Source of the DNA: Woeseiaceae bacterium
GTDB taxonomy: Bacteria > Pseudomonadota > Gammaproteobacteria > Steroidobacterales > Woeseiaceae
NCBI GenBank assembly: GCA_028277185.1
Contig: JANQGQ010000044.1
Location: forward strand, 1-64,000
DNA length: 64,000 nt
Direction of reading: 5' to 3'
In this document: piece by piece, positions 1-64,000 of the stretch
How positions within the stretch are numbered: the stretch's first letter is position 1
Layout: the number at the start of each line of letters is the position of its first letter
The notes under the pieces: generated by a model
Database searches by the model: none
The model's input: only the letters and a program-made list of their open reading frames with translations
What the model was told of the DNA's origin: nothing
Position numbers and translations under genes: made by a program

Positions 1-49
1 GTTGCGTTTTAAGGGTTCCCTCCGATTCAGACATCAGAAGGAGGAAATC

Positions 50-1234
50 ATGGACGCTCACGATCACAGACAGCTAGGCGCAAAACTCGACTTGTTTCAT
101 CAGCAGGAAGAGGCGCCTGGCACCGCTTTCTGGCACTCAAAAGGCGCGACCATCTGCCTGCTGCTGGAGAGCTACATTCGTAGCGAAATGCAGCGCGCTG
201 GCTTTCTCGAGGTCAGAACGCCGCAATTGATGTCCCGGACCTTGTGGGAACAGAGCGGTCACTGGAGCAGGTTCGGCGACAACATGTTTGTGTTCGAAGA
301 CGGCAATCGACAGTATGCCCTTAAGCCCATGAATTGCCCTGGGCATCTTCAGCTGTTCAGGCAGCAGATTCGGTCCTATCGTGACTTACCGCTCAGGTTC
401 AATGAGTTCGGAGTGTGTCATCGCTATGAACCCTCAGGCTCGCTGCATGGATTGAAGCGTGTTCGGGCGTTTACGCAAGACGATGCGCACGTATTCTGTG
501 CGCCAGAGCACATCGACGGTGAAGTGTCCCGGTTTTGCGACTTACTGCGAAGAGTGTATCGGCGACTGGGTTTCGACGATTTCAAAGTCGGTTTGTCTAC
601 ACGGCCCGACAATCGAGAGGGATCTGACGAGGTTTGGGATGAAGCTGAAGCTACCTTGGCAACCGCGGCGCGAGCAGCAGGGCTCTCGTTCCGGATACAG
701 CCCGGAGATGGCGCGTTCTACGGCCCAAAGCTCGAGTTTATCCTGACCGACTGTCAGGGCAGAGAGTGGCAGTGCGGCACCATCCAGCTGGATCTGGTTT
801 TGCCGGAGCGGTTTGACGTGACCGTGGCAAATAGTGATGGAGAACGCGTGAGGCCCGTTGTGATCCATCATGCGGTGCTAGGCAGTTTCGAGCGATTTGT
901 GGCGATCCTGTTAGAGCACCACCGTGGGCGACTTCCTTTTTGGCTTGCTCCAGACCAAATCGTGATATCGCCTGTCTCGGATCAGCAAGACGAATACGCG
1001 CGCGAAGTGTCCGATGAGTTTGCGTCAATGGGTTTTCGCTGCACTGTGGACGCGGCCGATGAGACTCTATCGAGACGTATCGTGTCTGCACGAGAACGAA
1101 TGATTCCAGCGTTTGTCGTTGTCGGTAAACGCGAGGCGAACGACCGGTCGGTCTCCATACGGGAATTGGATGGCAAGCAGATCACCCTTTCGATCGAAGC
1201 AGCAGCCGATCATCTAAAGAGACTGGAGGCGTAA
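50..1234 (+). CDS. Short threonyl-tRNA synthetase-like protein lacking the editing domain
   Basis: This 394-residue protein matches the catalytic core and C-terminal anticodon-binding domain of class II threonyl-tRNA synthetase, which charges tRNA-Thr in the cytoplasm. The three zinc ligands that select threonine are visible: Cys96 in MNCPGH, His147 in DDAHVF and His273 in VIHHAVLGS. The motif 2 region (CHRYEPSG) and motif 3 (GSFERF) are also present, and the anticodon-binding domain runs from about residue 300. Bacterial ThrRS is usually about 640 residues with N-terminal TGS and editing domains, and both are absent here. The frame stays open to the window edge, but ATG at 50 follows a strong AAGGAGG ribosome site at 38-44 and aligns with the start of the ThrRS core. 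It is probably an accessory paralogue of a housekeeping thrS; the alternative is the only ThrRS of the organism. Confidence 0.88.
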   Translation: MDAHDHRQLGAKLDLFHQQEEAPGTAFWHSKGATICLLLESYIRSEMQRAGFLEVRTPQLMSRTLWEQSGHWSRFGDNMFVFEDGNRQYALKPMNCPGHLQLFRQQIRSYRDLPLRFNEFGVCHRYEPSGSLHGLKRVRAFTQDDAHVFCAPEHIDGEVSRFCDLLRRVYRRLGFDDFKVGLSTRPDNREGSDEVWDEAEATLATAARAAGLSFRIQPGDGAFYGPKLEFILTDCQGREWQCGTIQLDLVLPERFDVTVANSDGERVRPVVIHHAVLGSFERFVAILLEHHRGRLPFWLAPDQIVISPVSDQQDEYAREVSDEFASMGFRCTVDAADETLSRRIVSARERMIPAFVVVGKREANDRSVSIRELDGKQITLSIEAAADHLKRLEA

Positions 1235-1352
1235 GGCAGTGTGAGATGCCGGCGGCCTCTGGCCGACTCCAGCCCCTCGTCGAGCGTCCGATACAGTCGC
1301 CGCGACTGATCGTAACGCTCGCCAGGCAGAGGGGCTGCTCGGGCAGAGCGGT

Positions 1353-1374
1353 CGGGCTTGCCTCGGAAAGCCCG
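1353..1374 (-). terminator. Hairpin just beyond the lipoprotein stop codon
   Basis: CGGGCTT at 1353-1359 pairs perfectly with AAGCCCG at 1368-1374 across an 8-nt loop. It lies 9 bases past the lipoprotein stop, between two convergent genes. There is no clear U-tract, so intrinsic termination is only a possibility. Confidence 0.3.
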
Positions 1375-1382
1375 GCCGCAGC

Positions 1383-1856
1383 TCAGCCGACGATCATCCA
1401 GGATCCGTCGGACTGCAGGCAGGCCGTGCCGCTTACTTGCTGATTCGGCTCGCCACCCACATTCGCATCGACACTGAAGTCGCGGCAGGGCGCACCGGCG
1501 CTTTCGAAGGTCCTGGTCGGGGTTACGGTGTAGCGGGTGCCGTTGTCGGGATTGATCCAGGTGGCGCCCTGGCCCGTTCGGGAATCACGCAACGCGGCCG
1601 CCGTGTTGAGCCGGTCCGTTTCATCCATGCTCTCGCCGATCTGGCGGCCGATCATGGAGCCGGCGATGGAGCCGACAATAATGGCGATCGTCTGGCCGCT
1701 TCCGTCGCCGATCTGCGAGCCGAGGACGCCACCGACAACACCGCCGATGATCTCTCCTTGTTCGCTACGGTCCAGGCTTGCGCAACCCGAGAGTGCTATC
1801 GGGCTTGCGATGGCCAGAAGTACGCCTATCCGTTTGCTTGCAGTCTTTCGTTTCAT
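1383..1856 (-). CDS. Glycine-zipper outer-membrane lipoprotein (17-kDa surface antigen-like)
   Basis: The protein has 157 residues. A basic N terminus and hydrophobic stretch end in a lipobox, LSGC, so it should be a lipidated envelope protein. Residues about 35-75 are a glycine zipper with repeated GxxxG spacing (GGVVGGVLG, GSIAGSMIG), as in the 2TM glycine-zipper/17-kDa surface antigen family. The C-terminal half resembles the small domain of that family, with two cysteines that could form a disulfide. The role is probably structural in the envelope. The ribosome site AAGGAGGTG sits just upstream of ATG 1856. A perfect inverted repeat immediately upstream (1870-1900) may control it. It is convergent with the ThrRS-like gene. 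Confidence 0.8.
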   Translation of the reverse strand: MKRKTASKRIGVLLAIASPIALSGCASLDRSEQGEIIGGVVGGVLGSQIGDGSGQTIAIIVGSIAGSMIGRQIGESMDETDRLNTAAALRDSRTGQGATWINPDNGTRYTVTPTRTFESAGAPCRDFSVDANVGGEPNQQVSGTACLQSDGSWMIVG

Positions 1857-1869
1857 GGTTCACCTCCTT

Positions 1870-1900
1870 CCATAATTGGGTCAATATGTCTCAATTATGG
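1870..1900 (-). promoter_or_regulatory. Perfect 9-bp inverted repeat in the leader of the glycine-zipper lipoprotein gene
   Basis: CCATAATTG (1870-1878) and CAATTATGG (1892-1900) are perfect inverted copies separated by 13 nt. They lie directly upstream of the ribosome site of the minus-strand lipoprotein gene. A second small inverted repeat, ATGGAC (1897-1902) with GTCCAT (1908-1913), overlaps the outer arm, so the two folds are mutually exclusive. The element could be a dimeric repressor operator or an mRNA leader switch. Which one cannot be decided from sequence. Confidence 0.5.
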
Positions 1901-1913
1901 ACAAAGCGTCCAT

Positions 1914-2245
1914 GGCCGACTATTCGGGAATTCCTGGTGCTAATCAACGGTTTTTTCTGATGAATGGCTCGTGTTCGACGACGGAGCCTGACACAACGAT
2001 CTCAGGGCGATTTTTCCTGTTGCTGCATGCCTCGAGAGGGCTGTCTGGATGTGGCGAGTCAACCAATCCCGGATCGGGTAGTCCGGAAGCTCGACTCCGT
2101 GAGAGGGAAAATGCAGGAACGGGCCGGCCCCGAAGCACAGCCAATGGCTCTATTCGCTGCCGGTATCAGGGATCGCCATTGGGTCGAGCTTCAGTTCCAA
2201 ACGACACAGCCGACAAACACCAAGGTATGACCTGGTGCGGTTTGT
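1914..2245. other. Intergenic region with one weak small-ORF candidate
   Basis: This stretch separates the lipoprotein gene from the HD-GYP gene and should hold their divergent promoters. A possible 67-residue plus-strand ORF (ATG 2027 to TGA 2230) ends 15 nt before the HD-GYP start. It has plausible composition but no ribosome site and no family I recognise. No convincing sigma-70 hexamer pair or known riboswitch was found. Confidence 0.25.
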
Positions 2246-3922
2246 ATGTCATTTGAAGATCCTTCGAGCAAGGCTACCGCAGCGATCGAACTGCGGCACG
2301 ACCTGGATCGTCGTGAGGACACCGGCGTTTATGCCTACACGCCGGAGTGGGAAACCAAGACGGCAATCTCCCGGATACTGGACATCGTTTTGAAGCCGGT
2401 TGGTTTCGGACAGCAACTCGAGGAAATCCTCGATGTGATCGTATCCGTTTCCTGGCTGAACGCAGAAAGGAAAGGCGCAGTATTCGTCGCCAACGGACGC
2501 AGGGAACTGGTGCTGGCCGCGCATCACGACCTGGACGAGCCCTTGGTAAAGAGCTGTGCCAAAGTGCCCTTTGGTCGATGCTTGTGCGGAAAAGCCGCCG
2601 AAGAGAAAAGAATCCTGTTCAGAACCTGTCTGGACAAGGACCACGAAACACGGCACGCCGACATGGGGGAGCACGGGCACTACAACATTCCGTTGCTGGA
2701 CAATCAGGGCGACGTGATCGGCGTGCTAGTCCTGTACCTGGAGCACGGGCACCGGCCGCACCGGGAAGAAAGGCACTTCACGGAGATGTTGGGGCGAACC
2801 GTGTCCAACGTCATTATCAGCCGCAATCTGCAGCTTCGATCCGAGATTAGCCGAATCCGGCTACACAAAGCACAGCTCGAAATCATCCACAAGCTCGTCG
2901 CCGCATCTGAGTATCGCGACGATGACACCGGTGGGCATATCCGCCGTCTCAGCCGTTATGCCGCCGTGGTCGGGCGGGGGATCGGGCTACCGGAAGACCA
3001 GATCGAGTTGCTGGAACTGGCCATACCGATGCACGACATCGGCAAGATAGGCATCCCCGACAAGATCCTGCAGAAGCAGGGCAAACTAACGGTCGATGAA
3101 TATCAGACTATGCAAGAGCATACCGAGATTGGCGGCAAGATCCTGTCGGGTAGCCATCCGCTGATGAAAGCGAGTCGAGAGATCGCTTTGTCGCATCATG
3201 AGAAATGGGACGGTAGCGGCTACCCGCGCGGGCTTGCCGGCGAAGACATACCGTTGTTCGGGCGAATCTGCTCGTTGGTCGACGTGTTCGATGCGCTGAC
3301 GACGAGGCGCCCCTACAAAGAGCCATGGCCGATTCAACGGGCCTTGTCCTTTTTGCGGGACGGGGCGGGCTCACACTTCGAGCCGCGGTTGGTCGACGTT
3401 TTTCTTGAGAGTCTGACAGAGATCGTCGAGATCAAGTCACAGTATGACGATAGCAATTGGGAGGCATCGGCAGCGCGGGGACTGGAGCTCAGGCCCGTTC
3501 GATGCGAAAAGGCGTTGTGGGATGAGCAGTATGCGCTGGGAATCGAGTTCATCGATGATCAGCACAAGTATCTGATCAACCTGATCAATCGGATCCACAC
3601 CGCTATTGAGGAGAACGATTCGACGGAGATCGTAGAGGCGATCCTCGATATGAAGCTGTATACCGAGGTTCACTTCGCCGAGGAGGAAGACCTCATGCGT
3701 AAGGCCGGGTATCCACGGCTACGCCAACACATGGCGCTGCATCGCGAATTCGTCGACAAGGCGGATTTGTTCCTGGATGAGCTCGAGCAGACGCCGCTTG
3801 CGGCCACCGCGGAAATCTCGTCGTATCTGATGGACTGGCTCGTCACTCACATTCAGACGGTGGACGCCGACTACGCGCAGTTCATTCGCGACAACAAGAC
3901 ACCGGGAACGTCTGTCGCTTGA
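2246..3922 (+). CDS. GAF / HD-GYP / bacteriohemerythrin cyclic-di-GMP phosphodiesterase
   Basis: This 558-residue cytoplasmic protein has three modules. A GAF sensor spans about 45-195. A short helical linker leads to an HD-GYP phosphodiesterase at about 210-400, with His231, His263-Asp264, and the HHE (317-319) plus DGSGYP (322-327) signature. A C-terminal bacteriohemerythrin spans about 425-550 with the full diiron set His440, His476, Glu480, His495, His499, His535 and Asp540. HD-GYP domains hydrolyse cyclic-di-GMP to pGpG or GMP. The hemerythrin domain probably makes the activity responsive to oxygen or redox state. No transmembrane segment or phosphoacceptor receiver domain is seen. The ribosome site before ATG 2246 is weak. 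No partner gene is adjacent. Confidence 0.93.
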   Translation: MSFEDPSSKATAAIELRHDLDRREDTGVYAYTPEWETKTAISRILDIVLKPVGFGQQLEEILDVIVSVSWLNAERKGAVFVANGRRELVLAAHHDLDEPLVKSCAKVPFGRCLCGKAAEEKRILFRTCLDKDHETRHADMGEHGHYNIPLLDNQGDVIGVLVLYLEHGHRPHREERHFTEMLGRTVSNVIISRNLQLRSEISRIRLHKAQLEIIHKLVAASEYRDDDTGGHIRRLSRYAAVVGRGIGLPEDQIELLELAIPMHDIGKIGIPDKILQKQGKLTVDEYQTMQEHTEIGGKILSGSHPLMKASREIALSHHEKWDGSGYPRGLAGEDIPLFGRICSLVDVFDALTTRRPYKEPWPIQRALSFLRDGAGSHFEPRLVDVFLESLTEIVEIKSQYDDSNWEASAARGLELRPVRCEKALWDEQYALGIEFIDDQHKYLINLINRIHTAIEENDSTEIVEAILDMKLYTEVHFAEEEDLMRKAGYPRLRQHMALHREFVDKADLFLDELEQTPLAATAEISSYLMDWLVTHIQTVDADYAQFIRDNKTPGTSVA

Positions 3923-3960
3923 GCGCGTCGACCGCGTTGCGACCGGAATCCGCTGACGAT

Positions 3961-4563
3961 TTACTCCTCCGGTGAGTCCACGCCACAGATTTGTCGCAAT
4001 ACCGGCAGCATGTCCTCGAACGCCTCTGTTGGGTCGAGGTCCGGATCCATCGAAACGTGAAAGGCCAGGCCGGAGAACATCGCAACGATTGCGTCGATGG
4101 TCGTGTCCTCGCCCAGCGGAAGTGTAGCCGTACCGTCGATCACCGCCCTCTTGAGGATTCGCCGGTACCAACCGCGATGTTCATCCTGTATTTCGGCCCA
4201 GTGGGGCGCCTGCGCTCCGTCCCTGAGGCGGTCCGCGGCCATTTCGAACGCCAGGGACGAGTGAGTCCTGTACTCCTCGGGCGGCAGGTCGGCGTATCTG
4301 GCCCGGATGAATTCCTCGAAAGCCTCCCAGGTGTCAGTTTCGGGCAGCGGGTCTGAGCTTCGCAGGTTCTCGGTGACGGTCGCCTCCAGCAGTTGCTCCT
4401 TATTCTGAAAGTGCACGTAGAGCGCGCCCATGCTGACTCCGGCCTCTCTGCAGACATCCCGCATCGATGTCTTGTGCAGGCCGTTGCGTATGAAGCACCG
4501 GAGCGCGGCTTTTGTGAGCTGCCCGCGTTGCTCGAGCATGTAGGCAGCGTTTCGTTTGGGCAT
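3961..4563 (-). CDS. TetR/AcrR-family transcriptional repressor
   Basis: The protein has 200 residues. The N-terminal helix-turn-helix (about 12-60) carries the TetR signature, with TSMRDVCREAGVSMGALYVHF as its core. The C-terminal ligand-binding and dimerisation domain is variable and its ligand cannot be read. The gene is divergent from a TonB-dependent receptor gene, and the shared 166-bp spacer carries a 22-bp near-palindrome at 4637-4658. Autoregulation and repression of the receptor are therefore likely. The stop lies 38 bp from the convergent HD-GYP gene. Confidence 0.9.
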   Translation of the reverse strand: MPKRNAAYMLEQRGQLTKAALRCFIRNGLHKTSMRDVCREAGVSMGALYVHFQNKEQLLEATVTENLRSSDPLPETDTWEAFEEFIRARYADLPPEEYRTHSSLAFEMAADRLRDGAQAPHWAEIQDEHRGWYRRILKRAVIDGTATLPLGEDTTIDAIVAMFSGLAFHVSMDPDLDPTEAFEDMLPVLRQICGVDSPEE

Positions 4564-4636
4564 TGCCGTCCTCGTGACTGAGGGCTTAGCGACCAGAAGC
4601 TATCACTTGCGGCGGTACGATAGAATGCGTAATATA

Positions 4637-4663
4637 AAAAAGCAAGCGCTCGCTTTTTATAAT
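4637..4663. promoter_or_regulatory. TetR-type operator overlapping divergent promoters
   Basis: A 22-bp palindrome (4637-4658; half-site AAAAAGCAAGC) has one mismatched pair out of eleven, typical of a TetR-family operator. On the plus strand it abuts a perfect TATAAT at 4658-4663, the probable -10 of the receptor gene; its -35 is poor. On the minus strand a TTGCTT -35 inside the palindrome is followed after 17 bp by TATCGT, a plausible tetR promoter. A bound dimer would cover both promoters. Confidence 0.7.
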
Positions 4664-4729
4664 AAAAGTACTACCGAGATATCGATGCAGAGCAATGGCG
4701 GGCCGTGCTCACATCCTGGGGGAGACACC

Positions 4730-6853
4730 GTGAATACAAATCCTGGAAGGCCATTGGCCGTTGGCATCGTTGTGCTGTCCTTGCTCGCGTTTTCGGCCGC
4801 CGCGGATGCTCAGTCCGAAGAATCGATACTCGAGGAAATCGTCGTAACTGCCATGAAGCGTGGCGAGCAACGTCTGCTCGACGTGCCTCTGAGTGTTTCC
4901 GCTTTTTCCGGCGACCGGCTCGAGGATATTGGTGCGCGGGGGATTGCCGACTACCTGCAACTTGCCCCCGGCGCCTCTCTGCTTCCGATCTCGGCAGGCG
5001 ACAACCGGATCCAGATACGCGGTGTATCGGCCGGCGTCGGCGAGGCAACCGTAGGCTACTATCTCGACGAACTGCCCGCCGCGTTCATTAATCAGGCGAC
5101 GCTCCCCGACGCAAGGTCGTTCGATCTGGCGCGAACGGAAGTACTGAGAGGACCGCAGGGCACCTTGTACGGAGCGGGTGCGATCGCCGGGGTCGTCCGG
5201 ATGATTACCAGAGATCCGGTACTCGACGCGTTCCAGTTCAAGGGTGACAGCAGCTTTTCAGGCACATCCGGCGGGGGCGACAACTACGACGCGAATCTGG
5301 CGGTGAACGTTCCGGTCGTGAGCGACAAGTTCGGATTGCGCGCGGTGGCCACCCACGAAGACCTGAGCGGCTGGATCGACTACCCGAACCAGGGGCTCAC
5401 CAAAGCCAATGACTCGGAGTTGAGGAGTTACCGCCTGAAAGCACTGCTGCGCGCAACCGACAATCTCGACATAACCTACATGGGGTGGCGATCGGATATC
5501 GAGGCATTCGGTACAGCGGCGGCCCTCGATGACGCAACGAATCCGGCGCTGGCGCCGCTGTCGGAAGATCACGAGTATCAGCTGCACAACCTCAAAGTCA
5601 CGTACTCGGGAAGTGCGTTCGATGTCGTGAGTTCCTCTTCGTTTTCCCAGTTCGATCTGTACTCGGAGGTGGATTTCGTCGGCGGCTTCGCTCTGTTTAC
5701 CGTCCTCGATCCCGAGACGTTTACGCAGGAGTTCCGTTTCAATTCCACGACGGACAGTGACTGGCAGTGGACAGCCGGTGCCTTCTATCGGGATGCAGAA
5801 CAGAATCAGGTACAGGACTCGGACTTCCTCGATCTGTTCGGCTTGCCTGGAGTCGATCAGCTGGATGAGGTCGAATCCCGGGCGTTGTTCGGCGAGGTCT
5901 CGCGCTTGCTCATGGATGGCCAGCTGGAGCTTACCGCCGGACTGCGCTGGTTCGACGAGGATCGGACCACGCTCGATCAGGTGAGTCCGGGTGCGACGCC
6001 TATCCGGAATTCGAGCGACGAGGTAACCGGCCGACTGAATCTGGCATACAGGCCGACCGATCAGGCTATGTACTACATCAATTTCGGCTCAGGGTTTCGG
6101 CCCGGCATTAACCAGTTTCCTATTTCCCTGGCTACGGCGGGAGCGTTCGGAGTTGAACTGCCGGCCGCCGCCACTCCGGAAACCGTGTATAGCCTCGAAG
6201 TCGGCAGCAAAGGCCAGCTGTTCGACAACCGACTGGTGTTCGATGTCGCCCTGTTTCACCTGTCCTGGCAGGATCTTCAGGCTATCGTTCCGATCATCCA
6301 GAACACGCTATCGGGTGTCAGGAACACAGACGAGGCAACGTCAACCGGGCTCGAAGTGGCTCTGACGCTGGCGGCGACCGACAACCTGATGCTCAATTTG
6401 TCGGGCAGCTGGAACAACGCTGAGTATGCAAGCGACGTCTTCGCGACCCAGCTTCTCGTCGACCCCCTGACGGGGCTGCCAACCGGGGAGACCGGCGAAG
6501 TCCGGGTGTTTGCGGAAGGTCAGCGTCTCGATGACGTTCCTGAGTACACGATCAATGGCGGCTTCGACTACCGCCGTGAACTGTTCTCCGACTACTCGGC
6601 TGCAATCAATGTGACCGCGCAGCATCGGGCAAAAGTCGAACGTACTATCAGCGGAGTAAGGACGTTCAGCGACGACTATACGTATGTAACGGCGAGACTC
6701 GGTCTGGAGAACAATCGCTGGGCATTCTACGTATTCGCGAACAACCTGTTCGATGAAGACGCCGGCATGTCCGTGGCTTTTCCGCCGCAGTTCACGCAGC
6801 TACGGCTGCGACCGAGAACGATTGGCCTGAATATCAGGTACAGCTACCAGTAG
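4730..6853 (+). CDS. TonB-dependent outer-membrane receptor
   Basis: This is an outer-membrane transporter of about 707 residues. The frame opens far upstream, but GTG 4730 follows a GGGGGAG ribosome site and yields a signal peptide ending at ADA. After cleavage come the TonB-box-like segment EEIVVTA (about residue 35) and the plug domain with the conserved LRGPQGTLYGAGAIAGVV element. A 22-strand-type barrel follows and ends in IRYSYQ. It resembles the broad siderophore/unknown-substrate TonB receptor family common in sphingomonads and marine gammaproteobacteria; the substrate cannot be read. The divergent TetR gene and shared operator suggest ligand-induced expression. The exported S9B peptidase follows 70 bp downstream, so the imported substrate could be peptidic. 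Confidence 0.9.
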   Translation: MNTNPGRPLAVGIVVLSLLAFSAAADAQSEESILEEIVVTAMKRGEQRLLDVPLSVSAFSGDRLEDIGARGIADYLQLAPGASLLPISAGDNRIQIRGVSAGVGEATVGYYLDELPAAFINQATLPDARSFDLARTEVLRGPQGTLYGAGAIAGVVRMITRDPVLDAFQFKGDSSFSGTSGGGDNYDANLAVNVPVVSDKFGLRAVATHEDLSGWIDYPNQGLTKANDSELRSYRLKALLRATDNLDITYMGWRSDIEAFGTAAALDDATNPALAPLSEDHEYQLHNLKVTYSGSAFDVVSSSSFSQFDLYSEVDFVGGFALFTVLDPETFTQEFRFNSTTDSDWQWTAGAFYRDAEQNQVQDSDFLDLFGLPGVDQLDEVESRALFGEVSRLLMDGQLELTAGLRWFDEDRTTLDQVSPGATPIRNSSDEVTGRLNLAYRPTDQAMYYINFGSGFRPGINQFPISLATAGAFGVELPAAATPETVYSLEVGSKGQLFDNRLVFDVALFHLSWQDLQAIVPIIQNTLSGVRNTDEATSTGLEVALTLAATDNLMLNLSGSWNNAEYASDVFATQLLVDPLTGLPTGETGEVRVFAEGQRLDDVPEYTINGGFDYRRELFSDYSAAINVTAQHRAKVERTISGVRTFSDDYTYVTARLGLENNRWAFYVFANNLFDEDAGMSVAFPPQFTQLRLRPRTIGLNIRYSYQ

Positions 6854-6923
6854 AGATCGCGGCAACCGGCCCCGTCGTCTTTGACGCTACAGTCAATCCA
6901 CAGTTAATAAACGGAGACCAGTT

Positions 6924-9398
6924 ATGGCCCCTGTTACGCGTATCCTTGCCGTCGTCCTTCTGGCCTGCTGCGCATCGCACACTGCTGCGCGCGCGGAAGC
7001 CGGTACCGCCGAACTGGACGTCGCGAGCCGCTACGAACGTGCGGCCGCGGTTCAACGTTCGCGAGCCGACGGTTGGCCGCTCAACACCGCGATCCACCCG
7101 ATATGGATCGAAGGGAGCGCGTCCTTTCACTACAAGGAAGGAACGCCGAATGGCTTCCGGTTCCGCCTGGTCGATGCGACGAAAAGAACGAACACGGACC
7201 TGTTCGACCATCGGAAACTGGCGGATCGGCTGGCGAAAGCGACGGGCAAAGAAGTCAGCGCCGACGAACTGCCCGTGTTCAGACTGGTTGTCGAGGATGG
7301 GGTGGCGACCTTCGAGGGACTCGGCAAGCGATGGCGTTACGAAATCGGGCGCAACCGTCTGGCTGAGGAGGGAACGCTGGGCGCACCGGGATCGCCGCCG
7401 GAGGTAGTTTCACCGGACGGCAAGAAAGCCGTATTCCGTCGCGACACCAACATCTGGGTTCGGGATCTCGGGTCCGGCAAGGAAACGCAATTGACGGCCG
7501 ACGGTGAGCCTTACTACGAATACGGTATCGATCCCGATGCGACGGGGCGGGCTGCCGCGTCATTTCACGCGATCTGGTCGCCGGACTCGAAGAAGATCCT
7601 CACACACCAGACCGACGACCGCCAGATCGAGGCGCTGCCAATGGTGGAGTTTGCCCCGAAGGACGGAACGCTTCGCCCGAAGGCCTTCTCGTTCAGAACA
7701 TCCTTGCCGGGTGACCCGCACGTCACGACGTTTCGTATGACGGTTATTGACGTAGACGACGGCTCGCAGGTGTCGGCACGCTATCCTGCGATCGTCGCGT
7801 CCAGGATGTTCGACACGCCGGTGTCGGGCAACCGCGCGTGGTGGTCGAAAGACTCAACGAAAGCTTACTTCGTCGAGATCGAGCGATTCGAGAAGCGTGC
7901 GAACGTGGTCGAGTTCGACACGAAGACTGGCCACTCACGCGTGGTCTTCGAGGAGTCCACCGGCGAGGGATACCTCGAGCTCGGCAGCAACGTCTACACG
8001 CCGACCTCCATACTGCCGCTGCCCGAGTCCGACCAGTTGATATGGTACTCGGAGCGTTCCGGGTGGGCGCACTTGTACCTGTACGACCTGCTGACAGGCG
8101 AGAAGATTCGCGACCTGACGAGCGGCGACTGGCTCGTTCGCGACGTGCTTGGCGTGGATCGGGAAAACCGGGCGCTCTTCCTGACGCGGGCCGGGCACGA
8201 CGACTCGATCGATCCGTACTACCGCCAGGTGGTGCGCGTCGATCTCGACAGCGCGGAGCTGACGGAACTCAGCGGAGGGGACGCCGATCACCTGGTGCCG
8301 CACAAGAGCGACTTCGGAGCGATGCTTGCAATGTTCGTGGACGGTACGGACGCGAACCGAGTTCGGGGCCTGTCCCCGAATGGCGACTTCTATGTGGAGA
8401 CCATTCAACGCATTGACGCCATGCCGCGAACGATTCTGCGCGACCGCAACGGGCAGGAAGTAATGACCGTCGTCGAGGCCGATATAAGCAGAGCGCCGGA
8501 GTGGTTTACGGCCGGCGAGCCGTTCCAGACACTTGCTGCCGATGAGGAGACCTCGATTAGCGGTGTCCTGATGAAGCCATCCACGTTCGATCCCGACAAG
8601 AAGTATCCGGTCATCGATTACATTTATGGCGGTCCGCAGGTGTCGCATGTCCCGGAGTCGATCGGCGATATGAACTTCTTCCGGGCAAGGACCCTGGCCG
8701 AACTCGGTTTCGTCGTAGTCATCATGGACGGTCGCGGGACGATCGAACGCAGCCGGGAGTTTCACGAGAGCTCGTATTCCGCAGTGCATACGGCCAGCCA
8801 TCTCGAAGATCATATTGCAGGGATCAGACAGCTTGCCGGGAAGTACGAATGGATTGACGACTCCCGGGTTGGCATAACGGGATTCTCGGGTGGCGGCTAT
8901 ATGACGGCAAGTGCGATGCTTCGCTTCCCTGAATTCTTCGATGTCGGCGTCGCCGGAGCCGGCAACCATGACCAGCGATTGTTCTGGTCCAGCTGGGGAG
9001 AGCGCTACCACGGTGCTGTCGATGGAGACAACTACGGTCCGCAGGCGAATCTGACGTATGCCAGCAACCTGAAGGGGAAGCTGCTGTTTATCCACGGTCT
9101 CATGGACTACGGTGTGCATCCGGCCGCCCTGTTCCAGCTGACGCAGGCGCTGATCGACGCGAACAAAGATTTCGACCTCATCCTGCTGCCTCAGGCAGGA
9201 CACTCCCTCAACGGCTGGGCCGAGCGACGGCTGTGGGATTATTTCGTCACGCACCTCGCGGGTGAGGAGCCACCGGCAGAGTTCGCCGGAGTATCGATCG
9301 CCGAGCTGTTTGAGGCGGAGATCGGGCGCGTGATGACGTTGCGGTACGGGATCGAACTTCCACCGGTAGCCGAGGGCGAGGGTGCAGATGATGAATAA
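6924..9398 (+). CDS. Exported dipeptidyl-peptidase IV-type serine peptidase (S9B)
   Basis: The protein has 824 residues, a Sec signal peptide (cleavage near ARA about residue 24), an N-terminal beta-propeller with repeated SPDG/SPDSK blades, and a C-terminal alpha/beta-hydrolase. The predicted catalytic triad is Ser655 in GFSGGG, Asp728 in MDYGVHP and His760 in AGHSLN. Members cleave dipeptides, often X-Pro, from peptide N termini, here presumably in the periplasm. A GGAGA ribosome site precedes ATG 6924. The cyclophilin gene overlaps its 3' end, so the two are probably co-translated. A proline-directed peptidase with a prolyl isomerase is a sensible pairing. Confidence 0.9.
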   Translation: MAPVTRILAVVLLACCASHTAARAEAGTAELDVASRYERAAAVQRSRADGWPLNTAIHPIWIEGSASFHYKEGTPNGFRFRLVDATKRTNTDLFDHRKLADRLAKATGKEVSADELPVFRLVVEDGVATFEGLGKRWRYEIGRNRLAEEGTLGAPGSPPEVVSPDGKKAVFRRDTNIWVRDLGSGKETQLTADGEPYYEYGIDPDATGRAAASFHAIWSPDSKKILTHQTDDRQIEALPMVEFAPKDGTLRPKAFSFRTSLPGDPHVTTFRMTVIDVDDGSQVSARYPAIVASRMFDTPVSGNRAWWSKDSTKAYFVEIERFEKRANVVEFDTKTGHSRVVFEESTGEGYLELGSNVYTPTSILPLPESDQLIWYSERSGWAHLYLYDLLTGEKIRDLTSGDWLVRDVLGVDRENRALFLTRAGHDDSIDPYYRQVVRVDLDSAELTELSGGDADHLVPHKSDFGAMLAMFVDGTDANRVRGLSPNGDFYVETIQRIDAMPRTILRDRNGQEVMTVVEADISRAPEWFTAGEPFQTLAADEETSISGVLMKPSTFDPDKKYPVIDYIYGGPQVSHVPESIGDMNFFRARTLAELGFVVVIMDGRGTIERSREFHESSYSAVHTASHLEDHIAGIRQLAGKYEWIDDSRVGITGFSGGGYMTASAMLRFPEFFDVGVAGAGNHDQRLFWSSWGERYHGAVDGDNYGPQANLTYASNLKGKLLFIHGLMDYGVHPAALFQLTQALIDANKDFDLILLPQAGHSLNGWAERRLWDYFVTHLAGEEPPAEFAGVSIAELFEAEIGRVMTLRYGIELPPVAEGEGADDE

Positions 9399-9990
9399 GT
9401 GGGTGTTGCCGGCGGGTATCTTGCTGCTGGCCGCATTCGCTTCGGCAGGCGCCGATCCGGCACGTGTCGTCATCGAAACAGAGCTTGGCGACATCGAAAT
9501 CGAGGTCTACGAGGACAAGGCACCGCTGTCGGCGGGGAGCTTTCTTGCCTACGTCGATGCCGGGTACTACGAAAACGGTGCCTTCTACCGCACGGTGACA
9601 GAAGACAACGACAAGGGCAGCCCCGCAATCGAGGTTATCCAGGGCGGCGTCCTCGATATGACGAGGACATTGCCGCCAGTCGTGCACGAGTCGACGCAAG
9701 AGTCGGGTATCCTGCACGAAGACGGCGTCGTATCGCTGGCCCGCGCAGAACCCGGAACGGCCAGCGGTGCTGCATTCTTCATCTGCGTCGGTCGCCAGCC
9801 GGGGCTCGACTTCGGTGCAGAGCGGAATCCGGACAAGCTTGGATTCGCCGCCTTCGGGAGAGTCGTCGCTGGCATGGAGGTCGTTGTGGCCATCCATCAA
9901 AGCGATGCGGATGGTCCCAGCGAGAGCGACTACACACGCGGGCAGATCCTGACCAGGTTTGTCGAGATCCGGCGTGCCTACAGAAAGTAG
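9388..9990 (+). CDS. Exported cyclophilin-type peptidyl-prolyl isomerase
   Basis: About 200 residues with an N-terminal signal peptide, then a cyclophilin domain beginning VVIETELGDIEIEVYEDKAP. The family elements SGAAFFICVG and FGRVVAGMEVV are clear. It should catalyse cis-trans isomerisation of X-Pro bonds in the periplasm. Start codons at 9382 (GTG), 9388 (ATG) and 9391 (ATG) are all possible; the ribosome site GAGGG about 10 nt upstream favours one of the ATGs. The gene overlaps the S9B peptidase stop and follows it in one operon. Central active-site positions are less conserved than in PpiA, so it could be a weak isomerase. Confidence 0.88.
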   Translation: MMNKWVLPAGILLLAAFASAGADPARVVIETELGDIEIEVYEDKAPLSAGSFLAYVDAGYYENGAFYRTVTEDNDKGSPAIEVIQGGVLDMTRTLPPVVHESTQESGILHEDGVVSLARAEPGTASGAAFFICVGRQPGLDFGAERNPDKLGFAAFGRVVAGMEVVVAIHQSDADGPSESDYTRGQILTRFVEIRRAYRK

Positions 9991-10037
9991 CTAACGCACA
10001 CGTTTCGCGCGATTCTGAGAAACCCGGCTGTCAATCG

Positions 10038-10077
10038 CTGGGAAGCTTTGATATCGTCTGATATCAAGTGTTCCCAG
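10038..10077. promoter_or_regulatory. 40-bp interrupted palindrome upstream of the DNA methyltransferase
   Basis: Outer arms CTGGGAA (10038-10044) and TTCCCAG (10071-10077), and inner arms TTGATATC (10048-10055) and GATATCAA (10060-10067), are all perfect. They are separated by symmetric 3-nt mismatches and a central 4-nt GTCT. The element ends 12 nt before the methyltransferase ATG. As DNA it could be a dimeric operator; as RNA it would form a stable hairpin near the ribosome site. It also contains two GATATC sites. Confidence 0.6.
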
Positions 10078-10089
10078 AAGAGCCGCATA

Positions 10090-11340
10090 ATGAGAAAAGA
10101 CCTGCTAATTCGCGACGTTAGCATTGAGGATCACGCGTGGATTGCAGAAGCCAGACCGCCCGGGGTAACGCAGAACCAGTTTCTGCAGGAGCTGCTCCGG
10201 AACGCTCGTGCCGACGCCGTCCAGCCTTCGCTGTTCGACAGGGACAGGGTCGCGCCTCCAAAGATCGTCCACGCTTTCGTTCCGTTCAAGTACATAGACC
10301 TGTTTGCGGGCATCGGCGGCTTTCGGTCGGCGATGACCAGGCTCGGCGGCGAGTGCGTGTTCACGAGCGAGTGGGACAAATACGCGGCGAAGACCTACCA
10401 GTCCTGGTACGGCGACGACGACGTGCACACGGAAGACATCCGCGAAATCGATGTCGATACTACGATCCCCGACCATGATGTTCTCTGCGCGGGATTCCCG
10501 TGCCAACCGTTCTCGCTGGCCGGGGTGTCCAAGAAGAAATCTCTCGGCAGACTGCATGGTTTTGACGACCTCGACCAGGGGAACCTTTTCTTCTCGATAC
10601 TCAACATCGTGGACGCAAAGCGTCCACCCGTGCTGATACTGGAGAACGTCAAGAACCTGCGTTCTCACGATAAAGGCAATACCTGGAATGTCATACGCGA
10701 GTCGCTCGAGGAGCGCGACTACGCCGTGTTCTCGAAGATCATCGACGCGCAGAGCTGGGTTCCGCAGCATCGCGAGAGGATATTCATCGTCTGCTTCGAC
10801 AAGAACGTGTTTGGGCTTCAGGACCAGATCGGCTTCGAGTTTCCTGAGGCGCCCGACGGAGAGCCGCCTGTCTTGGGCAGTGTCCTCCATGAAAAAGCGC
10901 CCGATAAGAAGTACATGCTGTCGGATAAGCTCTGGCAATACCTGCAGGATTACAAGGCTAAGCACGCAGCGAAGGGCAACGGCTTCGGCTACAGCACTTT
11001 CGGCGAAGGCGACGTCGCGAGGACGATCAGTGCCAGGTATCACAAAGACGGCTCCGAGATTCTCATCCGGCAGAGGGGATGGAAGAACCCGCGGAGATTG
11101 ACTCCAACCGAAGCGATGAGGCTGATGGGTTTCGACGAGCGCTACTCGGCGCTGTTCGGCCACGATGGCGAGTTCCCACAGGTCGTATCCGATACGCAGG
11201 CCTACAGGCAGTTTGGGAACGCGGTGGTGCCTCACGTCGTGGAGGCGGTAGGTTCGAACGTCGTGAAGGCGATGGCCGAAGTGTTTTTGCGCACAAGCAC
11301 CGGCTGCCTGATAAAGGGCCGTCAGGTTTCCGCCTACTAA
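10090..11340 (+). CDS. Dcm-like DNA (cytosine-5) methyltransferase with an N-terminal DNA-binding-like extension
   Basis: The 416-residue protein shows the ordered C5-methyltransferase motifs. They are motif I DLFAGIGGFR (70-79), motif IV GFPCQPFS with catalytic Cys138, motif VI ENVKNL (185-190), motif VIII QHRERIFIV and motif X YRQFGNAVVPHV. The stretch around residues 138-200 and the GNGFGY/ISARYHKDG region are strikingly like E. coli Dcm, so CCWGG-type specificity is a reasonable guess. Residues 1-45 (LLIRDVSIEDH, then TQNQFLQELLRNA) look like a ribbon-helix-helix DNA-binding unit rather than the Dcm N terminus. No restriction endonuclease or Vsr gene is adjacent. ATG 10090 is chosen over an upstream TTG because it has an AGAAGAG ribosome site and follows the palindrome. 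Confidence 0.9.
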   Translation: MRKDLLIRDVSIEDHAWIAEARPPGVTQNQFLQELLRNARADAVQPSLFDRDRVAPPKIVHAFVPFKYIDLFAGIGGFRSAMTRLGGECVFTSEWDKYAAKTYQSWYGDDDVHTEDIREIDVDTTIPDHDVLCAGFPCQPFSLAGVSKKKSLGRLHGFDDLDQGNLFFSILNIVDAKRPPVLILENVKNLRSHDKGNTWNVIRESLEERDYAVFSKIIDAQSWVPQHRERIFIVCFDKNVFGLQDQIGFEFPEAPDGEPPVLGSVLHEKAPDKKYMLSDKLWQYLQDYKAKHAAKGNGFGYSTFGEGDVARTISARYHKDGSEILIRQRGWKNPRRLTPTEAMRLMGFDERYSALFGHDGEFPQVVSDTQAYRQFGNAVVPHVVEAVGSNVVKAMAEVFLRTSTGCLIKGRQVSAY

Positions 11341-11391
11341 CGTGCAGATTCCGGGATAGCGGGAACTGAGGCCCCGGCAGCAGGGACTCAT

Positions 11392-12087
11392 ATGGCGCAG
11401 TGCAAAAGGCGAGACGGATACGCTGTGAAAACCGAAACGTCTGAGCTTCTTGCGCAGCAGCTGATCCGACACCTGCGAGGCGTATTGAGGCAACGTAGCA
11501 CGCCGGTTTTCGTCGCGCTCGATGGGCACAGTGGCTGCGGCAAGTCGACGATCGCCGGGCTGGTCGCCGATGAGCTGAATGCGGACAGCAATGGTGACGT
11601 AGTCGCCACGGTAATCGAGGGCGATCAGTTCTTTACCGGGGGCAGTCTGACCTCCTGGGACGAACTGTCCATCGCCGACCGGGTAGACCGCGTGATCGAC
11701 TGGAGGCGTGAGCGGGCATTGCTGCAGTCTCTCAAAGAAACCGGGTCGGGCGAGTGGTATCCGTTCGATTGGGAGAGCGGAGACTGGGATAGCGACAAAG
11801 TATCGCTGAAAGCAGTGCCTGAGCGATGTATAGCCACCCCGGTCGTGATTCTGGAGGGCGTGTACAGCGCCCGCCCGGAACTGGCCGACCTTTTCGATGT
11901 TCGCGTACTGGTCAGAGTCCCCGCCCACGTGAGCGACGAGCGACTACGTCGCCGTGAAGGTGACGCTTATCTGGACGAGTGGGAGCGTCGCTGGTCCGAG
12001 GCCGAACGCCACTACTTCAGCTCAGTTGTCCCCGCGGAGAAGTTCGATATCGTTCTTGACCCGGATTGCCGCTTCAGATCGGCATGA
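11392..12087 (+). CDS. P-loop kinase of the uridine kinase-like family
   Basis: A 231-residue cytoplasmic protein with a Walker A motif GHSGCGKST at about 45-53 and a second conserved block, VVILEGVYSARPEL, typical of uridine kinase/phosphoribulokinase-like P-loop kinases. The acceptor substrate is unknown; a nucleoside, pantothenate-like or sugar acceptor cannot be told apart here. An internal GTG at 11425 is an alternative start. It lies about 50 bp after the methyltransferase gene in the same direction but with no obvious functional link. The hairpin at 12157-12188 may end its transcript too. Confidence 0.7.
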   Translation: MAQCKRRDGYAVKTETSELLAQQLIRHLRGVLRQRSTPVFVALDGHSGCGKSTIAGLVADELNADSNGDVVATVIEGDQFFTGGSLTSWDELSIADRVDRVIDWRRERALLQSLKETGSGEWYPFDWESGDWDSDKVSLKAVPERCIATPVVILEGVYSARPELADLFDVRVLVRVPAHVSDERLRRREGDAYLDEWERRWSEAERHYFSSVVPAEKFDIVLDPDCRFRSA

Positions 12088-12156
12088 GACTAATGAACAG
12101 AGTCGAGGGTCCGAGCTAGTCCGCGGATCAGCTGCCGCTGCTTGCCGGCAGTACCC

Positions 12157-12188
12157 AAAAAAAATCGGCGGCCCAAAGGCCGCCGATT
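12157..12188 (-). terminator. Rho-independent terminator of the large TonB receptor gene
   Basis: On the minus strand an 11-bp perfect stem (AATCGGCGGCC with GGCCGCCGATT) with a 4-nt loop is followed directly by eight T residues (12164-12157). This is a textbook intrinsic terminator 25 nt past the receptor stop codon. The same stem may help terminate the convergent kinase transcript, although its plus-strand tail is not U-rich. Confidence 0.9.
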
Positions 12189-12212
12189 CTCTTGTGCCGT
12201 TTTGCAGGCGGC

Positions 12213-15200
12213 TCAGAACGCCAACCTTACACTGAAAGTGTAGGTACGTCCCATCGTGTCGAACAGACTCGGGAACGTGTTGCCCGAGTTGAACGCCGTC
12301 GTGCCGGTGTCGTTGCCGAGGATCGGTGGGTCCTCGTCGGCGAGGTTGTACACGAGCAGCGAGAACGTAGCGAGGTCCTCGTAAGCGTAGCCCAACGTCA
12401 GATCGAAGTAGTTCTGCGAACCTACGCTGCGGAATGCCTCGAAGAGTGCACCTGCTTCGCCGGATTGTGCGTCCATGCCACCCAGGTGACGCCAGAGCAG
12501 CGACGCATTGAATGCGTCACGCGACCAGCTCGCACGGAACGTGCTGCGGAACTCGGGTACGGGATCGCAGGAGGTGCCGTAGAAGCCGTTGCAGTCGACA
12601 ACCGGGCTCGCCGTTGTCGTCTTGAACTCGTTCGTCAGGTACCTGTGCGCCGTCCAGCTGAAGCCCAGTTCACCGAGGCCGCCGAGGTCGTAACCGGTGT
12701 TCACGGTCAGATCGACCCCTTCCGCGCGGTAGAACTCGAAGTTCGTGAAGGGAGCCGGCACGCCCGTGCCGCTGACGGTAAGGCTCCCGCCGATCCTCAC
12801 CACGCCGGCGAGGCACTCCGGATCTGCGAGGACGTAGCAGGTGTCCAGCGCCTCCTGGCCGCCCGGCTCGTCGATGAAGTCATCGATTTCGATGTCGTAC
12901 CAGTCGACCGAGATCGTCGTCGGTGCAAGGCGGTCGCTGAACCATGTCAGCTCCGGCTGCCACACGAAGCCCAGGGTCGTCGTCGACGCCGTTTCGGGCG
13001 TCGGCGGCCGGTTCACGTTCGTGCCGTTGAACACGTTGACCTGACCCGAGATGATGTCGGGTACCGTGCCCACCTGACTCGGCAGCATGCCGGTCTGGAC
13101 ACAGAGATCAAACAGCGGGTCGCCTTGCTCCGGCGGATTCGGATTGCCGATCGAGCACGGATCGAAGGTGGCGTTGTCGAGGCCGGTCGTGATCGGGCTG
13201 AACAGCTCGCCGACGTTCGGCACGCGCACCGCTTCCTGCTCCATCGCGCGGATACGGAAGCCGGGGATAATCTCCCAGCTCAATCCGGCTTTCCAGGTGT
13301 CGACGCTGCCCTGGACGTCGTAATCGGACGTCCGCCAGCCGCCCTCGATGCTGAGGTTTTGAAAGCCGGTACGATCTTGTACGAGAGGCAGGATGGCCTC
13401 GATGAAGTACTCGTCCGTCTCGTACTTACCCGCGATTGGCAGACGGTTGCCGCCCGCGCCGCCCTGGCAGCTTGCCGGTGCGAGCTTGAGGCATTCATCC
13501 GGCGAGGAGGTCGCCTCGATTTCCAAAAACTGCAGACCGACCGCGAGCGTCAGGCCGGTGTTTGACCACGGCAGCCTGACCTGGTCGATCGTGCCGTCAA
13601 TCGTGGCGCCGTAGATCGTCTGGGTCGAGCGGCGAATGTCGCTGGCGATTGCGATGAAGTAGCCGCTGTCGCGCTGCTCCTGCGTGATCGATCCGTTCGG
13701 CCCGAACACGTTGATCGGCGTACACGGTGCAGCCGTGACGACGCCCGTGGCCGTGATGCAGATGTCCGGGTCGACAGTGTTGATGCCGGCCGCGAGGTTG
13801 GTCAGGTTGGTGAAGCCATCCCGCGTTTCCACGAAGTCGGACTGACCGCTGTTATACGAAACGTCGAAGTTCCAGTTGTCGAAGTTGCCCGGGAAGGTGC
13901 CGCGCAGACCGACGATGTACTGGAAGTAATCGGTGTCGAAGATACCGGTTCGCGGTCCGAGCTCCAGCGTCCGCCGCCGGGCCGTCGAGGTGAACGCGTC
14001 AGACGCGTCGAACACACCGTCGTTGTTGAGGTCCTGGATGCCGGCGAAGCTGAAGCCGTTCGGGTCCGCCGCTATTGCGGCGTTCAGGTCGGCCAGCTCG
14101 GCGATCTCGTCGTCCGTCGGGTCCATGATCGCCTGGAGTTCGGCGATGCGGTCGTTTGTGACCGTGACGAACTCCGCGGCGCCGGCCGTCAGATCGTTGA
14201 TGATGAGCTGACGCGCCGCATCGTTGAAGAACGGGTTCATCACGGGAATCGTGAACGACGCGCCGAACGTGCCCGAAGGCGCGATCTGGAACGCGGATTC
14301 GTTCGACGAGAAGATCGCGGTCGCGTAGGCCTCGACGTTGTCGCTGATCGAATAGTTGGCAACCGTCGTCGCCTGAAAGCGGTCCTGCGGCGTCTGATAA
14401 TAGTTGAACGGGTTGAAGTTGAACCGCGAGCACTCACCCTCGGCCAGGCTGCCGTCGTCGCGGAACTGCAGCGCCGTGCCCGTCCGCAGGTTGAGCGTGC
14501 CCGGAATGGCCGTCGTCGAGCCTACTCCGGACGGGAACGAGGTCCCGAAGTCCGAATTGCCTGAGCAATCTCCCGGCGGTGACGGTGGCGGTGCGCCGAG
14601 ACCCGCGCCGGTCGCTGACGATACGCCGAACAGTCCGAAGTCCCGGTCGCCCAGAAGAATCGATCCGCGCTTCGTGCGCCCGCCGCCGATGGTGATGTTG
14701 CCGCGGTCGTCATCGAAGTTGAGGCCGAACAGCACGTTGATGTAGTGCGAGTCCTCGCCGCCCCCGTTGACGGCTGCGCCCGAGTCGGTGTCGGAGTAGC
14801 CGAAGTCGATTTCGACCCCCTCGAAGTCGTCGCGCATGACGAAGTTGACGGCGCCGGACATGGCGTCGGACCCATACACGGCGGACGCGCCGCCGGTCAC
14901 GACGTCGACGCGCTGGATCATGTTGATCGGTATTACGTCGACGGTGGGAACGCCGTCAACGTCGTACGGTGTCAGCCGGTGGCCGTTGACCATCGTCAGG
15001 CTGCGCTGATCGCCGAGCGCGCGCAGATTGACCGTCGCCTGCCCGGCCGTGCCGTTGTTGACGTTCTCGCCGTCCCCCGGAATCGTGATGGGCAGATCGC
15101 GGAACACGCGTTCGATGTTCGGGCTCTGCTTAAACTCGATTTCCTCCATATCGATCGTCGTTACGGGACTTGCCGCAATGACGTTCTGGTTTTGAATCCG

Positions 15201-15335
15201 CGTCCCCGTGACGGTGATCTCTTCGAGCTCCGCTCCCGGCGTGTCTTGGGCGAACGCCGGTGCGCAGAGTATCGAGATCGCCGCCGCCATAGCGGTGCGG
15301 CCCAGGTACTTGCTAGGTGGTTTGTATGAATGCAT
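12213..15335 (-). CDS. Large TonB-dependent outer-membrane receptor with an EF-hand-like loop
   Basis: A 1040-residue outer-membrane transporter. The signal peptide ends near AFA-QD; then come the TonB-box-like ELEEITVTGTRIQNQN and a plug with LRALGDQRSLTMVNGHR and GGASAVYGSDAMSGAVNFV. A long barrel ends in TFSVRLAF, with the terminal Phe expected for Bam-dependent assembly. The family is the VTGTRI-type receptors of Xanthomonas/Caulobacter and marine gammaproteobacteria, often for glycans or oligopeptides. An extracellular-loop segment near residues 435-446 is a perfect EF-hand loop (DLNNDGVFDASD), suggesting calcium binding. The gene is monocistronic, with its own terminator. The ribosome site before ATG 15335 is weak, and ATG 16 codons in is an alternative. 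Confidence 0.92.
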   Translation of the reverse strand: MHSYKPPSKYLGRTAMAAAISILCAPAFAQDTPGAELEEITVTGTRIQNQNVIAASPVTTIDMEEIEFKQSPNIERVFRDLPITIPGDGENVNNGTAGQATVNLRALGDQRSLTMVNGHRLTPYDVDGVPTVDVIPINMIQRVDVVTGGASAVYGSDAMSGAVNFVMRDDFEGVEIDFGYSDTDSGAAVNGGGEDSHYINVLFGLNFDDDRGNITIGGGRTKRGSILLGDRDFGLFGVSSATGAGLGAPPPSPPGDCSGNSDFGTSFPSGVGSTTAIPGTLNLRTGTALQFRDDGSLAEGECSRFNFNPFNYYQTPQDRFQATTVANYSISDNVEAYATAIFSSNESAFQIAPSGTFGASFTIPVMNPFFNDAARQLIINDLTAGAAEFVTVTNDRIAELQAIMDPTDDEIAELADLNAAIAADPNGFSFAGIQDLNNDGVFDASDAFTSTARRRTLELGPRTGIFDTDYFQYIVGLRGTFPGNFDNWNFDVSYNSGQSDFVETRDGFTNLTNLAAGINTVDPDICITATGVVTAAPCTPINVFGPNGSITQEQRDSGYFIAIASDIRRSTQTIYGATIDGTIDQVRLPWSNTGLTLAVGLQFLEIEATSSPDECLKLAPASCQGGAGGNRLPIAGKYETDEYFIEAILPLVQDRTGFQNLSIEGGWRTSDYDVQGSVDTWKAGLSWEIIPGFRIRAMEQEAVRVPNVGELFSPITTGLDNATFDPCSIGNPNPPEQGDPLFDLCVQTGMLPSQVGTVPDIISGQVNVFNGTNVNRPPTPETASTTTLGFVWQPELTWFSDRLAPTTISVDWYDIEIDDFIDEPGGQEALDTCYVLADPECLAGVVRIGGSLTVSGTGVPAPFTNFEFYRAEGVDLTVNTGYDLGGLGELGFSWTAHRYLTNEFKTTTASPVVDCNGFYGTSCDPVPEFRSTFRASWSRDAFNASLLWRHLGGMDAQSGEAGALFEAFRSVGSQNYFDLTLGYAYEDLATFSLLVYNLADEDPPILGNDTGTTAFNSGNTFPSLFDTMGRTYTFSVRLAF

Positions 15336-15489
15336 CCCTTATGCCTCAGTCTGTTCTACTAGTTATCGCGACCGGCCAACGTCGCTCTTGGTGGTTCGCC
15401 GAGCTTCGCCGTAATGCCTTCCCCCGGGCTACGGTAGTTCGTCGACGTGCAGGGTCAGCCCGTGTGTCGGACGGCCAGTCGTACATAAC

Positions 15490-15518
15490 AATTTAGCATA
15501 ATCACCACATATGTCGAA
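15490..15518 (-). promoter_or_regulatory. Candidate extended -10 promoter for the large TonB receptor gene
   Basis: On the minus strand TTCGAC (15518-15513) and TAAATT (15495-15490) are 17 bp apart, and TGC precedes the -10, making an extended -10 element. It lies in the only AT-rich part of this spacer and would give a leader of about 150 nt. Confidence 0.35.
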
Positions 15519-15833
15519 CGATATCCGTATTTGTTGTAAGCGCCCTTCGTCCGTAGAATCAGTCTAAAACATTGTCATATATAGAAATTCAGTGTTTCTC
15601 GGGGCAAGTTGAGGCTGGAAAACCACGTTTCCCGAAGTTGATGAATTCCGTTGCCTTTCTGCTACAGCGGGCCGTATAGGATGCAGGCGGCGTGGTACCG
15701 CAAGCGACGCGGATTCGCCGTGGACGAGCGACACTGCGCCGCGTCATTTGCTCTTTCGGGAGCGGAAGGACGATGTGAGGTGCCAGCCGGGCTCACGCTC
15801 CGGCGGCGGTCGGAATGCCTGCTGCGGCCGGCG
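15519..15833. other. Non-coding spacer between the TonB receptor and GST genes
   Basis: The first part is AT-rich and may hold upstream regulatory sites for the receptor. The rest is GC-rich downstream sequence of the GST gene. I see no convincing gene or repeat. An open frame on the plus strand here is only the antisense of the GST gene carried leftward. Confidence 0.4.
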
Positions 15834-16418
15834 CTACTGCGCTATCCCGAGCTCGTGTTCGCAGGCCGCTATCCACCGCGTGACGTGTGGCCTCGAGGCG
15901 AGGTCGAAACCGCCCTCACCAGCCAGGCGCGTGTACGCCAGCAACGCGATATCGGCGACGGTGAAGGCGCGGCCGTCGAACCACTCGGTACCCCCGAGGG
16001 TGTGGTTCATCAGGTCGAGCGCTGCCTCGCCCCGCTGCACGCGCCAGGACTCTCTCTCCGCCCTGGGCTTGCCGAGAAACAGCATCTGGAAACGGCACAC
16101 CGCGATGTACGGTTCGTGACTGTACTGCTCCCAGAACAGCCATTCGTCGACCCTGGCTTGCAGGTAAGGGTCGTCCGGCAGGAGATCGCTGCCGCTGGCG
16201 AGGTAGCGCACGATGGCATTTGACTGGGCCAGCGTCCGCCCGTCGTCGAGTTCGATCGCGGGCACCTGACCCTGAGGGTTGATCGCGAGGAACCGCTCGC
16301 TACGGGACTCGCCCTCCATGATGTCGACCTCGATCCACTCGTACGGCAGCCCGAGGTAGTCCGCTGTGTAGCTGACCTTGAGGCAGTTCCCGGAGCGCGA
16401 GTTGCCGAAGACCTTCAA
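15834..16418 (-). CDS. Glutathione S-transferase-like protein
   Basis: About 194 residues with a thioredoxin-fold N-terminal domain (KVFGNSRSGNC, then the cis-Pro element QGQVPAIELDDG and the ESNAI-like AQSNAIVRYL) and an all-helical C-terminal domain ending in FTVADIALLAYTRLAGEGGFDL. It probably conjugates or reduces small electrophiles with glutathione in the cytoplasm. The start is inferred as TTG 16418, which overlaps the stop codon of the EamA gene (TTGA), so it should be translated by coupling. The frame is open far upstream but runs in the EamA gene there, so that part is not coding. Ser near residue 9 is the likely catalytic residue. Confidence 0.88.
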   Translation of the reverse strand: MKVFGNSRSGNCLKVSYTADYLGLPYEWIEVDIMEGESRSERFLAINPQGQVPAIELDDGRTLAQSNAIVRYLASGSDLLPDDPYLQARVDEWLFWEQYSHEPYIAVCRFQMLFLGKPRAERESWRVQRGEAALDLMNHTLGGTEWFDGRAFTVADIALLAYTRLAGEGGFDLASRPHVTRWIAACEHELGIAQ

Positions 16419-17365
16419 GTCTCGGCCTCGACGGCTTTCGCCTTTGTCGCCGATTGTGTTTGCCTGGCCGTGTTGCTGCGACCTTCCGTCGCCGACCGGC
16501 CTTCGCCCAATACGAAGAGGTTGCCTGCCAGCACGAGCGTCGTTCCGATCACGATGGTCGCGTCGATCCGAAGGCCCTCGAACAGAGCCGACAAACTCAG
16601 CGCCACGACCGGGAACATCACCATTGCATAGCCCGCGCGGTGCGCGCCGATCCGGCCGAGGAGCGTCAGGTACGCGCCGAACGCGACGATCGACCCGAAC
16701 ACCGACAGGTACACCAGCGAGACGACGTATCCTAACGAGAAATCGAAGACGAACGGATGGCCGGCGTAGAGCGCGACGCCCGCATTGAACAGTGCGCCGT
16801 AGAACATGCCCCAGGCATTGGACTGCACGACCGGCAGGCCGGCCCTCTGGGCGCCCTGTGACGCCATGTTGCCGAACGACGCGACCAGCGCCCCGCCGAC
16901 TGCCAGCAGCGAGCCGATGAACACGCTGTCGCCGAGCGACAGGTCGCCGATCTGCGGCACGAACAGAGTCACGATACCGACGATGCCGAGTACGGCCCCG
17001 ATCAGGACGCGTCCGCTGGCTCGTGCTCCGAAGATCAGCCGCGCGTTGACGATGTTCATCCAGACGATCGCCGAGAACGCGATTGCGGTCAGCGCGGACG
17101 TGACGTAGATCTGTGCCCGGTAGGCAAAGACGTAGTTGAGGCCGAACAGCAGCAGTCCCAACAGGGCAAACCAGACGTGCTCGCGGGCGCGAAAGCGAAG
17201 ACTGAGTCCTTTGTACCAGCACCAGCCGAACAGCAGCAGCGCGGCCGCGGCATAGCGGTAGACCAGCGACACCTCGGGCGGCACGACACCGAGCTGGAAT
17301 TCGATGGCGAACCAGGTCGAACCCCAGATCAGTACGGTGATGACGTACAGCAGACCGTTGCTCAT
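16415..17365 (-). CDS. EamA/DMT-superfamily membrane exporter
   Basis: The 316-residue inner-membrane protein has about ten hydrophobic segments in two EamA repeats. The opening VITVLIWGSTWFAIEF is the family signature. Members of this drug/metabolite transporter group (RhaT/YdcZ-like) export amino acids or small metabolites. The C-terminal tail after residue 290 is hydrophilic and Gln/Thr/Lys-rich. ATG 17365 overlaps the stop of the small upstream gene (ATGA), and its own stop overlaps the GST start, giving a tightly coupled three-gene operon. The divergent MocR regulator probably controls it. Confidence 0.9.
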   Translation of the reverse strand: MSNGLLYVITVLIWGSTWFAIEFQLGVVPPEVSLVYRYAAAALLLFGWCWYKGLSLRFRAREHVWFALLGLLLFGLNYVFAYRAQIYVTSALTAIAFSAIVWMNIVNARLIFGARASGRVLIGAVLGIVGIVTLFVPQIGDLSLGDSVFIGSLLAVGGALVASFGNMASQGAQRAGLPVVQSNAWGMFYGALFNAGVALYAGHPFVFDFSLGYVVSLVYLSVFGSIVAFGAYLTLLGRIGAHRAGYAMVMFPVVALSLSALFEGLRIDATIVIGTTLVLAGNLFVLGEGRSATEGRSNTARQTQSATKAKAVEAET

Positions 17366-17565
17366 TCGCGGTCCTCGCAGTCGAAGCGGTGCATCCCATG
17401 AGCGAACATGCGCGCGCGCAGATTGCGATAGTGATGCAGGCGGTTCACGGCGTCCACCAGAGCGCCCAGACCGGCGCGCCATGCCGGCATCGGCGTCTCA
17501 CGCGGCTCGGGAACGACGTCCTCGCAGTAGGCGGTGGGACAAGCGGTCGTGTGGCAGTGTTGCAT
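17362..17565 (-). CDS. Small Cys/His-rich protein leading the EamA-GST operon
   Basis: A 67-residue ORF not recognised as any family. It opens with closely spaced His and Cys residues (MQHCHTTACPTAYC), suggesting metal or thiol chemistry, and its C-terminal half has further His/Cys (FAHGMHRFDC). It is supported as a real gene by a strong GGGAGGAAGG ribosome site just upstream of ATG 17565 and by its ATGA stop/start overlap with the EamA gene. It could be a functional protein or a leader whose translation controls the exporter. Confidence 0.6.
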   Translation of the reverse strand: MQHCHTTACPTAYCEDVVPEPRETPMPAWRAGLGALVDAVNRLHHYRNLRARMFAHGMHRFDCEDRE

Positions 17566-17607
17566 TGGCCTTCCTCCCCTTTTGCGCAGCGTTCTGCAAC
17601 CGTGGGC

Positions 17608-17667
17608 TTGACTTTACGCCGATTCTGTACCTATAACAGCTACAGTCTGTCGAAAATACGACCTATA
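17608..17667 (+). promoter_or_regulatory. mocR promoter with two direct repeats in the divergent spacer
   Basis: TTGACT (17608-17613) and TATAAC (17632-17637) are 18 bp apart, a good sigma-70 promoter for the MocR gene. ACCTATA occurs at 17629-17635, overlapping the -10, and again at 17661-17667, exactly 32 bp later (three helical turns) and each followed by a CAG-containing run. MocR dimers such as GabR and PdxR bind spaced direct repeats, so this is the likely operator. Confidence 0.6.
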
Positions 17668-17672
17668 CAGTT

Positions 17673-19139
17673 ATGCAGCCGATCGAGAAATGCGACACCA
17701 CGTTTCTGTACCAACAGGTTGTTGATTTAATTGCGGAAAGAATCGATACCGGCGCGCTGCGCCCGGGCGATCGCCTGCCTTCGCTGCGCCGTATGAGCCA
17801 GACGGCCGGGGTCAGCATACCGACCGTCAGACACGCTTATGTCGAACTCGAGAGGCAGCGCCGGGTCGAGTCGAAACCGCAGTCGGGCTTCTACGTCAGA
17901 AGCTCGCGGGCCAATCGCCTTGTGCGCAAGACCGAGACGTCGGCGGTCGATCCGGTAGAGCTCTGCTGCCGGTCGCTGATGAAGCGTATCTACGACGGCA
18001 TAAACAATCCGGAGCTCGTGCCGCTGGGCATCGCCAACCCAACGATGGCGAAGCCCGCGGCGAAGAGTCTGCATCGTGCGATGAAGCGCGTAATGGCCCG
18101 GACCGAGGAACGCAGCATCGGCTATTCGCCGACGCTCGGCGAGCCGGCGTTACGCCGGCAGATTGCGTTCCACTACCTCGATACGATCGGGGCGACGGTG
18201 AACCCCGAGCACATTGCGATCAGCAACGGCGGGCAGGAAGCGCTCCTGCTCGCACTCAGCACCGTGGCATCGCACGGCGACGTAATCGCCGTCGAGACGC
18301 CGACCTATCACGGGATGCTGGAGTTGATCGACAGCCTCGGGATGCTCGCGGTCGAGGTCGAGACCTGTCCCGAAGAAGGCATTGCGATCTCGGCGCTGGA
18401 GCGAACGCTGAAGACGCATCCCGTGAAGGCGTGCATGTTGTCGACGACGCTCGGCAACCCACTTGGCGTGACGATGCCGGACGTCGACCGCCAGCGCCTT
18501 GTCGACCTCCTGGCAGAGCACGACGTCGCCCTGATCGAAGACGATGTCTACGGCGACCTGCGCTTCGACGGCCAGCGGCCGATACCGGCGCAGTTTCTTG
18601 CGAGTGACGCCGTGGTGATCACCTGCGGCTCGTTCTCGAAGACAGCGGCGCCCGGCTACCGCATCGGCTGGCTGGTCAGCCGCCATTTCAACGAACGGAT
18701 CGAGCACCTGAAACGCTCGTTCTCGTGTACGTCGGGACTGCTGCAGCAGCTTACGCTCGCGGAGTTCGTCGCTACCGGGGACTATGCGCGTCATCTGAAG
18801 ACGCTCCGCGCGGAGTTGAAGAAAAACGCCGAGCGCATGACGGGTCTGATCGCGGAGCACTTCCCGCGCGAGACGCGTATCTCGAAGCCCGCCGGCGGAT
18901 CGGTGCTTTGGCTGGAATTGCCGAAGCGCGTAAATGCCGAGCAGCTTTTCGATGAGGCGATCGGCGAAGGGATCAGCATTACGCCGGGGCACATCTTTTC
19001 GCCCTGCGCGCGCTACACCAACTTCATCCGCCTGAGCTTCGGCCATCCGTGGGACGGGCGGACGGAAGACGCCATTCGCTGGCTGGGTCGACGGGTTGAG
19101 CGCCATTGCTCCGGGCAGCGCGGAATGAGGATGACGTAG
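17673..19139 (+). CDS. MocR-family regulator (GntR helix-turn-helix fused to an aminotransferase fold)
   Basis: The 488-residue protein joins a GntR winged helix (about 10-78, with LRPGDRLPSLRRMSQTAGVS) to a fold-type I aminotransferase domain. The PLP-binding lysine is Lys323 in CGSFSKTAAPGYR, and NPLG and DDVYGDL are typical active-site elements. MocR proteins use PLP or PLP-amino acid adducts as effectors to control transcription and usually do not transaminate. Position divergent from an EamA exporter operon suggests it senses an amino acid-like substrate and induces export. It resembles the YdcR branch. The ribosome site before ATG 17673 is weak. Confidence 0.92.
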   Translation: MQPIEKCDTTFLYQQVVDLIAERIDTGALRPGDRLPSLRRMSQTAGVSIPTVRHAYVELERQRRVESKPQSGFYVRSSRANRLVRKTETSAVDPVELCCRSLMKRIYDGINNPELVPLGIANPTMAKPAAKSLHRAMKRVMARTEERSIGYSPTLGEPALRRQIAFHYLDTIGATVNPEHIAISNGGQEALLLALSTVASHGDVIAVETPTYHGMLELIDSLGMLAVEVETCPEEGIAISALERTLKTHPVKACMLSTTLGNPLGVTMPDVDRQRLVDLLAEHDVALIEDDVYGDLRFDGQRPIPAQFLASDAVVITCGSFSKTAAPGYRIGWLVSRHFNERIEHLKRSFSCTSGLLQQLTLAEFVATGDYARHLKTLRAELKKNAERMTGLIAEHFPRETRISKPAGGSVLWLELPKRVNAEQLFDEAIGEGISITPGHIFSPCARYTNFIRLSFGHPWDGRTEDAIRWLGRRVERHCSGQRGMRMT

Positions 19140-19379
19140 TGCTCGTCCGTGCGGACCGGGCCCATCCGTGCGGGCGCGGCGATCTTTGCGCAGAGCACGA
19201 TCGGGCTTCCCGCACTGTTGCCAATCGGCGACAGTCGTCAGCCAGCGGGCGATCGGCAATAACGACCGGCAGATCAAGCCACTAGCACCTTCGCGGCGCG
19301 GCGCGCCCGGTCGCGCTGTGCAAAGACTCGATCGCCGTTTGCGTTCTCTCTACCATCGGATCCTCCTGAGCGACGATAG

Positions 19380-21779
19380 ATGAGAGCGAGCGGGACGGAC
19401 GGCAGCGTCAGTCCCGGGATTCCGTTTGCTGTGAACAAAGATCCTGCAACAACTTTCTGGCATCGCGTCAGCCGCCGAATCCGGCGGGCGCCCAAACGAT
19501 CGGCGTTATTAATCGCGCTGACAGGCGTGCTGCTGTATTCGGTATCGCTGGGCGTTCACGTTGTCGGTGAGTTCGAGGATCGCCACTGGGATGTGCCGGC
19601 CCACGTCTACGCGGCCCCGCTGGAGCTTTATGGCGGCGTCGCCGTCAGTCAGGAGGCGCTGATCGGGCAGCTCGGGCAGACGGGCCACCGGCGCGTTACC
19701 GCGCTTTCCCGGCCGGGCGAGTTCGTCGCGGCGCCGGGTGAGGTTCGGGTATGGACCCGGGCATTTCCGTTCTGGGATGGCGAAGAGCCGTCGCGACGAT
19801 TGCGAATCCACTTCGACCGGGACCGGCTCGTGTCGATAAGCGACGAGTCGGACGAACCGGTCGCCTTGCTGCGCCTCGAACCCCTGCGGGTGGGCAGTGT
19901 GTTCAGGACGCATCACGAAGACCGTATCCTGATCGAGCCCGACGCGATTCCGCCCTTACTGGTCGAGGCGCTCAAGGCTGTCGAAGACCGCAAGTTCGAC
20001 CGTCATCACGGTCTGGACTTCGCAGCGATCGCGCGCGCGGCCATGGTCAATCTGCGGCATGGCGAGATTCGCCAGGGCGGCAGCACGCTCACGCAGCAGC
20101 TCGTGAAGAGTTACTTCCTTGACGGACGCCGGACGTTCGGCCGCAAGTTTCGGGAGGCGATCATGGCGGTCGCTCTGGAGCTGCGTTACGACAAGGCCGC
20201 TCTACTGCACGCCTATGTCAATGAGATCTACCTGGGCCAGCAGGGCACACGGGCAATTCACGGTTTCGGTCTGGCAAGCGAGTTCTATTTCGCAAAGCGG
20301 CTCGACGAACTCGCGGTGCACGAGTTGGCGCTGCTCGTGGCGATCGTCAAGGGGCCGTCGTTCTACGATCCAAGACGGCAACCCGAGCGCGCTGCGGCGC
20401 GTCGCGATTGGGTACTCAAAAAGCTCGCCGAACTCAACGTCATCGACGAGCAAACCGCGAACGACGGCGCTCAGCATGACCTGGGCGTTACTGCCCGGGC
20501 CGGCGTCGCGCTTCGCTATCAGCCCGCTTACCTGGACCTCGTCCGCGGGCAGCTTGCGGACGACTACTCCGCCGACGATCTGGCCACGAAGGGTTTGCGG
20601 GTGTTCACGAACCTGGATCCGACCATCCAGGCGAACGCGGAGCGCGAGCTTGCCAAAGGTGTCGAGCGGCTGGGCAGAGCCATGATCGACGAGCCCGACG
20701 CGAGTCCCGGAGCCGCGGCGGACGACGGTAGTCGCGGTCCACTGGAAGGCGCCGTCGTGATAACCCGTCCCGGCACCGGCGACGTCGTCGCACTGGTTGG
20801 CGGCGGTGACGCTACCTTCAGCGGATTCAACCGGGCGCTGGATGCAAAGCGTCCCGTGGGTTCGCTGATCAAGCCGCTCGTCTATCTCGCGGCCCTCGAG
20901 TCGGGTGACTACAACCTCGCGAGCCAACTGCCCGACGAAGCGCTCGACGTCGATTTGCCGAACGGTACGGTCTGGTCGCCGCAGAACTTCTCGCTGGAAT
21001 CGCACGGTGACGTGTCGTTCGTCCGGGCGCTGGCGGAATCGTACAACCAGGCGACCGTGCGTCTGGGACTGGATGTCGGCGTCGACAACGTCGCTGCGCT
21101 TTTTCAGCGTCTCGGGCTCGAGACCGCACCGGCCGTGTATCCGTCGCTGTTGTTGGGCGCGGTGGAACTGTCGCCGTTCGACGTAGCGCAGCTCTATAAC
21201 AGCCTCGCCAACGGCGGCGATCGGGTCCCGCTGCGCGCGGTTCGCTCGGTGACCGACGCCGGCGGCCAGGCGCTGACGCGTTATCCGTTGAGGGTCGTTT
21301 CGGCGGCCGCGGCGGATGCCGTGTATCAGCTGAATCAGGCACTGGTCCAGGCCGTCGAACGCGGCACCGGGTCGCCCGCGCGACAATGGCTGCCGCGGGA
21401 GCTGACGGTAGCCGGGAAGACCGGCACCTCGGACGACTACAAGGATAGCTGGTTCGCCGGATTTACCCAGGATTACCTCGCGGTCGTGTGGGTCGGCCGC
21501 GACGACAACACTTCGACGGGCCTGACCGGGTCCGCCGGCGCGCTGCAAATCTGGGCGCCCATCATCGCGACGCTCGCACCGTCTGCAAGCTTCGATCCCG
21601 GCTTCGCGGATGCGCTCGAACCGGCGTGGATCGACTACGAGTCCGGCCTGATGACGCGGCGTGGCTGCGGTGACGCCGTTTTGCTGCCCATACCGATCGA
21701 TGCGGACGTCCCGCGGCGGCCCTGCGGCGTCGGCCATACCGTCCGCGATTGGCTCGACCGCCTGGGGAACCGGCCGTGA
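19380..21779 (+). CDS. mrcB: Penicillin-binding protein 1b, bifunctional peptidoglycan synthase
   Basis: A 799-residue class A PBP anchored by one N-terminal transmembrane segment (about 40-58). A UB2H-like region comes first, then the GT51 glycosyltransferase with catalytic Glu202 in VEDRKF and RQGGSTLTQQLVKS. The transpeptidase follows with SxxK at Ser495-Lys498 (GSLIK), SYN, and KTGTSDD at Lys680. It polymerises lipid II and cross-links peptides in the periplasm. The C-terminal Cys-containing tail is short. The lpoP-like activator gene overlaps its stop. The 240-bp spacer upstream (19140-19379) holds no gene I can support. The start could be ATG 19380 or GTG 19431; neither has a clear ribosome site. 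Confidence 0.95.
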   Translation: MRASGTDGSVSPGIPFAVNKDPATTFWHRVSRRIRRAPKRSALLIALTGVLLYSVSLGVHVVGEFEDRHWDVPAHVYAAPLELYGGVAVSQEALIGQLGQTGHRRVTALSRPGEFVAAPGEVRVWTRAFPFWDGEEPSRRLRIHFDRDRLVSISDESDEPVALLRLEPLRVGSVFRTHHEDRILIEPDAIPPLLVEALKAVEDRKFDRHHGLDFAAIARAAMVNLRHGEIRQGGSTLTQQLVKSYFLDGRRTFGRKFREAIMAVALELRYDKAALLHAYVNEIYLGQQGTRAIHGFGLASEFYFAKRLDELAVHELALLVAIVKGPSFYDPRRQPERAAARRDWVLKKLAELNVIDEQTANDGAQHDLGVTARAGVALRYQPAYLDLVRGQLADDYSADDLATKGLRVFTNLDPTIQANAERELAKGVERLGRAMIDEPDASPGAAADDGSRGPLEGAVVITRPGTGDVVALVGGGDATFSGFNRALDAKRPVGSLIKPLVYLAALESGDYNLASQLPDEALDVDLPNGTVWSPQNFSLESHGDVSFVRALAESYNQATVRLGLDVGVDNVAALFQRLGLETAPAVYPSLLLGAVELSPFDVAQLYNSLANGGDRVPLRAVRSVTDAGGQALTRYPLRVVSAAAADAVYQLNQALVQAVERGTGSPARQWLPRELTVAGKTGTSDDYKDSWFAGFTQDYLAVVWVGRDDNTSTGLTGSAGALQIWAPIIATLAPSASFDPGFADALEPAWIDYESGLMTRRGCGDAVLLPIPIDADVPRRPCGVGHTVRDWLDRLGNRP

Positions 21780-22183
21780 GGCGAGTACTGCTCGGTACCT
21801 TGGTCCTCAGCATGTCGGCCTGCGCCTACAACGTGCCGGTCCCGACGTCCGATGCCGGGGGAGCCGCGCAATCATCCAACCCGCCCGGAAAAGTAGGAGA
21901 AGCGCCTGCCGGCGCCGCATCGGCCAGTGCCACGCTGATAGCGGAGGGTCGGGCCGAGCTTGCCGCGGGCAATACCGCCAGGGCCGCGGCGGCGATCGAA
22001 CGTGCGCTGAGGATCGAACCGCGGAACGGTCTCTGGTGGGTCGAACTCGGTAACGTGCGCCTCGCAGAGGGCGACCGGCAACAAGCGCTCGCGCTCGGGC
22101 AAAGAGCATTGCGCCTGGCCGGTGGCGACGCTTCGGCGCGGACGGCGGCCGAGCGGCTCATCGAGCAGGCGGGTGGCCGGTAA
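21776..22183 (+). CDS. TPR lipoprotein, probable LpoP-type activator of PBP1b
   Basis: About 135 residues from GTG 21776, whose GTGA overlaps the mrcB stop. A lipobox (LSMSAC) follows the signal sequence, then a Pro/Ala/Gly-rich linker and a helical C-terminal region with TPR character (ARAAAAIERALRIEPRNGLWWVELGNVRLAEGD). In Pseudomonas aeruginosa a TPR outer-membrane lipoprotein, LpoP, is encoded beside PBP1b and activates it. The same layout and features here support that role. The alternative is a generic TPR lipoprotein. Confidence 0.8.
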   Translation: MRRVLLGTLVLSMSACAYNVPVPTSDAGGAAQSSNPPGKVGEAPAGAASASATLIAEGRAELAAGNTARAAAAIERALRIEPRNGLWWVELGNVRLAEGDRQQALALGQRALRLAGGDASARTAAERLIEQAGGR

Positions 22184-22205
22184 CGGGATTCGTGAAACGA
22201 AACGC

Positions 22206-22241
22206 TTCAGCATCGGTTCATTCGCACTGACCCATGCTGAA
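22206..22241. repeat. Perfect 8-bp inverted repeat between lpoP-like and SleB-like genes
   Basis: TTCAGCAT (22206-22213) and ATGCTGAA (22234-22241) are inverted copies 20 nt apart. It could fold the end of the mrcB-lpoP transcript or bind a regulator of the hydrolase gene. No U-tract follows. Confidence 0.35.
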
Positions 22242-22276
22242 AGTCGACTAACCGGGCATCTGAGAAGGAGGCGACG

Positions 22277-22807
22277 ATGCTGGGAAACGGTTACATGAAA
22301 AGGGCGGTGCTGCCCGCGATGGCGGCGATCTCGGTTGTGTCGCTGGGCGCGTGCGCCAGCCACGAAGCGACGTCCGGCGCGGTCGCGGCGAAGCGCCAGC
22401 CGACGCAGCCGCTGCCGAAGGTTTCGCGCCGCGATGTCGAGTGCATGGCCCTGAATCTGTATTGGGAAGCTCGCGGCGAAGGGCGGCGCGGCATGCTTGC
22501 CGTCGGGTGGGTAGTCCTGAATCGGGTCGACAGCCAGCACTTTCCCGACACGGTTTGTGCCGTCGTGTATCAGGGCGGTGAGCAGCCGCCATGCCAATTC
22601 TCCTGGTGGTGCGACGGCCGCAGCGACCGGCCCCGCGACTATGCGAGTTGGCGGGCCTCACTCGCCGTCGCGGAAGAACTGCTCAGCGATCCGCCGCCCG
22701 ACCTGACGCGACAAAGTCTGTTCTATCACGCAACCAGTATCGGCTATCCGTGGAAGCGGGAACGCGTTCGAACCGCCCGGATCGGCAGCCACGTCTTCTA
22801 TCGGTAG
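22277..22807 (+). CDS. SleB-type cell-wall hydrolase lipoprotein
   Basis: A 176-residue protein with a lipoprotein signal (SLGAC) and a Hydrolase_2/SleB-like domain. ECMALNLYWEARGEGRRGMLAVGWVVLNRV with the glutamate of YWEARGE is the hallmark, followed by CQFSWWCDG. Family members are N-acetylmuramoyl hydrolases or lytic transglycosylases that cut peptidoglycan, first known from spore cortex lysis but common in Proteobacteria. A strong GAAGGAGG ribosome site precedes ATG 22277. Its neighbours mrcB and lpoP-like point to envelope growth or remodelling. Confidence 0.88.
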   Translation: MLGNGYMKRAVLPAMAAISVVSLGACASHEATSGAVAAKRQPTQPLPKVSRRDVECMALNLYWEARGEGRRGMLAVGWVVLNRVDSQHFPDTVCAVVYQGGEQPPCQFSWWCDGRSDRPRDYASWRASLAVAEELLSDPPPDLTRQSLFYHATSIGYPWKRERVRTARIGSHVFYR

Positions 22808-22906
22808 GTTCATGCCCGGTTCAGCTTGCCTCCTGTATTGAATTAGCTTTCGATGCGCTCAGGCGTACACTGGGCGCCTGACGTGATTTCCGGGGAGGGA
22901 ATAACG

Positions 22907-23488
22907 ATGTCGCGTGTCTTCTCGTGTCTTGTTCTGGCTGCGCTGGGCGCTCCCGCCCTGGCCGACGGCCCCAACTACAACTTCGTTCAGGCCTCGTATC
23001 AGTGGGTCGATATCGATGAGGAATTCGGTATCGATATCGACGGCGACGGCTTTGGCCTGAGCGGTTCGTTCGACGTGGGACAGGACGTCCACGTGTTCGG
23101 CGGATATCAGCAATTCGATTTCGATTTCGGCATCGACCTCGATGAGCTGGCGCTCGGCATCGGCTGGCATCCGGGGATATCGCAAAACACCGATCTGGTT
23201 CTGACGCTGGCCTACGTCAACGCGGAAGCAGACGGTTTCGGCGTTTCCGCCGACGAGGACGGCTACAGCGCAAGCGTCGGGCTGCGGAGCATGTTGACCG
23301 AGCGCTTCGAGCTTGCCGGCAGCCTCGTTTACACCGATATCGGCAGCGGTGACGGCGATGTATCCGTCGCCGGTCAGACCTGGTACAACCTGACGGAGTC
23401 CTTTGCGATCGGCGCCGGGGCGGAGGCCGATGACGACGTCGTCGTCTACGGCATTGGAGTCCGACTCTATTTCGACACGGCGCGTTAG
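22907..23488 (+). CDS. Small outer-membrane beta-barrel protein of unknown function
   Basis: A 193-residue protein with a clear signal peptide ending PALADG and alternating hydrophobic/polar strands typical of an eight-stranded OmpX/OmpA-like barrel, ending in VVYGIGVRLYFDTAR. Asp/Gly-rich loops (EFGIDIDGDGFG, DFDFGIDLDE) recur and may bind cations. ATG 22907 is chosen because GGGGAGGG lies upstream. No specific function can be assigned. Confidence 0.75.
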   Translation: MSRVFSCLVLAALGAPALADGPNYNFVQASYQWVDIDEEFGIDIDGDGFGLSGSFDVGQDVHVFGGYQQFDFDFGIDLDELALGIGWHPGISQNTDLVLTLAYVNAEADGFGVSADEDGYSASVGLRSMLTERFELAGSLVYTDIGSGDGDVSVAGQTWYNLTESFAIGAGAEADDDVVVYGIGVRLYFDTAR

Positions 23489-23497
23489 CCGCGTCGT

Positions 23498-24091
23498 TTG
23501 CTGGCGGTACCCATTACCAGGCTGACGCAGCTGCTCCACGACGTTCGCGGCTGCAGCATCTGCACGGGCCTGCCGCTGGGCCCGAGGCCACTGCTGCAGG
23601 GGTCGGCGACGTCGAGGATCCTGATCGCCGGGCAGGCGCCGGGCCGGCGAACTCACGAGAGCGGTATCCCCTTCGACGACATGTCCGGCAAAAGGCTACG
23701 GAGCTGGCTGGGCATCGATCGGGAGACGTTTTACGATGCGGGCCGTATCGCGATCCTGCCGATGGGGTTTTGCTACCCGGGCACCGGCAAGAGCGGCGAC
23801 CTGCCGCCGAGAAAAGAGTGCGCTCCCGCGTGGCGGGATCGACTCCTGCAAGCTATGCCCGGCATCGAACTAACCGTGCTCATTGGCTCGTACGCCCAGC
23901 GCTGGCACCTGGGCGCGCGGTGTGGCCGCAGCCTGGCAAGCACCGTCTCGGACTGGGAGCGGTTCTGGCCGGATCTCGTACCGCTGCCGCATCCAAGTCC
24001 GCGCAACGTCGGCTGGCTGCAGAAGAACCCTCACGTCGAACAGGAACTGCTTCCCGCTCTGCGGCGGCAGGTGCAGGTGCTGCTGCGCTGA
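23498..24091 (+). CDS. Uracil-DNA glycosylase superfamily protein
   Basis: About 197 residues matching the conserved group annotated as uracil-DNA glycosylase family proteins. The first block is ILIAGQAPGRRTHESGIPFDD, aligned with the catalytic-loop region of UDGs, and the terminal block is PLPHPSPRNVGWLQKNP, aligned with the HPS-containing leucine loop. Cysteines in RGCSICTGL could bind a metal or cluster. It may remove damaged bases from DNA or act on another glycosidic bond; activity is unproven for this group. The start is uncertain; TTG 23498 is the first in-frame candidate, 9 nt after the beta-barrel stop. Confidence 0.75.
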   Translation: MLAVPITRLTQLLHDVRGCSICTGLPLGPRPLLQGSATSRILIAGQAPGRRTHESGIPFDDMSGKRLRSWLGIDRETFYDAGRIAILPMGFCYPGTGKSGDLPPRKECAPAWRDRLLQAMPGIELTVLIGSYAQRWHLGARCGRSLASTVSDWERFWPDLVPLPHPSPRNVGWLQKNPHVEQELLPALRRQVQVLLR

Positions 24092-24097
24092 GGACGG

Positions 24098-24922
24098 TCA
24101 GGACTGCGCTGCGCGCCGCCATTCCGTCGGCGACAAGCCGAACCGACTCGAGAACACTCGCGACAGCGCGCTGGCCGAACCGTAACCAACGTCCATTGCC
24201 GTCGTCTGCACGCTGGCGCCCTTCAGAAGCATCGATTGCGCGAGACCAAGGCGCCAGTCGCTCAGATAAGCGCCTGGCGTCATGCCGACGACGTCGTGGA
24301 AGCGTTCCGCGAACCGCGCCCGCGACATCGCGGCGGCCTGAGCCATGCTTTCCAGCGTCCAGTGCCGGTCCGGCTCAGCATGAATCGCGTTGATCGCCCG
24401 CGACAGCTTCGGGTCCGCCAGTCCTGCGAGTAAACCAACGTCGAGCCGCCGCTGTTCCATGAGTTCGCGGAGAATCAGTATCAGCGTGATCTCGCTCAAA
24501 CGATCGAGAATCGCATCGCGCCCACAGTGCTCCCCACCACTCTCCTGAAACAGCTGCCGGAGCGTGAGTTCGAGCGCCGGTGAGTCGGCGAGCCGCAGGA
24601 TGCAGAGATCCGGCAGCGCCGCTTGTAGTGGATTGCCTTCGCCGATGCCGAACTCGAAGCTCGAACACACGAGCGAAACCTCGTCGTCTAGCGGCTCCAG
24701 CCGGTGCTCCGTCGGATTCATGAAGAAGAACGCGCTGGGCTCGTGGATCTCGACGTTCGGCCGGTCTTTCGACACGACCCGCACGCTGCCGGACCGGAGC
24801 AGGTGCAGATGACCGGTGCCCGGACGGTCCGGCGGGCTTGCGGCACAGGCCAGCGGGCCGGCCTGGAAGACGCTGGCGCGGAGTTCGAAGCGCTTCAGGA
24901 GCCAGACGAGACGATCGTTCAT
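24098..24922 (-). CDS. AraC-family transcriptional regulator
   Basis: The 274-residue protein has an N-terminal cupin-like sensing domain (about 1-165, of the AraC cupin_6 type, with FFMNPTEHRLEPL) and a C-terminal double helix-turn-helix. The signature region covers SMAQAAAMSRARFAERFHDVVGMTPGAYLSDWRL and DVGYGSASALSRVFSSRFGLSPTEWR. It is divergent from the AhpD-like gene with 110 bp between starts, so it probably activates that gene in response to a small molecule or oxidative cue. Related cupin_6 AraC proteins often sit beside oxidoreductase or CMD genes. Confidence 0.92.
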   Translation of the reverse strand: MNDRLVWLLKRFELRASVFQAGPLACAASPPDRPGTGHLHLLRSGSVRVVSKDRPNVEIHEPSAFFFMNPTEHRLEPLDDEVSLVCSSFEFGIGEGNPLQAALPDLCILRLADSPALELTLRQLFQESGGEHCGRDAILDRLSEITLILILRELMEQRRLDVGLLAGLADPKLSRAINAIHAEPDRHWTLESMAQAAAMSRARFAERFHDVVGMTPGAYLSDWRLGLAQSMLLKGASVQTTAMDVGYGSASALSRVFSSRFGLSPTEWRRAAQS

Positions 24923-24923
24923 A

Positions 24924-24976
24924 TTGGACGGATTATCAATTTATCGGGACTAGATGATACACAAAGTATCGTCCAA
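24924..24976. promoter_or_regulatory. Nested inverted repeats in the AraC/AhpD divergent spacer
   Basis: TTGGACG (24924-24930) and CGTCCAA (24970-24976) are perfect inverted copies. Inside the right half, GATAC (24956-24960) pairs with GTATC (24966-24970). The element spans most of the AT-rich core of the spacer and is a candidate binding site for the AraC regulator. Confidence 0.45.
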
Positions 24977-25032
24977 CCTGCCAACATTCGTTCCCGTCAA
25001 CCCAATCACCAATCGAACGACAGGAGAGAGTC

Positions 25033-25590
25033 ATGCCCCACATAGCACCGATTGATCTGAGCAATCCCGGCGAAGCCGCGGACGTCGTTGCGGCCGTGAA
25101 GCAGAAGATCGGATCCGTTCCGAACATATTCGCCACGATGGCGCAATCGCCCGCGGCGCTTAACGCGTATCTGGCCTTCGGCGGCGCGCTGGACGGAGCG
25201 TCGCTGAGCGCGAAGCTTCGCGAGCAGATCGCGCTCACCGTTGCCGGCGTCAATGCCTGCGACTACTGCGCATCGGCCCATACTTTCATTGCCAAAAGCC
25301 TCGGCGTATCGGCCGAGGAAGCCGGCGACAACCTGATCGGCCGCGCGGCCGATCCGAAGACGGCCGCGATCCTCCGGTTCGCGGGCGAAGCCGTGCGCAA
25401 TCGGGCCACTTTTGCCGACAATGCGGAAGCGCTCGACGAACTGCGGAGTGCCGGCGTCAGCGACACCGAGATCGTCGAGATCGTTGCAGTGATCGCGCTC
25501 AACATCTTCACGAACTACTTCAACCACCTCGCGGGCACCGAAGTCGACTTTCCGTTCGTCGACGCGACCGCCAGCCGTTCGGCGGCATGA
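25033..25590 (+). CDS. AhpD/carboxymuconolactone decarboxylase-family peroxidase
   Basis: The 185-residue all-helical protein carries the AhpD redox centre: Glu64, then Cys76-Asp-Tyr-Cys79 and His83 in NACDYCASAH. Such proteins reduce alkyl hydroperoxides or act as thiol-disulfide partners. True decarboxylases of the family lack the CxxC pair, so an oxidative-stress role is more likely. An AGGAGAG ribosome site precedes ATG 25033. Divergent control by the AraC protein is expected. A terminator-like hairpin lies 29 bp past the stop. Confidence 0.92.
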   Translation: MPHIAPIDLSNPGEAADVVAAVKQKIGSVPNIFATMAQSPAALNAYLAFGGALDGASLSAKLREQIALTVAGVNACDYCASAHTFIAKSLGVSAEEAGDNLIGRAADPKTAAILRFAGEAVRNRATFADNAEALDELRSAGVSDTEIVEIVAVIALNIFTNYFNHLAGTEVDFPFVDATASRSAA

Positions 25591-25618
25591 GGCCGGCATC
25601 GGCAGCAACCGCCGTCTG

Positions 25619-25647
25619 CCCCTGCTGCAGCACAAGCGCAGCAGGGG
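25619..25647 (+). terminator. Strong hairpin after the AhpD-like gene
   Basis: CCCCTGCTGC (25619-25628) pairs perfectly with GCAGCAGGGG (25638-25647) across a 9-nt loop. The following sequence is GC-rich without a U-tract, so it may stabilise the 3' end or support Rho-dependent termination. Confidence 0.5.
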
Positions 25648-25803
25648 CGGCGGCGGCCCCGCTACCCGGTAACGCCGGCGGTCCGTGATCCACACAGTGT
25701 TTCCGGGTGCGGTGTGACAAGACTCACGCGGAACCGCGGTGCTCTTGAGCACACTTGCCCGCAACACTAACTAAAGGACTCTTGTCGAATCGGGGAGCGG
25801 ACG

Positions 25804-26211
25804 ATGTCGCAATACGGAGCGCTGTCCTATCGGTTTGCCGTGAAGCGCGTACAGCACGCACGCGCGGAACTCGCGCCCGAGGGACGTACGGCGGACGAGC
25901 GTCTGCTCCTGGCGTTGGTCGCGCTGGCTCCGCTCGTCCGGGGCGATCTCCCACCCGACGTAAGCGCGTTCTACGACCGCGTCAAGCGACTCGTCGGCCG
26001 CGAGTACTGGGCACTCGACGGCCCGGCCGGCGGCCTTGAATCCGGCATTCGGGCAATGACCGACGCAGACATCGGGCGCGCTCTGAAACTCCTCGAAATG
26101 GCGGTTGCCACGATGGACCGCTATGGACTGATCACGAACCGCCCGGCGGGGCTGTCCGGGAACGATCGCTGCGATCCGGTCGGGAGCAACGTCGATTGGC
26201 CGACTCCATGA
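25804..26211 (+). CDS. Hypothetical helical protein
   Basis: A 135-residue ORF I do not recognise. A GGGGAG ribosome site lies 9 nt before ATG 25804. The sequence is mostly predicted helix, with a hydrophobic core segment (LLLALVALAPLV) in the first half and no signal peptide. Composition matches neighbouring genes. Codon use on the opposite strand also stays open, so the call rests mainly on the ribosome site and the coherent composition. Confidence 0.5.
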   Translation: MSQYGALSYRFAVKRVQHARAELAPEGRTADERLLLALVALAPLVRGDLPPDVSAFYDRVKRLVGREYWALDGPAGGLESGIRAMTDADIGRALKLLEMAVATMDRYGLITNRPAGLSGNDRCDPVGSNVDWPTP

Positions 26212-26678
26212 CGAGCCTCCAGGCGTGCCCCGGCCCGATCGCGCGTCAGTAGTCCCGCCGCGGCGGCTCGCGGACGGAGTTGGCATGCAGCGGGAGTACT
26301 GTTGCAGAGGGGCGCTCGGAAGTGATCGGCAACAGAGTGCTGGTTTCGTCGTCTGCGTATCGTCCGGTCTCTGACGCCACGGTGTCTTCGTATTGCGGTT
26401 GACGGGTACGCATGTACAGCATTTCTCTGGAAGCGGGGCCGATACCCACATTCTGCTGTAGCCATGGTGCAGGATGTATGGTTTGACGGGCGGACTATGT
26501 CGAAACACTGTGGTGCGGATGCGCTTTGCTGACGCATTACGTAATCTTCGGCCTATTATCGGCTTGCGACGTGCGAGGATGCGCGTCCGGTGTAGCGCTG
26601 TGTCGTCACTCGCTTCATAAAGATAGAAGAACAACGGGGCTCCACCCCGGGCGGGTAGGCGAGAATGGACATCACGAC
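26212..26678. other. Spacer of about 470 bp upstream of the LysR gene
   Basis: It is less GC-rich in its right half and contains TTACGTAA near 26537-26544, which could be part of a LysR-type site. A minus-strand small ORF (26449 to 26246, 67 codons) has no good ribosome site. I see no RNA gene or repeat here. Confidence 0.35.
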
Positions 26679-27632
26679 ATGAATGAGCGAAGTACGCGGC
26701 TTGGGCCGTCGTATTACGCCGATTGCGCCATATTTTCCGAAGTTGCCGCTACGCTCAGCTACCGTGCGGCGGGCGAAGCTCTCGGGATTTCGCGGTCGAC
26801 CGTCAGCAAACGAATAACCGCTCTCGAACAGGTCTTGGGCGTCGTATTGCTCAATCGTTCCACGCGGCGCATCAGTCTGACCGAGGCAGGACACACGCTG
26901 CTCGCGCACTGGCGCGGTGTCGAGGACGCCGGGATTACGGCCTATCAGGCGGTACACGGCAGCGACCTCGAGCCGTCCGGTTCGCTTCGCGTCAGTCTGG
27001 CAAGCAGTCTCGCCGCCGCGCTGATGCCGAGCCTCATGAACGAGTTTCTCCGGGACTGGCCCGAAGTGCGCCTCAATCTGCACTTCGCCGAGTGCTTCGT
27101 GGACGTTGTCGGCAAAGGCTACGACACGGTGATCCGCGTGGCCGAACGCCTGACGGACTCGGCGTTGACGGCCAAACGCCTCGCCACGTCGCGCCGGGTG
27201 CTCGCCGCCTCGCCCGGGTATCTGGAAAAGTACGGCCGCCCGGATCGCTTATCGTCGCTGAAGAAGCACCGAACTCTGGGGCTCGGCCGCACGGCCGAAC
27301 GAGGCATGACGTGGCGCTTCGCAAAAGACGGTAAGGCGCAGGAGCTTCTGTTGACGCCGGTTTTTGCGGCCAACAATGATCTCGCGCTGGTGCTGGCGGC
27401 CTGCCTGGACGTCGGCATCATCTATATTCCGCGCATCCTGATCGACAGCGAGCTGCATCGCGGACGCCTGGAGGTCATCGAACTCAGCGATGCCGAGGGT
27501 CCGGAGCTCGGCGTGTTCGGCATGTATCCGCATCGCGACCCCCCTGAGAAGGTTCGCGTATTCGTGGACTTCGTCGGCAAACAGTTGGCGTCGCTGGATC
27601 ACCTCGATCGGTGGAGGCCGCTGCAGGCCTGA
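26679..27632 (+). CDS. LysR-type transcriptional regulator
   Basis: From ATG 26679 the protein has 317 residues. Its N-terminal winged helix begins at about residue 12 (IFSEVAATLSYRAAGEALGISRSTVSKRITALE), and the periplasmic-binding-like effector domain follows from about 95. The sequence is closest to the CrgA/DsdC-like branch often annotated as regulators of oxidoreductase genes. The frame opens upstream, but the LysR fold begins just after this ATG. The target is unclear because the downstream WD40 gene is convergent with only 18 bp between stops. The upstream hypothetical gene is the nearest co-directional partner. Confidence 0.88.
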   Translation: MNERSTRLGPSYYADCAIFSEVAATLSYRAAGEALGISRSTVSKRITALEQVLGVVLLNRSTRRISLTEAGHTLLAHWRGVEDAGITAYQAVHGSDLEPSGSLRVSLASSLAAALMPSLMNEFLRDWPEVRLNLHFAECFVDVVGKGYDTVIRVAERLTDSALTAKRLATSRRVLAASPGYLEKYGRPDRLSSLKKHRTLGLGRTAERGMTWRFAKDGKAQELLLTPVFAANNDLALVLAACLDVGIIYIPRILIDSELHRGRLEVIELSDAEGPELGVFGMYPHRDPPEKVRVFVDFVGKQLASLDHLDRWRPLQA

Positions 27633-27650
27633 TCGGTAGTGTCCTGAAGC

Positions 27651-28778
27651 TCAGCGGCTGTCGACTCCCTGCTCGGCGCGCTCCCTTCGCCGCGCTTCGG
27701 CCGCGGCGCGCTGGCGCTCCTTCAGTGCGTAGTGATGCTTGATGTTGATGTCGAGGTCGCCCGACTTCCACAGCCATAAACGAACCGTGCCGTCTTCGTG
27801 CGCCGACACGAGCGCGCTGCCGTTCGGCGCAAACTCGAGGTACTCGGTGCGTCCGGCCGGCGGCGAAAGATGCGCGACCGGCACGTTCTCCATGCCGAGG
27901 TCGGCGCTGCGCACCACGCGTATGTGTTCGTCGTGGCCTGCTGCCAGCAGGTAGTTGCCGTCCGGTGTCCAGCTAACTGCCTCAACCTTGTGGCCCGTGT
28001 GGTTGAAGCGCGAAACGAGCTTGCCGGACGCGAGTTCCCATACGGATACGTGGCCGCCGACCTGGCCTGCGGCGACGAGGCCTTTGTCGTCGGCGATGCG
28101 CACGGAGATCGCCGCGGCGTCGGGAACGCCTTCGAGGCGCCGGACGACCGACAGATCGCCTGCGTTCAACACCCAGACGTGATGCGGATGGCCGGCAAGG
28201 GCAATCAGACTGCCGTCGCGCGTGAACGCGACCGAATTGATCGTGCCGTCGAGCTGTATCGAGCGCTCGAGGCGCATGTCGGGAAAGGACCAGGCCTGCA
28301 CGCGGCCGCCTTCCTTGCCGGTGACGAGGGTCGCGCCATCGGGGCTGAACGCCATTCCGTCGACGGCCGCATCCAGCGGTATCGAAGCGACCGGCTCGCC
28401 GTCGGCGGTGCGCCAAAGTCTGAGGCTCTCGTCTTCGCCGGCGGAGACGACGAATTCGCCGTCGGGCGAGAAGCCCGCGCGTTCGATCTCGTCGTCGAGC
28501 TCGCGCCGCCAGACCACGGTGCCGTCGAGCGTGCGCCAGACGACGAGAGAGTTGTCGTACTTGCCGCCCGACACGATGTAATGACCGTCACTGCTGAACT
28601 CGGCCGACTCGACGGCGCCGACTTCGCCGTGAATGTCGCCGAGGCGCGCCCAGAGCAGTTGCAGGAACGGGGTCGCGTTCGGGTTGAATTCGACGGGTGG
28701 GACGGTCTCCGCCGCGGACGGGCTTGCGGCGGCCAGTACCGCAGCCGTAAAAAGGCCTGAAAACAACGACGTGCGCAT
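27651..28778 (-). CDS. Exported WD40 beta-propeller protein, paralogue of the one at 48774
   Basis: A 375-residue protein with a Sec signal peptide (cleavage near SAAE) and seven WD40-like blades marked by repeated F-SPDG or TPDG motifs (GFSPDGEFVVSAGEDESLRLW, then AFSPDGATLVTG). The C terminus is a charged helix rich in Arg, Glu and Ala. A GGGGGGA ribosome site supports ATG 28778. It shares the unusual opening W-R-x-x-DI-GE-G-VESAEFS-DG-YIV with the propeller at 48774-49889, so the two are paralogues. Propellers of this kind usually scaffold partners; no enzymatic residues are evident. It is divergent from the PhoD-type phosphatase gene. Confidence 0.85.
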   Translation of the reverse strand: MRTSLFSGLFTAAVLAAASPSAAETVPPVEFNPNATPFLQLLWARLGDIHGEVGAVESAEFSSDGHYIVSGGKYDNSLVVWRTLDGTVVWRRELDDEIERAGFSPDGEFVVSAGEDESLRLWRTADGEPVASIPLDAAVDGMAFSPDGATLVTGKEGGRVQAWSFPDMRLERSIQLDGTINSVAFTRDGSLIALAGHPHHVWVLNAGDLSVVRRLEGVPDAAAISVRIADDKGLVAAGQVGGHVSVWELASGKLVSRFNHTGHKVEAVSWTPDGNYLLAAGHDEHIRVVRSADLGMENVPVAHLSPPAGRTEYLEFAPNGSALVSAHEDGTVRLWLWKSGDLDINIKHHYALKERQRAAAEARRRERAEQGVDSR

Positions 28779-28882
28779 GGTATCCCCCCGATGGCGGCAG
28801 CCGTGGCCGCACACCGCCGCCCGCAGGCGTCGATTGCTTCCGCGGCCCGTTCTGTAATAATCAAAACAAATCTAAGCACAAA

Positions 28883-28919
28883 GCGGCATGGTGTTCCAAA
28901 TTTGTCAGAACAGTGCCGC
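28883..28919. promoter_or_regulatory. Interrupted inverted repeat before the PhoD-type gene
   Basis: GCGGCA (28883-28888) pairs with TGCCGC (28914-28919), and inside it TGTTC pairs with GAACA. The hairpin ends about 6 nt before the GC-rich ribosome-binding region of the phosphatase gene. It may be an operator in the divergent spacer or a leader hairpin. Confidence 0.35.
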
Positions 28920-28937
28920 GTCACCGGGGGGCCCGAC

Positions 28938-30887
28938 ATGCATCTCGCATCGAGACTATCGATAGCATTTTTCGTATCCACCGTTGCCTTCGTTCCGGCG
29001 CTGCCGGCCGCGGACACGGCGCCGCTGGCGCAGCCGGACGAGGGCCCGGTACTGACCCGGCTCGTAGGCACGCCGAAGACTGCACGCGGGCGGGAAATCA
29101 CTCATGGACCGATCCTCGGGCGGCCCGGCGAGACCGGGATCGGCGTTTGGGCGCGCACCAACAAGCCCGGCGAGTTCTTCGTGTTCTACGGCACGGATCC
29201 CGAGCGGCTGACCGCGCGTTCGGGCAGCGTTCAGACCCGGCTCGAGGACGACAACGCGGCATGGGTGATGCTCGAGGGGCTCGAGCCTGACACGCGCTAC
29301 TACTACGCGGTCGGTTTCGAGGACGCCTGGCATCAGCCCGAGCTGTCGGGATCGTTTCGCACGCTGCCCTCCATGCGGCAGTACCGCAACCGGGACCACA
29401 ATCCGGAGGGGCTCTTCAACTTTGCGTTCGCGGCATCGGGCTGCGCGCGGATGAACCGTCGCGGTTCCGCCGGAATAACGCCGCAGCGGACCATGGTCGA
29501 GAACCATGCGGACAAGGTGCTGTTCGCGCTGCACGCGGGCGACTTCGTCTACGAGGAAGGCAGGACGACCCAGGTCGAGGAATGGCTGTGGCGCATGGGG
29601 ATGGACGTTCGCAAGGACGCGCTGCCTGCACGCGTCGCCGCCGCGCCGGCCCTCGTCGGCGCCTGGGAGAACTACAAGATCTATCTCGAACGCAGCAACT
29701 ACCTCGCCGAGTGGCATCGTCTCGTGCCGACGTACTACGCGTTCGACGATCACGAGATCATCAACAACGTCTACGGCGCCGGCACGCCGGGCTTCGCCGA
29801 CCCTATGCCCAAACGGCTGCGCAACGCGGTGTACCGCGACATCGGACTGGAAGCCTGGGACGACTATCTGGCCTGGGCAAACCCCGTCGAGGATCGTCTG
29901 GCCACGCGTTTCGGCAAGGCTTCGGTCGAGGCCGGCGGCTTCCTGCTCCGCGACCCGCAGGCGGACTTTCGCGATCTCGACATCGAGCGCCAGGGCATCC
30001 TGCACATCCACTGGGGCCGGCCGTCGGATGGCGACGTCTCCGCTGCCGACACGAATCTCGGGCCCGCCGATCCGAACGCCGGCGTCTACGGTATCGAGGA
30101 AGTCGTCGACCGGCACACGCTCAGGCTCAGTCACCCGACGCCGGCGGCGAGTAGGGCGTCCGCGTATTCCATCGGCCGCGAGAACTGGGCCAGTTTCCGG
30201 GTCGGCAACGTCGAGTTCTACCTGCTCGATACGCGCGGCAACCGCGACGCGCCGGGCGAGACCTTCGACATGTCGGCCGATGTGACGATGCTCGGCAAGC
30301 GGCAAAAGACCTGGCTCATGGACTCGATGCGGGCAAGCGACGCCGATATCTTCGTGCTGCTGTCATCGGTCAATCTGAGCATCCCGCACCTGCACTACAG
30401 CGACGAACTCGAGCGCTACATCGGCCCCGACGAAGCCTGGACCGGCTACATGCAGGAGCGCGAGGAACTGCTCGAACTCTGGGACGGCATGGAGCAGCCG
30501 GTCCTGATGATCAACGCCGATCTGCACAACGCGTTCTCGGCGCAGATCACGGACAACGTCTGGGAGTTCACGGCGAGTCCGATCAATTCCGACAATCAGC
30601 ATCGGTTGGGTCAGGAAGGCGACCGTCCGTCGAACGGCCTGTATCGTTCGGGCAACCGCGACGTGACGATACGCTGGTCTACGTTTTCTTTGCCGGGTTC
30701 GCCGCGCGTGAACCTGCGGACGCCGGTGTACGTCGTCGTGAACGTCAACAACGTGCACAACAACCCGAAGTCCGGTACCGAAGACTACTGGATCGCCTAC
30801 GAGCACCCGCAGGTCGTGGTGCAGTTTTACAATGCGTTGAGCGGCGACCTGCTGTATGCGGAGTCGATTGTCGCCGGCATTGACTAG
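28938..30887 (+). CDS. PhoD-type exported metallophosphatase
   Basis: From ATG 28938 (after GGGGGG) the protein has 649 residues: a signal peptide ending near PAAD, an N-terminal fibronectin-like PhoD_N region (about 50-150) and the metallophosphatase domain. Metal-ligand motifs are visible: HAGDFVYE, FDDHEIINN, LLDTRGNRD and INADLHN. PhoD enzymes are Ca/Fe-dependent phosphodiesterases or phosphomonoesterases. The closest group includes proteins without tested substrates, so the substrate is open. It sits between the WD40 gene and the sulfatase operon, so it may act on phosphorylated or sulfated glycans. It is convergent with the sulfatase, 15 bp away. Confidence 0.85.
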   Translation: MHLASRLSIAFFVSTVAFVPALPAADTAPLAQPDEGPVLTRLVGTPKTARGREITHGPILGRPGETGIGVWARTNKPGEFFVFYGTDPERLTARSGSVQTRLEDDNAAWVMLEGLEPDTRYYYAVGFEDAWHQPELSGSFRTLPSMRQYRNRDHNPEGLFNFAFAASGCARMNRRGSAGITPQRTMVENHADKVLFALHAGDFVYEEGRTTQVEEWLWRMGMDVRKDALPARVAAAPALVGAWENYKIYLERSNYLAEWHRLVPTYYAFDDHEIINNVYGAGTPGFADPMPKRLRNAVYRDIGLEAWDDYLAWANPVEDRLATRFGKASVEAGGFLLRDPQADFRDLDIERQGILHIHWGRPSDGDVSAADTNLGPADPNAGVYGIEEVVDRHTLRLSHPTPAASRASAYSIGRENWASFRVGNVEFYLLDTRGNRDAPGETFDMSADVTMLGKRQKTWLMDSMRASDADIFVLLSSVNLSIPHLHYSDELERYIGPDEAWTGYMQEREELLELWDGMEQPVLMINADLHNAFSAQITDNVWEFTASPINSDNQHRLGQEGDRPSNGLYRSGNRDVTIRWSTFSLPGSPRVNLRTPVYVVVNVNNVHNNPKSGTEDYWIAYEHPQVVVQFYNALSGDLLYAESIVAGID

Positions 30888-30902
30888 CGCTCGGGCGTGC
30901 GG

Positions 30903-32291
30903 TTACGGCGTCGGCTGCCCGTCGATCAGCGGCGGGTTGCGGGACGTGAACTTGACCCCGGTCAGCCGATCCACGTTGTCGTCGCGCCGCCGCCGCTCGG
31001 GCGGCACGTCGCCCGTCGCGGCCATCCACTGTTCGAGCCTGGCCATCAGCGCCTGCACGCGGCCGCGGTGTTCCGGTTCGCCGGCGAGGTTGTCGAGCTC
31101 GTCCGGATCGTTGGACAGATCGTAGAGTTCGACGCGCGGCCGCGGCGCCGCGAACAGCAGCGCTTGTGCCTCGCTCAGTTCGTCGCGTTCCCGTGCCAGT
31201 CGCAGCGCCTGCCAGGTCGGACTCGAGGTGATGTCGGCGGCCGTGCCGTGCGGCAGGTGTACGTAGTTGTTCCAGATCAGCTTGTAGCGCGGGCCGCGGA
31301 TGCTGCGCATGTGCTCGTCGGCGTTGTGCCAGTTGCGCTCGCTGAACACGTAGTCGCGGCCGGGCAGCGTGCCGTCCGCGATGCCCCTTGCCAGCGAAGC
31401 GCCGACCATCGAGTCGGGGACATCCGCGCCACCCCAGTCGAGAATCGTCGGCGCCAGATCGATGACGCTTATGAGGCCGCCGTAGCGCACGCCGGCCGGT
31501 ATGCCGCTGCCGGCGACGATGAGCGGCGTCCGGATGCCGGCATCGTAGAGCGTCCCCTTCGCCCGCGGCATCGGCGAGCCGTTGTCGCTCAGGAACAGCA
31601 GAATCGTGTCGTCGTACAGGTCGCGTTCCTCGAGTTCACGGATGAATGCCGCGATCGAGCCGTCCATGCGGTGGATCTCGTCGTAGTAGGCCACGTAGTC
31701 TGCTCTGGTCTCCGGCGTGTCGACGACGGTCGGCGGCAGCCGGACGTCGGCGGCCGAGTGATGTTTCGGTGCGTCGCCGTAGGCGCGGTGCGGATCGCGA
31801 AAGCCGACCCAGAGAAAAAACGGCTGGTCCGCCGCGGCGTCGAGAAACCCGCCGAAGTCGGCTTCGTCGCGGCGCCAGTCGAACTGACGGTCGCCCTCGG
31901 GCCCCAGGTGCGACTTCAGCATGAGGCCCGTGAAGTATCCGGCTTCGCGCAGATAGTCCGGGACGAGGCGCTGGCCCGGCGGCAGTGGGACATGCAGATC
32001 TTCGGCGCCGGTCTGATGCGCGTAAAGACCGGACAGCATGCTGATTCGCGATGGGCTGCACTGCGGCGTCGTGAGGAAAGCGCTGTCCGCCGTCCAGCCG
32101 TTTCGCGCCAGCGCATCGATCGTCGGCGTGTCGATCGTCGGATGGCCGTATGCGCCAAAATCGTTCCAGCCCGCGTCGTCCGCGACGAATACGAGGATGT
32201 TGGGCCGGCCGTCGGCGAGCGCGTCGCCGCCGAGCGCAAGCACGCTGAGCATCAGCGTGATCGGCACGGTACGCGCAATGAATCCGGTCAT
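30903..32291 (-). CDS. Exported sulfatase (S1 family), heparan N-sulfatase-like
   Basis: The 462-residue protein has a signal peptide and the S1 sulfatase metal-site start NILVFVADDAGWNDFGAYG. Its maturation motif CSPSR has Cys78 as the residue converted to formylglycine; because it is of the CxPSR type, an anSME or FGE enzyme must act. FFLWVGFRDPHR and LFLSDNGSPMPRAKGTLYDAGIRTPL are further hallmarks. It should hydrolyse sulfate esters or sulfamates in the periplasm. ATG 32291 overlaps the stop of the upstream sulfatase (ATGA), making the two translationally coupled. It is the last gene of the operon. Confidence 0.92.
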   Translation of the reverse strand: MTGFIARTVPITLMLSVLALGGDALADGRPNILVFVADDAGWNDFGAYGHPTIDTPTIDALARNGWTADSAFLTTPQCSPSRISMLSGLYAHQTGAEDLHVPLPPGQRLVPDYLREAGYFTGLMLKSHLGPEGDRQFDWRRDEADFGGFLDAAADQPFFLWVGFRDPHRAYGDAPKHHSAADVRLPPTVVDTPETRADYVAYYDEIHRMDGSIAAFIRELEERDLYDDTILLFLSDNGSPMPRAKGTLYDAGIRTPLIVAGSGIPAGVRYGGLISVIDLAPTILDWGGADVPDSMVGASLARGIADGTLPGRDYVFSERNWHNADEHMRSIRGPRYKLIWNNYVHLPHGTAADITSSPTWQALRLARERDELSEAQALLFAAPRPRVELYDLSNDPDELDNLAGEPEHRGRVQALMARLEQWMAATGDVPPERRRRDDNVDRLTGVKFTSRNPPLIDGQPTP

Positions 32292-33934
32292 GGTTCGTCG
32301 GTGGCGGACGTAGCCGGCTTCACGCGGTCAATCCATGCCTCGTAAGCCGCCGCGAGCTCGGCGACGACCTCGGGGTTTTCGCCGGCGACGTCGACCGTTT
32401 CCGTCCGGTCGCTTGCCATGTCGTAGAGCTCCCATGCACCGTCCTCGGGACGCTGGCCGGGGGCCGCCCAGGACAGGAGCTTCCAGCGCTCCGTCCGCAC
32501 CGAACGGCCGCGCTGCCAGCGCTGAAACACGGGTCTGCCGCGCTCGATGAGCGCACCCGACCCGAAGTAGGGGCTGAGGTCCGCGCCTTCGAGCGGCGGC
32601 GGCGCGGCGCCGTCCGGCTGCTCGACGGGATAGGCGGCGCCGCTCACCGCGAGCAGCGTGGGGAAGACGTCGATCAGGTGCGAGTTGGCGTCGACGATTC
32701 GCCCCGGTGCGCGTACGGCGGCCGGCCAGTGAACGATCAGCGGCGAAGTCGATCCGCCTTCATGCGAGTGATTCTTGTAGTAGCGGAACGGCGTGTTCGA
32801 TACGTTCGCCCAGTCGGCACCGAGGCTCGCCCAGCGACCCACCGTGCCGATCGGGTGCTCCGCGCCGATGTCTTCGTCGCTGCCGTCTTCGCGCACGAGT
32901 TCGGCCGATGCACCGTTGTCCGACGTGAACAGGATCAGCGTGTTCTCGTATCGATCCAGGCGCTTCAGCGCGGCGACCAGGTGGCTCAGGTTCTGGTCGA
33001 GGCGATCGGTCATCGCAGCGTAGACGGCCATCGTGAGGCTTGCTTCGCGCTGCTGTTCCGGGGTCAGCGCGGACCAGTCCCGGAACGTCGGCGCCGATCG
33101 CGGGTAGCGGTCGTCGATGACGCCCAGCTCGCGCATCCGCGCATAGCGCGCCGCCGCGATGGGCTCGAAGCCCCCGGTATACGTCTGGGCGTACTTCCCG
33201 ATGTCTTCCGGCCACGCGTGCAGCGGGTCGTGCGGTGCCTGATAGGCGAGGTAGAGAAAGAACGGTTCGTTCGAGTCCGCCGCGTCCTCGACGAATTCGA
33301 TCGCGCGATCGGTGTAGAAGTCGGTGCTGTAGTAGTCGGGGTCGTCGGGCGTATAGCCCTGGACGCAGTCGCGGTCGAAACAGAACCAGCGGCCGTCTCT
33401 GGCCCGACCGCGCTTGCGCGCGGGCGGCGGCTCGCCCGGTCGGGCGGTAAGACCCGGGTTGAAGTGATTGGACGCTCCGTCGCGCAGTCCGACATAGCGG
33501 TCGAAACCCCGGTCTACCGGATTGTCCAGCGCATGATGCTTGCCCACCATGTACGTTCGGTAGCCGGCGGGTCCGAGCGCTTCGGCGATCGTCACGCCGG
33601 TGTCGATGCGCGAGAACGGGGACTCGTCCATGCCGACCTGCTCGGGATAGAGACCGGTCAACAGCGCTCCGCGGGACGGAAAGCACTTAGCCGTCGTGTG
33701 GAACTGCGTGAACCTGAGCCCCTGTTCGGCCAGTTCGTCGAGCTGCGGCGTCGCGATCTCGCCGCCGAATGCACCCAGGTCGGACCAGCCGAGGTCGTCC
33801 ACGAGTATCAGCACGATGTCGGGCGGGGCGGCGGCCGGCTGCTCCGCGGGTTCCGGCGAGTCGTTCGCCGGCTGGCCGCAGGCCGCCAGGGCAAATGCAC
33901 ACAGGAGCGGGGTCAGGCGAGTGAGTATATGCAT
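32288..33934 (-). CDS. Lipoprotein sulfatase (S1 family, arylsulfatase-like)
   Basis: A 548-residue protein with a lipobox LAAC at Cys19, so it is probably anchored to the envelope. The S1 sulfatase features are IVLILVDDLGWSDLG, the formylglycine motif KCFPSRGALLTGLYPEQVG with Cys84, and LFTSDNG. A long insertion with two cysteines (RWFCFDRDC) lies near residues 185-195. The frame continues far upstream, but the lipoprotein start ATG 33934 abuts the MocA-type oxidoreductase stop with one shared base, indicating coupled translation. With the second sulfatase it gives two desulfating steps for one substrate class. Confidence 0.92.
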   Translation of the reverse strand: MHILTRLTPLLCAFALAACGQPANDSPEPAEQPAAAPPDIVLILVDDLGWSDLGAFGGEIATPQLDELAEQGLRFTQFHTTAKCFPSRGALLTGLYPEQVGMDESPFSRIDTGVTIAEALGPAGYRTYMVGKHHALDNPVDRGFDRYVGLRDGASNHFNPGLTARPGEPPPARKRGRARDGRWFCFDRDCVQGYTPDDPDYYSTDFYTDRAIEFVEDAADSNEPFFLYLAYQAPHDPLHAWPEDIGKYAQTYTGGFEPIAAARYARMRELGVIDDRYPRSAPTFRDWSALTPEQQREASLTMAVYAAMTDRLDQNLSHLVAALKRLDRYENTLILFTSDNGASAELVREDGSDEDIGAEHPIGTVGRWASLGADWANVSNTPFRYYKNHSHEGGSTSPLIVHWPAAVRAPGRIVDANSHLIDVFPTLLAVSGAAYPVEQPDGAAPPPLEGADLSPYFGSGALIERGRPVFQRWQRGRSVRTERWKLLSWAAPGQRPEDGAWELYDMASDRTETVDVAGENPEVVAELAAAYEAWIDRVKPATSATDEP

Positions 33935-35319
33935 CAGGTCAGTTCCAGGTTTGTGAGGTCCGCAATCCGCACCGGCCGGCCCTCGTCGATACTGCGGCGT
34001 GCTGCAATGCCGACGAGTACGGACAGCGCTCCGTCGCGCAGGCCCGCCTGCTGATCGAGGTCCGGCCTGTCGCTCCGGCCGCGGAACAGGTAGTCGGCCA
34101 TCAGGCGGTCGCCGCCCCAGTGTCCCGCGCGCACGTACGGCAGGCGTTCGCGCTCGAACGGCGCGAAGTTTCGCTGCGTCACGATCTCGTGATACTCGAG
34201 CTCGGCATGACGATTGCCATGCTGATCCATTTCTTTGTCGTGGAGCGTCGCCTGGTCGTGCTGCACGGCCATCAGCGACGGCACGCCTTCCCAGGTTTCC
34301 ATGCGGCCGTCCGTGCCGTTGAAGCCCAGTCGAAAGCCTTCGTAGGGCGAATACGTAGTCAGTGAATAGCTCACCTGCACGCCGTTCGCGTAGCGGATCT
34401 GCACGGCCATCTTGTCGTAGACGTCGATGGCTTCTCGCCACAGACAGGCGTCGCGGATGTAGCCGTCGTGCGCTTCGTGCGAATGGTAGAGATCCATCAT
34501 GCGCTGATTGCCCCGCAGGTCCCAGAAGTAGGCGCAGTCGGCCGCGTGCTCGCAGTCCATGCAGCGCTTGCCGCGAAACGCGTTGTTGGCGCCGTAGTGT
34601 TCGAGGGAACCGTAGGCATGTACTTCGACGGGGTCGGCACCAATCCACCAGTTCAGGAGATCGAAATGATGCGCCGACTTGTGCACGAGCAGCGTTCCGC
34701 CGTACTCGCGAATCCCATGCCACCGGCGGAAGTACGAAGCGCCGTGATGCACGTTCAGGTACCAGTTGAAGTCGATCGACGTGAGCTTGCCGATTTCACG
34801 CGCGGCGAGCCGTTCCTTGAGCCGGGCGAAGATCTTGCCGTAACGATAGTTGAGCCCGACGAGCAGTCGCCCACGCGATTCCCGCGCTGCGTCGAGAACC
34901 GCCTGACACTGCCGCTCATCGGTGGTCATCGGTTTCTCGGTAATCACGTCGAGATGGCGTTCGAGACCTTTGACGATCAACGTGTGGTGCGTCGAGTCGG
35001 TCGTCGTGACGACGAGCGTATCGATGCCGACGGTATCGAGCATCTCGTCGACGTCGGTGAACGTCGGGCAGTTCACGCCGATGCTGCGTCTGGAGTAGGC
35101 GAGGCGGCCGGGATTCGTATCGCACAGCGCGACGAACTCGACGACGTCGGCGTACTCTCGGTTCAGAAACTCCCCCCAGAACGATACGCCGCGAATGCCC
35201 GTGCCGACGATAGCCACCCGTAGCCGGCCTCCCTCGGCGGCGAGGCCCGGGTGGCCGGCCAGCAAAAGGCCTGCTGCCGTTCCCGCGACGAAGTCGCGTC
35301 TCGTTACATTCGATTTCAT
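33934..35319 (-). CDS. Tat-exported Gfo/Idh/MocA-family oxidoreductase
   Basis: A 461-residue protein with a twin-arginine signal (TRRDFVAGTAAGLLLAG). It has a Rossmann fold beginning RVAIVGTGIRG and the family motif TEKPMTTDE. The C-terminal substrate domain holds an unusual cysteine cluster, C-x2-C-x5-C in RCMDCEHAADC near residue 255. NAD(P)-dependent glycoside or polyol oxidation is expected, probably with tightly bound cofactor because it works outside the cytoplasm, as in glucose-fructose oxidoreductase. A GGGGAGG ribosome site precedes ATG 35319. Being next to a 3-keto-disaccharide-hydrolase-like gene, it may make or use 3-keto sugars. Confidence 0.9.
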   Translation of the reverse strand: MKSNVTRRDFVAGTAAGLLLAGHPGLAAEGGRLRVAIVGTGIRGVSFWGEFLNREYADVVEFVALCDTNPGRLAYSRRSIGVNCPTFTDVDEMLDTVGIDTLVVTTTDSTHHTLIVKGLERHLDVITEKPMTTDERQCQAVLDAARESRGRLLVGLNYRYGKIFARLKERLAAREIGKLTSIDFNWYLNVHHGASYFRRWHGIREYGGTLLVHKSAHHFDLLNWWIGADPVEVHAYGSLEHYGANNAFRGKRCMDCEHAADCAYFWDLRGNQRMMDLYHSHEAHDGYIRDACLWREAIDVYDKMAVQIRYANGVQVSYSLTTYSPYEGFRLGFNGTDGRMETWEGVPSLMAVQHDQATLHDKEMDQHGNRHAELEYHEIVTQRNFAPFERERLPYVRAGHWGGDRLMADYLFRGRSDRPDLDQQAGLRDGALSVLVGIAARRSIDEGRPVRIADLTNLELT

Positions 35320-35357
35320 AAGCGTTTCCTCCCCGGCGGTGCCCGGTCGACCGGCCA

Positions 35358-36872
35358 TCACCTCGTCACGAGCCTCCCGAATAGTTCGTCGAGTTTCGCC
35401 CGACGGTCCTCGATGAATGCGTTCTCTTCGTCTATCCACGTTCGAAACCGGGCGTTGGCTTCAACCGCCTCGCCCAGCATGCGCCGGACTTCAGCGGGTT
35501 GCGGGCCGCCGATACCTTTGCGGTCCGAGACGATAGCGCCGGCGTCGAGTGCCGCCGCGAATTGAGCCGCATCGAGCGGCAGTTCCGCGCCTCCGAGTGT
35601 GGCGGCGTAAACCGAGGCCGCCTGCTGCCTGCCGATCTCGACAGGGCGCAGGCCTCGCTCCCGCCCGAAGCTCGTTAGTGCGGACGCGAACCGGTAGCCG
35701 TCGCGAAACGGTACCCCCGCTTCGCGATACAGCGCATCGGCGAGCTCGGTCATCGTCGAGTAGTCGGCGTCGACGCGCTCGCGCAACGCATCGACCCTGA
35801 ACTCGAGCGAACGAAGCACGAGCGCAAGCTGCTCATACATCGCGTTCGCATCCAGCGCCAGGTCGTGCACGACGTTGAACAGATACTTTCGCGAGTCCCT
35901 GACCTCGTGCAGCGGCGTGTTGTGCACGTAGATCGTGGCCTTGTGCGCGTCGCCGACGACTTCGCTGGCCAGCACCCTGAGCATCTCCACGATGCTCGGA
36001 TTGCGCTTCTGCGGCATGATGCTGCTGCGTCCCGCGACGGATTCGGCGACGACGATCGCCGGCGCCGGGTCGTCGTACTGAAAGAGCAGGTCCTGTGCAA
36101 GCCGCCCGACGCCGATCGCCGACAGCGACAGCGCCGCCGCGATCTCGGTCTTACTGTCGGCGGTCGACACGACGATCGCGTCGTAGGAGTTGTCGACGAG
36201 GCCTTCGAAACCCAGAAGATGAGCCAGCCGCTGCCGGTCCAGTGCGAACCCGGAGGTCGTGATCGCGGCGGCACCGAGCGGACTGCGATTGAGCCGCGCG
36301 TAGGTCTGCTGCAGGCGCTCCGCGTCCCGTGCCAGCGCGCTGTCGAACGCCAGCAGGAAGTGTGCAAGCGTGGTCGGCTGCGCCTGCACGGCGTGCGTGA
36401 AGCCTGGCATCACGGTATCGACGTGCCGGCTGGCGATGTCGTGCACGGCAGCGCGCGCGCCGTTCAGCGCCGCGGCGACCCGCAGGACGTCGTCGCGCAG
36501 CGCCATCCGGTTCATCGCCGCACCGAGGTCGTTGCGGCTGCGGCCGAGATGCAGGTTCGACGCCTCCGCGCCGATTCGCCGGACCAGCGCGGTTTCCAGC
36601 GCGAGATAGTCGGGATTCCGTTCGGCGCCGGATACCGTCTCCGCGCGGGCGTGGTCCAGGAGCGACGTCGCGATGCGCTCTGCTAGCGCGCCGTCCACGA
36701 GCCGCCGTTCGACGAGCATGACGATTTGTGCCTTGTTGGCGTCGATGAGATGATCGAACATATCGCGGGGCTTGCCGGCAACGTCGGCGTACGCCACGGA
36801 AATCGCAAAAGGCGCGACGAACAGCGTCAGGCAGAATGGGGAAGGCAATCGTGAGAAACGGCGTTGTGGCAT
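35358..36872 (-). CDS. Argininosuccinate-lyase-like C-N lyase with a predicted signal peptide
   Basis: The 504-residue protein belongs to the fumarase/aspartase superfamily, argininosuccinate lyase branch. It shows HLGRSRND, QPTTLAHFLLAF and the flexible-loop signature SSIMPQKRNP, so the catalytic His and Ser regions are intact. Unlike metabolic ArgH it starts with a basic stretch and a hydrophobic core ending VAYAD, predicting periplasmic export. An internal Met near residue 38 could give a cytoplasmic form. A possible role is cleavage of an aminodicarboxylate such as an EDDS-like compound, or an unusual uronate/amino conjugate. It is first in the operon with the MocA and sulfatase genes (38-bp gap), and its start overlaps the divergent 3-keto hydrolase gene. 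Confidence 0.75.
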   Translation of the reverse strand: MPQRRFSRLPSPFCLTLFVAPFAISVAYADVAGKPRDMFDHLIDANKAQIVMLVERRLVDGALAERIATSLLDHARAETVSGAERNPDYLALETALVRRIGAEASNLHLGRSRNDLGAAMNRMALRDDVLRVAAALNGARAAVHDIASRHVDTVMPGFTHAVQAQPTTLAHFLLAFDSALARDAERLQQTYARLNRSPLGAAAITTSGFALDRQRLAHLLGFEGLVDNSYDAIVVSTADSKTEIAAALSLSAIGVGRLAQDLLFQYDDPAPAIVVAESVAGRSSIMPQKRNPSIVEMLRVLASEVVGDAHKATIYVHNTPLHEVRDSRKYLFNVVHDLALDANAMYEQLALVLRSLEFRVDALRERVDADYSTMTELADALYREAGVPFRDGYRFASALTSFGRERGLRPVEIGRQQAASVYAATLGGAELPLDAAQFAAALDAGAIVSDRKGIGGPQPAEVRRMLGEAVEANARFRTWIDEENAFIEDRRAKLDELFGRLVTR

Positions 36873-37405
36873 CAGTCTCGGTCCTTGTTGCATCGGGTGC
36901 GCTCGCGAGTGCCCCCAAGCCGGATCTGTCGCGCTGGGAGCGCGTCGGCGAGGACGTCTGGACCGTCACGGACGACGGCGTCGCGGCGGGACCGGAAGAG
37001 GCGGCCGGGTTTCTCGTCTCGCCGGCGGTTTACGACGACTTCGTCATGATTCTCGAGTACTGGATCGAGGACGACACGAACAGCGGGATCTACGTCCGCT
37101 GTGCCAGCGATAGCGAAATCAACCCGGATACCTGCTACGAAATCAACATCTGGGACAATCATCCGAATCAGGCCTCGCGTACCGGAAGCATCGTTACGCT
37201 CCTCGAACCGGCCGCGAAGATCGACGGTCTCGAGCGCTGGGTGCAGGTCGAGATCCGCGCGACCGGGAACCGAATCGAGGCGCGCTTCGACGACGAGGTG
37301 ACGGCCGTGCTGACGAACGACAGGTCGACAAGCGGCAACATCGCGCTGCAGTATGCGGGCAAAGGCGTCCTGAAATTCCGCAGCGTCTACATCCAGCCTC
37401 AATAA
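36851..37405 (+). CDS. 3-keto-disaccharide hydrolase-like (DUF1080) exported protein
   Basis: About 184 residues: a signal peptide (cleavage near ALASA) and a concanavalin-like beta-sandwich with the DUF1080 elements NSGIYVRC, CYEINIWDNHPNQ and GNIALQYAGKGVLKFRSVYI. DUF1080 includes 3-keto-glycoside hydrolases acting after sugar 3-oxidation. The start is taken as GTG 36851 after GGGGAAGG. It lies 22 bp inside the divergent lyase gene, so the two 5' ends overlap on opposite strands. An ATG at 36836 is possible but has no ribosome site. Proximity to the Tat-exported MocA oxidoreductase suggests a periplasmic 3-keto sugar route. Confidence 0.8.
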   Translation: MRNGVVASVSVLVASGALASAPKPDLSRWERVGEDVWTVTDDGVAAGPEEAAGFLVSPAVYDDFVMILEYWIEDDTNSGIYVRCASDSEINPDTCYEINIWDNHPNQASRTGSIVTLLEPAAKIDGLERWVQVEIRATGNRIEARFDDEVTAVLTNDRSTSGNIALQYAGKGVLKFRSVYIQPQ

Positions 37406-37432
37406 CGAAAGCGCTCATCGACAGGTCCTGAC

Positions 37433-37855
37433 ATGCTCACGATTCAACGTCTCGACGCCGCGGATGCACGGCAGCTCATCGCCGGCGCCGCCGCGAAGGC
37501 CGCCGCGATCGGCGTACCCATGTGCATCGCAGTCGTCGACGAGTCCGGTCACCTGATCGCCTTCGAGCGCATGGACGGCGGCAAGGTCACGAGCGTTACG
37601 ATTGCACAGGACAAGGCGTTTACGGCGGCGGCGGCGCGCAAGGCCACGCACGAATACAACGCCGTCAACGTACCCGGGCAGCTTGCCTTCGGCATCCATA
37701 CCGAAGTCGGGGGGCGGCTCAGCTCGGTCGGCGGCGGGCTGCCGGTCGTTCGTGACGGCGCCGTCGTCGGCGGGATCGGAATCAGTTCCGGAACACCGGA
37801 ACAGGACATGGCCTGCGCCCAGGCAGGCATCGACGCGTGGCTGGCGGCTGACTGA
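37433..37855 (+). CDS. glcG: GlcG/HbpS-family protein
   Basis: A 140-residue protein with the DUF336 (GlcG/HbpS) fold: VPMCIAVVDESGHLIAFERMDG, then a GGLPVVRDGAVVGGIGISSGTPEQDMACAQAG C terminus typical of the family. GlcG accompanies glycolate oxidase genes in E. coli and homologues bind haem or cobalamin, but its biochemical role is not settled. Here it sits 28 bp after the DUF1080 gene and a few kb from glcDEF, glcB and glycerate kinase, so a glycolate link is reasonable. Confidence 0.88.
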   Translation: MLTIQRLDAADARQLIAGAAAKAAAIGVPMCIAVVDESGHLIAFERMDGGKVTSVTIAQDKAFTAAAARKATHEYNAVNVPGQLAFGIHTEVGGRLSSVGGGLPVVRDGAVVGGIGISSGTPEQDMACAQAGIDAWLAAD

Positions 37856-37869
37856 GCGTTCGGCTGCCC

Positions 37870-38202
37870 TTAGTCCACGTCCGGGTACATGCTGTCCTCC
37901 TGGAGGATGCGCAGGTTGTTCTGAACCTGGCGCACGCCGGGCATGCTTGCGGCGATTCGTTCGGCCTCTTCCCAGCCTTCGTAATCCCGCACCGAGCCGT
38001 TCAACGTCACGCGGCCCGGTTCGCAGCGCGGATAGATCAGGAACGATCGCACCGCGGGGTCCCGAAACAGCTTGCGTTCCAACTCGTCGCACATCTCGCG
38101 CAGCGCAATCGTTTCCGGAGACGGCGTGGTCTGATTGGCGCAGCCTGCCGTGAACAGGCTGCCGAGGAGAGCGAGATGCAGGGTCTTCTTGCCGATACTC
38201 AT
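37870..38202 (-). CDS. BON-domain lipoprotein
   Basis: A 110-residue protein with a lipobox (FTAGC) and one BON-type domain (about 45-100: LFRDPAVRSFLIYPRCEPGRVTLNGSVRDYEGWEEAERIAASMPGVRQVQNNL). BON domains bind phospholipid or envelope partners. A GGAGG ribosome site precedes ATG 38202. It follows the glycerate kinase gene by 48 bp and may be its own transcript. Two cysteines in the BON region are unusual. Confidence 0.85.
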   Translation of the reverse strand: MSIGKKTLHLALLGSLFTAGCANQTTPSPETIALREMCDELERKLFRDPAVRSFLIYPRCEPGRVTLNGSVRDYEGWEEAERIAASMPGVRQVQNNLRILQEDSMYPDVD

Positions 38203-38250
38203 AGGCGGCCTCCGCTTCGGAGTCTGGAAGACGAACGGTCAGCTTAGCAC

Positions 38251-39525
38251 TCAATTGATCAGGATCATCCGAAAGTCGTTGACGTTGGTCCGCGTGGGAC
38301 CGGTAACGACCTCGTCACCGATGGTTTCGAAGAAGCTTCCCGAGTCGTGCGCCGACAGGTAGTTCTGCGCGTCGAGGCCGCGTTCCGCGGCGCGGGCGAC
38401 GGTGCCGCCGTCGACGATCGCACCGGCGACGGGGCCATGCGTGCCCGACTGCCCGTCGATGCCGTCGGTGTCGGCGACGAGCGCTGCGACGCGCTCCACC
38501 GGCGCGAGACCGATTGCCAGAGCCAGCGCAAACTCACGATTCGGCCCGCCGTAGCCGCTCTGTCCTCCGCGTTGGAACGTAACCGTCACCTCGCCGCCTG
38601 ACAGAAGCGCCAGCTTACGGTCGCCGTTGCCGGCGCACAGCTGTGCCATGCGGGCGGCTTCGATGCCGGCTTCTCCCTGAATGTCGTCGCCGAGAATCTC
38701 GATCCGGTAGCCGCGATTTTGCGCAAGCGTCGCCGCGGCCTGCAGTGCGTCGATGGGGCGGGCGACGATGCGATAGTCGAGGTTCTCCCATGGACCGTCC
38801 AGCGGCGCCGGTGCGGCGGCCAGCCGCCGGCGGACCGCTTCCGGCGGGTCGATGCCATAGCGCGCCAGCACGCTCCGGACGTCCTCGGGCAGTATGCGGG
38901 ACGGCACTGTCGGTGCCGAGCCGATGACGGCGGGATCGTCACCGACAACGTCGGATATGGCAAGCGTCGTGACGGGTGCGGGCCAGCAGGCTTTGGCCAG
39001 ACGGCCGCCCTTGATGGCGGACAGAAACTTTCTGACCGCGTTCAGGTCGTCGATCGGCGCGCCCGCGGCGAACAGCGCTTCAGTCACGCGGCGCTTGTCG
39101 TCCAGCGTAATGCCGTCGACCGGTGCGGCAAGCAAAGCCGACGCGCCGCCCGACAGGAGCACGACGACACGGTCGCCGGCCGTAGCTCCCGCGGCAAGCG
39201 CGAGCATCCGGTGTGCCGCATCGACGCTGCGCTCGTCGGGTAACGGATGGGCCGCCCGGCGCAGCTCGACGAACTCGAGCGCCGCGGGCTCGCCGTCAGG
39301 CACGGCAATGAGTCCCGCGACCGCGGCTTCCGGGAACCGTTCCCGGTAGTGCGTCTCGGCGATTTCCGCCATGCGCGCCGTCGCTTTGCCGGCGCCGAGT
39401 ATCAGCAGGCGGCCGTCGGCCGGCGGATCGGGAAGCAGGCCGCGCATCGACTCGTCCGCCTGGCAGCGGACCACGGCGGCCGCGAAGGCGTCTTCCAGAA
39501 CCCGGCGTTGCGACGTGTCGTCCAT
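38251..39525 (-). CDS. Glycerate 2-kinase (MOFRL family)
   Basis: The 424-residue protein matches the GckA/TtuD-type glycerate kinase with the N-terminal DUF4147 region (LLILGAGKATARMAE) and C-terminal MOFRL domain (GPNREFALALAIGL with VADTDGIDG). It phosphorylates D-glycerate to 2-phosphoglycerate in the cytoplasm. LLSGGASALL and SAIKGGRLA are nucleotide- or substrate-site blocks. It starts 7 nt after the malate synthase stop, giving one operon. It would receive glycerate made by the tartronate semialdehyde reductase encoded at 55533. Confidence 0.9.
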   Translation of the reverse strand: MDDTSQRRVLEDAFAAAVVRCQADESMRGLLPDPPADGRLLILGAGKATARMAEIAETHYRERFPEAAVAGLIAVPDGEPAALEFVELRRAAHPLPDERSVDAAHRMLALAAGATAGDRVVVLLSGGASALLAAPVDGITLDDKRRVTEALFAAGAPIDDLNAVRKFLSAIKGGRLAKACWPAPVTTLAISDVVGDDPAVIGSAPTVPSRILPEDVRSVLARYGIDPPEAVRRRLAAAPAPLDGPWENLDYRIVARPIDALQAAATLAQNRGYRIEILGDDIQGEAGIEAARMAQLCAGNGDRKLALLSGGEVTVTFQRGGQSGYGGPNREFALALAIGLAPVERVAALVADTDGIDGQSGTHGPVAGAIVDGGTVARAAERGLDAQNYLSAHDSGSFFETIGDEVVTGPTRTNVNDFRMILIN

Positions 39526-39532
39526 TGGCGCG

Positions 39533-41722
39533 TCAGCTATCCTTGAGCTGCCGTTTGCGGCGGCGTCGATACTCGTGCAGCAGCGGCTCGGTGTACCCGT
39601 TCGGTTGTGAGGCCCCCCTCAAAATCAGTGCGCTGGCGGCCTCGAACGCGAGACTCGCCTCGGGATCGTCGGCCATGCGTCGATAGGCGGGATCGCCGGC
39701 GTTTTGTTCGTCCACGATCACCGCCATGCGCAGCAGCGTCTGTCGAACCTGAGCCTCGCTGCAGACGCCGTGCAGCAACCAGTTTGCGATGTGCTGACTC
39801 GAGATCCTCAGCGTCGCGCGGTCCTCCATGAGATTGACGTCGTCGATATCGGGTACTTTGGAGCAGCCGATTCCCTGGTCGATCCAGCGAACGACGTAGC
39901 CGAGAATGCCCTGGACGTTGTTGTCGAGTTCCGCCTGAATCGCATCGGCCGTGAGCTTGCCCGGGTCGCCGAGCGGCGGCGTCAGGATGTCGTCGAGACT
40001 TGCAAGCGCCCTGGCAGCCAGGCGGCGCTGTCGGGCCGCGACGTCGACGTAGTGGTAGTGCATGGCGTGCAGCGTTGCCGCCGTGGGTGACGGTACCCAC
40101 GCGCAGCTTGCCCCCGACTCCGGGTGAGCCTGCTTCCCGTCGACCATCTCCCGCATTGCATCGGTCTTGGGGAACATACCCTTCCCGATCTGAGCCTTGC
40201 CGGGCAGGCCGCAACGGATGCCGATGTCGACGTTCCAGTCCTCGTAGGCCCGAATCCATGCCTGCTGCTTGATCGTCTCCTTGGGCAGCACGGGTCCGGC
40301 CCGCATACTCGTGTGGATTTCGTCGCCGGTGCGATCGAGAAAGCCCGTATTGATGAACACCAGGCGGTCCCTGACCTCGCGTATGCACTCCGCGAGATTG
40401 ACCGTCGTGCGGCGCTCCTCGTCCATGACGCCGACCTTGATCGTGTTGCTGTCGAGGCCGTAGAGGTCCTCGACCGCCGCCATGAGCGTGTTGCAAAAGG
40501 CCGCTTCGACGGGTCCGTGCATCTTGGGCTTGACGATATAGACCGATCCCTCGCGACTGTTTCTCAAGCGGGTGCGCCCGCGGATATCGTTCAGGGCGCA
40601 GCCGACGGTGACGATCGCGTCCAGAATGCCTTCGAAGACCTCGTCGTCGTTCGCGTCGAGCAGGGCGTCGGTCCGCATCAGATGCCCGACGTTACGTACG
40701 AGCATCAGGCTGCGTCCCGGTAGTACGAGCGGCGTGCCGTCGGGCGCCGTATATCGGCGGTCTTCGTGCAGCGTCCGCGTGAGCGTCGTGCCGCCTTTGG
40801 CAAAGGAGGCTTCGAGCGTGCCCTGCATGAGTCCGAACCAGTTTCGATAGACCTCGGTCTTGTCTTCGGCATCGACGGCGGCGACCGAGTCCTCGCAGTC
40901 CTGAATGGTCGTCACCGCGGACTCCAGCACGACATCGGCGAGGTTCGCCCGCGCGTCGCGGCCGATCGGGCTATCGGGGTCGATGCGAAGTTCGACGTGC
41001 AGTCCGTGCTTCCTGAACAACAGCGCCGTAGAAGAACCGCCGCGTGCGTAGGCGACGAACTGCCGCGGATCGGCGAGGCCGGTGCGACGATCGCCGTCGA
41101 GCACGATGCCGGGTTCGGCCGTGTCGCCGTCGAGGTTGAGCTCGTAACGAAGGACCTCGCTGTGCGACGCGCCGGCCAGCGGGACCGCGCGGTCCAGGAA
41201 ATCGGCGGCATACCCGATCACGGCGGCGCCGCGCACCGGGTTGTAGTCGCCGTCGCGCTCCTTGCCGCCGGCCTCGTCGATGACGTCGGTGCCGTACAGC
41301 GCATCGTAGAGACTGCCCCAGCGCGCATTGGCGGCGTTGAGGGCGAAGCGCGCGTTGTTGACCGGGACGACCAGCTGCGGACCGGCAAGCGTGGCGATTT
41401 CCGGATCGACGTTCGCGGTCGTAATCCGAAAATCGGGTCCGGGCGCCTTGAGGTAGCCGATATCCTCGAGAAACTGCCGGTACACATCGGGATCGGGCTT
41501 GCCCGGATTTGTCTCGCAGTATTCGTCGATCCGCGACTGCAGGCGCTGCCGCTGATCGAGAAGAGCCTGATTGAGCGGCGACAGGGTTTCGACGATGTGC
41601 TGAACGCCCGCCCAGAAACGCGCGGGCGCCATATCGATGGCCGGGAGCAGCTCCTGCTCGATGAAAGCCTGAAACGTGGGGTGAACGGTGAGCGTTTGGC
41701 TTTTCTGTTGCGGTCTGTTCAC
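39533..41722 (-). CDS. glcB: Malate synthase G
   Basis: About 729 residues, close to E. coli GlcB (723). FQAFIEQELLPA aligns with the usual N terminus, so GTG 41722 is preferred; the frame extends to TTG 41782. The core TIM-barrel elements are QDCEDSVAAVDAEDK, RTLHEDR, and VKPKMHGP with VGVMDEERRT. It condenses glyoxylate with acetyl-CoA to malate. It is transcribed with the molybdenum hydroxylase pair (138-bp gap) and glycerate kinase, and divergently from glcDEF. Confidence 0.95.
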   Translation of the reverse strand: MNRPQQKSQTLTVHPTFQAFIEQELLPAIDMAPARFWAGVQHIVETLSPLNQALLDQRQRLQSRIDEYCETNPGKPDPDVYRQFLEDIGYLKAPGPDFRITTANVDPEIATLAGPQLVVPVNNARFALNAANARWGSLYDALYGTDVIDEAGGKERDGDYNPVRGAAVIGYAADFLDRAVPLAGASHSEVLRYELNLDGDTAEPGIVLDGDRRTGLADPRQFVAYARGGSSTALLFRKHGLHVELRIDPDSPIGRDARANLADVVLESAVTTIQDCEDSVAAVDAEDKTEVYRNWFGLMQGTLEASFAKGGTTLTRTLHEDRRYTAPDGTPLVLPGRSLMLVRNVGHLMRTDALLDANDDEVFEGILDAIVTVGCALNDIRGRTRLRNSREGSVYIVKPKMHGPVEAAFCNTLMAAVEDLYGLDSNTIKVGVMDEERRTTVNLAECIREVRDRLVFINTGFLDRTGDEIHTSMRAGPVLPKETIKQQAWIRAYEDWNVDIGIRCGLPGKAQIGKGMFPKTDAMREMVDGKQAHPESGASCAWVPSPTAATLHAMHYHYVDVAARQRRLAARALASLDDILTPPLGDPGKLTADAIQAELDNNVQGILGYVVRWIDQGIGCSKVPDIDDVNLMEDRATLRISSQHIANWLLHGVCSEAQVRQTLLRMAVIVDEQNAGDPAYRRMADDPEASLAFEAASALILRGASQPNGYTEPLLHEYRRRRKRQLKDS

Positions 41723-41860
41723 TGTGTTGTCTGCGCTCCTCGCGACGGTGATTGTGCCACCGCTGGTGATGGGCCGAGCCAACCCGAGCCACAGCCAGAG
41801 GCTGAGGTGTCACCGGGGTCCGGTAGGTGACGGGCTCAGGTCGGCTCGATAGTACGGCGA

Positions 41861-44149
41861 TCAGCTTCGAAGCTGATCCGCCGTGATCGGTAGCGAACGC
41901 AAGCGCCGCCCGGTCGCGGCATACAGCGCATTGGCGAGCGCCGGGGCGTAGGGCGGCACGCCCGGCTCGCCGACGCCGCACGGCCGCAAGTGCGTGAAGT
42001 CCTCGACGATGTGTACCCGGACGTCGAGCGGCGAGTCGTTCATGCGCGATACCGTGTAGTCGTGGAAATTGCTCTGCTCGACCGCGCCGCGGCGCGTGGT
42101 GATCTTGCCGTTGCGCGCCACGCTGTTGCCGTACACGGAAGCTCCCTCGATCTGTTTGCGGATTCCCTCGGGATTGACGTAGCGCCCGCAGTCGATAGCA
42201 ACGTCGACCCGCGGAACCGTAAACGACCCGTCGCTGCCGACTTCGACCCGGACCGCCGTCGCGACGTAGCTGTGAAACGACCGATGACAGGCAAGCCCGA
42301 GGCCCTGTCCCTTGGGCAGGGACTCGCCGTAGCCCGACCGGTCCGCGACGATTCTGAGCGCATTGGCCAGGCGGTTGGGCATGACCGGCCATTCGTCGAC
42401 CGTATCGCCGTAGTTCCAGAACTCCTCGACGCCGTCCTGGGCGAGGTCCAGCTCGTCGTCGTCGCCGATCAGCTCGAGCATGAACTCGAGCGGATCGCGC
42501 CCGGCGGCAACCGCCAGTTCGTTGACGAAGCTGTTGATCGCGAAGGCATGCTGGATGTTGTTGACGGAGCGATACCAGCCGACGCGGATCATCGTGTCCG
42601 CCTGTCCCGTTTCGATCCGGATGTTCGGTATGCGCGTGTAGGGCAGATCCACGAGGCCCATGCCGACCTCGAGATTCGAGCTGTCGCGCTGAGTCGGGTT
42701 CCACAAGGCGAACAGCGTGGGCGAAGCCATGCAGTGATGCCACGCCGTGACCTTGCCGTCCGCGTCCAGTGCCGCCTTGACGCACTGGGCGCTTGCCGCG
42801 TGGTAGTAGCCGTTCCGGATCTCGTCCTCCCGCGTCCACTGTACCCGGACCGGTGCGCCGATCGCGCGCGACAGCAGCGCCGCTTCGCAGGCGAAGTCCG
42901 GTTTCGACTTCCGGCCGAAGCCGCCGCCCAGTAGCGTGATGTTGCACTCGACGTCGGCGATGTCGATACCGAGCGCCTCGGCGACGTACTGGCGGGTCTC
43001 GTTCGGTGCCTGGGTAGGCGCCCAGATCCGGACGGGCGTCGACGTGGCGTCGACGGTGGCGACGGGCGGCTCCATCGGCGTGTGCGTGAAGTAGGGTACG
43101 AAGTACTCGGCTTCCACGACGTTGTCGGCCGCCTCGAATGCGTCATCGACGCTGCCGCGGTCGCGCATGACTTTGCCGCCTTTTCTGGCTGCCTCGACGA
43201 GCGTCCGATCGTAGGCGCCGGATTCGTGCCCGACGAACGGCCCGTCGTCCCATTCGATGTCGAGGAGGTCGCGGCCACGGCTGACCGACCAGGTATTCGT
43301 ACCGATCACGGCGACGCCGCCCAGCGCCCGAAACTGCGCCGGGGTATCGGCAGGCAGGGCCGGGATTTCGACAACCTTCTCGACGCCGCTTACCTTCAGC
43401 GCAGCGTCCGCGTCGAAGCGCCGTACACGGCCGCGATACACGGGCGCTCTCGCGACCACGGCGATCTTCAGGTTCGGCAGCTCGACGTCGGCGCCGTAAA
43501 CGGCGCGGCCCGTGCTCATGTCCAGGTTGTCGATGACGGGCATGTCCTTGCCGATGTAGCGCCACTCGGACGGCTCCTTGAGCTTCACGGCGTCCGGGCC
43601 GGTGGCTACGTCCATGTCGGCAGCTATCCCGACGACGTCGCCGAAGTCGAGCGAATCGCCGGTGTCGCGGCGGTACAGGCGATGCTTCTTCGCGTACACG
43701 TCGGACCGGTCGATGCCCCAGGTCTCCGCAGCGGCCCGTTCGAGTACGTCGCGCGCCGCGGCGCCGAGCTCGCGCATTACCTGAAACGAGTGCCGCGTGC
43801 TCCGCGAGCCGTCGGTGTTCTGAGCGTCCTTGCCGGCCGGGTCGTATTTCTCCGGATCGCCCGGCGCCTGCCAGACCCGGATGCGGTGCCAGTCCGCCTC
43901 CAGTTCGTCGGCGAGGATCATCGGCATGCCCGTGCGGACGCCCTGACCCATTTCGGAACGGCTGCAAGTCAGCGTGACTGAGCCATCCGGGTCGATCTTC
44001 ACGAAGTGGTTGAGCACGGCGGTGGTGTCGCCACGGAGCGCTGCCAGCACCGGGTTTGGCGCCAGCTGGGCACCGAGGATCAACGCCGTTGTTGTTGCAC
44101 CCGACGACGCGAGAAACTCTCGCCGGCTCATGTTGCGGATTGCAGCCAT
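41861..44149 (-). CDS. Tat-exported molybdenum hydroxylase large subunit (IorB/CoxL-like)
   Basis: A 762-residue protein with a twin-arginine signal (SRREFLASSGATTTALILG), then the xanthine oxidase-type molybdopterin domains. NHFVKIDPDGSVTLTCSRSEMGQG and LLGGGFGRKSKPDFACEAALLS are typical, and GVGEPGVPPYAPALANAL is the C-terminal active-site loop with its glutamate. The fold is of the two-subunit isoquinoline 1-oxidoreductase type, with no separate FAD subunit. It hydroxylates an aldehyde or N-heterocycle and passes electrons to the small Fe-S subunit encoded 1 bp upstream. ATG 44149 follows a GGAGGTG site. The substrate is unknown; placement suggests an aldehyde from sugar or glycolate metabolism. 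Confidence 0.88.
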   Translation of the reverse strand: MAAIRNMSRREFLASSGATTTALILGAQLAPNPVLAALRGDTTAVLNHFVKIDPDGSVTLTCSRSEMGQGVRTGMPMILADELEADWHRIRVWQAPGDPEKYDPAGKDAQNTDGSRSTRHSFQVMRELGAAARDVLERAAAETWGIDRSDVYAKKHRLYRRDTGDSLDFGDVVGIAADMDVATGPDAVKLKEPSEWRYIGKDMPVIDNLDMSTGRAVYGADVELPNLKIAVVARAPVYRGRVRRFDADAALKVSGVEKVVEIPALPADTPAQFRALGGVAVIGTNTWSVSRGRDLLDIEWDDGPFVGHESGAYDRTLVEAARKGGKVMRDRGSVDDAFEAADNVVEAEYFVPYFTHTPMEPPVATVDATSTPVRIWAPTQAPNETRQYVAEALGIDIADVECNITLLGGGFGRKSKPDFACEAALLSRAIGAPVRVQWTREDEIRNGYYHAASAQCVKAALDADGKVTAWHHCMASPTLFALWNPTQRDSSNLEVGMGLVDLPYTRIPNIRIETGQADTMIRVGWYRSVNNIQHAFAINSFVNELAVAAGRDPLEFMLELIGDDDELDLAQDGVEEFWNYGDTVDEWPVMPNRLANALRIVADRSGYGESLPKGQGLGLACHRSFHSYVATAVRVEVGSDGSFTVPRVDVAIDCGRYVNPEGIRKQIEGASVYGNSVARNGKITTRRGAVEQSNFHDYTVSRMNDSPLDVRVHIVEDFTHLRPCGVGEPGVPPYAPALANALYAATGRRLRSLPITADQLRS

Positions 44150-44150
44150 C

Positions 44151-44603
44151 TCACACCTCCGAGGCGGCCGTTCTGACCGCGGCAAGGATTCGCTGATACG
44201 TGCCGCAGCGGCAGATGTTGCCGCGCATGGCGTTCACGATCTCCGTTTCGCTGGGCTCGGGCGTCGCCGCCAGAAGCGCGGCGGCCTGCATGATCTGGCC
44301 CGACTGACAGTAGCCGCACTGCGGTACGTTGTGCTTGCGCCAGGCGCGCTGCACGGGGTGCTCGCCGTCGGGGTCGAGACCTTCGATGGTCGTAAGCTCG
44401 CCGCCGCTTGCCGCCGACATCGGCGTTACGCAAGCGCGCACGGCGTTGCCATTGAGGTGTACGGTGCAGGCGCCGCAGAGCGCCCGCCCGCAGCCGAACT
44501 TCGTCCCCGACAGCCCGAGCTCGTCGCGCACGTACCACAGGATCGGCATGTCGGGATCGCCGTCGAACTCGCGGCGCACGCCGTTTATCGTAAGAGAGAC
44601 CAT
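44151..44603 (-). CDS. Molybdenum hydroxylase small subunit with two [2Fe-2S] clusters
   Basis: A 150-residue subunit from ATG 44603 after a GAGGAGGAAAA ribosome site. A plant-type [2Fe-2S] motif ([15 protein letters not shown]) and the second four-cysteine site (QCGYCQSG with NICRCGTY) match the CoxS/IorA family. It transfers electrons from the large subunit. It lacks its own signal and is probably carried through Tat with the large subunit. It is the first gene of the minus-strand operon running through glcB and glycerate kinase. Confidence 0.92.
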
Positions 44604-44735
44604 TGCTTTTCCTCCTCGATTCGCGCCGGACCCCGGCGCGCATGTGCCGCTTCGGCACTCCCCCCCCGGGAGATGAGACTTGTCTGGCGGACCGTTTTTG
44701 TAGAAATTACGGTATGACGATATCCTAGCAGTATT

Positions 44736-44749
44736 GTAATAAATATTAC
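44736..44749. promoter_or_regulatory. Palindrome in the glcDEF / hydroxylase divergent spacer
   Basis: GTAATA (44736-44741), AA, TATTAC (44744-44749) is a perfect 14-bp palindrome in the AT-rich centre of the 166-bp spacer. A related half, GTAGAAATTAC, lies at about 44699-44709. It is a good operator candidate for a regulator of both divergent operons. No GlcC-like gene is in the window. Confidence 0.5.
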
Positions 44750-44769
44750 GAATTTTCCGGCGGTCCACG

Positions 44770-46260
44770 ATGCAACACGAAGTTCAAGCCGAAGCCGGCG
44801 GAACCGCCGCTGGATTGCGCCACGACTGGCGCGAGGTCGCCGCCGGCCTTCGCGCGATCGTCGACAGCCGCTTCATCGTCGCCGATGCCGAAACGATGCG
44901 GCCGTACGAATGCGACGGCTTGCCGATGTACCGGGAAATGCCGCAACTGGTCGTGCTCCCCGGCTCCGTCGACGAAGCCAGCGAGGTGCTGCGCTACTGT
45001 CACGCCCGGCGGATTCCCGTCGTCGCGCGCGGCGGGGGCACGGGACTTTCGGCCGGAGCGACGCCGCACAAGGACGGCATTGTGCTGTCGCTGTCGCGGC
45101 TCGACCGCATCCTCGACATCGATCCCGCCGCACGCTCGGCGCGCGTCGAGCCCGGCGTCACGAATCTCGCCATCAGCGAGGCGGCTCAAGCTTACGGGCT
45201 GTACTACGCGCCGGACCCCTCGTCACAGATCGCCTGCACGATCGGCGGCAACGTTGCCGAGAACTCCGGTGGCGTGCACTGCCTCAAGTACGGGCTGACG
45301 ATCCACAATCTGCTCGAGGTCCGGCTGCTCACGGTCGAAGGCGACGAGCTGGTCGTCGGCAGCGGCGGCTACGATGCCGCCGGCCTCGACCTGCTGGCTC
45401 TGATTACCGGCTCCGAGGGGCTCCTCGGCGTCGTCGTCGAGGTCACGGTCCGGCTCTTACCGGTGCCGCCGGCCGCCCAGCTCGTCGTCGCGGCTTTCGG
45501 GACGTCGCGCGGAGCGGGCGAGGCCGTCTCGGGCGTGATCACCGAGGGCATCGTTCCGGCGGGGCTCGAGATGATGGACAACGCCGCAATCCGCGCCGCG
45601 GAAGACTTCGTCGGCGCCGGGTATCCCGTGGACGCCGCGGCGCTGCTCCTGTGTGAGCTCGACGGCACTCCCGAAGAGGTCGCCTCCGGGCGCGAGCGCG
45701 TTGTCGAAGTATTCCGTGCTTTCGGCGCCAGCGAGATCCGGGTTTCCCGCTCCGAGGCGGAGCGGCAGCTACTCTGGAAGGGACGCAAAGCCGCGTTTCC
45801 GGCGGTCGGGCGGATTGCGCCGGACTACTACTGCATGGACGGCACGATCCCGCGAAAGGCACTGGCGGACGTGCTCACGGCGATCGGCGAGATGTCGGAA
45901 CGTTACGGTCTCCGCGTCGCGAACGTGTTCCACGCGGGCGACGGCAATATGCATCCGCTGATCCTGTTCGACGCGAACCAACCCGGGGACTTCGCGAAGG
46001 CGGAGGCCTTCGGCGGCGACATTCTCGAGCTGTGCGTGAGGCACGGCGGCTGCATTACCGGCGAGCACGGCGTCGGCATCGAGAAGCTCAGGCAAGTGCC
46101 GCTGCAGTTCAACGAGGCCGAACTCGTTCAGCTCGGCAACATCAAGATCGCGTTCGATCCCTTCGAAACGCTGAACCCAGGGAAGGGCATTCCGATCCTC
46201 CACCGCTGTCAGGAGTACCGGGCGCTCGCACGCGCCGGACGGGACGGCGCCGATGGCTGA
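44770..46260 (+). CDS. glcD: Glycolate oxidase subunit GlcD (FAD-linked)
   Basis: The 496-residue flavoprotein is of the FAD-linked oxidase, GlcD/lactate dehydrogenase D type. The FAD-binding region is [20 protein letters not shown] and [17 protein letters not shown], and the C-terminal block [11 protein letters not shown] with [11 protein letters not shown] binds the flavin or substrate. It oxidises glycolate (or D-lactate) to glyoxylate with GlcE and GlcF. ATG 44770 has a weak ribosome site. It overlaps glcE by 8 nt. Confidence 0.95.
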
Positions 46261-47320
46261 TCGGGCAGCGGATCTAACGGAGCTTTTGATCGACCGGGTG
46301 CGGCGCGCCGGCGAACGGCAACAGGCGCTTGCCGTCACAGGCAACGGCACCAAGCATTTTCTCGGACGGCAAGCGACCGGGGAGCCGCTCAGCGTCGCGG
46401 ACCACGCGGGCGTCGTGGAGTACGAGCCGACGGAGCTCGTCCTGACGGTGCGCGCCGGTACGACGCTTGCCGAAATCGATGCGGTACTCGAAGGCAGCCG
46501 GCAGGCGCTCGGATCCGATCCGCCCACGTTCGGCGGGAGGGCGACGATCGGCGGCACGCTGGCCGCCAATCTGTCGGGTCCGCCCCGCCCCTGGTCCGGT
46601 TCGCTGCGCGATCACGTGCTCGGCGTGCGCGTGATCAACGGCCACGGCGAGCACCTGCGTTTCGGTGGCCGCGTCATGAAAAACGTCGCGGGCTACGACG
46701 TGTCGCGCCTAATGGCCGGCTCCTACGGTGTGCTCGGACTCGTCACCGAGGTGACGGTTCGCGTACACGCTCGGGCGGAGCACACGACGACGCGCGCACT
46801 TAAGCTCGGTCCGGACGAGGCGCTTGCAGCGATGATCCGGTTCGGGGCCGTTCACAGTCCGCTTTGCGGCCTGGCCTGGGACGGACGTACGGTGTACGCG
46901 CGCTTTGCGGGCAGCGCGGCCGCCGTCGATGCCGCGGCCCGCGAACTCGGCGGCGAAGCCGCAGACGACGAGCGTTTCTGGACGTCGATCCGCGAGCAGA
47001 CCCACGAGTTCTTCGGCGGCGACGAACCGCTTTGGCGCTTCTCGGTGCCGCCGGCAGCGGCGCCGGCGTTGCCCGATGCCCGGTGGCTGTTCGACTGGGG
47101 CGGAGCGCAGCGCTGGCTGCGCGGCGACTACGAGATCGCGCGGCTCGAAGACATCGCCCGCAAAATGGGTGGGCACGTGAGCCTGTATCGTGGCGGTGAC
47201 CGGACCGGCGAAGTGCAGCACAGCCGCGACGCGGTTCAGCAACGTATCCACCGCGCGCTCAAGGCTTCCTTCGACCCCCGCGGCATCCTGAACCCGGGCC
47301 GTCTCTACGGCTGGTTATAG
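46253..47320 (+). CDS. glcE: Glycolate oxidase subunit GlcE
   Basis: A 355-residue FAD-binding subunit related to GlcD but shorter. It has LAVTGNGTKHFLG, GGRATIGGTLAANLSGP and FGGRVMKNVAGYDVSRLMAGSYGVLG, and lacks the C-terminal catalytic block. It is a required partner in the GlcDEF complex at the membrane. It overlaps glcD and is followed by glcF after 9 nt, so the three are one operon. Confidence 0.93.
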   Translation: MADRAADLTELLIDRVRRAGERQQALAVTGNGTKHFLGRQATGEPLSVADHAGVVEYEPTELVLTVRAGTTLAEIDAVLEGSRQALGSDPPTFGGRATIGGTLAANLSGPPRPWSGSLRDHVLGVRVINGHGEHLRFGGRVMKNVAGYDVSRLMAGSYGVLGLVTEVTVRVHARAEHTTTRALKLGPDEALAAMIRFGAVHSPLCGLAWDGRTVYARFAGSAAAVDAAARELGGEAADDERFWTSIREQTHEFFGGDEPLWRFSVPPAAAPALPDARWLFDWGGAQRWLRGDYEIARLEDIARKMGGHVSLYRGGDRTGEVQHSRDAVQQRIHRALKASFDPRGILNPGRLYGWL

Positions 47321-47329
47321 GCAACCGTC

Positions 47330-48535
47330 GTGCAAACCCGGATTCACCCGCGATTCGACGGGCTCGAAGAAGTCGGCATTGCCGAAGACATACTCAGGAG
47401 CTGCGTCCACTGCGGTTTCTGTAACGCGACGTGCCCGACTTATCAGGAACTCGGCGACGAACGCGACGGTCCGCGCGGCCGCATCTATCTGATCAAACAC
47501 TTCCTCGAGAGCGGCGAAGCGGGCGCGGGCACGCGCCACCATCTCGATCGCTGCCTGACCTGCCGGAGCTGTGAGACCACCTGCCCGGCCGGAGTTCAGT
47601 ATGGCCGGCTTGCCGACATCGGGCGGCACATGATCGAGGAAGCGGCGCCGCGACCGCTCGTCGAGCGCGCGCTGCGGCGACTGCTCCGCTGGTTCGTGCC
47701 GTGGCCGCGACGCTTCGGGCCGCTGCTCCGCGCGGGTCAGGTCGTACGGCGGCTGCTGCCGCGCCGCCTTCGCGAAAGCGTGCCTGAGCGCCAGACCGCG
47801 GGCGCGCGGCCCTCACGGCGGCATCCCCGCCAGGTGATTTTGCTGGGCGGCTGCGTGCAGTCGGTGGCGACGCCGCGGACGAACGCGGCGGCCGCGCGGG
47901 TCCTCGACCGGCTCGGCATCGAGGCGCTGGAGCTGCCGGGCGCGGGCTGCTGCGGCGCACTGAGCCATCATTTGACCGCGACGGGCGAGGCCAGGGATTT
48001 CATCCGGCGCAATCTCGATGCCTGGAGGCCGGCACTGGAATCGGCCGAAGCCGTCATCTCCTGTTCGACCGGTTGCGGCGCCATGCTCAAGGACTATGGT
48101 TTTCTGATGCGCGACGACCCTGACTACGCCGCCGCGGCAAGCACGGTTTCCGCGAAGACGCGCGATCTCGCCGAAGTGCTCGCAGACGAAAACCTGTCGG
48201 CGCTCAAGGTCGATACCGCTGCCGCGACCGCTTTGCACTGTCCCTGTACGCTGACGCATGCACTGCGCGCGCACACCGCACTTCGGCAAGTACTCGAACG
48301 GGTGGGCGTTCAGCTCACGGCCACGCGCGAAGACCACCTGTGCTGCGGCTCGGCAGGGACGTATTCGCTGCTGCAGCCGGAGCTAAGCCAATCGCTCAAG
48401 GCCCGCAAGCTCGAAGCGCTCACCGGCGATGCGCCGGAGCGCATCGTGACGGCCAACATCGGCTGCCAGCTGCATCTCGCGACCGCCGCACGGGTTCCCG
48501 TGCGGCACTGGATAGAGATCGTCGATGGAGGCTGA
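47330..48535 (+). CDS. glcF: Glycolate oxidase iron-sulfur subunit GlcF
   Basis: A 401-residue Fe-S protein. Two [4Fe-4S] motifs lie in the N-terminal ferredoxin part (CVHCGFCNATCPTY and CLTCRSCETTCP), and two cysteine-rich CCG-type domains follow (GAGCCGALSHH, CPCTLTH and CCGSAGTY). It passes electrons from GlcD/E to the membrane quinone pool. The start is GTG 47330, with no strong ribosome site, suggesting coupling to glcE. It completes the glcDEF operon. Confidence 0.93.
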   Translation: MQTRIHPRFDGLEEVGIAEDILRSCVHCGFCNATCPTYQELGDERDGPRGRIYLIKHFLESGEAGAGTRHHLDRCLTCRSCETTCPAGVQYGRLADIGRHMIEEAAPRPLVERALRRLLRWFVPWPRRFGPLLRAGQVVRRLLPRRLRESVPERQTAGARPSRRHPRQVILLGGCVQSVATPRTNAAAARVLDRLGIEALELPGAGCCGALSHHLTATGEARDFIRRNLDAWRPALESAEAVISCSTGCGAMLKDYGFLMRDDPDYAAAASTVSAKTRDLAEVLADENLSALKVDTAAATALHCPCTLTHALRAHTALRQVLERVGVQLTATREDHLCCGSAGTYSLLQPELSQSLKARKLEALTGDAPERIVTANIGCQLHLATAARVPVRHWIEIVDGG

Positions 48536-48714
48536 GTTCTCTGTCGCCCCGTGCCGGATTCCGGATTCAGTGCACGGTGCGGGACGAGCGTTCGGACATC
48601 GTCGCCGGCTTTTTGTGCCGCGAAAGCTTTCGGTCTATTCTGGCGCCCGGCGTCACGGCCCGTATGCGCTACGACGGCGCGTGACGCGAGCTGCCTGGTG
48701 GTCCGGTCAGGCTG

Positions 48715-48738
48715 GGAACCGATTGTGAATCGGTTTCC
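48715..48738. repeat. Hairpin upstream of the second WD40 gene
   Basis: AACCGATT (48717-48724) and AATCGGTT (48728-48735) pair perfectly with a 3-nt loop; GG and CC extend the stem around one bulged T. It lies 36 nt before the WD40 start and 180 nt after glcF. It may end the glc transcript or control the WD40-GH28 mRNA. Confidence 0.45.
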
Positions 48739-48773
48739 TGACATTTGCTGGTTCTAACCACGGGAGCACTCTG

Positions 48774-49889
48774 ATGCATTGGTCCTTGCGGCTCGTTCTT
48801 GCGAGTTCATTCTTCTTCGTTCCGCTTTCCACGCCAACTGCCTATGCCGGCGGCGAGCTTGCGCTCAATCACGTGTGGTCGCGGATGGCCGATATCTACG
48901 GCGAGCCCGGGTCGGTCGAGTCGGCGGAGTTCTCTCCCGACGGCAACTACATCGTCACCGGCAGCAAGTTCGACTTTACGGTGCGCCTGTTTCGCGTCGC
49001 CGACGGTCATCAGATGTGGATGCGGACGGTGCCCGACGAGATCGAACGGGTCGCGTTTACCGGCGACGGCGGGCAGGTCGTGTCGGTGAGCGAGGACTTC
49101 ATGCTGCGGGTATTCGATTCCGCCAGCGGCGAGGTCGTGGCCGACTATGAGCACGAGAACGGGATCGACGGACTCGCCTTGTCCATCGACGGCCGCTACA
49201 TGGTGAGCGGACAGGAGCGCGTCGACGGTGTCGGTCCGGCGAGGGTATTCGATACGCGGACCTGGGAGGTCGTGGCGACCGTCGAGCATCCCGGAACGGT
49301 CAACGAGATCGACTTTTCCTCCGACGGCAAGTACATGGCGACGGTCGGCGATAAATCCGCGCGCGTCTGGAACGTGGCCGACTGGTCGCTGCACTGGGAG
49401 CGCAGGATCGACGAAGCGCCCCTGCTCGGCGACTTGCGACACATCTACATCAACACGAAGTTCAGTCCCGACGGCGGCATGCTGGCCGTCGGCGGCACGC
49501 ATGGTTTCGTTTACCTCTACGACGCGGCGACCGGCGATCTCCTGCGCCGCTTCAACAAGTCCGGTCAGAAGACCGAGACGGTGGAGTGGACGAAGGACGG
49601 CCGCCATCTGCTGGTCGCCGGGCACGGCACGACGATCGACTTCTACCGCACCGGGCAACTGCTCGATTCGGAAATCAGCAACGACGCGCTCCCTTACGCG
49701 CTGCGGGCGACCGTGTCGGATGCGCTCGAGTACATGCACTTCAACCGGATCGGGACCTTGCTGACGACCGCGCATCAGGACGGCACGGTGCAGCTCTGGA
49801 CGTTCATGTCGGACGATCCGACGATCAACGCGAGGCGGCATGAGGAGATCGGCCGCCAGCAGCGGGAACGCTACCGGGAGCAGCAGTGA
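48774..49889 (+). CDS. Exported WD40 beta-propeller, paralogue of the one at 27651-28778
   Basis: The 371-residue protein has a signal peptide ending near AYAGG and WD40-like blades (EFSPDGNYIVTGSKFD, DFSSDGKYMATVGDKSARVW, KFSPDGGMLAVGG). It ends in a charged Arg/Gln/Glu-rich helix like its paralogue. The shared opening W-R-DI-GE-VESAEFS-DG-YIV and last-blade sequence AHQDGTVQLW show a recent family relationship. It is co-translated with GH28 (GTGA overlap), so a scaffolding or recruitment role for secreted enzymes is likely. A GGGAG ribosome site precedes ATG 48774. Confidence 0.85.
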   Translation: MHWSLRLVLASSFFFVPLSTPTAYAGGELALNHVWSRMADIYGEPGSVESAEFSPDGNYIVTGSKFDFTVRLFRVADGHQMWMRTVPDEIERVAFTGDGGQVVSVSEDFMLRVFDSASGEVVADYEHENGIDGLALSIDGRYMVSGQERVDGVGPARVFDTRTWEVVATVEHPGTVNEIDFSSDGKYMATVGDKSARVWNVADWSLHWERRIDEAPLLGDLRHIYINTKFSPDGGMLAVGGTHGFVYLYDAATGDLLRRFNKSGQKTETVEWTKDGRHLLVAGHGTTIDFYRTGQLLDSEISNDALPYALRATVSDALEYMHFNRIGTLLTTAHQDGTVQLWTFMSDDPTINARRHEEIGRQQRERYREQQ

Positions 49890-51361
49890 AGCGTCGTCCG
49901 CCGCTTCGCGGAGTGACCCGACGCGACGTTCTTCAGCACGGGAGCGTCCTCATTGTCGCATCGGCCGGCGGCCTGTTGAGCGCCTGCCGTCCGGCCGGCG
50001 GCCCCGCGCCGGCGACGCCGGATCAGGGCGGCACCGATGCGCGCGACCCGTGGGACGCGGCGGAGACGATCGTCGCCGGCATCCCGGCGCCGCGAATACC
50101 CGATGTTGTCCGCAATGTCCTCGAATTCGATGCGGCGCCCGGCAACGAACGCGACAGCCGCGCGGCGATTCAGGCCGCGATCGACGCGACGGCCGATGCC
50201 GGCGGCGGGCGGGTCGTGATCCCGCGCGGAGACTGGTTCAGCGACGGACCGCTCAGGCTTCGCAGTCGTATCGATCTGCACATCGCGGCCGGCGCGCATC
50301 TCAGGTTCTCGGGACGTGCGGCAAGTTACCTGCCGGTCGTCAAGACGCGCTGGGAAGGCACCGAGGTGTGGACTTACTCGCCCATGGTGTTCGCGGATGG
50401 ACTCGAAGACGTCATGATCTCGGGAAGTGGAACGATCGACGGCCAGGGCGAAGCGAACTTCCTGCCCTGGCGCCAGAAACAGAAGCCCGATCAGAACGCT
50501 CTGCGCCAGATGGGCATCGACGGCGTTCCCGTCGACCAGCGGGTTTTCGGCGAGGGGCACTTTCTGCGACCGCACTTCGTCCAGTTCCGCGAATGCCGGC
50601 GGGTGCTGATCGACGGGCCGACCTTCGTCGACTCCCCGTTCTGGGTGAACCATCTGCTGTACTGCGATCAGGCCGTCGTTCGCAACATCCACGTCGTCAG
50701 CCATCACATCAACAGCGACGGCGTCGACGTGGACAGCTCCACGAACGTAGTGATCGAAAACTGCCGCTTCGACGTCGGCGACGACGGCGTCGCGATCAAA
50801 TCGGGCCGCGACCAGGACGGCTGGCGGGTAAACCGGCCGTCGCAGAACGTCGTGATTCGGGACTGCGAGTACCTCGGCGAGACGGGTGGCGCGATGGCCA
50901 TCGGCAGCGAGATGTCGGGCGGTGTCAGCGACGTCTTCGTCGAGAACTACCGCATGGCGAAGGTGCACCACGCCCTGTACTTCAAGGCCAATCTGGATCG
51001 CGGCGGCAAGATCGAGCGCGTCTTTATCCGCAACATCGATGTCGGCGCCGCCGACAGCCTGTTGATATTCACCAACGATTATCACAGCTACCGCGGCGGC
51101 AACTACCCGGCGCGCTTCGAGAACGTGAGCGTCGCGAACGTCAGTTGCGATACGGCGAGAGTCGGCCTGAGCATCGTCGGCCACGAGCGCGCGCCCGTTC
51201 GCAACGTGACGCTCGACAACGTCCGCATCGGGTCCGCCGAAACGCCGATGCAAATCCGCTACGCCGAGGGTCTCGACTTCGACGACGTGTGGATCGACGG
51301 CGTCCGCGTCAGCGCGCCGCTCAACGGCACGAGCGGCCCCGACGTCAAGCTGAGGCACTAG
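49886..51361 (+). CDS. GH28-family glycosidase (polygalacturonase-like), exported lipoprotein
   Basis: A 491-residue right-handed parallel beta-helix enzyme. A twin-arginine motif (TRRDVLQHG) is followed by a hydrophobic stretch and a lipobox-like LLSAC, so export by Tat with lipidation is possible. The catalytic aspartates of GH28 are present as Asp278 in NSDGVDV and Asp299-Asp300 in GDDGVAIKSG; the usual GHG and RIK positions are altered (AIGSE, FKANLDRGG). GH28 enzymes cleave galacturonic acid or rhamnogalacturonan links; the altered subsites suggest a different uronide. GTG 49886 overlaps the WD40 stop. Hairpin 51376-51462 follows the stop by 14 nt. Confidence 0.88.
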   Translation: MKRRPPLRGVTRRDVLQHGSVLIVASAGGLLSACRPAGGPAPATPDQGGTDARDPWDAAETIVAGIPAPRIPDVVRNVLEFDAAPGNERDSRAAIQAAIDATADAGGGRVVIPRGDWFSDGPLRLRSRIDLHIAAGAHLRFSGRAASYLPVVKTRWEGTEVWTYSPMVFADGLEDVMISGSGTIDGQGEANFLPWRQKQKPDQNALRQMGIDGVPVDQRVFGEGHFLRPHFVQFRECRRVLIDGPTFVDSPFWVNHLLYCDQAVVRNIHVVSHHINSDGVDVDSSTNVVIENCRFDVGDDGVAIKSGRDQDGWRVNRPSQNVVIRDCEYLGETGGAMAIGSEMSGGVSDVFVENYRMAKVHHALYFKANLDRGGKIERVFIRNIDVGAADSLLIFTNDYHSYRGGNYPARFENVSVANVSCDTARVGLSIVGHERAPVRNVTLDNVRIGSAETPMQIRYAEGLDFDDVWIDGVRVSAPLNGTSGPDVKLRH

Positions 51362-51375
51362 GGAAGTATGCGCAA

Positions 51376-51462
51376 GGATAGCGGGCGGGCGAGGGTCCTT
51401 TGCGGGATGGCTCCCTTCGGTCCGCTTAATTCCCGCAAAGGACCCTCGCCCGCCCGCTATCC
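51376..51462 (+). repeat. Long perfect hairpin, copy 1 of a shared-loop element
   Basis: Arms 51376-51407 and 51431-51462 are 32-nt perfect inverted copies around a 23-nt loop (51408-51430). The inner stem GCGGGA/TCCCGC and the loop are shared, 21 of 23 loop positions, with copy 2 read on the minus strand, while the outer stem is unrelated. It lies just after the GH28 stop in sense orientation. It may act as a transcript 3' hairpin or a mobile palindromic element. Confidence 0.85.
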
Positions 51463-51521
51463 CGAAACATTGTGGGAAACGCAAGTTCCGCTGCCACTCA
51501 GGTCAGACACCGTAGCAAGCC

Positions 51522-51606
51522 GGCCTTGTCGTCCGGATGGTGTGTAGCGGGAATAAAGCGGACCGCAGGGAGCCATCCCGCTACACACCATCCGGACGGC
51601 AAGGCC
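51522..51606 (-). repeat. Long hairpin, copy 2 of the shared-loop element, inverted
   Basis: Arms 51522-51552 and 51576-51606 are 31 nt with one G-U-compatible mismatch, and the loop 51553-51575 is again 23 nt. Read on the minus strand the loop begins TGGCTCCC and includes CGGTCCGCTT as in copy 1. It lies 36 nt past the stop of the minus-strand enolase-family gene, so both copies follow convergent genes in sense. Confidence 0.85.
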
Positions 51607-51642
51607 GCAAACGCCACGACAAAGCCACTGCCCGGCAACGAG

Positions 51643-52842
51643 TCAGACGCGGTACCGGCGGATCATGTCCTCGTCGAACTCGAGGCCCAGCCCGGGCCGC
51701 TCTGACACCGTCGTGTGTCCGTCTTCGACCGGAACGGCGGGCAGCGACGGGTTGAAGTGCGAGCGCGCGCTCGGATAGACCTCCATGATCAGCCCGTTGT
51801 CGACCGACGCCATCGTCTGCATCGACATGTGCACGGTGCCGTGCGGCGCGACCGGGATGTGAAACGCGGACGCAAGCGCGGCGATCTTGCGGTACTCGGT
51901 GATGCCGCCGGCCTTGACGACGTCGAGATTGAGAATGTCGGCTGAGCCGGCCTGAACCAGATCCCGGGCACCCCAGCGCGTGAACTCGTTTTCGCCGGCG
52001 ACGATCGGCATGTCCAGCGCTTGCCGAACCTCGGCACAGCCCGCGAAATCGTCGGGCATGACCGGTTCCTCGAACCAGTACGGCCGGTACTCTTCGAGGG
52101 CGCGGCCGAGACGGATCGCTTCGTACGCTTTGAGCCCGTTATTGGCGTCGAGCATGATGCCGATGTCGTCGCCCAGCGCCTTGCGCACCGCCGCGACGCG
52201 CTCGACGTCTTCGCTGAGCGGCGCGCCCGCGACCTTCATCTTGACGACCTTGAAGCCCTCGTCGACGTAGCCTTCCATCTCCCTGACGAGATCGCGGATC
52301 CCTTTGCGTTCCGCGTAGTAGCCGCCGGCCGCGTACACCGGAATCCGCGTGCGGAACGTGCCGAGGATTCGATGCACGGGCAGGCCGAGCGCCTGCCCGA
52401 TGATGTCCCAGATTGCGACGTCGAGTGAGCCCATCGCCTTTATGTAAATGCCCTTGGCGATGGACTTGCGGTTGTAGCGGTACATCCGGTCCCAGAGGCG
52501 CTCCGGTTCGAGCAGGTTCTGACCTTTGAGTCTCGAGAAGGCTTCGCCTTCGATCACCTCACGCGGGGCTTTCGGCCGGCTCCGCCCGACGATACCCTGG
52601 TCTGTGTGCACCTCGAGGATGCTGTCGGTCGGCGGACCGCCCCCGTAGCTTCGGATTGCGTTCCACTTGAGGGGCAACGTCCCCGGAAATTCGAGTTCGA
52701 TGAACTCCAGCCGGGTGATGCGGATGCGCTTCAGCGCGTCTTCCACGGCGCCCGCATGACCTGGCAGTGCGACCGCCGCTGCACCGCCGGCCGCCGCGAA
52801 CTTCAGCGCATCGCGCCGCGTGATCGATGGTTTGGTGTCCAT
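51643..52842 (-). CDS. Tat-exported mandelate racemase/enolase-superfamily enzyme
   Basis: The 399-residue protein has a twin-arginine signal (SITRRDALKFAAAGG) and a complete enolase-superfamily barrel. It shows the KxK motif (VVKMKVAG), metal ligands DANNG, EEPVMPDD and AGENEFTR, and the His in VAPHGTVHM. These are the residues of acid-sugar dehydratases and racemases such as mandelate racemase or L-rhamnonate-type enzymes. An AGGAGAG ribosome site precedes ATG 52842. It is divergent from the lactate permease-like gene, with a palindromic element between. The substrate is probably an aldonate or uronate; a periplasmic location is unusual. Confidence 0.88.
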   Translation of the reverse strand: MDTKPSITRRDALKFAAAGGAAAVALPGHAGAVEDALKRIRITRLEFIELEFPGTLPLKWNAIRSYGGGPPTDSILEVHTDQGIVGRSRPKAPREVIEGEAFSRLKGQNLLEPERLWDRMYRYNRKSIAKGIYIKAMGSLDVAIWDIIGQALGLPVHRILGTFRTRIPVYAAGGYYAERKGIRDLVREMEGYVDEGFKVVKMKVAGAPLSEDVERVAAVRKALGDDIGIMLDANNGLKAYEAIRLGRALEEYRPYWFEEPVMPDDFAGCAEVRQALDMPIVAGENEFTRWGARDLVQAGSADILNLDVVKAGGITEYRKIAALASAFHIPVAPHGTVHMSMQTMASVDNGLIMEVYPSARSHFNPSLPAVPVEDGHTTVSERPGLGLEFDEDMIRRYRV

Positions 52843-52942
52843 GAACTCTCCTGTGCCGCGCAGTTGCGTCGCTATTACATCCGTTACAGAATAGCCCAGC
52901 ACGAACTCTACTGAAAAAAAAATTACAAACGTTCCGATGATT

Positions 52943-52996
52943 AAAAGGTGTCAGACCTATTTCTTCCTTTAGCAAAAAATAAGTCTGACACCTTTT
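52943..52996. repeat. Long REP-like palindrome between divergent genes
   Basis: AAAAGGTGTCAGAC (52943-52956) and GTCTGACACCTTTT (52983-52996) are perfect inverted copies, extended inward by CTATTT/AAATAA with one mismatch. The inner loop is T/A-rich. It resembles dispersed palindromes seen near REP-associated transposases in gammaproteobacteria. It occupies the divergent spacer and overlaps the upstream part of the permease frame. Confidence 0.75.
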
Positions 52997-53018
52997 GATC
53001 CTGACAGCGGGGGAAACC

Positions 53019-54734
53019 GTGTCCTTGGGTCTGCTCGCGGCACTAGCGGCCGCGCCAATCGTTCTTGCCGGCGTACTCATCGTCGGTTTTCGTCTGCCGG
53101 CCCGAACGGCGATGCCGGTCACCTTCGTGCTGACGGCGGCGATCGCCGTGACCGTCTGGGGCATGCCCGCGACCGCGGTCGCCGCCGCCACGGTGCAGGG
53201 GCTGTTCGTCACCTTCGACATCCTGATGATCATCTTCGGCGCGATCCTGCTGCTGAACACGCTCCGCTACTCGGGCGCGCTCAGCGCCATCCGCCATGGT
53301 TTCTCGGAGATCAGTCCGGATCGGCGCATCCAGGTGATCATCATCGGCTGGATGTTCGGCTGCTTCATCGAAGGCGCCTCGGGTTTCGGCACACCGGCGG
53401 CGATTGTGGCGCCACTACTCGTCGCGCTCGGCTTTCCCGCGATCGCGGCGGTGATGCTCGGGATGATGGTGCAGAGCACGCCGGTGACTTTCGGCGCCGT
53501 CGGCACGCCGATACTCGTCGGCGTGCAGAGCGGTCTCGACAGTCCCGACGTGCTCGCGGCGCTCGCCGCGGGCGGGATCGACAAGTCCGAATACCTGCAG
53601 ATCGTCACCGTCAACGTGGTCACGCTGCACGCGATTGCGGGAACGGTCATGCCGCTCCTGATGGTCGCGATGATGACGCGCTTCTTCGGCGCGAACCGTT
53701 CCTGGCGCGAAGGCCTGGCCGTTCTGCCCTTTGCCATCTTCGGCGGTTTCGCGTTCACGGTGCCGTATTACCTGACCGGTGTCCTGCTCGGGCCGGAGTT
53801 CCCGTCCATCCTCGGCGCGTTGATCGGCATGGCGATCGTCACGACCGCGGCCCGAGCGGGCTTTCTCGTGCCGAAGACGACCTGGGACTTCGCGCCGGCG
53901 TCGAACTGGCCCGACGACTGGTCGGGGCGGCTGCGCATCGATCTCGACGAGCACGTCGCCGCCGGCGGCAATGGCGGCGCAATGCCGTTGTGGAAGGCCT
54001 GGCTGCCGTATCTGCTGGTAGCGGCACTGCTCGTGCTGACGCGGGTGCGGGAGCTACCCTTCGGCGATTGGCTCAGGTCGGTTCGCTTCGCCTGGAACGG
54101 CATCTTCGATACCGGCATATCCGCCGCGACGACGCCGCTGTACCTGCCGGCGTCGATCCTGATTGCGGTGGCCTGCCTCACCGTACTGCTGCACCGCATG
54201 CCCACCGAACGGTTCGGCCGGGCGTTTACGGAGTCGTCGCGCATGCTGCTCGGTGCCGGTTTCGTGCTGATCTTCACGGTGCCGATGGTGCGGATCTATA
54301 TCAACTCAGGCAGCGGCACCGAGCTCGACAGCATGCCGATCATCATGGCGCAGTGGGTATCGACGAACGTCGGCCAGGTGTGGCCATTGTGCGCGCCGAC
54401 GATCGGCGCGCTCGGGGCGTTCATTGCCGGCAGCAATACGGTCAGCAACCTGATGTTCGTGCTGTTCCAGTACGGCATCGCGCAGAACCTCGGTATGTCC
54501 ACGGCGCTCGTCGTGGCACTGCAGGCCGTCGGCGCCGCGGCAGGAAACATGATTGCCATTCACAACGTCGTTGCCGCCTCGGCGACCGTGGGCCTGTTGG
54601 GGCAGGAAGGCCGAACGCTGCGGCGGACGCTGCTGCCGACGGCCTACTATCTGACCGCGGTCGGTATCATGGGGCTGCTTGCCGTGCACGTGCTCGGCGT
54701 GGCCGATCCCTTGCTCGCTGGCCGGAGCCCGTGA
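53019..54734 (+). CDS. LctP/GlcA-family lactate or glycolate permease
   Basis: A 571-residue inner-membrane transporter with about 12-14 segments, matching the LldP/GlcA family. Typical blocks are [33 protein letters not shown] and [19 protein letters not shown] with [21 protein letters not shown]. It imports L-lactate, D-lactate or glycolate with protons. GTG 53019 follows GGGGGAA; an earlier TTG lies inside the palindrome. It is co-transcribed with hydroxypyruvate isomerase (1-nt overlap) and tartronate semialdehyde reductase, so glycolate is a fitting substrate. Confidence 0.92.
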
Positions 54735-55513
54735 TGCCCAGACTTGCGGCGAACCTGTCGATGCTGTTCACGGAAGTGTCGTTCATGGAGCGGTTCCGGG
54801 CGGCGGCCAGGGCGGGATTCACCGGGGTCGAATACCTGCATCCCTATGCGGAGCGCGCGGCGGACATCGCGGATCAGCTGAAGGCGAACGGCCTTAAGCA
54901 GGTGCTGTTCAATTTCCCGCCCGGCGATTGGGAAGCCGGCGATCGCGGCATTGCCGGCTTGCCGGAACGTAGCAGCGAATTTCGCGACGGCGTCGGTCTG
55001 GCGATCGAGTATGCGCTGGCGACGGGCTGCCGGCGGCTGCACGCAATGGCGGGCCTCTCGCACGATCCGGACCGGATCGCGATGCACCTCGAGACTTACG
55101 CGGCGAACGTGCAGTTTGCGGCGGACGCCGCCGCGCGGCACGGTATCGACATCATGGTGGAGGCGATCAACTCGCGCGTCGACATGCCGGGTTACATCGT
55201 CGACACCGCCGACAAGGTACTCGCCGTCATCGATGCTATCGACCGGCCTAACGTCTATATTCAGTACGACGTCTATCACATGCAGATAATGCACGGCGAC
55301 CTGGCGCGGTCGATAGACCGGCTGCTGCCGCGTATCGGACACATGCAGCTTGCGGACAACCCGGGCCGCCACGAGCCCGGCACCGGCGAGATCGACTACG
55401 GCTGGCTGCTTGCCCATATCGACGCGGCCGGCTACACCGGTTGGGTCGGTTGTGAGTATCGTCCGGCCGGTGAGACGGCCGCGGGGCTGGGCTGGGCCGC
55501 AACCTGGCTGTAG
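54734..55513 (+). CDS. hyi: Hydroxypyruvate isomerase
   Basis: A 259-residue TIM-barrel enzyme of the Hyi/OtnI family, opening LAANLSMLFTEVSFMERFRAAARAGFTGVEYLHPY. The metal and substrate residues are in MVEAINSRVDMPGY and IQYDVYHMQIMHGDLA, and the C terminus has GEIDYGWLL. It interconverts hydroxypyruvate and tartronate semialdehyde. ATG 54734 shares one base with the permease stop (TGATG). The frame extends far upstream, but only this start begins the family. Confidence 0.92.
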   Translation: MPRLAANLSMLFTEVSFMERFRAAARAGFTGVEYLHPYAERAADIADQLKANGLKQVLFNFPPGDWEAGDRGIAGLPERSSEFRDGVGLAIEYALATGCRRLHAMAGLSHDPDRIAMHLETYAANVQFAADAAARHGIDIMVEAINSRVDMPGYIVDTADKVLAVIDAIDRPNVYIQYDVYHMQIMHGDLARSIDRLLPRIGHMQLADNPGRHEPGTGEIDYGWLLAHIDAAGYTGWVGCEYRPAGETAAGLGWAATWL

Positions 55514-55532
55514 CAAACAAGGGGAGAGAACA

Positions 55533-56420
55533 TTGGATATTGCGTTCATCGGCGTTGGCACGATGGGGCGGCCCATGGCCGGACACTTGCAACGCGCCGG
55601 CCACCGGCTGCATCTCGTCGGGCACCGCACGCCGCTGCCTGACGAACTGCTTGCCAACGCTGCGGTCGAGTGCGCATCGCCGCGGGCCGCCGCTCAGGCG
55701 GCAGACTGCGTGATACTCATGCTGCCCGACACGCCGCAGGTCGGGAGCGTGCTGTTCGACGAAGACGGCGTCGCCGAGGGGCTCTCGGCCGGTAAGACCG
55801 TCATCGACATGAGTTCGATCAGTCCGATCGAAACGCGCCGCTTCGCCGAGAGGATCGAAGCGCTCGGCTGCGACTACGTCGACGCGCCGGTATCGGGCGG
55901 CGAGATCGGCGCGCAGCAGGGAACGCTCAGCATCATGGTGGGCGCGAGCGAAGCGGCGTTCGAGCGTGTGCGGCCGCTGTTTGAAGAGATGGGACAGAAC
56001 ATCACCCGCGTCGGCGAGATCGGCGCCGGACAGACCTGCAAGGTCGCCAATCAGATCATCGTGGCGCTGACGATCGAAGCCGTCGCCGAGGGCCTGCTCT
56101 TAGCCAGCAAGGCTGGCGCCGATCCGGCCAAGGTGCGCGAAGCCCTGATGGGCGGCTTCGCCTCGTCGAAGATCCTCGAGGTTCACGGTGCCCGCATGAT
56201 CGAGCGCAACTTTGAGCCGGGCTTCCGCATCGAGCTGCACAGCAAAGACCTCAACCTCGCTCTCGAGAGTGCCCGTTCGCTGGGCGTGTCGCTGCCGAAC
56301 ACCGCTACCGCGCAGGAGTTGTTCAACGCCTGCATGGCCAACGGCGGCGCACGCTGGGACCATTCGGCGATCGCCAAAGCACTGGAGATGCTCGCCGCTG
56401 GGTCCATCAGGCCGGACTGA
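55533..56420 (+). CDS. garR: Tartronate semialdehyde reductase (2-hydroxy-3-oxopropionate reductase)
   Basis: A 295-residue member of the 3-hydroxyisobutyrate dehydrogenase family, from TTG 55533 after GGGGAGAG. The NAD(P)-binding start is DIAFIGVGTMGRPMAGHLQ, DAPVSGGEIGAQQGTLSIM is the substrate loop, and the catalytic Lys lies in GAGQTCKVANQI. It reduces tartronate semialdehyde to D-glycerate, feeding the glycerate 2-kinase at 38251. It follows hyi by 19 bp in the permease operon. E. coli has two such enzymes, GarR and GlxR; they are not distinguishable here. Confidence 0.92.
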   Translation: MDIAFIGVGTMGRPMAGHLQRAGHRLHLVGHRTPLPDELLANAAVECASPRAAAQAADCVILMLPDTPQVGSVLFDEDGVAEGLSAGKTVIDMSSISPIETRRFAERIEALGCDYVDAPVSGGEIGAQQGTLSIMVGASEAAFERVRPLFEEMGQNITRVGEIGAGQTCKVANQIIVALTIEAVAEGLLLASKAGADPAKVREALMGGFASSKILEVHGARMIERNFEPGFRIELHSKDLNLALESARSLGVSLPNTATAQELFNACMANGGARWDHSAIAKALEMLAAGSIRPD

Positions 56421-56437
56421 GCAGCCGGACTGAGCAG
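56412..56437 (+). repeat. 13-bp tandem duplication across the garR stop codon
   Basis: CCGGACTGAGCAG occurs twice in tandem (56412-56424 and 56425-56437), duplicating the stop codon context. It is likely a slippage duplication without functional effect. Confidence 0.6.
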
Positions 56438-56460
56438 CCGGCCTCGTCGGGGGCCGCGAT

Positions 56461-57726
56461 CTATGTCGGGACGGGTTCCAGGCCGCGGAGATAGTCCGGA
56501 TCGAAGCGCACGCCGAAGCCGGGTGCGTCGGGCACGGTGAGCCGGCCGTCTTTCGCGCGGAACCGCTCCCCCGTGCCCGCGATCTCGTAGGGCACCTCGT
56601 CGGGATCGCCCTTGTATTCCTGAAAGTCGGTCGTGTTCCCGACCGCGCAGGCGAAGTGCGTCATATACAGGGCCCCGAGGCCCATCGGGGAAATGTGCGG
56701 CACGATGTCGATGCCCGCCTCGCGCGCCATCGCCGCGACGCGCATCGAGCGGAGCAGGCCGCCGAAGTAGATCAGATCGGGTTGAACGATCTGTACGGCG
56801 GCATTCGCGATCATCCACTCGAAGCGCCAGAGGCTCGATTCCTGCTCGCCGCCGGCGATCGGTATCGATAGCGCATCCGCGACCTCGCGGGTTTCCTCGA
56901 GGTAGTCGAAGCGGACCGGTTCCTCGAAGAAGCCGTAGTCGTACTCCTCCATGAGGCGACCGATGCGTATTGCCTCCGGCACGTCGTAGGAGCTGTTGGC
57001 GTCGGCGTATATCGTCATCTCGTCACCGAAGGCGTCGCGAACCTTGGGCACGAGTTCCAGATCGCGGGCCGTCGACGCCGCGGTCGTCCGCAGGCGCGCA
57101 CCGAGCTTGAACTTGACGGCCCTGGCCCCGGATTCCGCAACCGACGCCTTGAGGCGGTCGACGACCCAGTCGGCCGAGTGCTTCCGATCGCCGTTCGCGT
57201 AGTAGACGCCGATCGAGTCGCGCACCTTGCCGCCCAAGAGGGCGTGCGCCGGCAGTCCGCTGCGCTGGCCGATGAGGTCGAGGATGGCGAGTTCGGTGCG
57301 GGCCAGGGCGCTCCAGTAGGGAAGGCCCTGCCACTTGTAGCTGCTCCTGTAGAGGAGCACGTCGTCGACGAGCGTGTCGAGATCGCGCGCGTCTTTGCCG
57401 ACGAGATACGGCGCGATCCGGTTCGGGAAGATGGCGAACGCCGACGGCATCCTGCCCGGGTTGCACAGCGCCCAGCCGGTAGCGCCTTCGGTGCAGGTTG
57501 CACGGACGAAGTACTGGCCGTCGCGCCGCAGCATCTCGAGGCGATCGATGACGATCGGCTCATCGAGCGCGCTGCGGTCGAGAACGGGCCGGCCGCGCGC
57601 TTCGCGCAGGCGCGCTTTCAGTGCGCTACGGTCTGTCGAAGCGGCAACCGCCGGAGCGGCGAGCACGGCAGCGCCGGCCGGGAGCAGTTTCAAGAGCTGG
57701 CGACGGTCGATGCGGTGTCGGGTCAT
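56461..57726 (-). CDS. Second Tat-exported enolase-superfamily enzyme
   Basis: A 421-residue protein with a twin-arginine-like signal (IDRRQLLKLLPAGAAVLAAPAVAAS) and enolase-superfamily barrel residues: KFKLGAR (KxK), DANSSYD, FEEPVRFD, GGEQESS and PHISPMG. It is only distantly similar to the enzyme at 51643. Sequence blocks such as TDFQEYKGDPD near the C terminus resemble sugar-acid dehydratase relatives. It is translated 4 nt after the PQQ/cytochrome gene, suggesting that the oxidised product of that dehydrogenase is its substrate. The periplasmic location is unusual for the superfamily. Confidence 0.85.
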   Translation of the reverse strand: MTRHRIDRRQLLKLLPAGAAVLAAPAVAASTDRSALKARLREARGRPVLDRSALDEPIVIDRLEMLRRDGQYFVRATCTEGATGWALCNPGRMPSAFAIFPNRIAPYLVGKDARDLDTLVDDVLLYRSSYKWQGLPYWSALARTELAILDLIGQRSGLPAHALLGGKVRDSIGVYYANGDRKHSADWVVDRLKASVAESGARAVKFKLGARLRTTAASTARDLELVPKVRDAFGDEMTIYADANSSYDVPEAIRIGRLMEEYDYGFFEEPVRFDYLEETREVADALSIPIAGGEQESSLWRFEWMIANAAVQIVQPDLIYFGGLLRSMRVAAMAREAGIDIVPHISPMGLGALYMTHFACAVGNTTDFQEYKGDPDEVPYEIAGTGERFRAKDGRLTVPDAPGFGVRFDPDYLRGLEPVPT

Positions 57727-57730
57727 TCTT

Positions 57731-59536
57731 TTATTCCTGGGTTGGGGTGGAGAGGCCCTTCCGGGTCTCGAGAACGGCGGCGGGCCACGGTGTGTCGCGC
57801 TGTTCTGAATTGCGCACGAGCAGTACCTCGGAGGCCAGCACCGGGTCGGCGCCGCCGCCGAACGCGGAGCGGACGTAGGTCAACAGGGCCGCGACGTCCC
57901 GGTCGCTCAGAAACGCGTGCCCCGGCATGACCTCGTCGTACTGTTGTCCGTTGATCACGAGCGGTCCCTGCATCCCGTGCAGCACGGCCCGGATCAGGCG
58001 GCCCTTGTCGCCGGAGACCCAGTCCGTATCGGTAAGCGGCGGAAACTCGTCCGGTACGCCGCCGCCGGATACCTGATGGCAGGCGGCGCAGTACTGGAGA
58101 TAGAGCTCGCCGCCGCGGTCGCGGCTGGCCGCCACGATGAGTTCCCGGTCGCTGTCCGCGCGCGGCGGACGAACGGGGCGCGCGCCGCTCTCGCCGGTGT
58201 AGCGGACCCGCCAGATCCGGCCTTCGTTGTTGTCGAGTATGTACAGCGATCCGTCCGGGTGCACGGCGACGCTCTGCGGACGATAGACCGCGTTGCCCCG
58301 GTCGTAGAGCGTGTCGAAACCCTTGAAGCCTTCCGCGAAAGTCTCCCAGTCGCCGGTCGGCGCGCCGTCCGCGAACGGCACGAACGCCACGATGTAGCCG
58401 TCCTGCGGCAGCGGCGCGCGGTTCCAGGAGCCCTTGAGTGCAACGAACGCGCCGCCACGGTAGCGGGGCGGAAACTGCTCCGCGTGATAGAACGCAATCG
58501 ACGACGGGGAGTAGTGCGCGGGAAAAGCGACCGGCGGCGGGGGCAAGTCGCTACAGCGGCCCGTCTGCTCACCGTCGCCGCCGTATTCGGGGGCGAGTAC
58601 CTGCTTGCCCTGAAACGCATCGTAGTAGCAATAAGGCCAGCCGAACTGCTGCCCCGGTTCGACGCGGAAGAACTGCTCGGCCGGCAGCTCCGCGTTGTCT
58701 TCGCTCGTGAAGAACTCCGGCCAAAGCGAGTCGAGGCGGTCGCGGCCCATCTGGCCGACATAGAGCCCGTCGTACACGGGATCCCAGGCCTGAGCTATGG
58801 CGTTGCGGATACCGCCGGCGTACTTTTCCCCGCTTTCGCGCGGCTGGTTCAGGCGGTCGCGGCGCCAGCGCCAGATTCCCGCGTGAGCGTCGAGTTCCGG
58901 GCAGGGGTCCAGCCCGGGCGAGCCCATTGTCTTCGCCTGCGCCTGACAGGCGTTGGACGGTGCGCCGATGTTGACGTAGATCCAGCCCGCACTGTCGACC
59001 GACAGCGTTCTGCCCCGGTGACTCGACTGGTAGGGGATGCTCGCGACGACGACCTCCGGATTTGCGGTGGGCCCGAGCGCTCCGGGCGGCAGGTGCATGC
59101 GCAGGACCTGTTCGTTGGTGACCGCGTACAGATAGTCGTCGGCGTAGGCGATGTGCACGCGCGGTACCTTTTGTTCGTTCGGCGTCGTCACCCGAAAGAA
59201 CGGCAGGACCGTGTCGATGACGTGGTCGCCGTCCTCGTCGCGCAGGCCGAGGATCGTGTGGTCGTCGCGGATTCCGGAGAGGCTCACGAACAGATCGCCG
59301 TCCTCGCGGATGTAGAGCTCGCGGCTCTCGCCGGTGCCCTCGAACACGACGTCGGCGGCAAAGCCATCGGGTAGCACCAGCTCGGCATAGTCGGGCTGGT
59401 CAACCGTGTCGACGGCGACCGCGGGAACGCGGTTGTCGCTGCAGCCCGCATGGATCACGCCGAGCAGCACGACAGACCAGGCGGCGCGGCCGCTCCCGGC
59501 CATAGACCGACGATTCGTACGATGACCAGCGTTCAC
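57731..59536 (-). CDS. PQQ-type sugar dehydrogenase propeller fused to cytochrome c, lipoprotein
   Basis: About 601 residues. The signal ends in a lipobox (VIHAGC), then a beta-propeller like soluble glucose/sorbosone dehydrogenase (LVLPDGFAADVVFEG, YAGGIRNAIAQAWDP, GSWNRAP, LYILDNNEGRIWRVRYTGE). It ends in a class I cytochrome c domain with YCAACHQ haem binding and an EVMPGH Met ligand. It should oxidise a sugar or aldehyde in the periplasm and pass electrons to its own haem. GTG 59536 is preferred because AGGAG lies upstream; ATG 59503 is an alternative. It is the first gene of a two-gene operon with the enolase-family enzyme. Confidence 0.85.
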   Translation of the reverse strand: MNAGHRTNRRSMAGSGRAAWSVVLLGVIHAGCSDNRVPAVAVDTVDQPDYAELVLPDGFAADVVFEGTGESRELYIREDGDLFVSLSGIRDDHTILGLRDEDGDHVIDTVLPFFRVTTPNEQKVPRVHIAYADDYLYAVTNEQVLRMHLPPGALGPTANPEVVVASIPYQSSHRGRTLSVDSAGWIYVNIGAPSNACQAQAKTMGSPGLDPCPELDAHAGIWRWRRDRLNQPRESGEKYAGGIRNAIAQAWDPVYDGLYVGQMGRDRLDSLWPEFFTSEDNAELPAEQFFRVEPGQQFGWPYCYYDAFQGKQVLAPEYGGDGEQTGRCSDLPPPPVAFPAHYSPSSIAFYHAEQFPPRYRGGAFVALKGSWNRAPLPQDGYIVAFVPFADGAPTGDWETFAEGFKGFDTLYDRGNAVYRPQSVAVHPDGSLYILDNNEGRIWRVRYTGESGARPVRPPRADSDRELIVAASRDRGGELYLQYCAACHQVSGGGVPDEFPPLTDTDWVSGDKGRLIRAVLHGMQGPLVINGQQYDEVMPGHAFLSDRDVAALLTYVRSAFGGGADPVLASEVLLVRNSEQRDTPWPAAVLETRKGLSTPTQE

Positions 59537-60007
59537 GATATCTCCTGCGACCAGGTCGGCGATGTCGGCCACCGTTTGAAAGAAAAATAACAGCTCGGCC
59601 ATCGCGGGGCGCCCAAGGTACCCGTTTGGGCAGACACTGTCATCTGGTTTGGCCAATTCCCGGCGGCTGCCGAAACCCCTCGATCAGACCGAAATCGCCC
59701 GGCTGCCGAACCGTCGCCGCCGGTACAATCGATTGTTATTTCAAGGCTGCTTGCGCTCCGTTGGCGTCGCTGTCAGGCCGCCCGTCAAGTGGGCGTTGAC
59801 AATTGGACAGGCCAGCCGTACCTTTGTAAAAAATAATACAGAACAACAACGAACTCGGTTTGGCTGCGCGTCATGCGAACCGGCCGCCGAACACTGCGAA
59901 CCGGGCAGACGTTCGGCGTTATCACTTGTCTGAGCGCGGCATTGGCAACATCACGGGGGGTTCGCCCGCCCGTGCACATATCGCAGTTCCACGGGGGGAG
60001 AACCACT
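59537..60007. promoter_or_regulatory. Divergent spacer with a consensus -35 for the third TonB receptor
   Basis: TTGACA (59796-59801) and TACCTT (59819-59824) are 17 bp apart on the plus strand. The -35 is consensus and the -10 is weak. An A/T-rich run follows at 59826-59848. The rest of the spacer shows no gene or repeat; an open frame from 59649 to 59933 has Arg-rich, non-protein-like composition. Confidence 0.45.
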
Positions 60008-62839
60008 ATGAACTTTGCGAATCCAGCGCGCCGTTTCGGCGCGTCGCGGCTGGCGTTGGCCGCGATATCCTTGAGCCTGTTCACGAGTGCCGCGGCGCAG
60101 ACGTCCGATGAGGAGGAAGACGAGGACTTCGTCTTCGACGAGATAGTCGTCAAGGGCGTCGCCTACGGCGCCGCTCGCGCGATCCAGCAGCAGAAGGAAT
60201 CGGACACAATCGTCACGATCGTGTCGGAGGAAACGCTCGAAACCATTCCCGAGCAGAGCATGGGCGAGGCGCTGTCGCGGCTGCCCGGTGTGTCGATCCA
60301 GCGGGATCGCGGCGAAGCGCAGGCGATTACCATTCGCGGCGCCGACGCGCGTCTGAACGCAGTCAGCATGAACGGGGACCGGCTGCCGTCGCCCGAGAGC
60401 ACGCTCGCCAGCGGCGGTTTCCGCGGGGCGCGCTCCGCGTCGCTCAACTCGGTACCGGCGACGCTGATCAGCCAGATCGAAGTCTGGAAGGCCGTGCCGC
60501 CCAATCAGGATGCGGACTCCATCGGCGGAGCCGTCAACATCCAGACCAAGACGGCGACGCAGCTCGACGCGCCCTTCATCGAGTTCACGGGCCGTTACGG
60601 CTACAACGATCTCAACGAAGGCGATCTCCTGTCCGGGGAGATCACGTGGGGCACCCGGCTCGGGCAAAGCGGTAACTGGGGCGTCATCGGTACGCTCTCA
60701 TGGGAAGAGGACGAGCGCGGTATATCCGGCCTTCAGGCCGAGTGGGATACCGTCGACCGGTTGCTCGATCTGGCGAATTGCACGGACCCCGACGACGAGG
60801 ATACCTGTTTCGTGGACCTTGCCGAGGAGGGCAACGTTATCGAAACCTATGACGTCATCTGGCGCGGCTTCACACGGACCCGTCAGGGCCTCAACCTGAC
60901 CTTCGATTACCGGGCGGGCAACAACCTCGTCAAGTTCGGCGGCTGGCTGTCCGATTTCGAGGACGACGAGCTCAGACGCCGGCTGCAGATGCGACCCGGT
61001 GCGAGCGCCGAGTTCACGACTGACACCGTGTTCAACGACGACAACGTCGCGGTCAGCGGCGCGACCGACGGCGGCCGCGTCCGTCGGCGGACCCGGGAAG
61101 GCACGAACGAGCGCTCGGCCTACAACTACTTCGTCGAAGGTGAGCACGCGCTGCTGTCGGACTTCGACATGAACTGGCGCGTGTCGCGCAGCTTCTCCGA
61201 CACCGCGGTCAACCGGACCCGGGCCCGTTTCGAAGCCCGCGGCTGCGACATCGACCTGTGCTTCGACCAGGTACCCGACTGGACCTTCACGGGCGGCACC
61301 GACCGCGTCGTGCGCTACACACAGCCGGACTGGTCGCAGGATCTCGACATCCTCGCGGTCGGCCGCCGCGGCGACTTCCAGCAGTGGCGCAACGAGAACT
61401 CCGACGACGAGATCGACTCGATCCGCTTAGACTTCGCGAAGCGGTTCGAACTCGCCAACGGCTCCGATCTCGAGATCGAGTTCGGCTACAAGGGGCGGTT
61501 CCGCGAGCGCGACACGAACTACAGCATCTTCTTTTTCGACGGCGTCCGGGAAGATCCGGTGTTCATGTCGCAGGTCATCGGGCCCGACGATCCGAACATC
61601 GCGTGGCGGCCGTTCGATTACGACATGGGCCTGTGGAACGATGCGTTCACGATGGACGATTACTTCCGCGACAACCCCGACCAGTTCGAGTCCGACGGCG
61701 ACAACACCGAGGAGTCTTACGACGTCGAGGAAGAGATTCACGCGGGCTACCTGATGGCGACCCTGCGCAGCGGGCGCTGGACGACGGTCTTCGGCGCGCG
61801 TCTCGAGGACACGCAGGCAGACATCGTCGCGAGCGACGGGACGATCGTGAAAAACGACTACGACAATATCCTGCCGGCGGTGATCACGCGCTTCCAGATC
61901 GACGACAATCAGATCGTCCGCGCGGCCTGGACCAACAGCCTTTCGCGCCCGGACTTCGACGATCTCAGGCCCTTGTTCAATGGCGAGTTCGACTGGCAGA
62001 ACGAGATGGGCGAGATGGAAGGCGAGCTGTTCATCGAAGGCGGCAACCCCGACCTCGAGCCCTTCGAGTCCGTCAACTTCGACCTGTCCTACGAGTACTA
62101 CACGGATACGAACGGCGTCATCTCGGTCGGTGCGTTCTACAAGGAGATCGAGAACTTCGAGTTCCTCGAGCGGTTCGAGGAGACCGACGTCGACCTCAAC
62201 ACGCTGCCGGGCTTTCTGGGGGAAATCGCGGACCAGGCTATCGCGGAGGCTCGCGAGGACGACGACACCATACCGGACGACCTGAGTACGCTGACGCGTT
62301 TCAATTTCACGCGACCGGTAAACGGTGACACGGCCGAGATCCTGGGCTTCGAGTTCAACTTCCAGCAGCAGTTCACGATGCTGCCGTCGCCCTGGGACGG
62401 CTTCGGTATTTTCGCGAACTACACCACCGTGGAAGGCGACTCCGACGTTACGACCGGGGTCACGCGCGACTTCGTAATCGGCCAGTTCGAGGACGCTTCG
62501 AACTTCCAGGTTTTCTACGAGACCGAGTCCTTCACGGCGCGCCTGGCCTATAACCGCAGCGGCGTGACCTACCGTACGATCGGGCTTGGTCTCGACGACG
62601 GTGAACTGGTAGACAACCCGGACGACGACCTCGGTATCGACATCGAGGAAACCTGGGATCTCGCGCTGCAGTATCGCCGCTCCATTGGCGACGGTCTGCT
62701 CACGGTGTTCTTCGACATACAGAACCTGACCGAGGAAGACTCGCGTAACTTCTTCCTCGGATCGGAGAGTTTGCGGCGCTTCACCGAACTCGAGTTCCGC
62801 GGCCGGAGTTACAACCTCGGCGTTCGCTGGTCGCAGTAA
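60008..62839 (+). CDS. TonB-dependent outer-membrane receptor (Xanthomonas/Caulobacter type)
   Basis: A 943-residue receptor from ATG 60008 after a GGGGGGAG site. The signal peptide ends AAAQT, followed by an acidic EEEDEDF stretch and a TonB-box-like FDEIVVKG. The plug has LSRLPGVSIQRDRGEAQAITIRGADARLNAVSMNGDR, the family hallmark of the large glycan-type receptors often paired with carbohydrate-active enzymes. The barrel ends YNLGVRWSQ. It faces the heparinase-like gene across a 14-bp hairpin. A glycan or oligouronide substrate is likely from the neighbourhood, not from sequence alone. Confidence 0.92.
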   Translation: MNFANPARRFGASRLALAAISLSLFTSAAAQTSDEEEDEDFVFDEIVVKGVAYGAARAIQQQKESDTIVTIVSEETLETIPEQSMGEALSRLPGVSIQRDRGEAQAITIRGADARLNAVSMNGDRLPSPESTLASGGFRGARSASLNSVPATLISQIEVWKAVPPNQDADSIGGAVNIQTKTATQLDAPFIEFTGRYGYNDLNEGDLLSGEITWGTRLGQSGNWGVIGTLSWEEDERGISGLQAEWDTVDRLLDLANCTDPDDEDTCFVDLAEEGNVIETYDVIWRGFTRTRQGLNLTFDYRAGNNLVKFGGWLSDFEDDELRRRLQMRPGASAEFTTDTVFNDDNVAVSGATDGGRVRRRTREGTNERSAYNYFVEGEHALLSDFDMNWRVSRSFSDTAVNRTRARFEARGCDIDLCFDQVPDWTFTGGTDRVVRYTQPDWSQDLDILAVGRRGDFQQWRNENSDDEIDSIRLDFAKRFELANGSDLEIEFGYKGRFRERDTNYSIFFFDGVREDPVFMSQVIGPDDPNIAWRPFDYDMGLWNDAFTMDDYFRDNPDQFESDGDNTEESYDVEEEIHAGYLMATLRSGRWTTVFGARLEDTQADIVASDGTIVKNDYDNILPAVITRFQIDDNQIVRAAWTNSLSRPDFDDLRPLFNGEFDWQNEMGEMEGELFIEGGNPDLEPFESVNFDLSYEYYTDTNGVISVGAFYKEIENFEFLERFEETDVDLNTLPGFLGEIADQAIAEAREDDDTIPDDLSTLTRFNFTRPVNGDTAEILGFEFNFQQQFTMLPSPWDGFGIFANYTTVEGDSDVTTGVTRDFVIGQFEDASNFQVFYETESFTARLAYNRSGVTYRTIGLGLDDGELVDNPDDDLGIDIEETWDLALQYRRSIGDGLLTVFFDIQNLTEEDSRNFFLGSESLRRFTELEFRGRSYNLGVRWSQ

Positions 62840-62876
62840 GCGCGAAGCCGGCGCAAGCCAGCCTGACGCTCCCCCG

Positions 62877-62908
62877 GGCCGGCGGCCGCCTCGCGGCGGC
62901 CGCCGGCC
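62877..62908. terminator. 14-bp GC hairpin between convergent receptor and heparinase-like genes
   Basis: GGCCGGCGGCCGCC (62877-62890) pairs perfectly with GGCGGCCGCCGGCC (62895-62908) around TCGC. A short T run follows on the plus strand. It is well placed to end both convergent transcripts. Confidence 0.7.
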
Positions 62909-62918
62909 GATTTCCGTA

Positions 62919-64000
62919 TCAGCGATCCGTATCGCGCCGATTACCGCCGTTGCCGCATGAGTCATGCGTCCCGAACTGCCTGAGCGCCTCCCGCGCATTC
63001 AGCGGTTCGGCGTCGCCGGCCGTCGGCGGCGCATCGAGACGGATCTCGATCAGGTCCCGCCGGCAGGGCTCGGTATCGACGGTAATGCGAATCGACCCTG
63101 CGCCCGTCGCTTCGACTCCGACCGCGGGCGTTTCGACATCGCCGACCGCGGTCGTCAGGAGCCACGCGAATACGCCGCTGCCGTCGACCTGCGCCGTCAT
63201 GACCGCCGTCGGTGCCGGGAGTACGGTGTTGTAGACCGGGCTGTACCAGCCTTGCGGTTCGGGTTCCGTACGGCCGGCGACGATCTCCGTGGACCACGTT
63301 TCGGTGCCCAGCGGCGTAACACGCAGATTCGCGACGTCCGGGTCCATGCTCCGGACCGCGCGATCCGGGGTAGTTTCTATCGCGACGTCGGGATGGAAGT
63401 GCCACAGCGCCTCGATGCGGCGCGGTCGGTCGGTGTCGATGCGATCGACGACCAGCCAGTAGCGATCGCGGACGTACAGCAATGCCCGCGTGTGGATGGC
63501 TTTGCCTTCCGCGGCCGGGAAGTTGTCTCCGGTCGAGGCGATCGCAAAGTCGTAGTCTTCGCTCACGATCGCGGAGTCGACGGCCGGCATCTGCCGCTCG
63601 GGAAGCTGCGGGCCCTGACCGGTGCCGTCGATGAGTATCACGTTGTGCGCGGCCGAGCTCACGATGTGGCGGCGCAGCGGATTGTCGGCGATGTAGTTGA
63701 CGCGCCCGGTGTCGACGAGCAGGTTGCGCGAACCGACCGACAGCGACACGTGCAGCCGATCGTTGTGCTGATGGGAAATGCCCCACGGACCGGCGTCGAA
63801 GTAGCTCCATTGCGCGTCGGCGCTCCAGTCGCTGCGCGACACGAGGTGTCCGGCATAGGGATAGAAGCTCGACGGCAGACCCGCGGGCGGGCGACCCGCG
63901 CCGCCGGACGACACGATGTAGCGCCAGTCGTCGCGGCCGAACTGCGCGGCAAGCGCTTCGAGCTTGTCGCGGACGAAGTCGGCATCCGCGTCGTTGTTGA
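62919..64000 (-). CDS. Heparinase II/III-family polysaccharide lyase-like protein, 5' part beyond the window
   Basis: The minus-strand frame runs from the window end to the stop at 62919 (about 360 codons visible). It includes NNDADADFVRDKLEALAAQFG just inside the edge, then the C-terminal heparinase II/III beta-sandwich: WGISHQHNDRLHVSLSVGSRNLLVDTGRVNY has the expected GxxHxHxD-like and DTGR elements, and LRRHIVSSAAHNVILID is typical. The helical catalytic toroid must lie outside the window. A GTG at 63914 is internal and not the start. Such enzymes cleave acidic glycosaminoglycans, alginate or related uronides, which fits the sulfatases and GH28. Confidence 0.82.
   Translation of the reverse strand, partial: NNDADADFVRDKLEALAAQFGRDDWRYIVSSGGAGRPPAGLPSSFYPYAGHLVSRSDWSADAQWSYFDAGPWGISHQHNDRLHVSLSVGSRNLLVDTGRVNYIADNPLRRHIVSSAAHNVILIDGTGQGPQLPERQMPAVDSAIVSEDYDFAIASTGDNFPAAEGKAIHTRALLYVRDRYWLVVDRIDTDRPRRIEALWHFHPDVAIETTPDRAVRSMDPDVANLRVTPLGTETWSTEIVAGRTEPEPQGWYSPVYNTVLPAPTAVMTAQVDGSGVFAWLLTTAVGDVETPAVGVEATGAGSIRITVDTEPCRRDLIEIRLDAPPTAGDAEPLNAREALRQFGTHDSCGNGGNRRDTDR

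Follow-up and report, generated by a model that had tools for sequence, protein, structure and literature searches.

The two long hairpins lying between convergent genes in the window (the whole stretch of 64,000 nucleotides analysed here) form an inverted pair that belongs to a large, lineage-specific family of paired hairpins interspersed in the genome. The family is real, abundant and lineage-bound, and its copies are spread among uncultured bacteria of sediments. On balance, and with little more than even confidence, we regard it as a non-autonomous intergenic paired-hairpin repeat whose loop is read in trans and whose stems are kept by arm copying. The evidence consists of a nearly invariant loop on stems that differ among copies, of paired stem changes that accumulate at a rate close to that of the flanks, and of the positions that the hairpins occupy in this genome and its relatives.

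The hairpin pair and its family

Hairpins A and B (Table 1) each have exactly 23 nt between the arms, and their loops, TGGCTCCCTTCGGTCCGCTTAAT and TGGCTCCCTGCGGTCCGCTTTAT, lie on opposite strands and differ at positions 10 and 21. A sequence-only reading of this DNA had reported loops matching at 21 of 23 positions, a common inner stem GCGGGA/TCCCGC, and outer stems that are unrelated to each other yet self-complementary, and the comparison of arms and loops confirms all three (32/32 and 31/32 bp paired). Its coordinates hold for the first copy with its 32-bp arms; the second copy ends at 51607 instead of 51606 and has 31 of 32 positions paired. The odd pair of hairpin B is G.T on the + strand, that is, C.A on the strand whose loop reads TGGCTCCC. 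Folding energy of the hairpin region is -166.9 kcal/mol versus -96.1 (sd 5.1) in 200 shuffles (z = -13.8). The GH28 and enolase-superfamily genes converge on the pair (stops 51361 + and 51643 -). Each hairpin had been said to sit in sense just past one of these genes, which is literally true and uninformative, because any hairpin orientation in a convergent gap is sense to one of the two neighbours. Another 30-bp quasi-palindrome (GGTGTCAGACCTATTT...AAATAAGTCTGACACC) is located at 52939-53000 of the window; it is a RAYT-type REP, of the kind that flanks the genome's sole Y1_Tnp match.

Table 1. Features at the hairpin locus (window coordinates)
Feature	Coordinates	Strand	Details
Hairpin A	51376..51462	+	arms 51376-51407 / 51431-51462, 32/32 bp; loop 51408-51430 = TGGCTCCCTTCGGTCCGCTTAAT
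Hairpin B	51521..51607	-	arms 51521-51552 / 51576-51607, 31/32 bp; loop 51553-51575, - strand = TGGCTCCCTGCGGTCCGCTTTAT
Spacer between hairpins A and B	51463..51520		repeats along with both hairpins in other A-B units of the genome
Repeated A-B unit	51368..51628		approximate extent, from the matching part (7 to 267) of the query 51362-51640
Core of hairpin A (loop + 6-bp inner stem)	51402..51436	+	two loop CT dinucleotides are IS110 insertion sites in other copies
Left neighbour, glycosyl hydrolase family 28 (GH28) protein	49886..51361	+	stops 14 bp ahead of hairpin A
Right neighbour, enolase-superfamily (MR_MLE) protein	51643..52902	-	stops 35 bp from hairpin B

An exact search of the 4.4-Mb genome finds the 20-nt core 31 times and a reversed-pattern control not once, so chance is excluded for the window hairpins. 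Within three mismatches of a 25-mer there are 36 genome sites, five of which are IS junctions. At least six stem classes with a common loop are found in this genome alone, often as inverted pairs, and the A-B unit of the window recurs at three other sites (C7, C11 and C20), with cores 148 bp apart and 84-87% identity to the window unit over both hairpins. Searching the genome and its relatives for the core with variable flanks yielded numerous additional copies whose flanks are self-complementary. Among 99 kin genomes, the source genome included, 24 carry the exact core, as do 22 of 61 within the genus; it occurs in none of 368 other genomes sampled over the class, a sample with one other member of the genus and three of the order. 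At least 109 stretches in GTDB contigs carry it, and among the 80 matches listed in named genome contigs the sources are Woeseiaceae, Woeseia, Gammaproteobacteria or Proteobacteria without closer placement, and in one case a MAG with the label Rhodospirillales. A phage or plasmid origin was considered and rejected: the A-B unit had no match in phage or plasmid collections, and the exact core was absent from the viral contigs searched. Among the titles listed by searches of an open-access library, none describes the family.

A fixed loop on drifting stems

Copies were defined by a loop within four mismatches, which gave 209 distinct copies, 158 of them with at least 20 paired positions when the loop is taken as 23 nt. 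The 51 copies below 20 pairs that were dropped comprise 24 bulged, 13 weak and 7 unpaired copies, 5 with IS110 in the loop and 2 at an end; one of the unpaired copies, at window position 54068, resembles a chance match. In the 158 hairpins 17 of 23 loop positions are invariant, a conservation inflated by the fact that most copies outside the genome itself were gathered by exact loop match, and the fairer test comes from searching this genome itself, once with mismatches allowed and once with the whole unit as query. Around this one loop the stems (22-60 bp, mostly 26-36 bp) fall into 55 clusters at 70% identity, related copies being non-independent in both the loop and the stem counts. A loop of 23 nt is also implied in 118 of the 123 copies with a best stem of at least 10 pairs, drawn from the 171 exact-core copies tabulated first. 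Stems differ between genomes and even between the two partners of a pair while the loop is nearly invariant, and a fixed loop amid free stems would point to a sequence-specific factor.

A second loop haplotype, first seen at the rpsJ-rplC site, has positions 7, 13 and 15 jointly changed from C-G-C to G-C-G; of 296 genomes in the order, 45 carry it. When 196 hairpins were collected with the anchor TGGC or CGCTT, up to six mismatches and a stem of at least 18 pairs, 169 read C-G-C, 25 read G-C-G and two had another base at position 7 only. The three positions thus switch in lockstep with nearly no intermediates, and positions 7 and 13 remain complementary in both haplotypes, hinting at a base pair within the loop. 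In the phylum sample, 397 other genomes have no exact match to either haplotype or to a mixture of the two.

Some individual loci are worth recording. A 39-bp hairpin at L183 3774 has the loop TGGCTCCCTTCGGTCCGCTTGAG and a stem dissimilar to the other classes. The copy at L029 3257 is chimeric: a single core has a class C arm on its left and a class F arm on its right, the product expected if two cores had once been joined by inversion or deletion. Short tandem iterations of GGTTGATGCGCAAGGAT-like units, up to four, stand just outside the hairpin on the left at L009, L016, L024, L026 and L028. At L021 3583-4710 a called gene lies between pieces of class F hairpins and is flanked by class C and D hairpins; its G+C content is 0.53 versus 0.65 around it, and it is a possible cargo.

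How the stems stay paired

In 19 independent close pairs, with a flank divergence of no more than 0.2, the sequence outside the right arm differs by 0.126 substitutions per nt (68 transitions, 48 transversions) and the stem by 0.103 two-sided changes per bp (21 transitions, 22 transversions). Mismatch states, one-sided or other, come to 0.05 per bp versus about 0.22 expected for independent arms, a four-fold depletion. The ratio of two-sided to flank change is 1.26, 0.82, 0.69 and 0.68 at divergence cut-offs of 0.12, 0.2, 0.3 and 0.4 (6, 19, 31 and 37 pairs), and at the strictest limit, with 6 pairs only, one-sided states are 0.045 versus 0.113 expected. Compensation via G.U intermediates should favour transitions; the ratio of transitions to transversions in two-sided changes does not differ significantly from that of the flank (p = 0.29). 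Because the pairs change near the neutral rate and spectrum, without a transition excess, arm copying is the preferred reading and probably best explains why two-sided change runs near the flank rate while one-sided change is depleted. A mechanism that copies an arm onto its partner, with the core between them conserved, was among the options of the sequence-only reading, and two-sided changes at 0.8 of the flank rate lend it support. Part of the paired-change pattern could equally be mimicked by selection, if that were very strong.

Arm copying is not immediate, since one-sided changes are present among the closest copies: three pairs with flank divergence below 0.05 show six one-sided changes and one two-sided change (five of the six from one pair), and among nearest neighbours with no more than two differing stem positions, 36 changes are one-sided and 30 two-sided. 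If strands exchange templates, the loop should now and then come to lie inverted between its flanks. No such inversion was found in class A, where 8 of 8 copies keep their orientation, or in class B of this genome (5 of 5). As described in PMC8794818, template switching in replication keeps the arms of inverted repeats complementary by copying, with two-sided changes arising in one step. The hairpins would resemble the repeats homogenised in this way if their arms are, as seems probable, kept complementary by copying; they differ in that they make up a mobile repeat family whose loop is constrained, and in showing no loop inversion in classes A and B.

The pairs that remain imperfect are strongly asymmetric between strands. 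When each combination of cluster, position and type is scored once, the loop strand shows A.C 99 versus G.T 15, C.C 32 versus G.G 3 and C.T 37 versus A.G 13. Restricted to isolated mismatches, the counts become A.C 57 versus G.T 5, C.C 13 versus G.G 0 and C.T to A.G 9:7, with two-sided binomial probabilities of 3e-12, 2e-4 and 0.80, and the 25 hairpins with the second loop type show a like bias (28:7, 12:1 and 19:4). The bias of 57:5 and 13:0 means that the complement strand retains the more stable mismatches. Either folding of the complement strand is selected, as RNA or as single-stranded DNA, or it is the loop strand that folds during correction and the mismatches escape. Nearest-neighbour energies give RNA a slight edge and no decision (log-likelihood -31.6 versus -33.0 for DNA). 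A lean towards DNA folding, which came from events that included adjacent mismatches (C.T 37:13), was given up, as it is gone for isolated events (9:7).

These mismatches are one argument for an alternative that we hold to be possible, if doubtful, namely an RNA element in which the loop of the complement-strand hairpin (AUAAAGCGGACCG[C/A]AGGGAGCCA) binds a protein or RNA and the stem is under ordinary pairing selection with G.U tolerated. Residual mismatches would then be G.U on the complement strand, as the 57:5 count has them, and the unbiased isolated G.A/C.U mismatches (9:7) are what RNA energies predict; the slightly better fit of the RNA parameters, the one-sided changes among the closest copies and the hairpins that 14 of the 30 examined loci have between rpsJ and rplC (see below) agree with it as well. 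It has more difficulty with two-sided changes that, at each of four cut-offs, run at 0.7-1.3 times the flank rate without a transition excess, and with the lack of orientation preference in co-directional gaps. Furthermore, no Rfam family reaches threshold in positions 50000-53000 of the window, where the hairpins match only miRNA families below threshold (36.2 bits versus 73, and 20.8 versus 91), and no sigma-70-like promoter was found in 51300-51700.

REP-like deployment and the search for a mobilising gene

The hairpin family is REP/BIME-like in its deployment, and departs from REP elements in three of the features tested, the tag, the stem size and the link to RAYT. REP, BIME and REPIN elements are likewise interspersed palindromes, mostly in inverted pairs and intergenic near gene ends, and they share the mosaic arrays, the role as targets of the IS110 family, and heterodimers with different stems (PMC3733652, PMC3116915, PMC2817692). 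REP stems are given as 5-13 bp and loops as 2-20 nt (Table 1 of PMC3733652); the present family differs from that description by a stem of typically 26-36 bp, a nearly invariant 23-nt loop and a freely drifting stem. Within 12 nt of the stem base of 154 hairpins, the REP tags GTAG (26, with 18.4 expected) and CGTC (28, with 25.8 expected) show no clear enrichment.

That these are REP/BIME elements mobilised by RAYT, in the manner of REPINs, is accordingly very unlikely in our judgement, although the inverted pairs, the convergent and co-directional sites, the IS110 docking and the mosaic arrays all fit what PMC3733652 and PMC1525189 describe. The transposases were sought as PF01797 within the genus genomes, which gave 58 matches in 39 of 61 genomes. 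At the 30 loci read, one per genome, there is no core within about 1.5 kb, the best having five mismatches, and RAYT as mobiliser was rejected as unsupported at these loci. The sole match of the source genome (L325, G000 C6:143107-143451) has another repeat, GTGTCAGA/TCTGACAC, on its flanks, and 7 of the 22 genus genomes with the exact core lack a Y1_Tnp match. An all-against-all comparison of 473 neighbouring proteins gave no transposase-like cluster among the 25 largest (those with at least three loci). By their sequences these clusters look like housekeeping or regulatory genes.

Other hairpin systems are more distant. Integron attC sites have conserved R and L boxes at the base of the stem; unlike them, the hairpin family is conserved at the apex. 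The repetitive hairpin-forming elements of mitochondria (PMC2800124) are also invading, sequence-divergent hairpins spread across related lineages; they differ in residing in organelle genomes.

Placement, orientation and orthologous sites

Gene calls were made by a purpose-written hexamer script in place of a standard caller. The first tally, of 171 copies, found 125 intergenic with called genes on both sides, 44 at edges and 2 inside called genes; the 125 occupy 61 convergent, 53 co-directional and 11 divergent gaps. A second tally, with 197 of 201 copies intergenic, gave 105 convergent, 77 co-directional and 15 divergent, related copies being counted each time in both tallies so that the events are non-independent. 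As background, 11 of the 50 gene gaps in the 64-kb window are convergent and 10 divergent. The family is enriched in convergent gaps and rare in divergent ones, and has no fixed direction relative to the genes. A partner lies within 450 bp of 127 of the 201 copies; of 143 partner relations 103 are +-, 24 are -+ and 16 are direct, that is, 127 are inverted, a pair entering twice if both its members are focal. This agrees with REP-type elements, which form inverted dimers in intergenic gaps, convergent or co-directional.

Of the functions that the sequence-only reading had considered, a sense RNA function at gene 3' ends, as transcription terminator or mRNA stabiliser, is largely refuted, and we think it slightly less probable still than mobilisation by RAYT. 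What speaks for it is that about half of the copies are in convergent gaps (61/125 and 105/197, versus 11/50 of the window gaps). However, there is no significant sense bias: loops in co-directional gaps are 29 sense to 24 antisense in the first tally, and in the second the unpaired copies are 21 to 13 (p = 0.23) and the paired copies 19 to 24. That reading had staked its proposal on further self-complementary copies, which abound, and on orientation to genes, which in co-directional gaps is close to random. Only 1 of 158 hairpins has five consecutive T in the 12 nt beyond the stem when the loop strand is read, and 0 of 158 when the complement is read; the distribution among genomes is patchy, and both hairpin orientations are found inside the S10 operon. 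A terminator scan lists none at the window hairpins, its 8-nt loop limit being one that would miss loops of 23 nt.

One orthologous site bears on mobility. The neighbours of the window's own pair match different contigs in the two best-matching relatives, and for this reason the gap between an rluC-like gene (pseudouridine synthase; PseudoU_synth_2, S4) and a Maf gene was used for the empty-site comparison. In the source genome (G000) this gap is 477 bp, with a class E hairpin of the family and other palindromes. In 16 other genomes it is -16 to 118 bp in 15 and 248 bp in one, as read by hand from gene coordinates at the 17 of 30 loci with a converging Maf-size gene (13 were left out). The unit is present in G000 and absent from the orthologous gap elsewhere, which indicates insertion. 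Together with the many dispersed copies, these empty gaps support the earlier suggestion of a mobile palindromic element.

Other copies are shared between species. Between rpsJ and rplC of the S10 operon the family loop is present at 14 of 30 loci examined (L381-L410, of 44 S10 matches; loop within four mismatches of type 1), either 30-98 bp past rpsJ in sense or 192-234 bp in antisense. Each of the 14 loci holds at least one hairpin, hairpin pairs and both orientations occur there, and the stems differ between species by changes on both arms. In the same gap, either loop haplotype is seen on a nearly identical stem (G048 versus G037). The S10 and methionyl-tRNA synthetase neighbours are confirmed by Pfam; the other neighbours, judged by their sequences, are presumably rplC, tuf and so forth. 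Since the copies recur between species, some of them must be old and lie within an essential operon, a position that would be hard to square with strong termination. Recurrence at orthologous sites, here and elsewhere, could mean a host function.

IS110 elements in the loop

Two insertion sequences interrupt the loop. The first, an element of about 1.19 kb whose transposase has the DEDD_Tnp_IS110 and Transposase_20 domains, is inserted after CGGTCCGCT; the second, of which only the ends are seen, is inserted after TGGCTCCCT. The second shares with the first AACATAGAATCT at its right junction and TTGTATGTT at its left one, and the reading frames of the two end in similar codons (VALSRKLARLAFALLRDQSELRPHRPA in the second, VALSRKLVRVCYALLRQQAAFNPDLRNRACAAT in the first), so it is taken as a sibling of the first IS110. 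Five left junctions are visible for the first element and four for the second, most of them near contig ends of the draft assembly. The IS110 ends are visible at L015 1-1450, at the ends of L370, L371, L372 and L373 and at the start of L016, and two CT dinucleotides are used. At L015 1-1450 (reverse) a complete IS110 copy stands between half a class C hairpin and half a class A hairpin, a mixture that reflects either recombination between IS copies or an assembly join.

The left non-coding end of the first element holds CGGTCCGCTT and GAATAAAG and that of the second ATGGCTCCC, matching the two target halves. Both features of an IS110 target, a CT core and a guide-like match in the non-coding end, are therefore present, with guide pairing read as a sequence match. 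IS621 carries its guides in the element and has REP elements as natural targets (PMC11208160). The present elements are like IS621 (PMC11208160) and like ISPpu9/10 and others (PMC1525189) by IS110-family insertion at a CT core in a repeated palindrome and by a guide-like non-coding end; unlike them, two elements with alike ends here use different CT sites of one 23-nt loop. Judged from the junctions, IS110 at two CT sites of one loop looks like a natural example of guide re-targeting.

The IS110 elements are best regarded as parasites for which the hairpin loop is a safe and abundant site. The converse, that IS110 needs or spreads the loop and the hairpins are by-products of IS110 recombination, is the least probable of the explanations weighed: the insertions at two loop CT sites and the matching non-coding ends would suit it, but many intact hairpins have no IS in the loop, insertion splits the hairpin, and loop haplotype 2 no longer matches CGGTCCGCTT.

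A model for the family and its meaning

The favoured account, of a repeat read in trans with stems kept by arm copying, can be stated as follows. The element would be a non-autonomous intergenic repeat deployed like REP/BIME, usually as two inverted hairpins. Its loop may be kept because a trans-acting factor reads the folded, single-stranded hairpin and spreads or holds the element. The stem would be needed only as a stem, and any mutation in one arm would in time be copied to the other arm or erased from it, probably by template switching in replication or by hairpin-templated synthesis. With an equal chance of copying and erasing, pairs would drift near the neutral rate, and if the folding of one strand matters more, the residual mismatches would be strand-biased. 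IS110 elements would be secondary parasites with non-coding ends matching the loop. A more far-reaching form of the idea, which we consider unlikely, is that the loop alone is inherited as sequence: the element would spread via its loop, fold-back synthesis would rewrite the arms, and the stems would drift neutrally and yet stay perfect.

Two-sided changes in a stem are usually taken as proof of a selected RNA structure. With many related copies, and with their flanks as the yardstick, compensatory selection and arm copying become distinguishable by test in bacteria. The strongest new point is in this sense a quantitative one: in this family the stems evolve as pairs near the flank rate, while the loop stands still.
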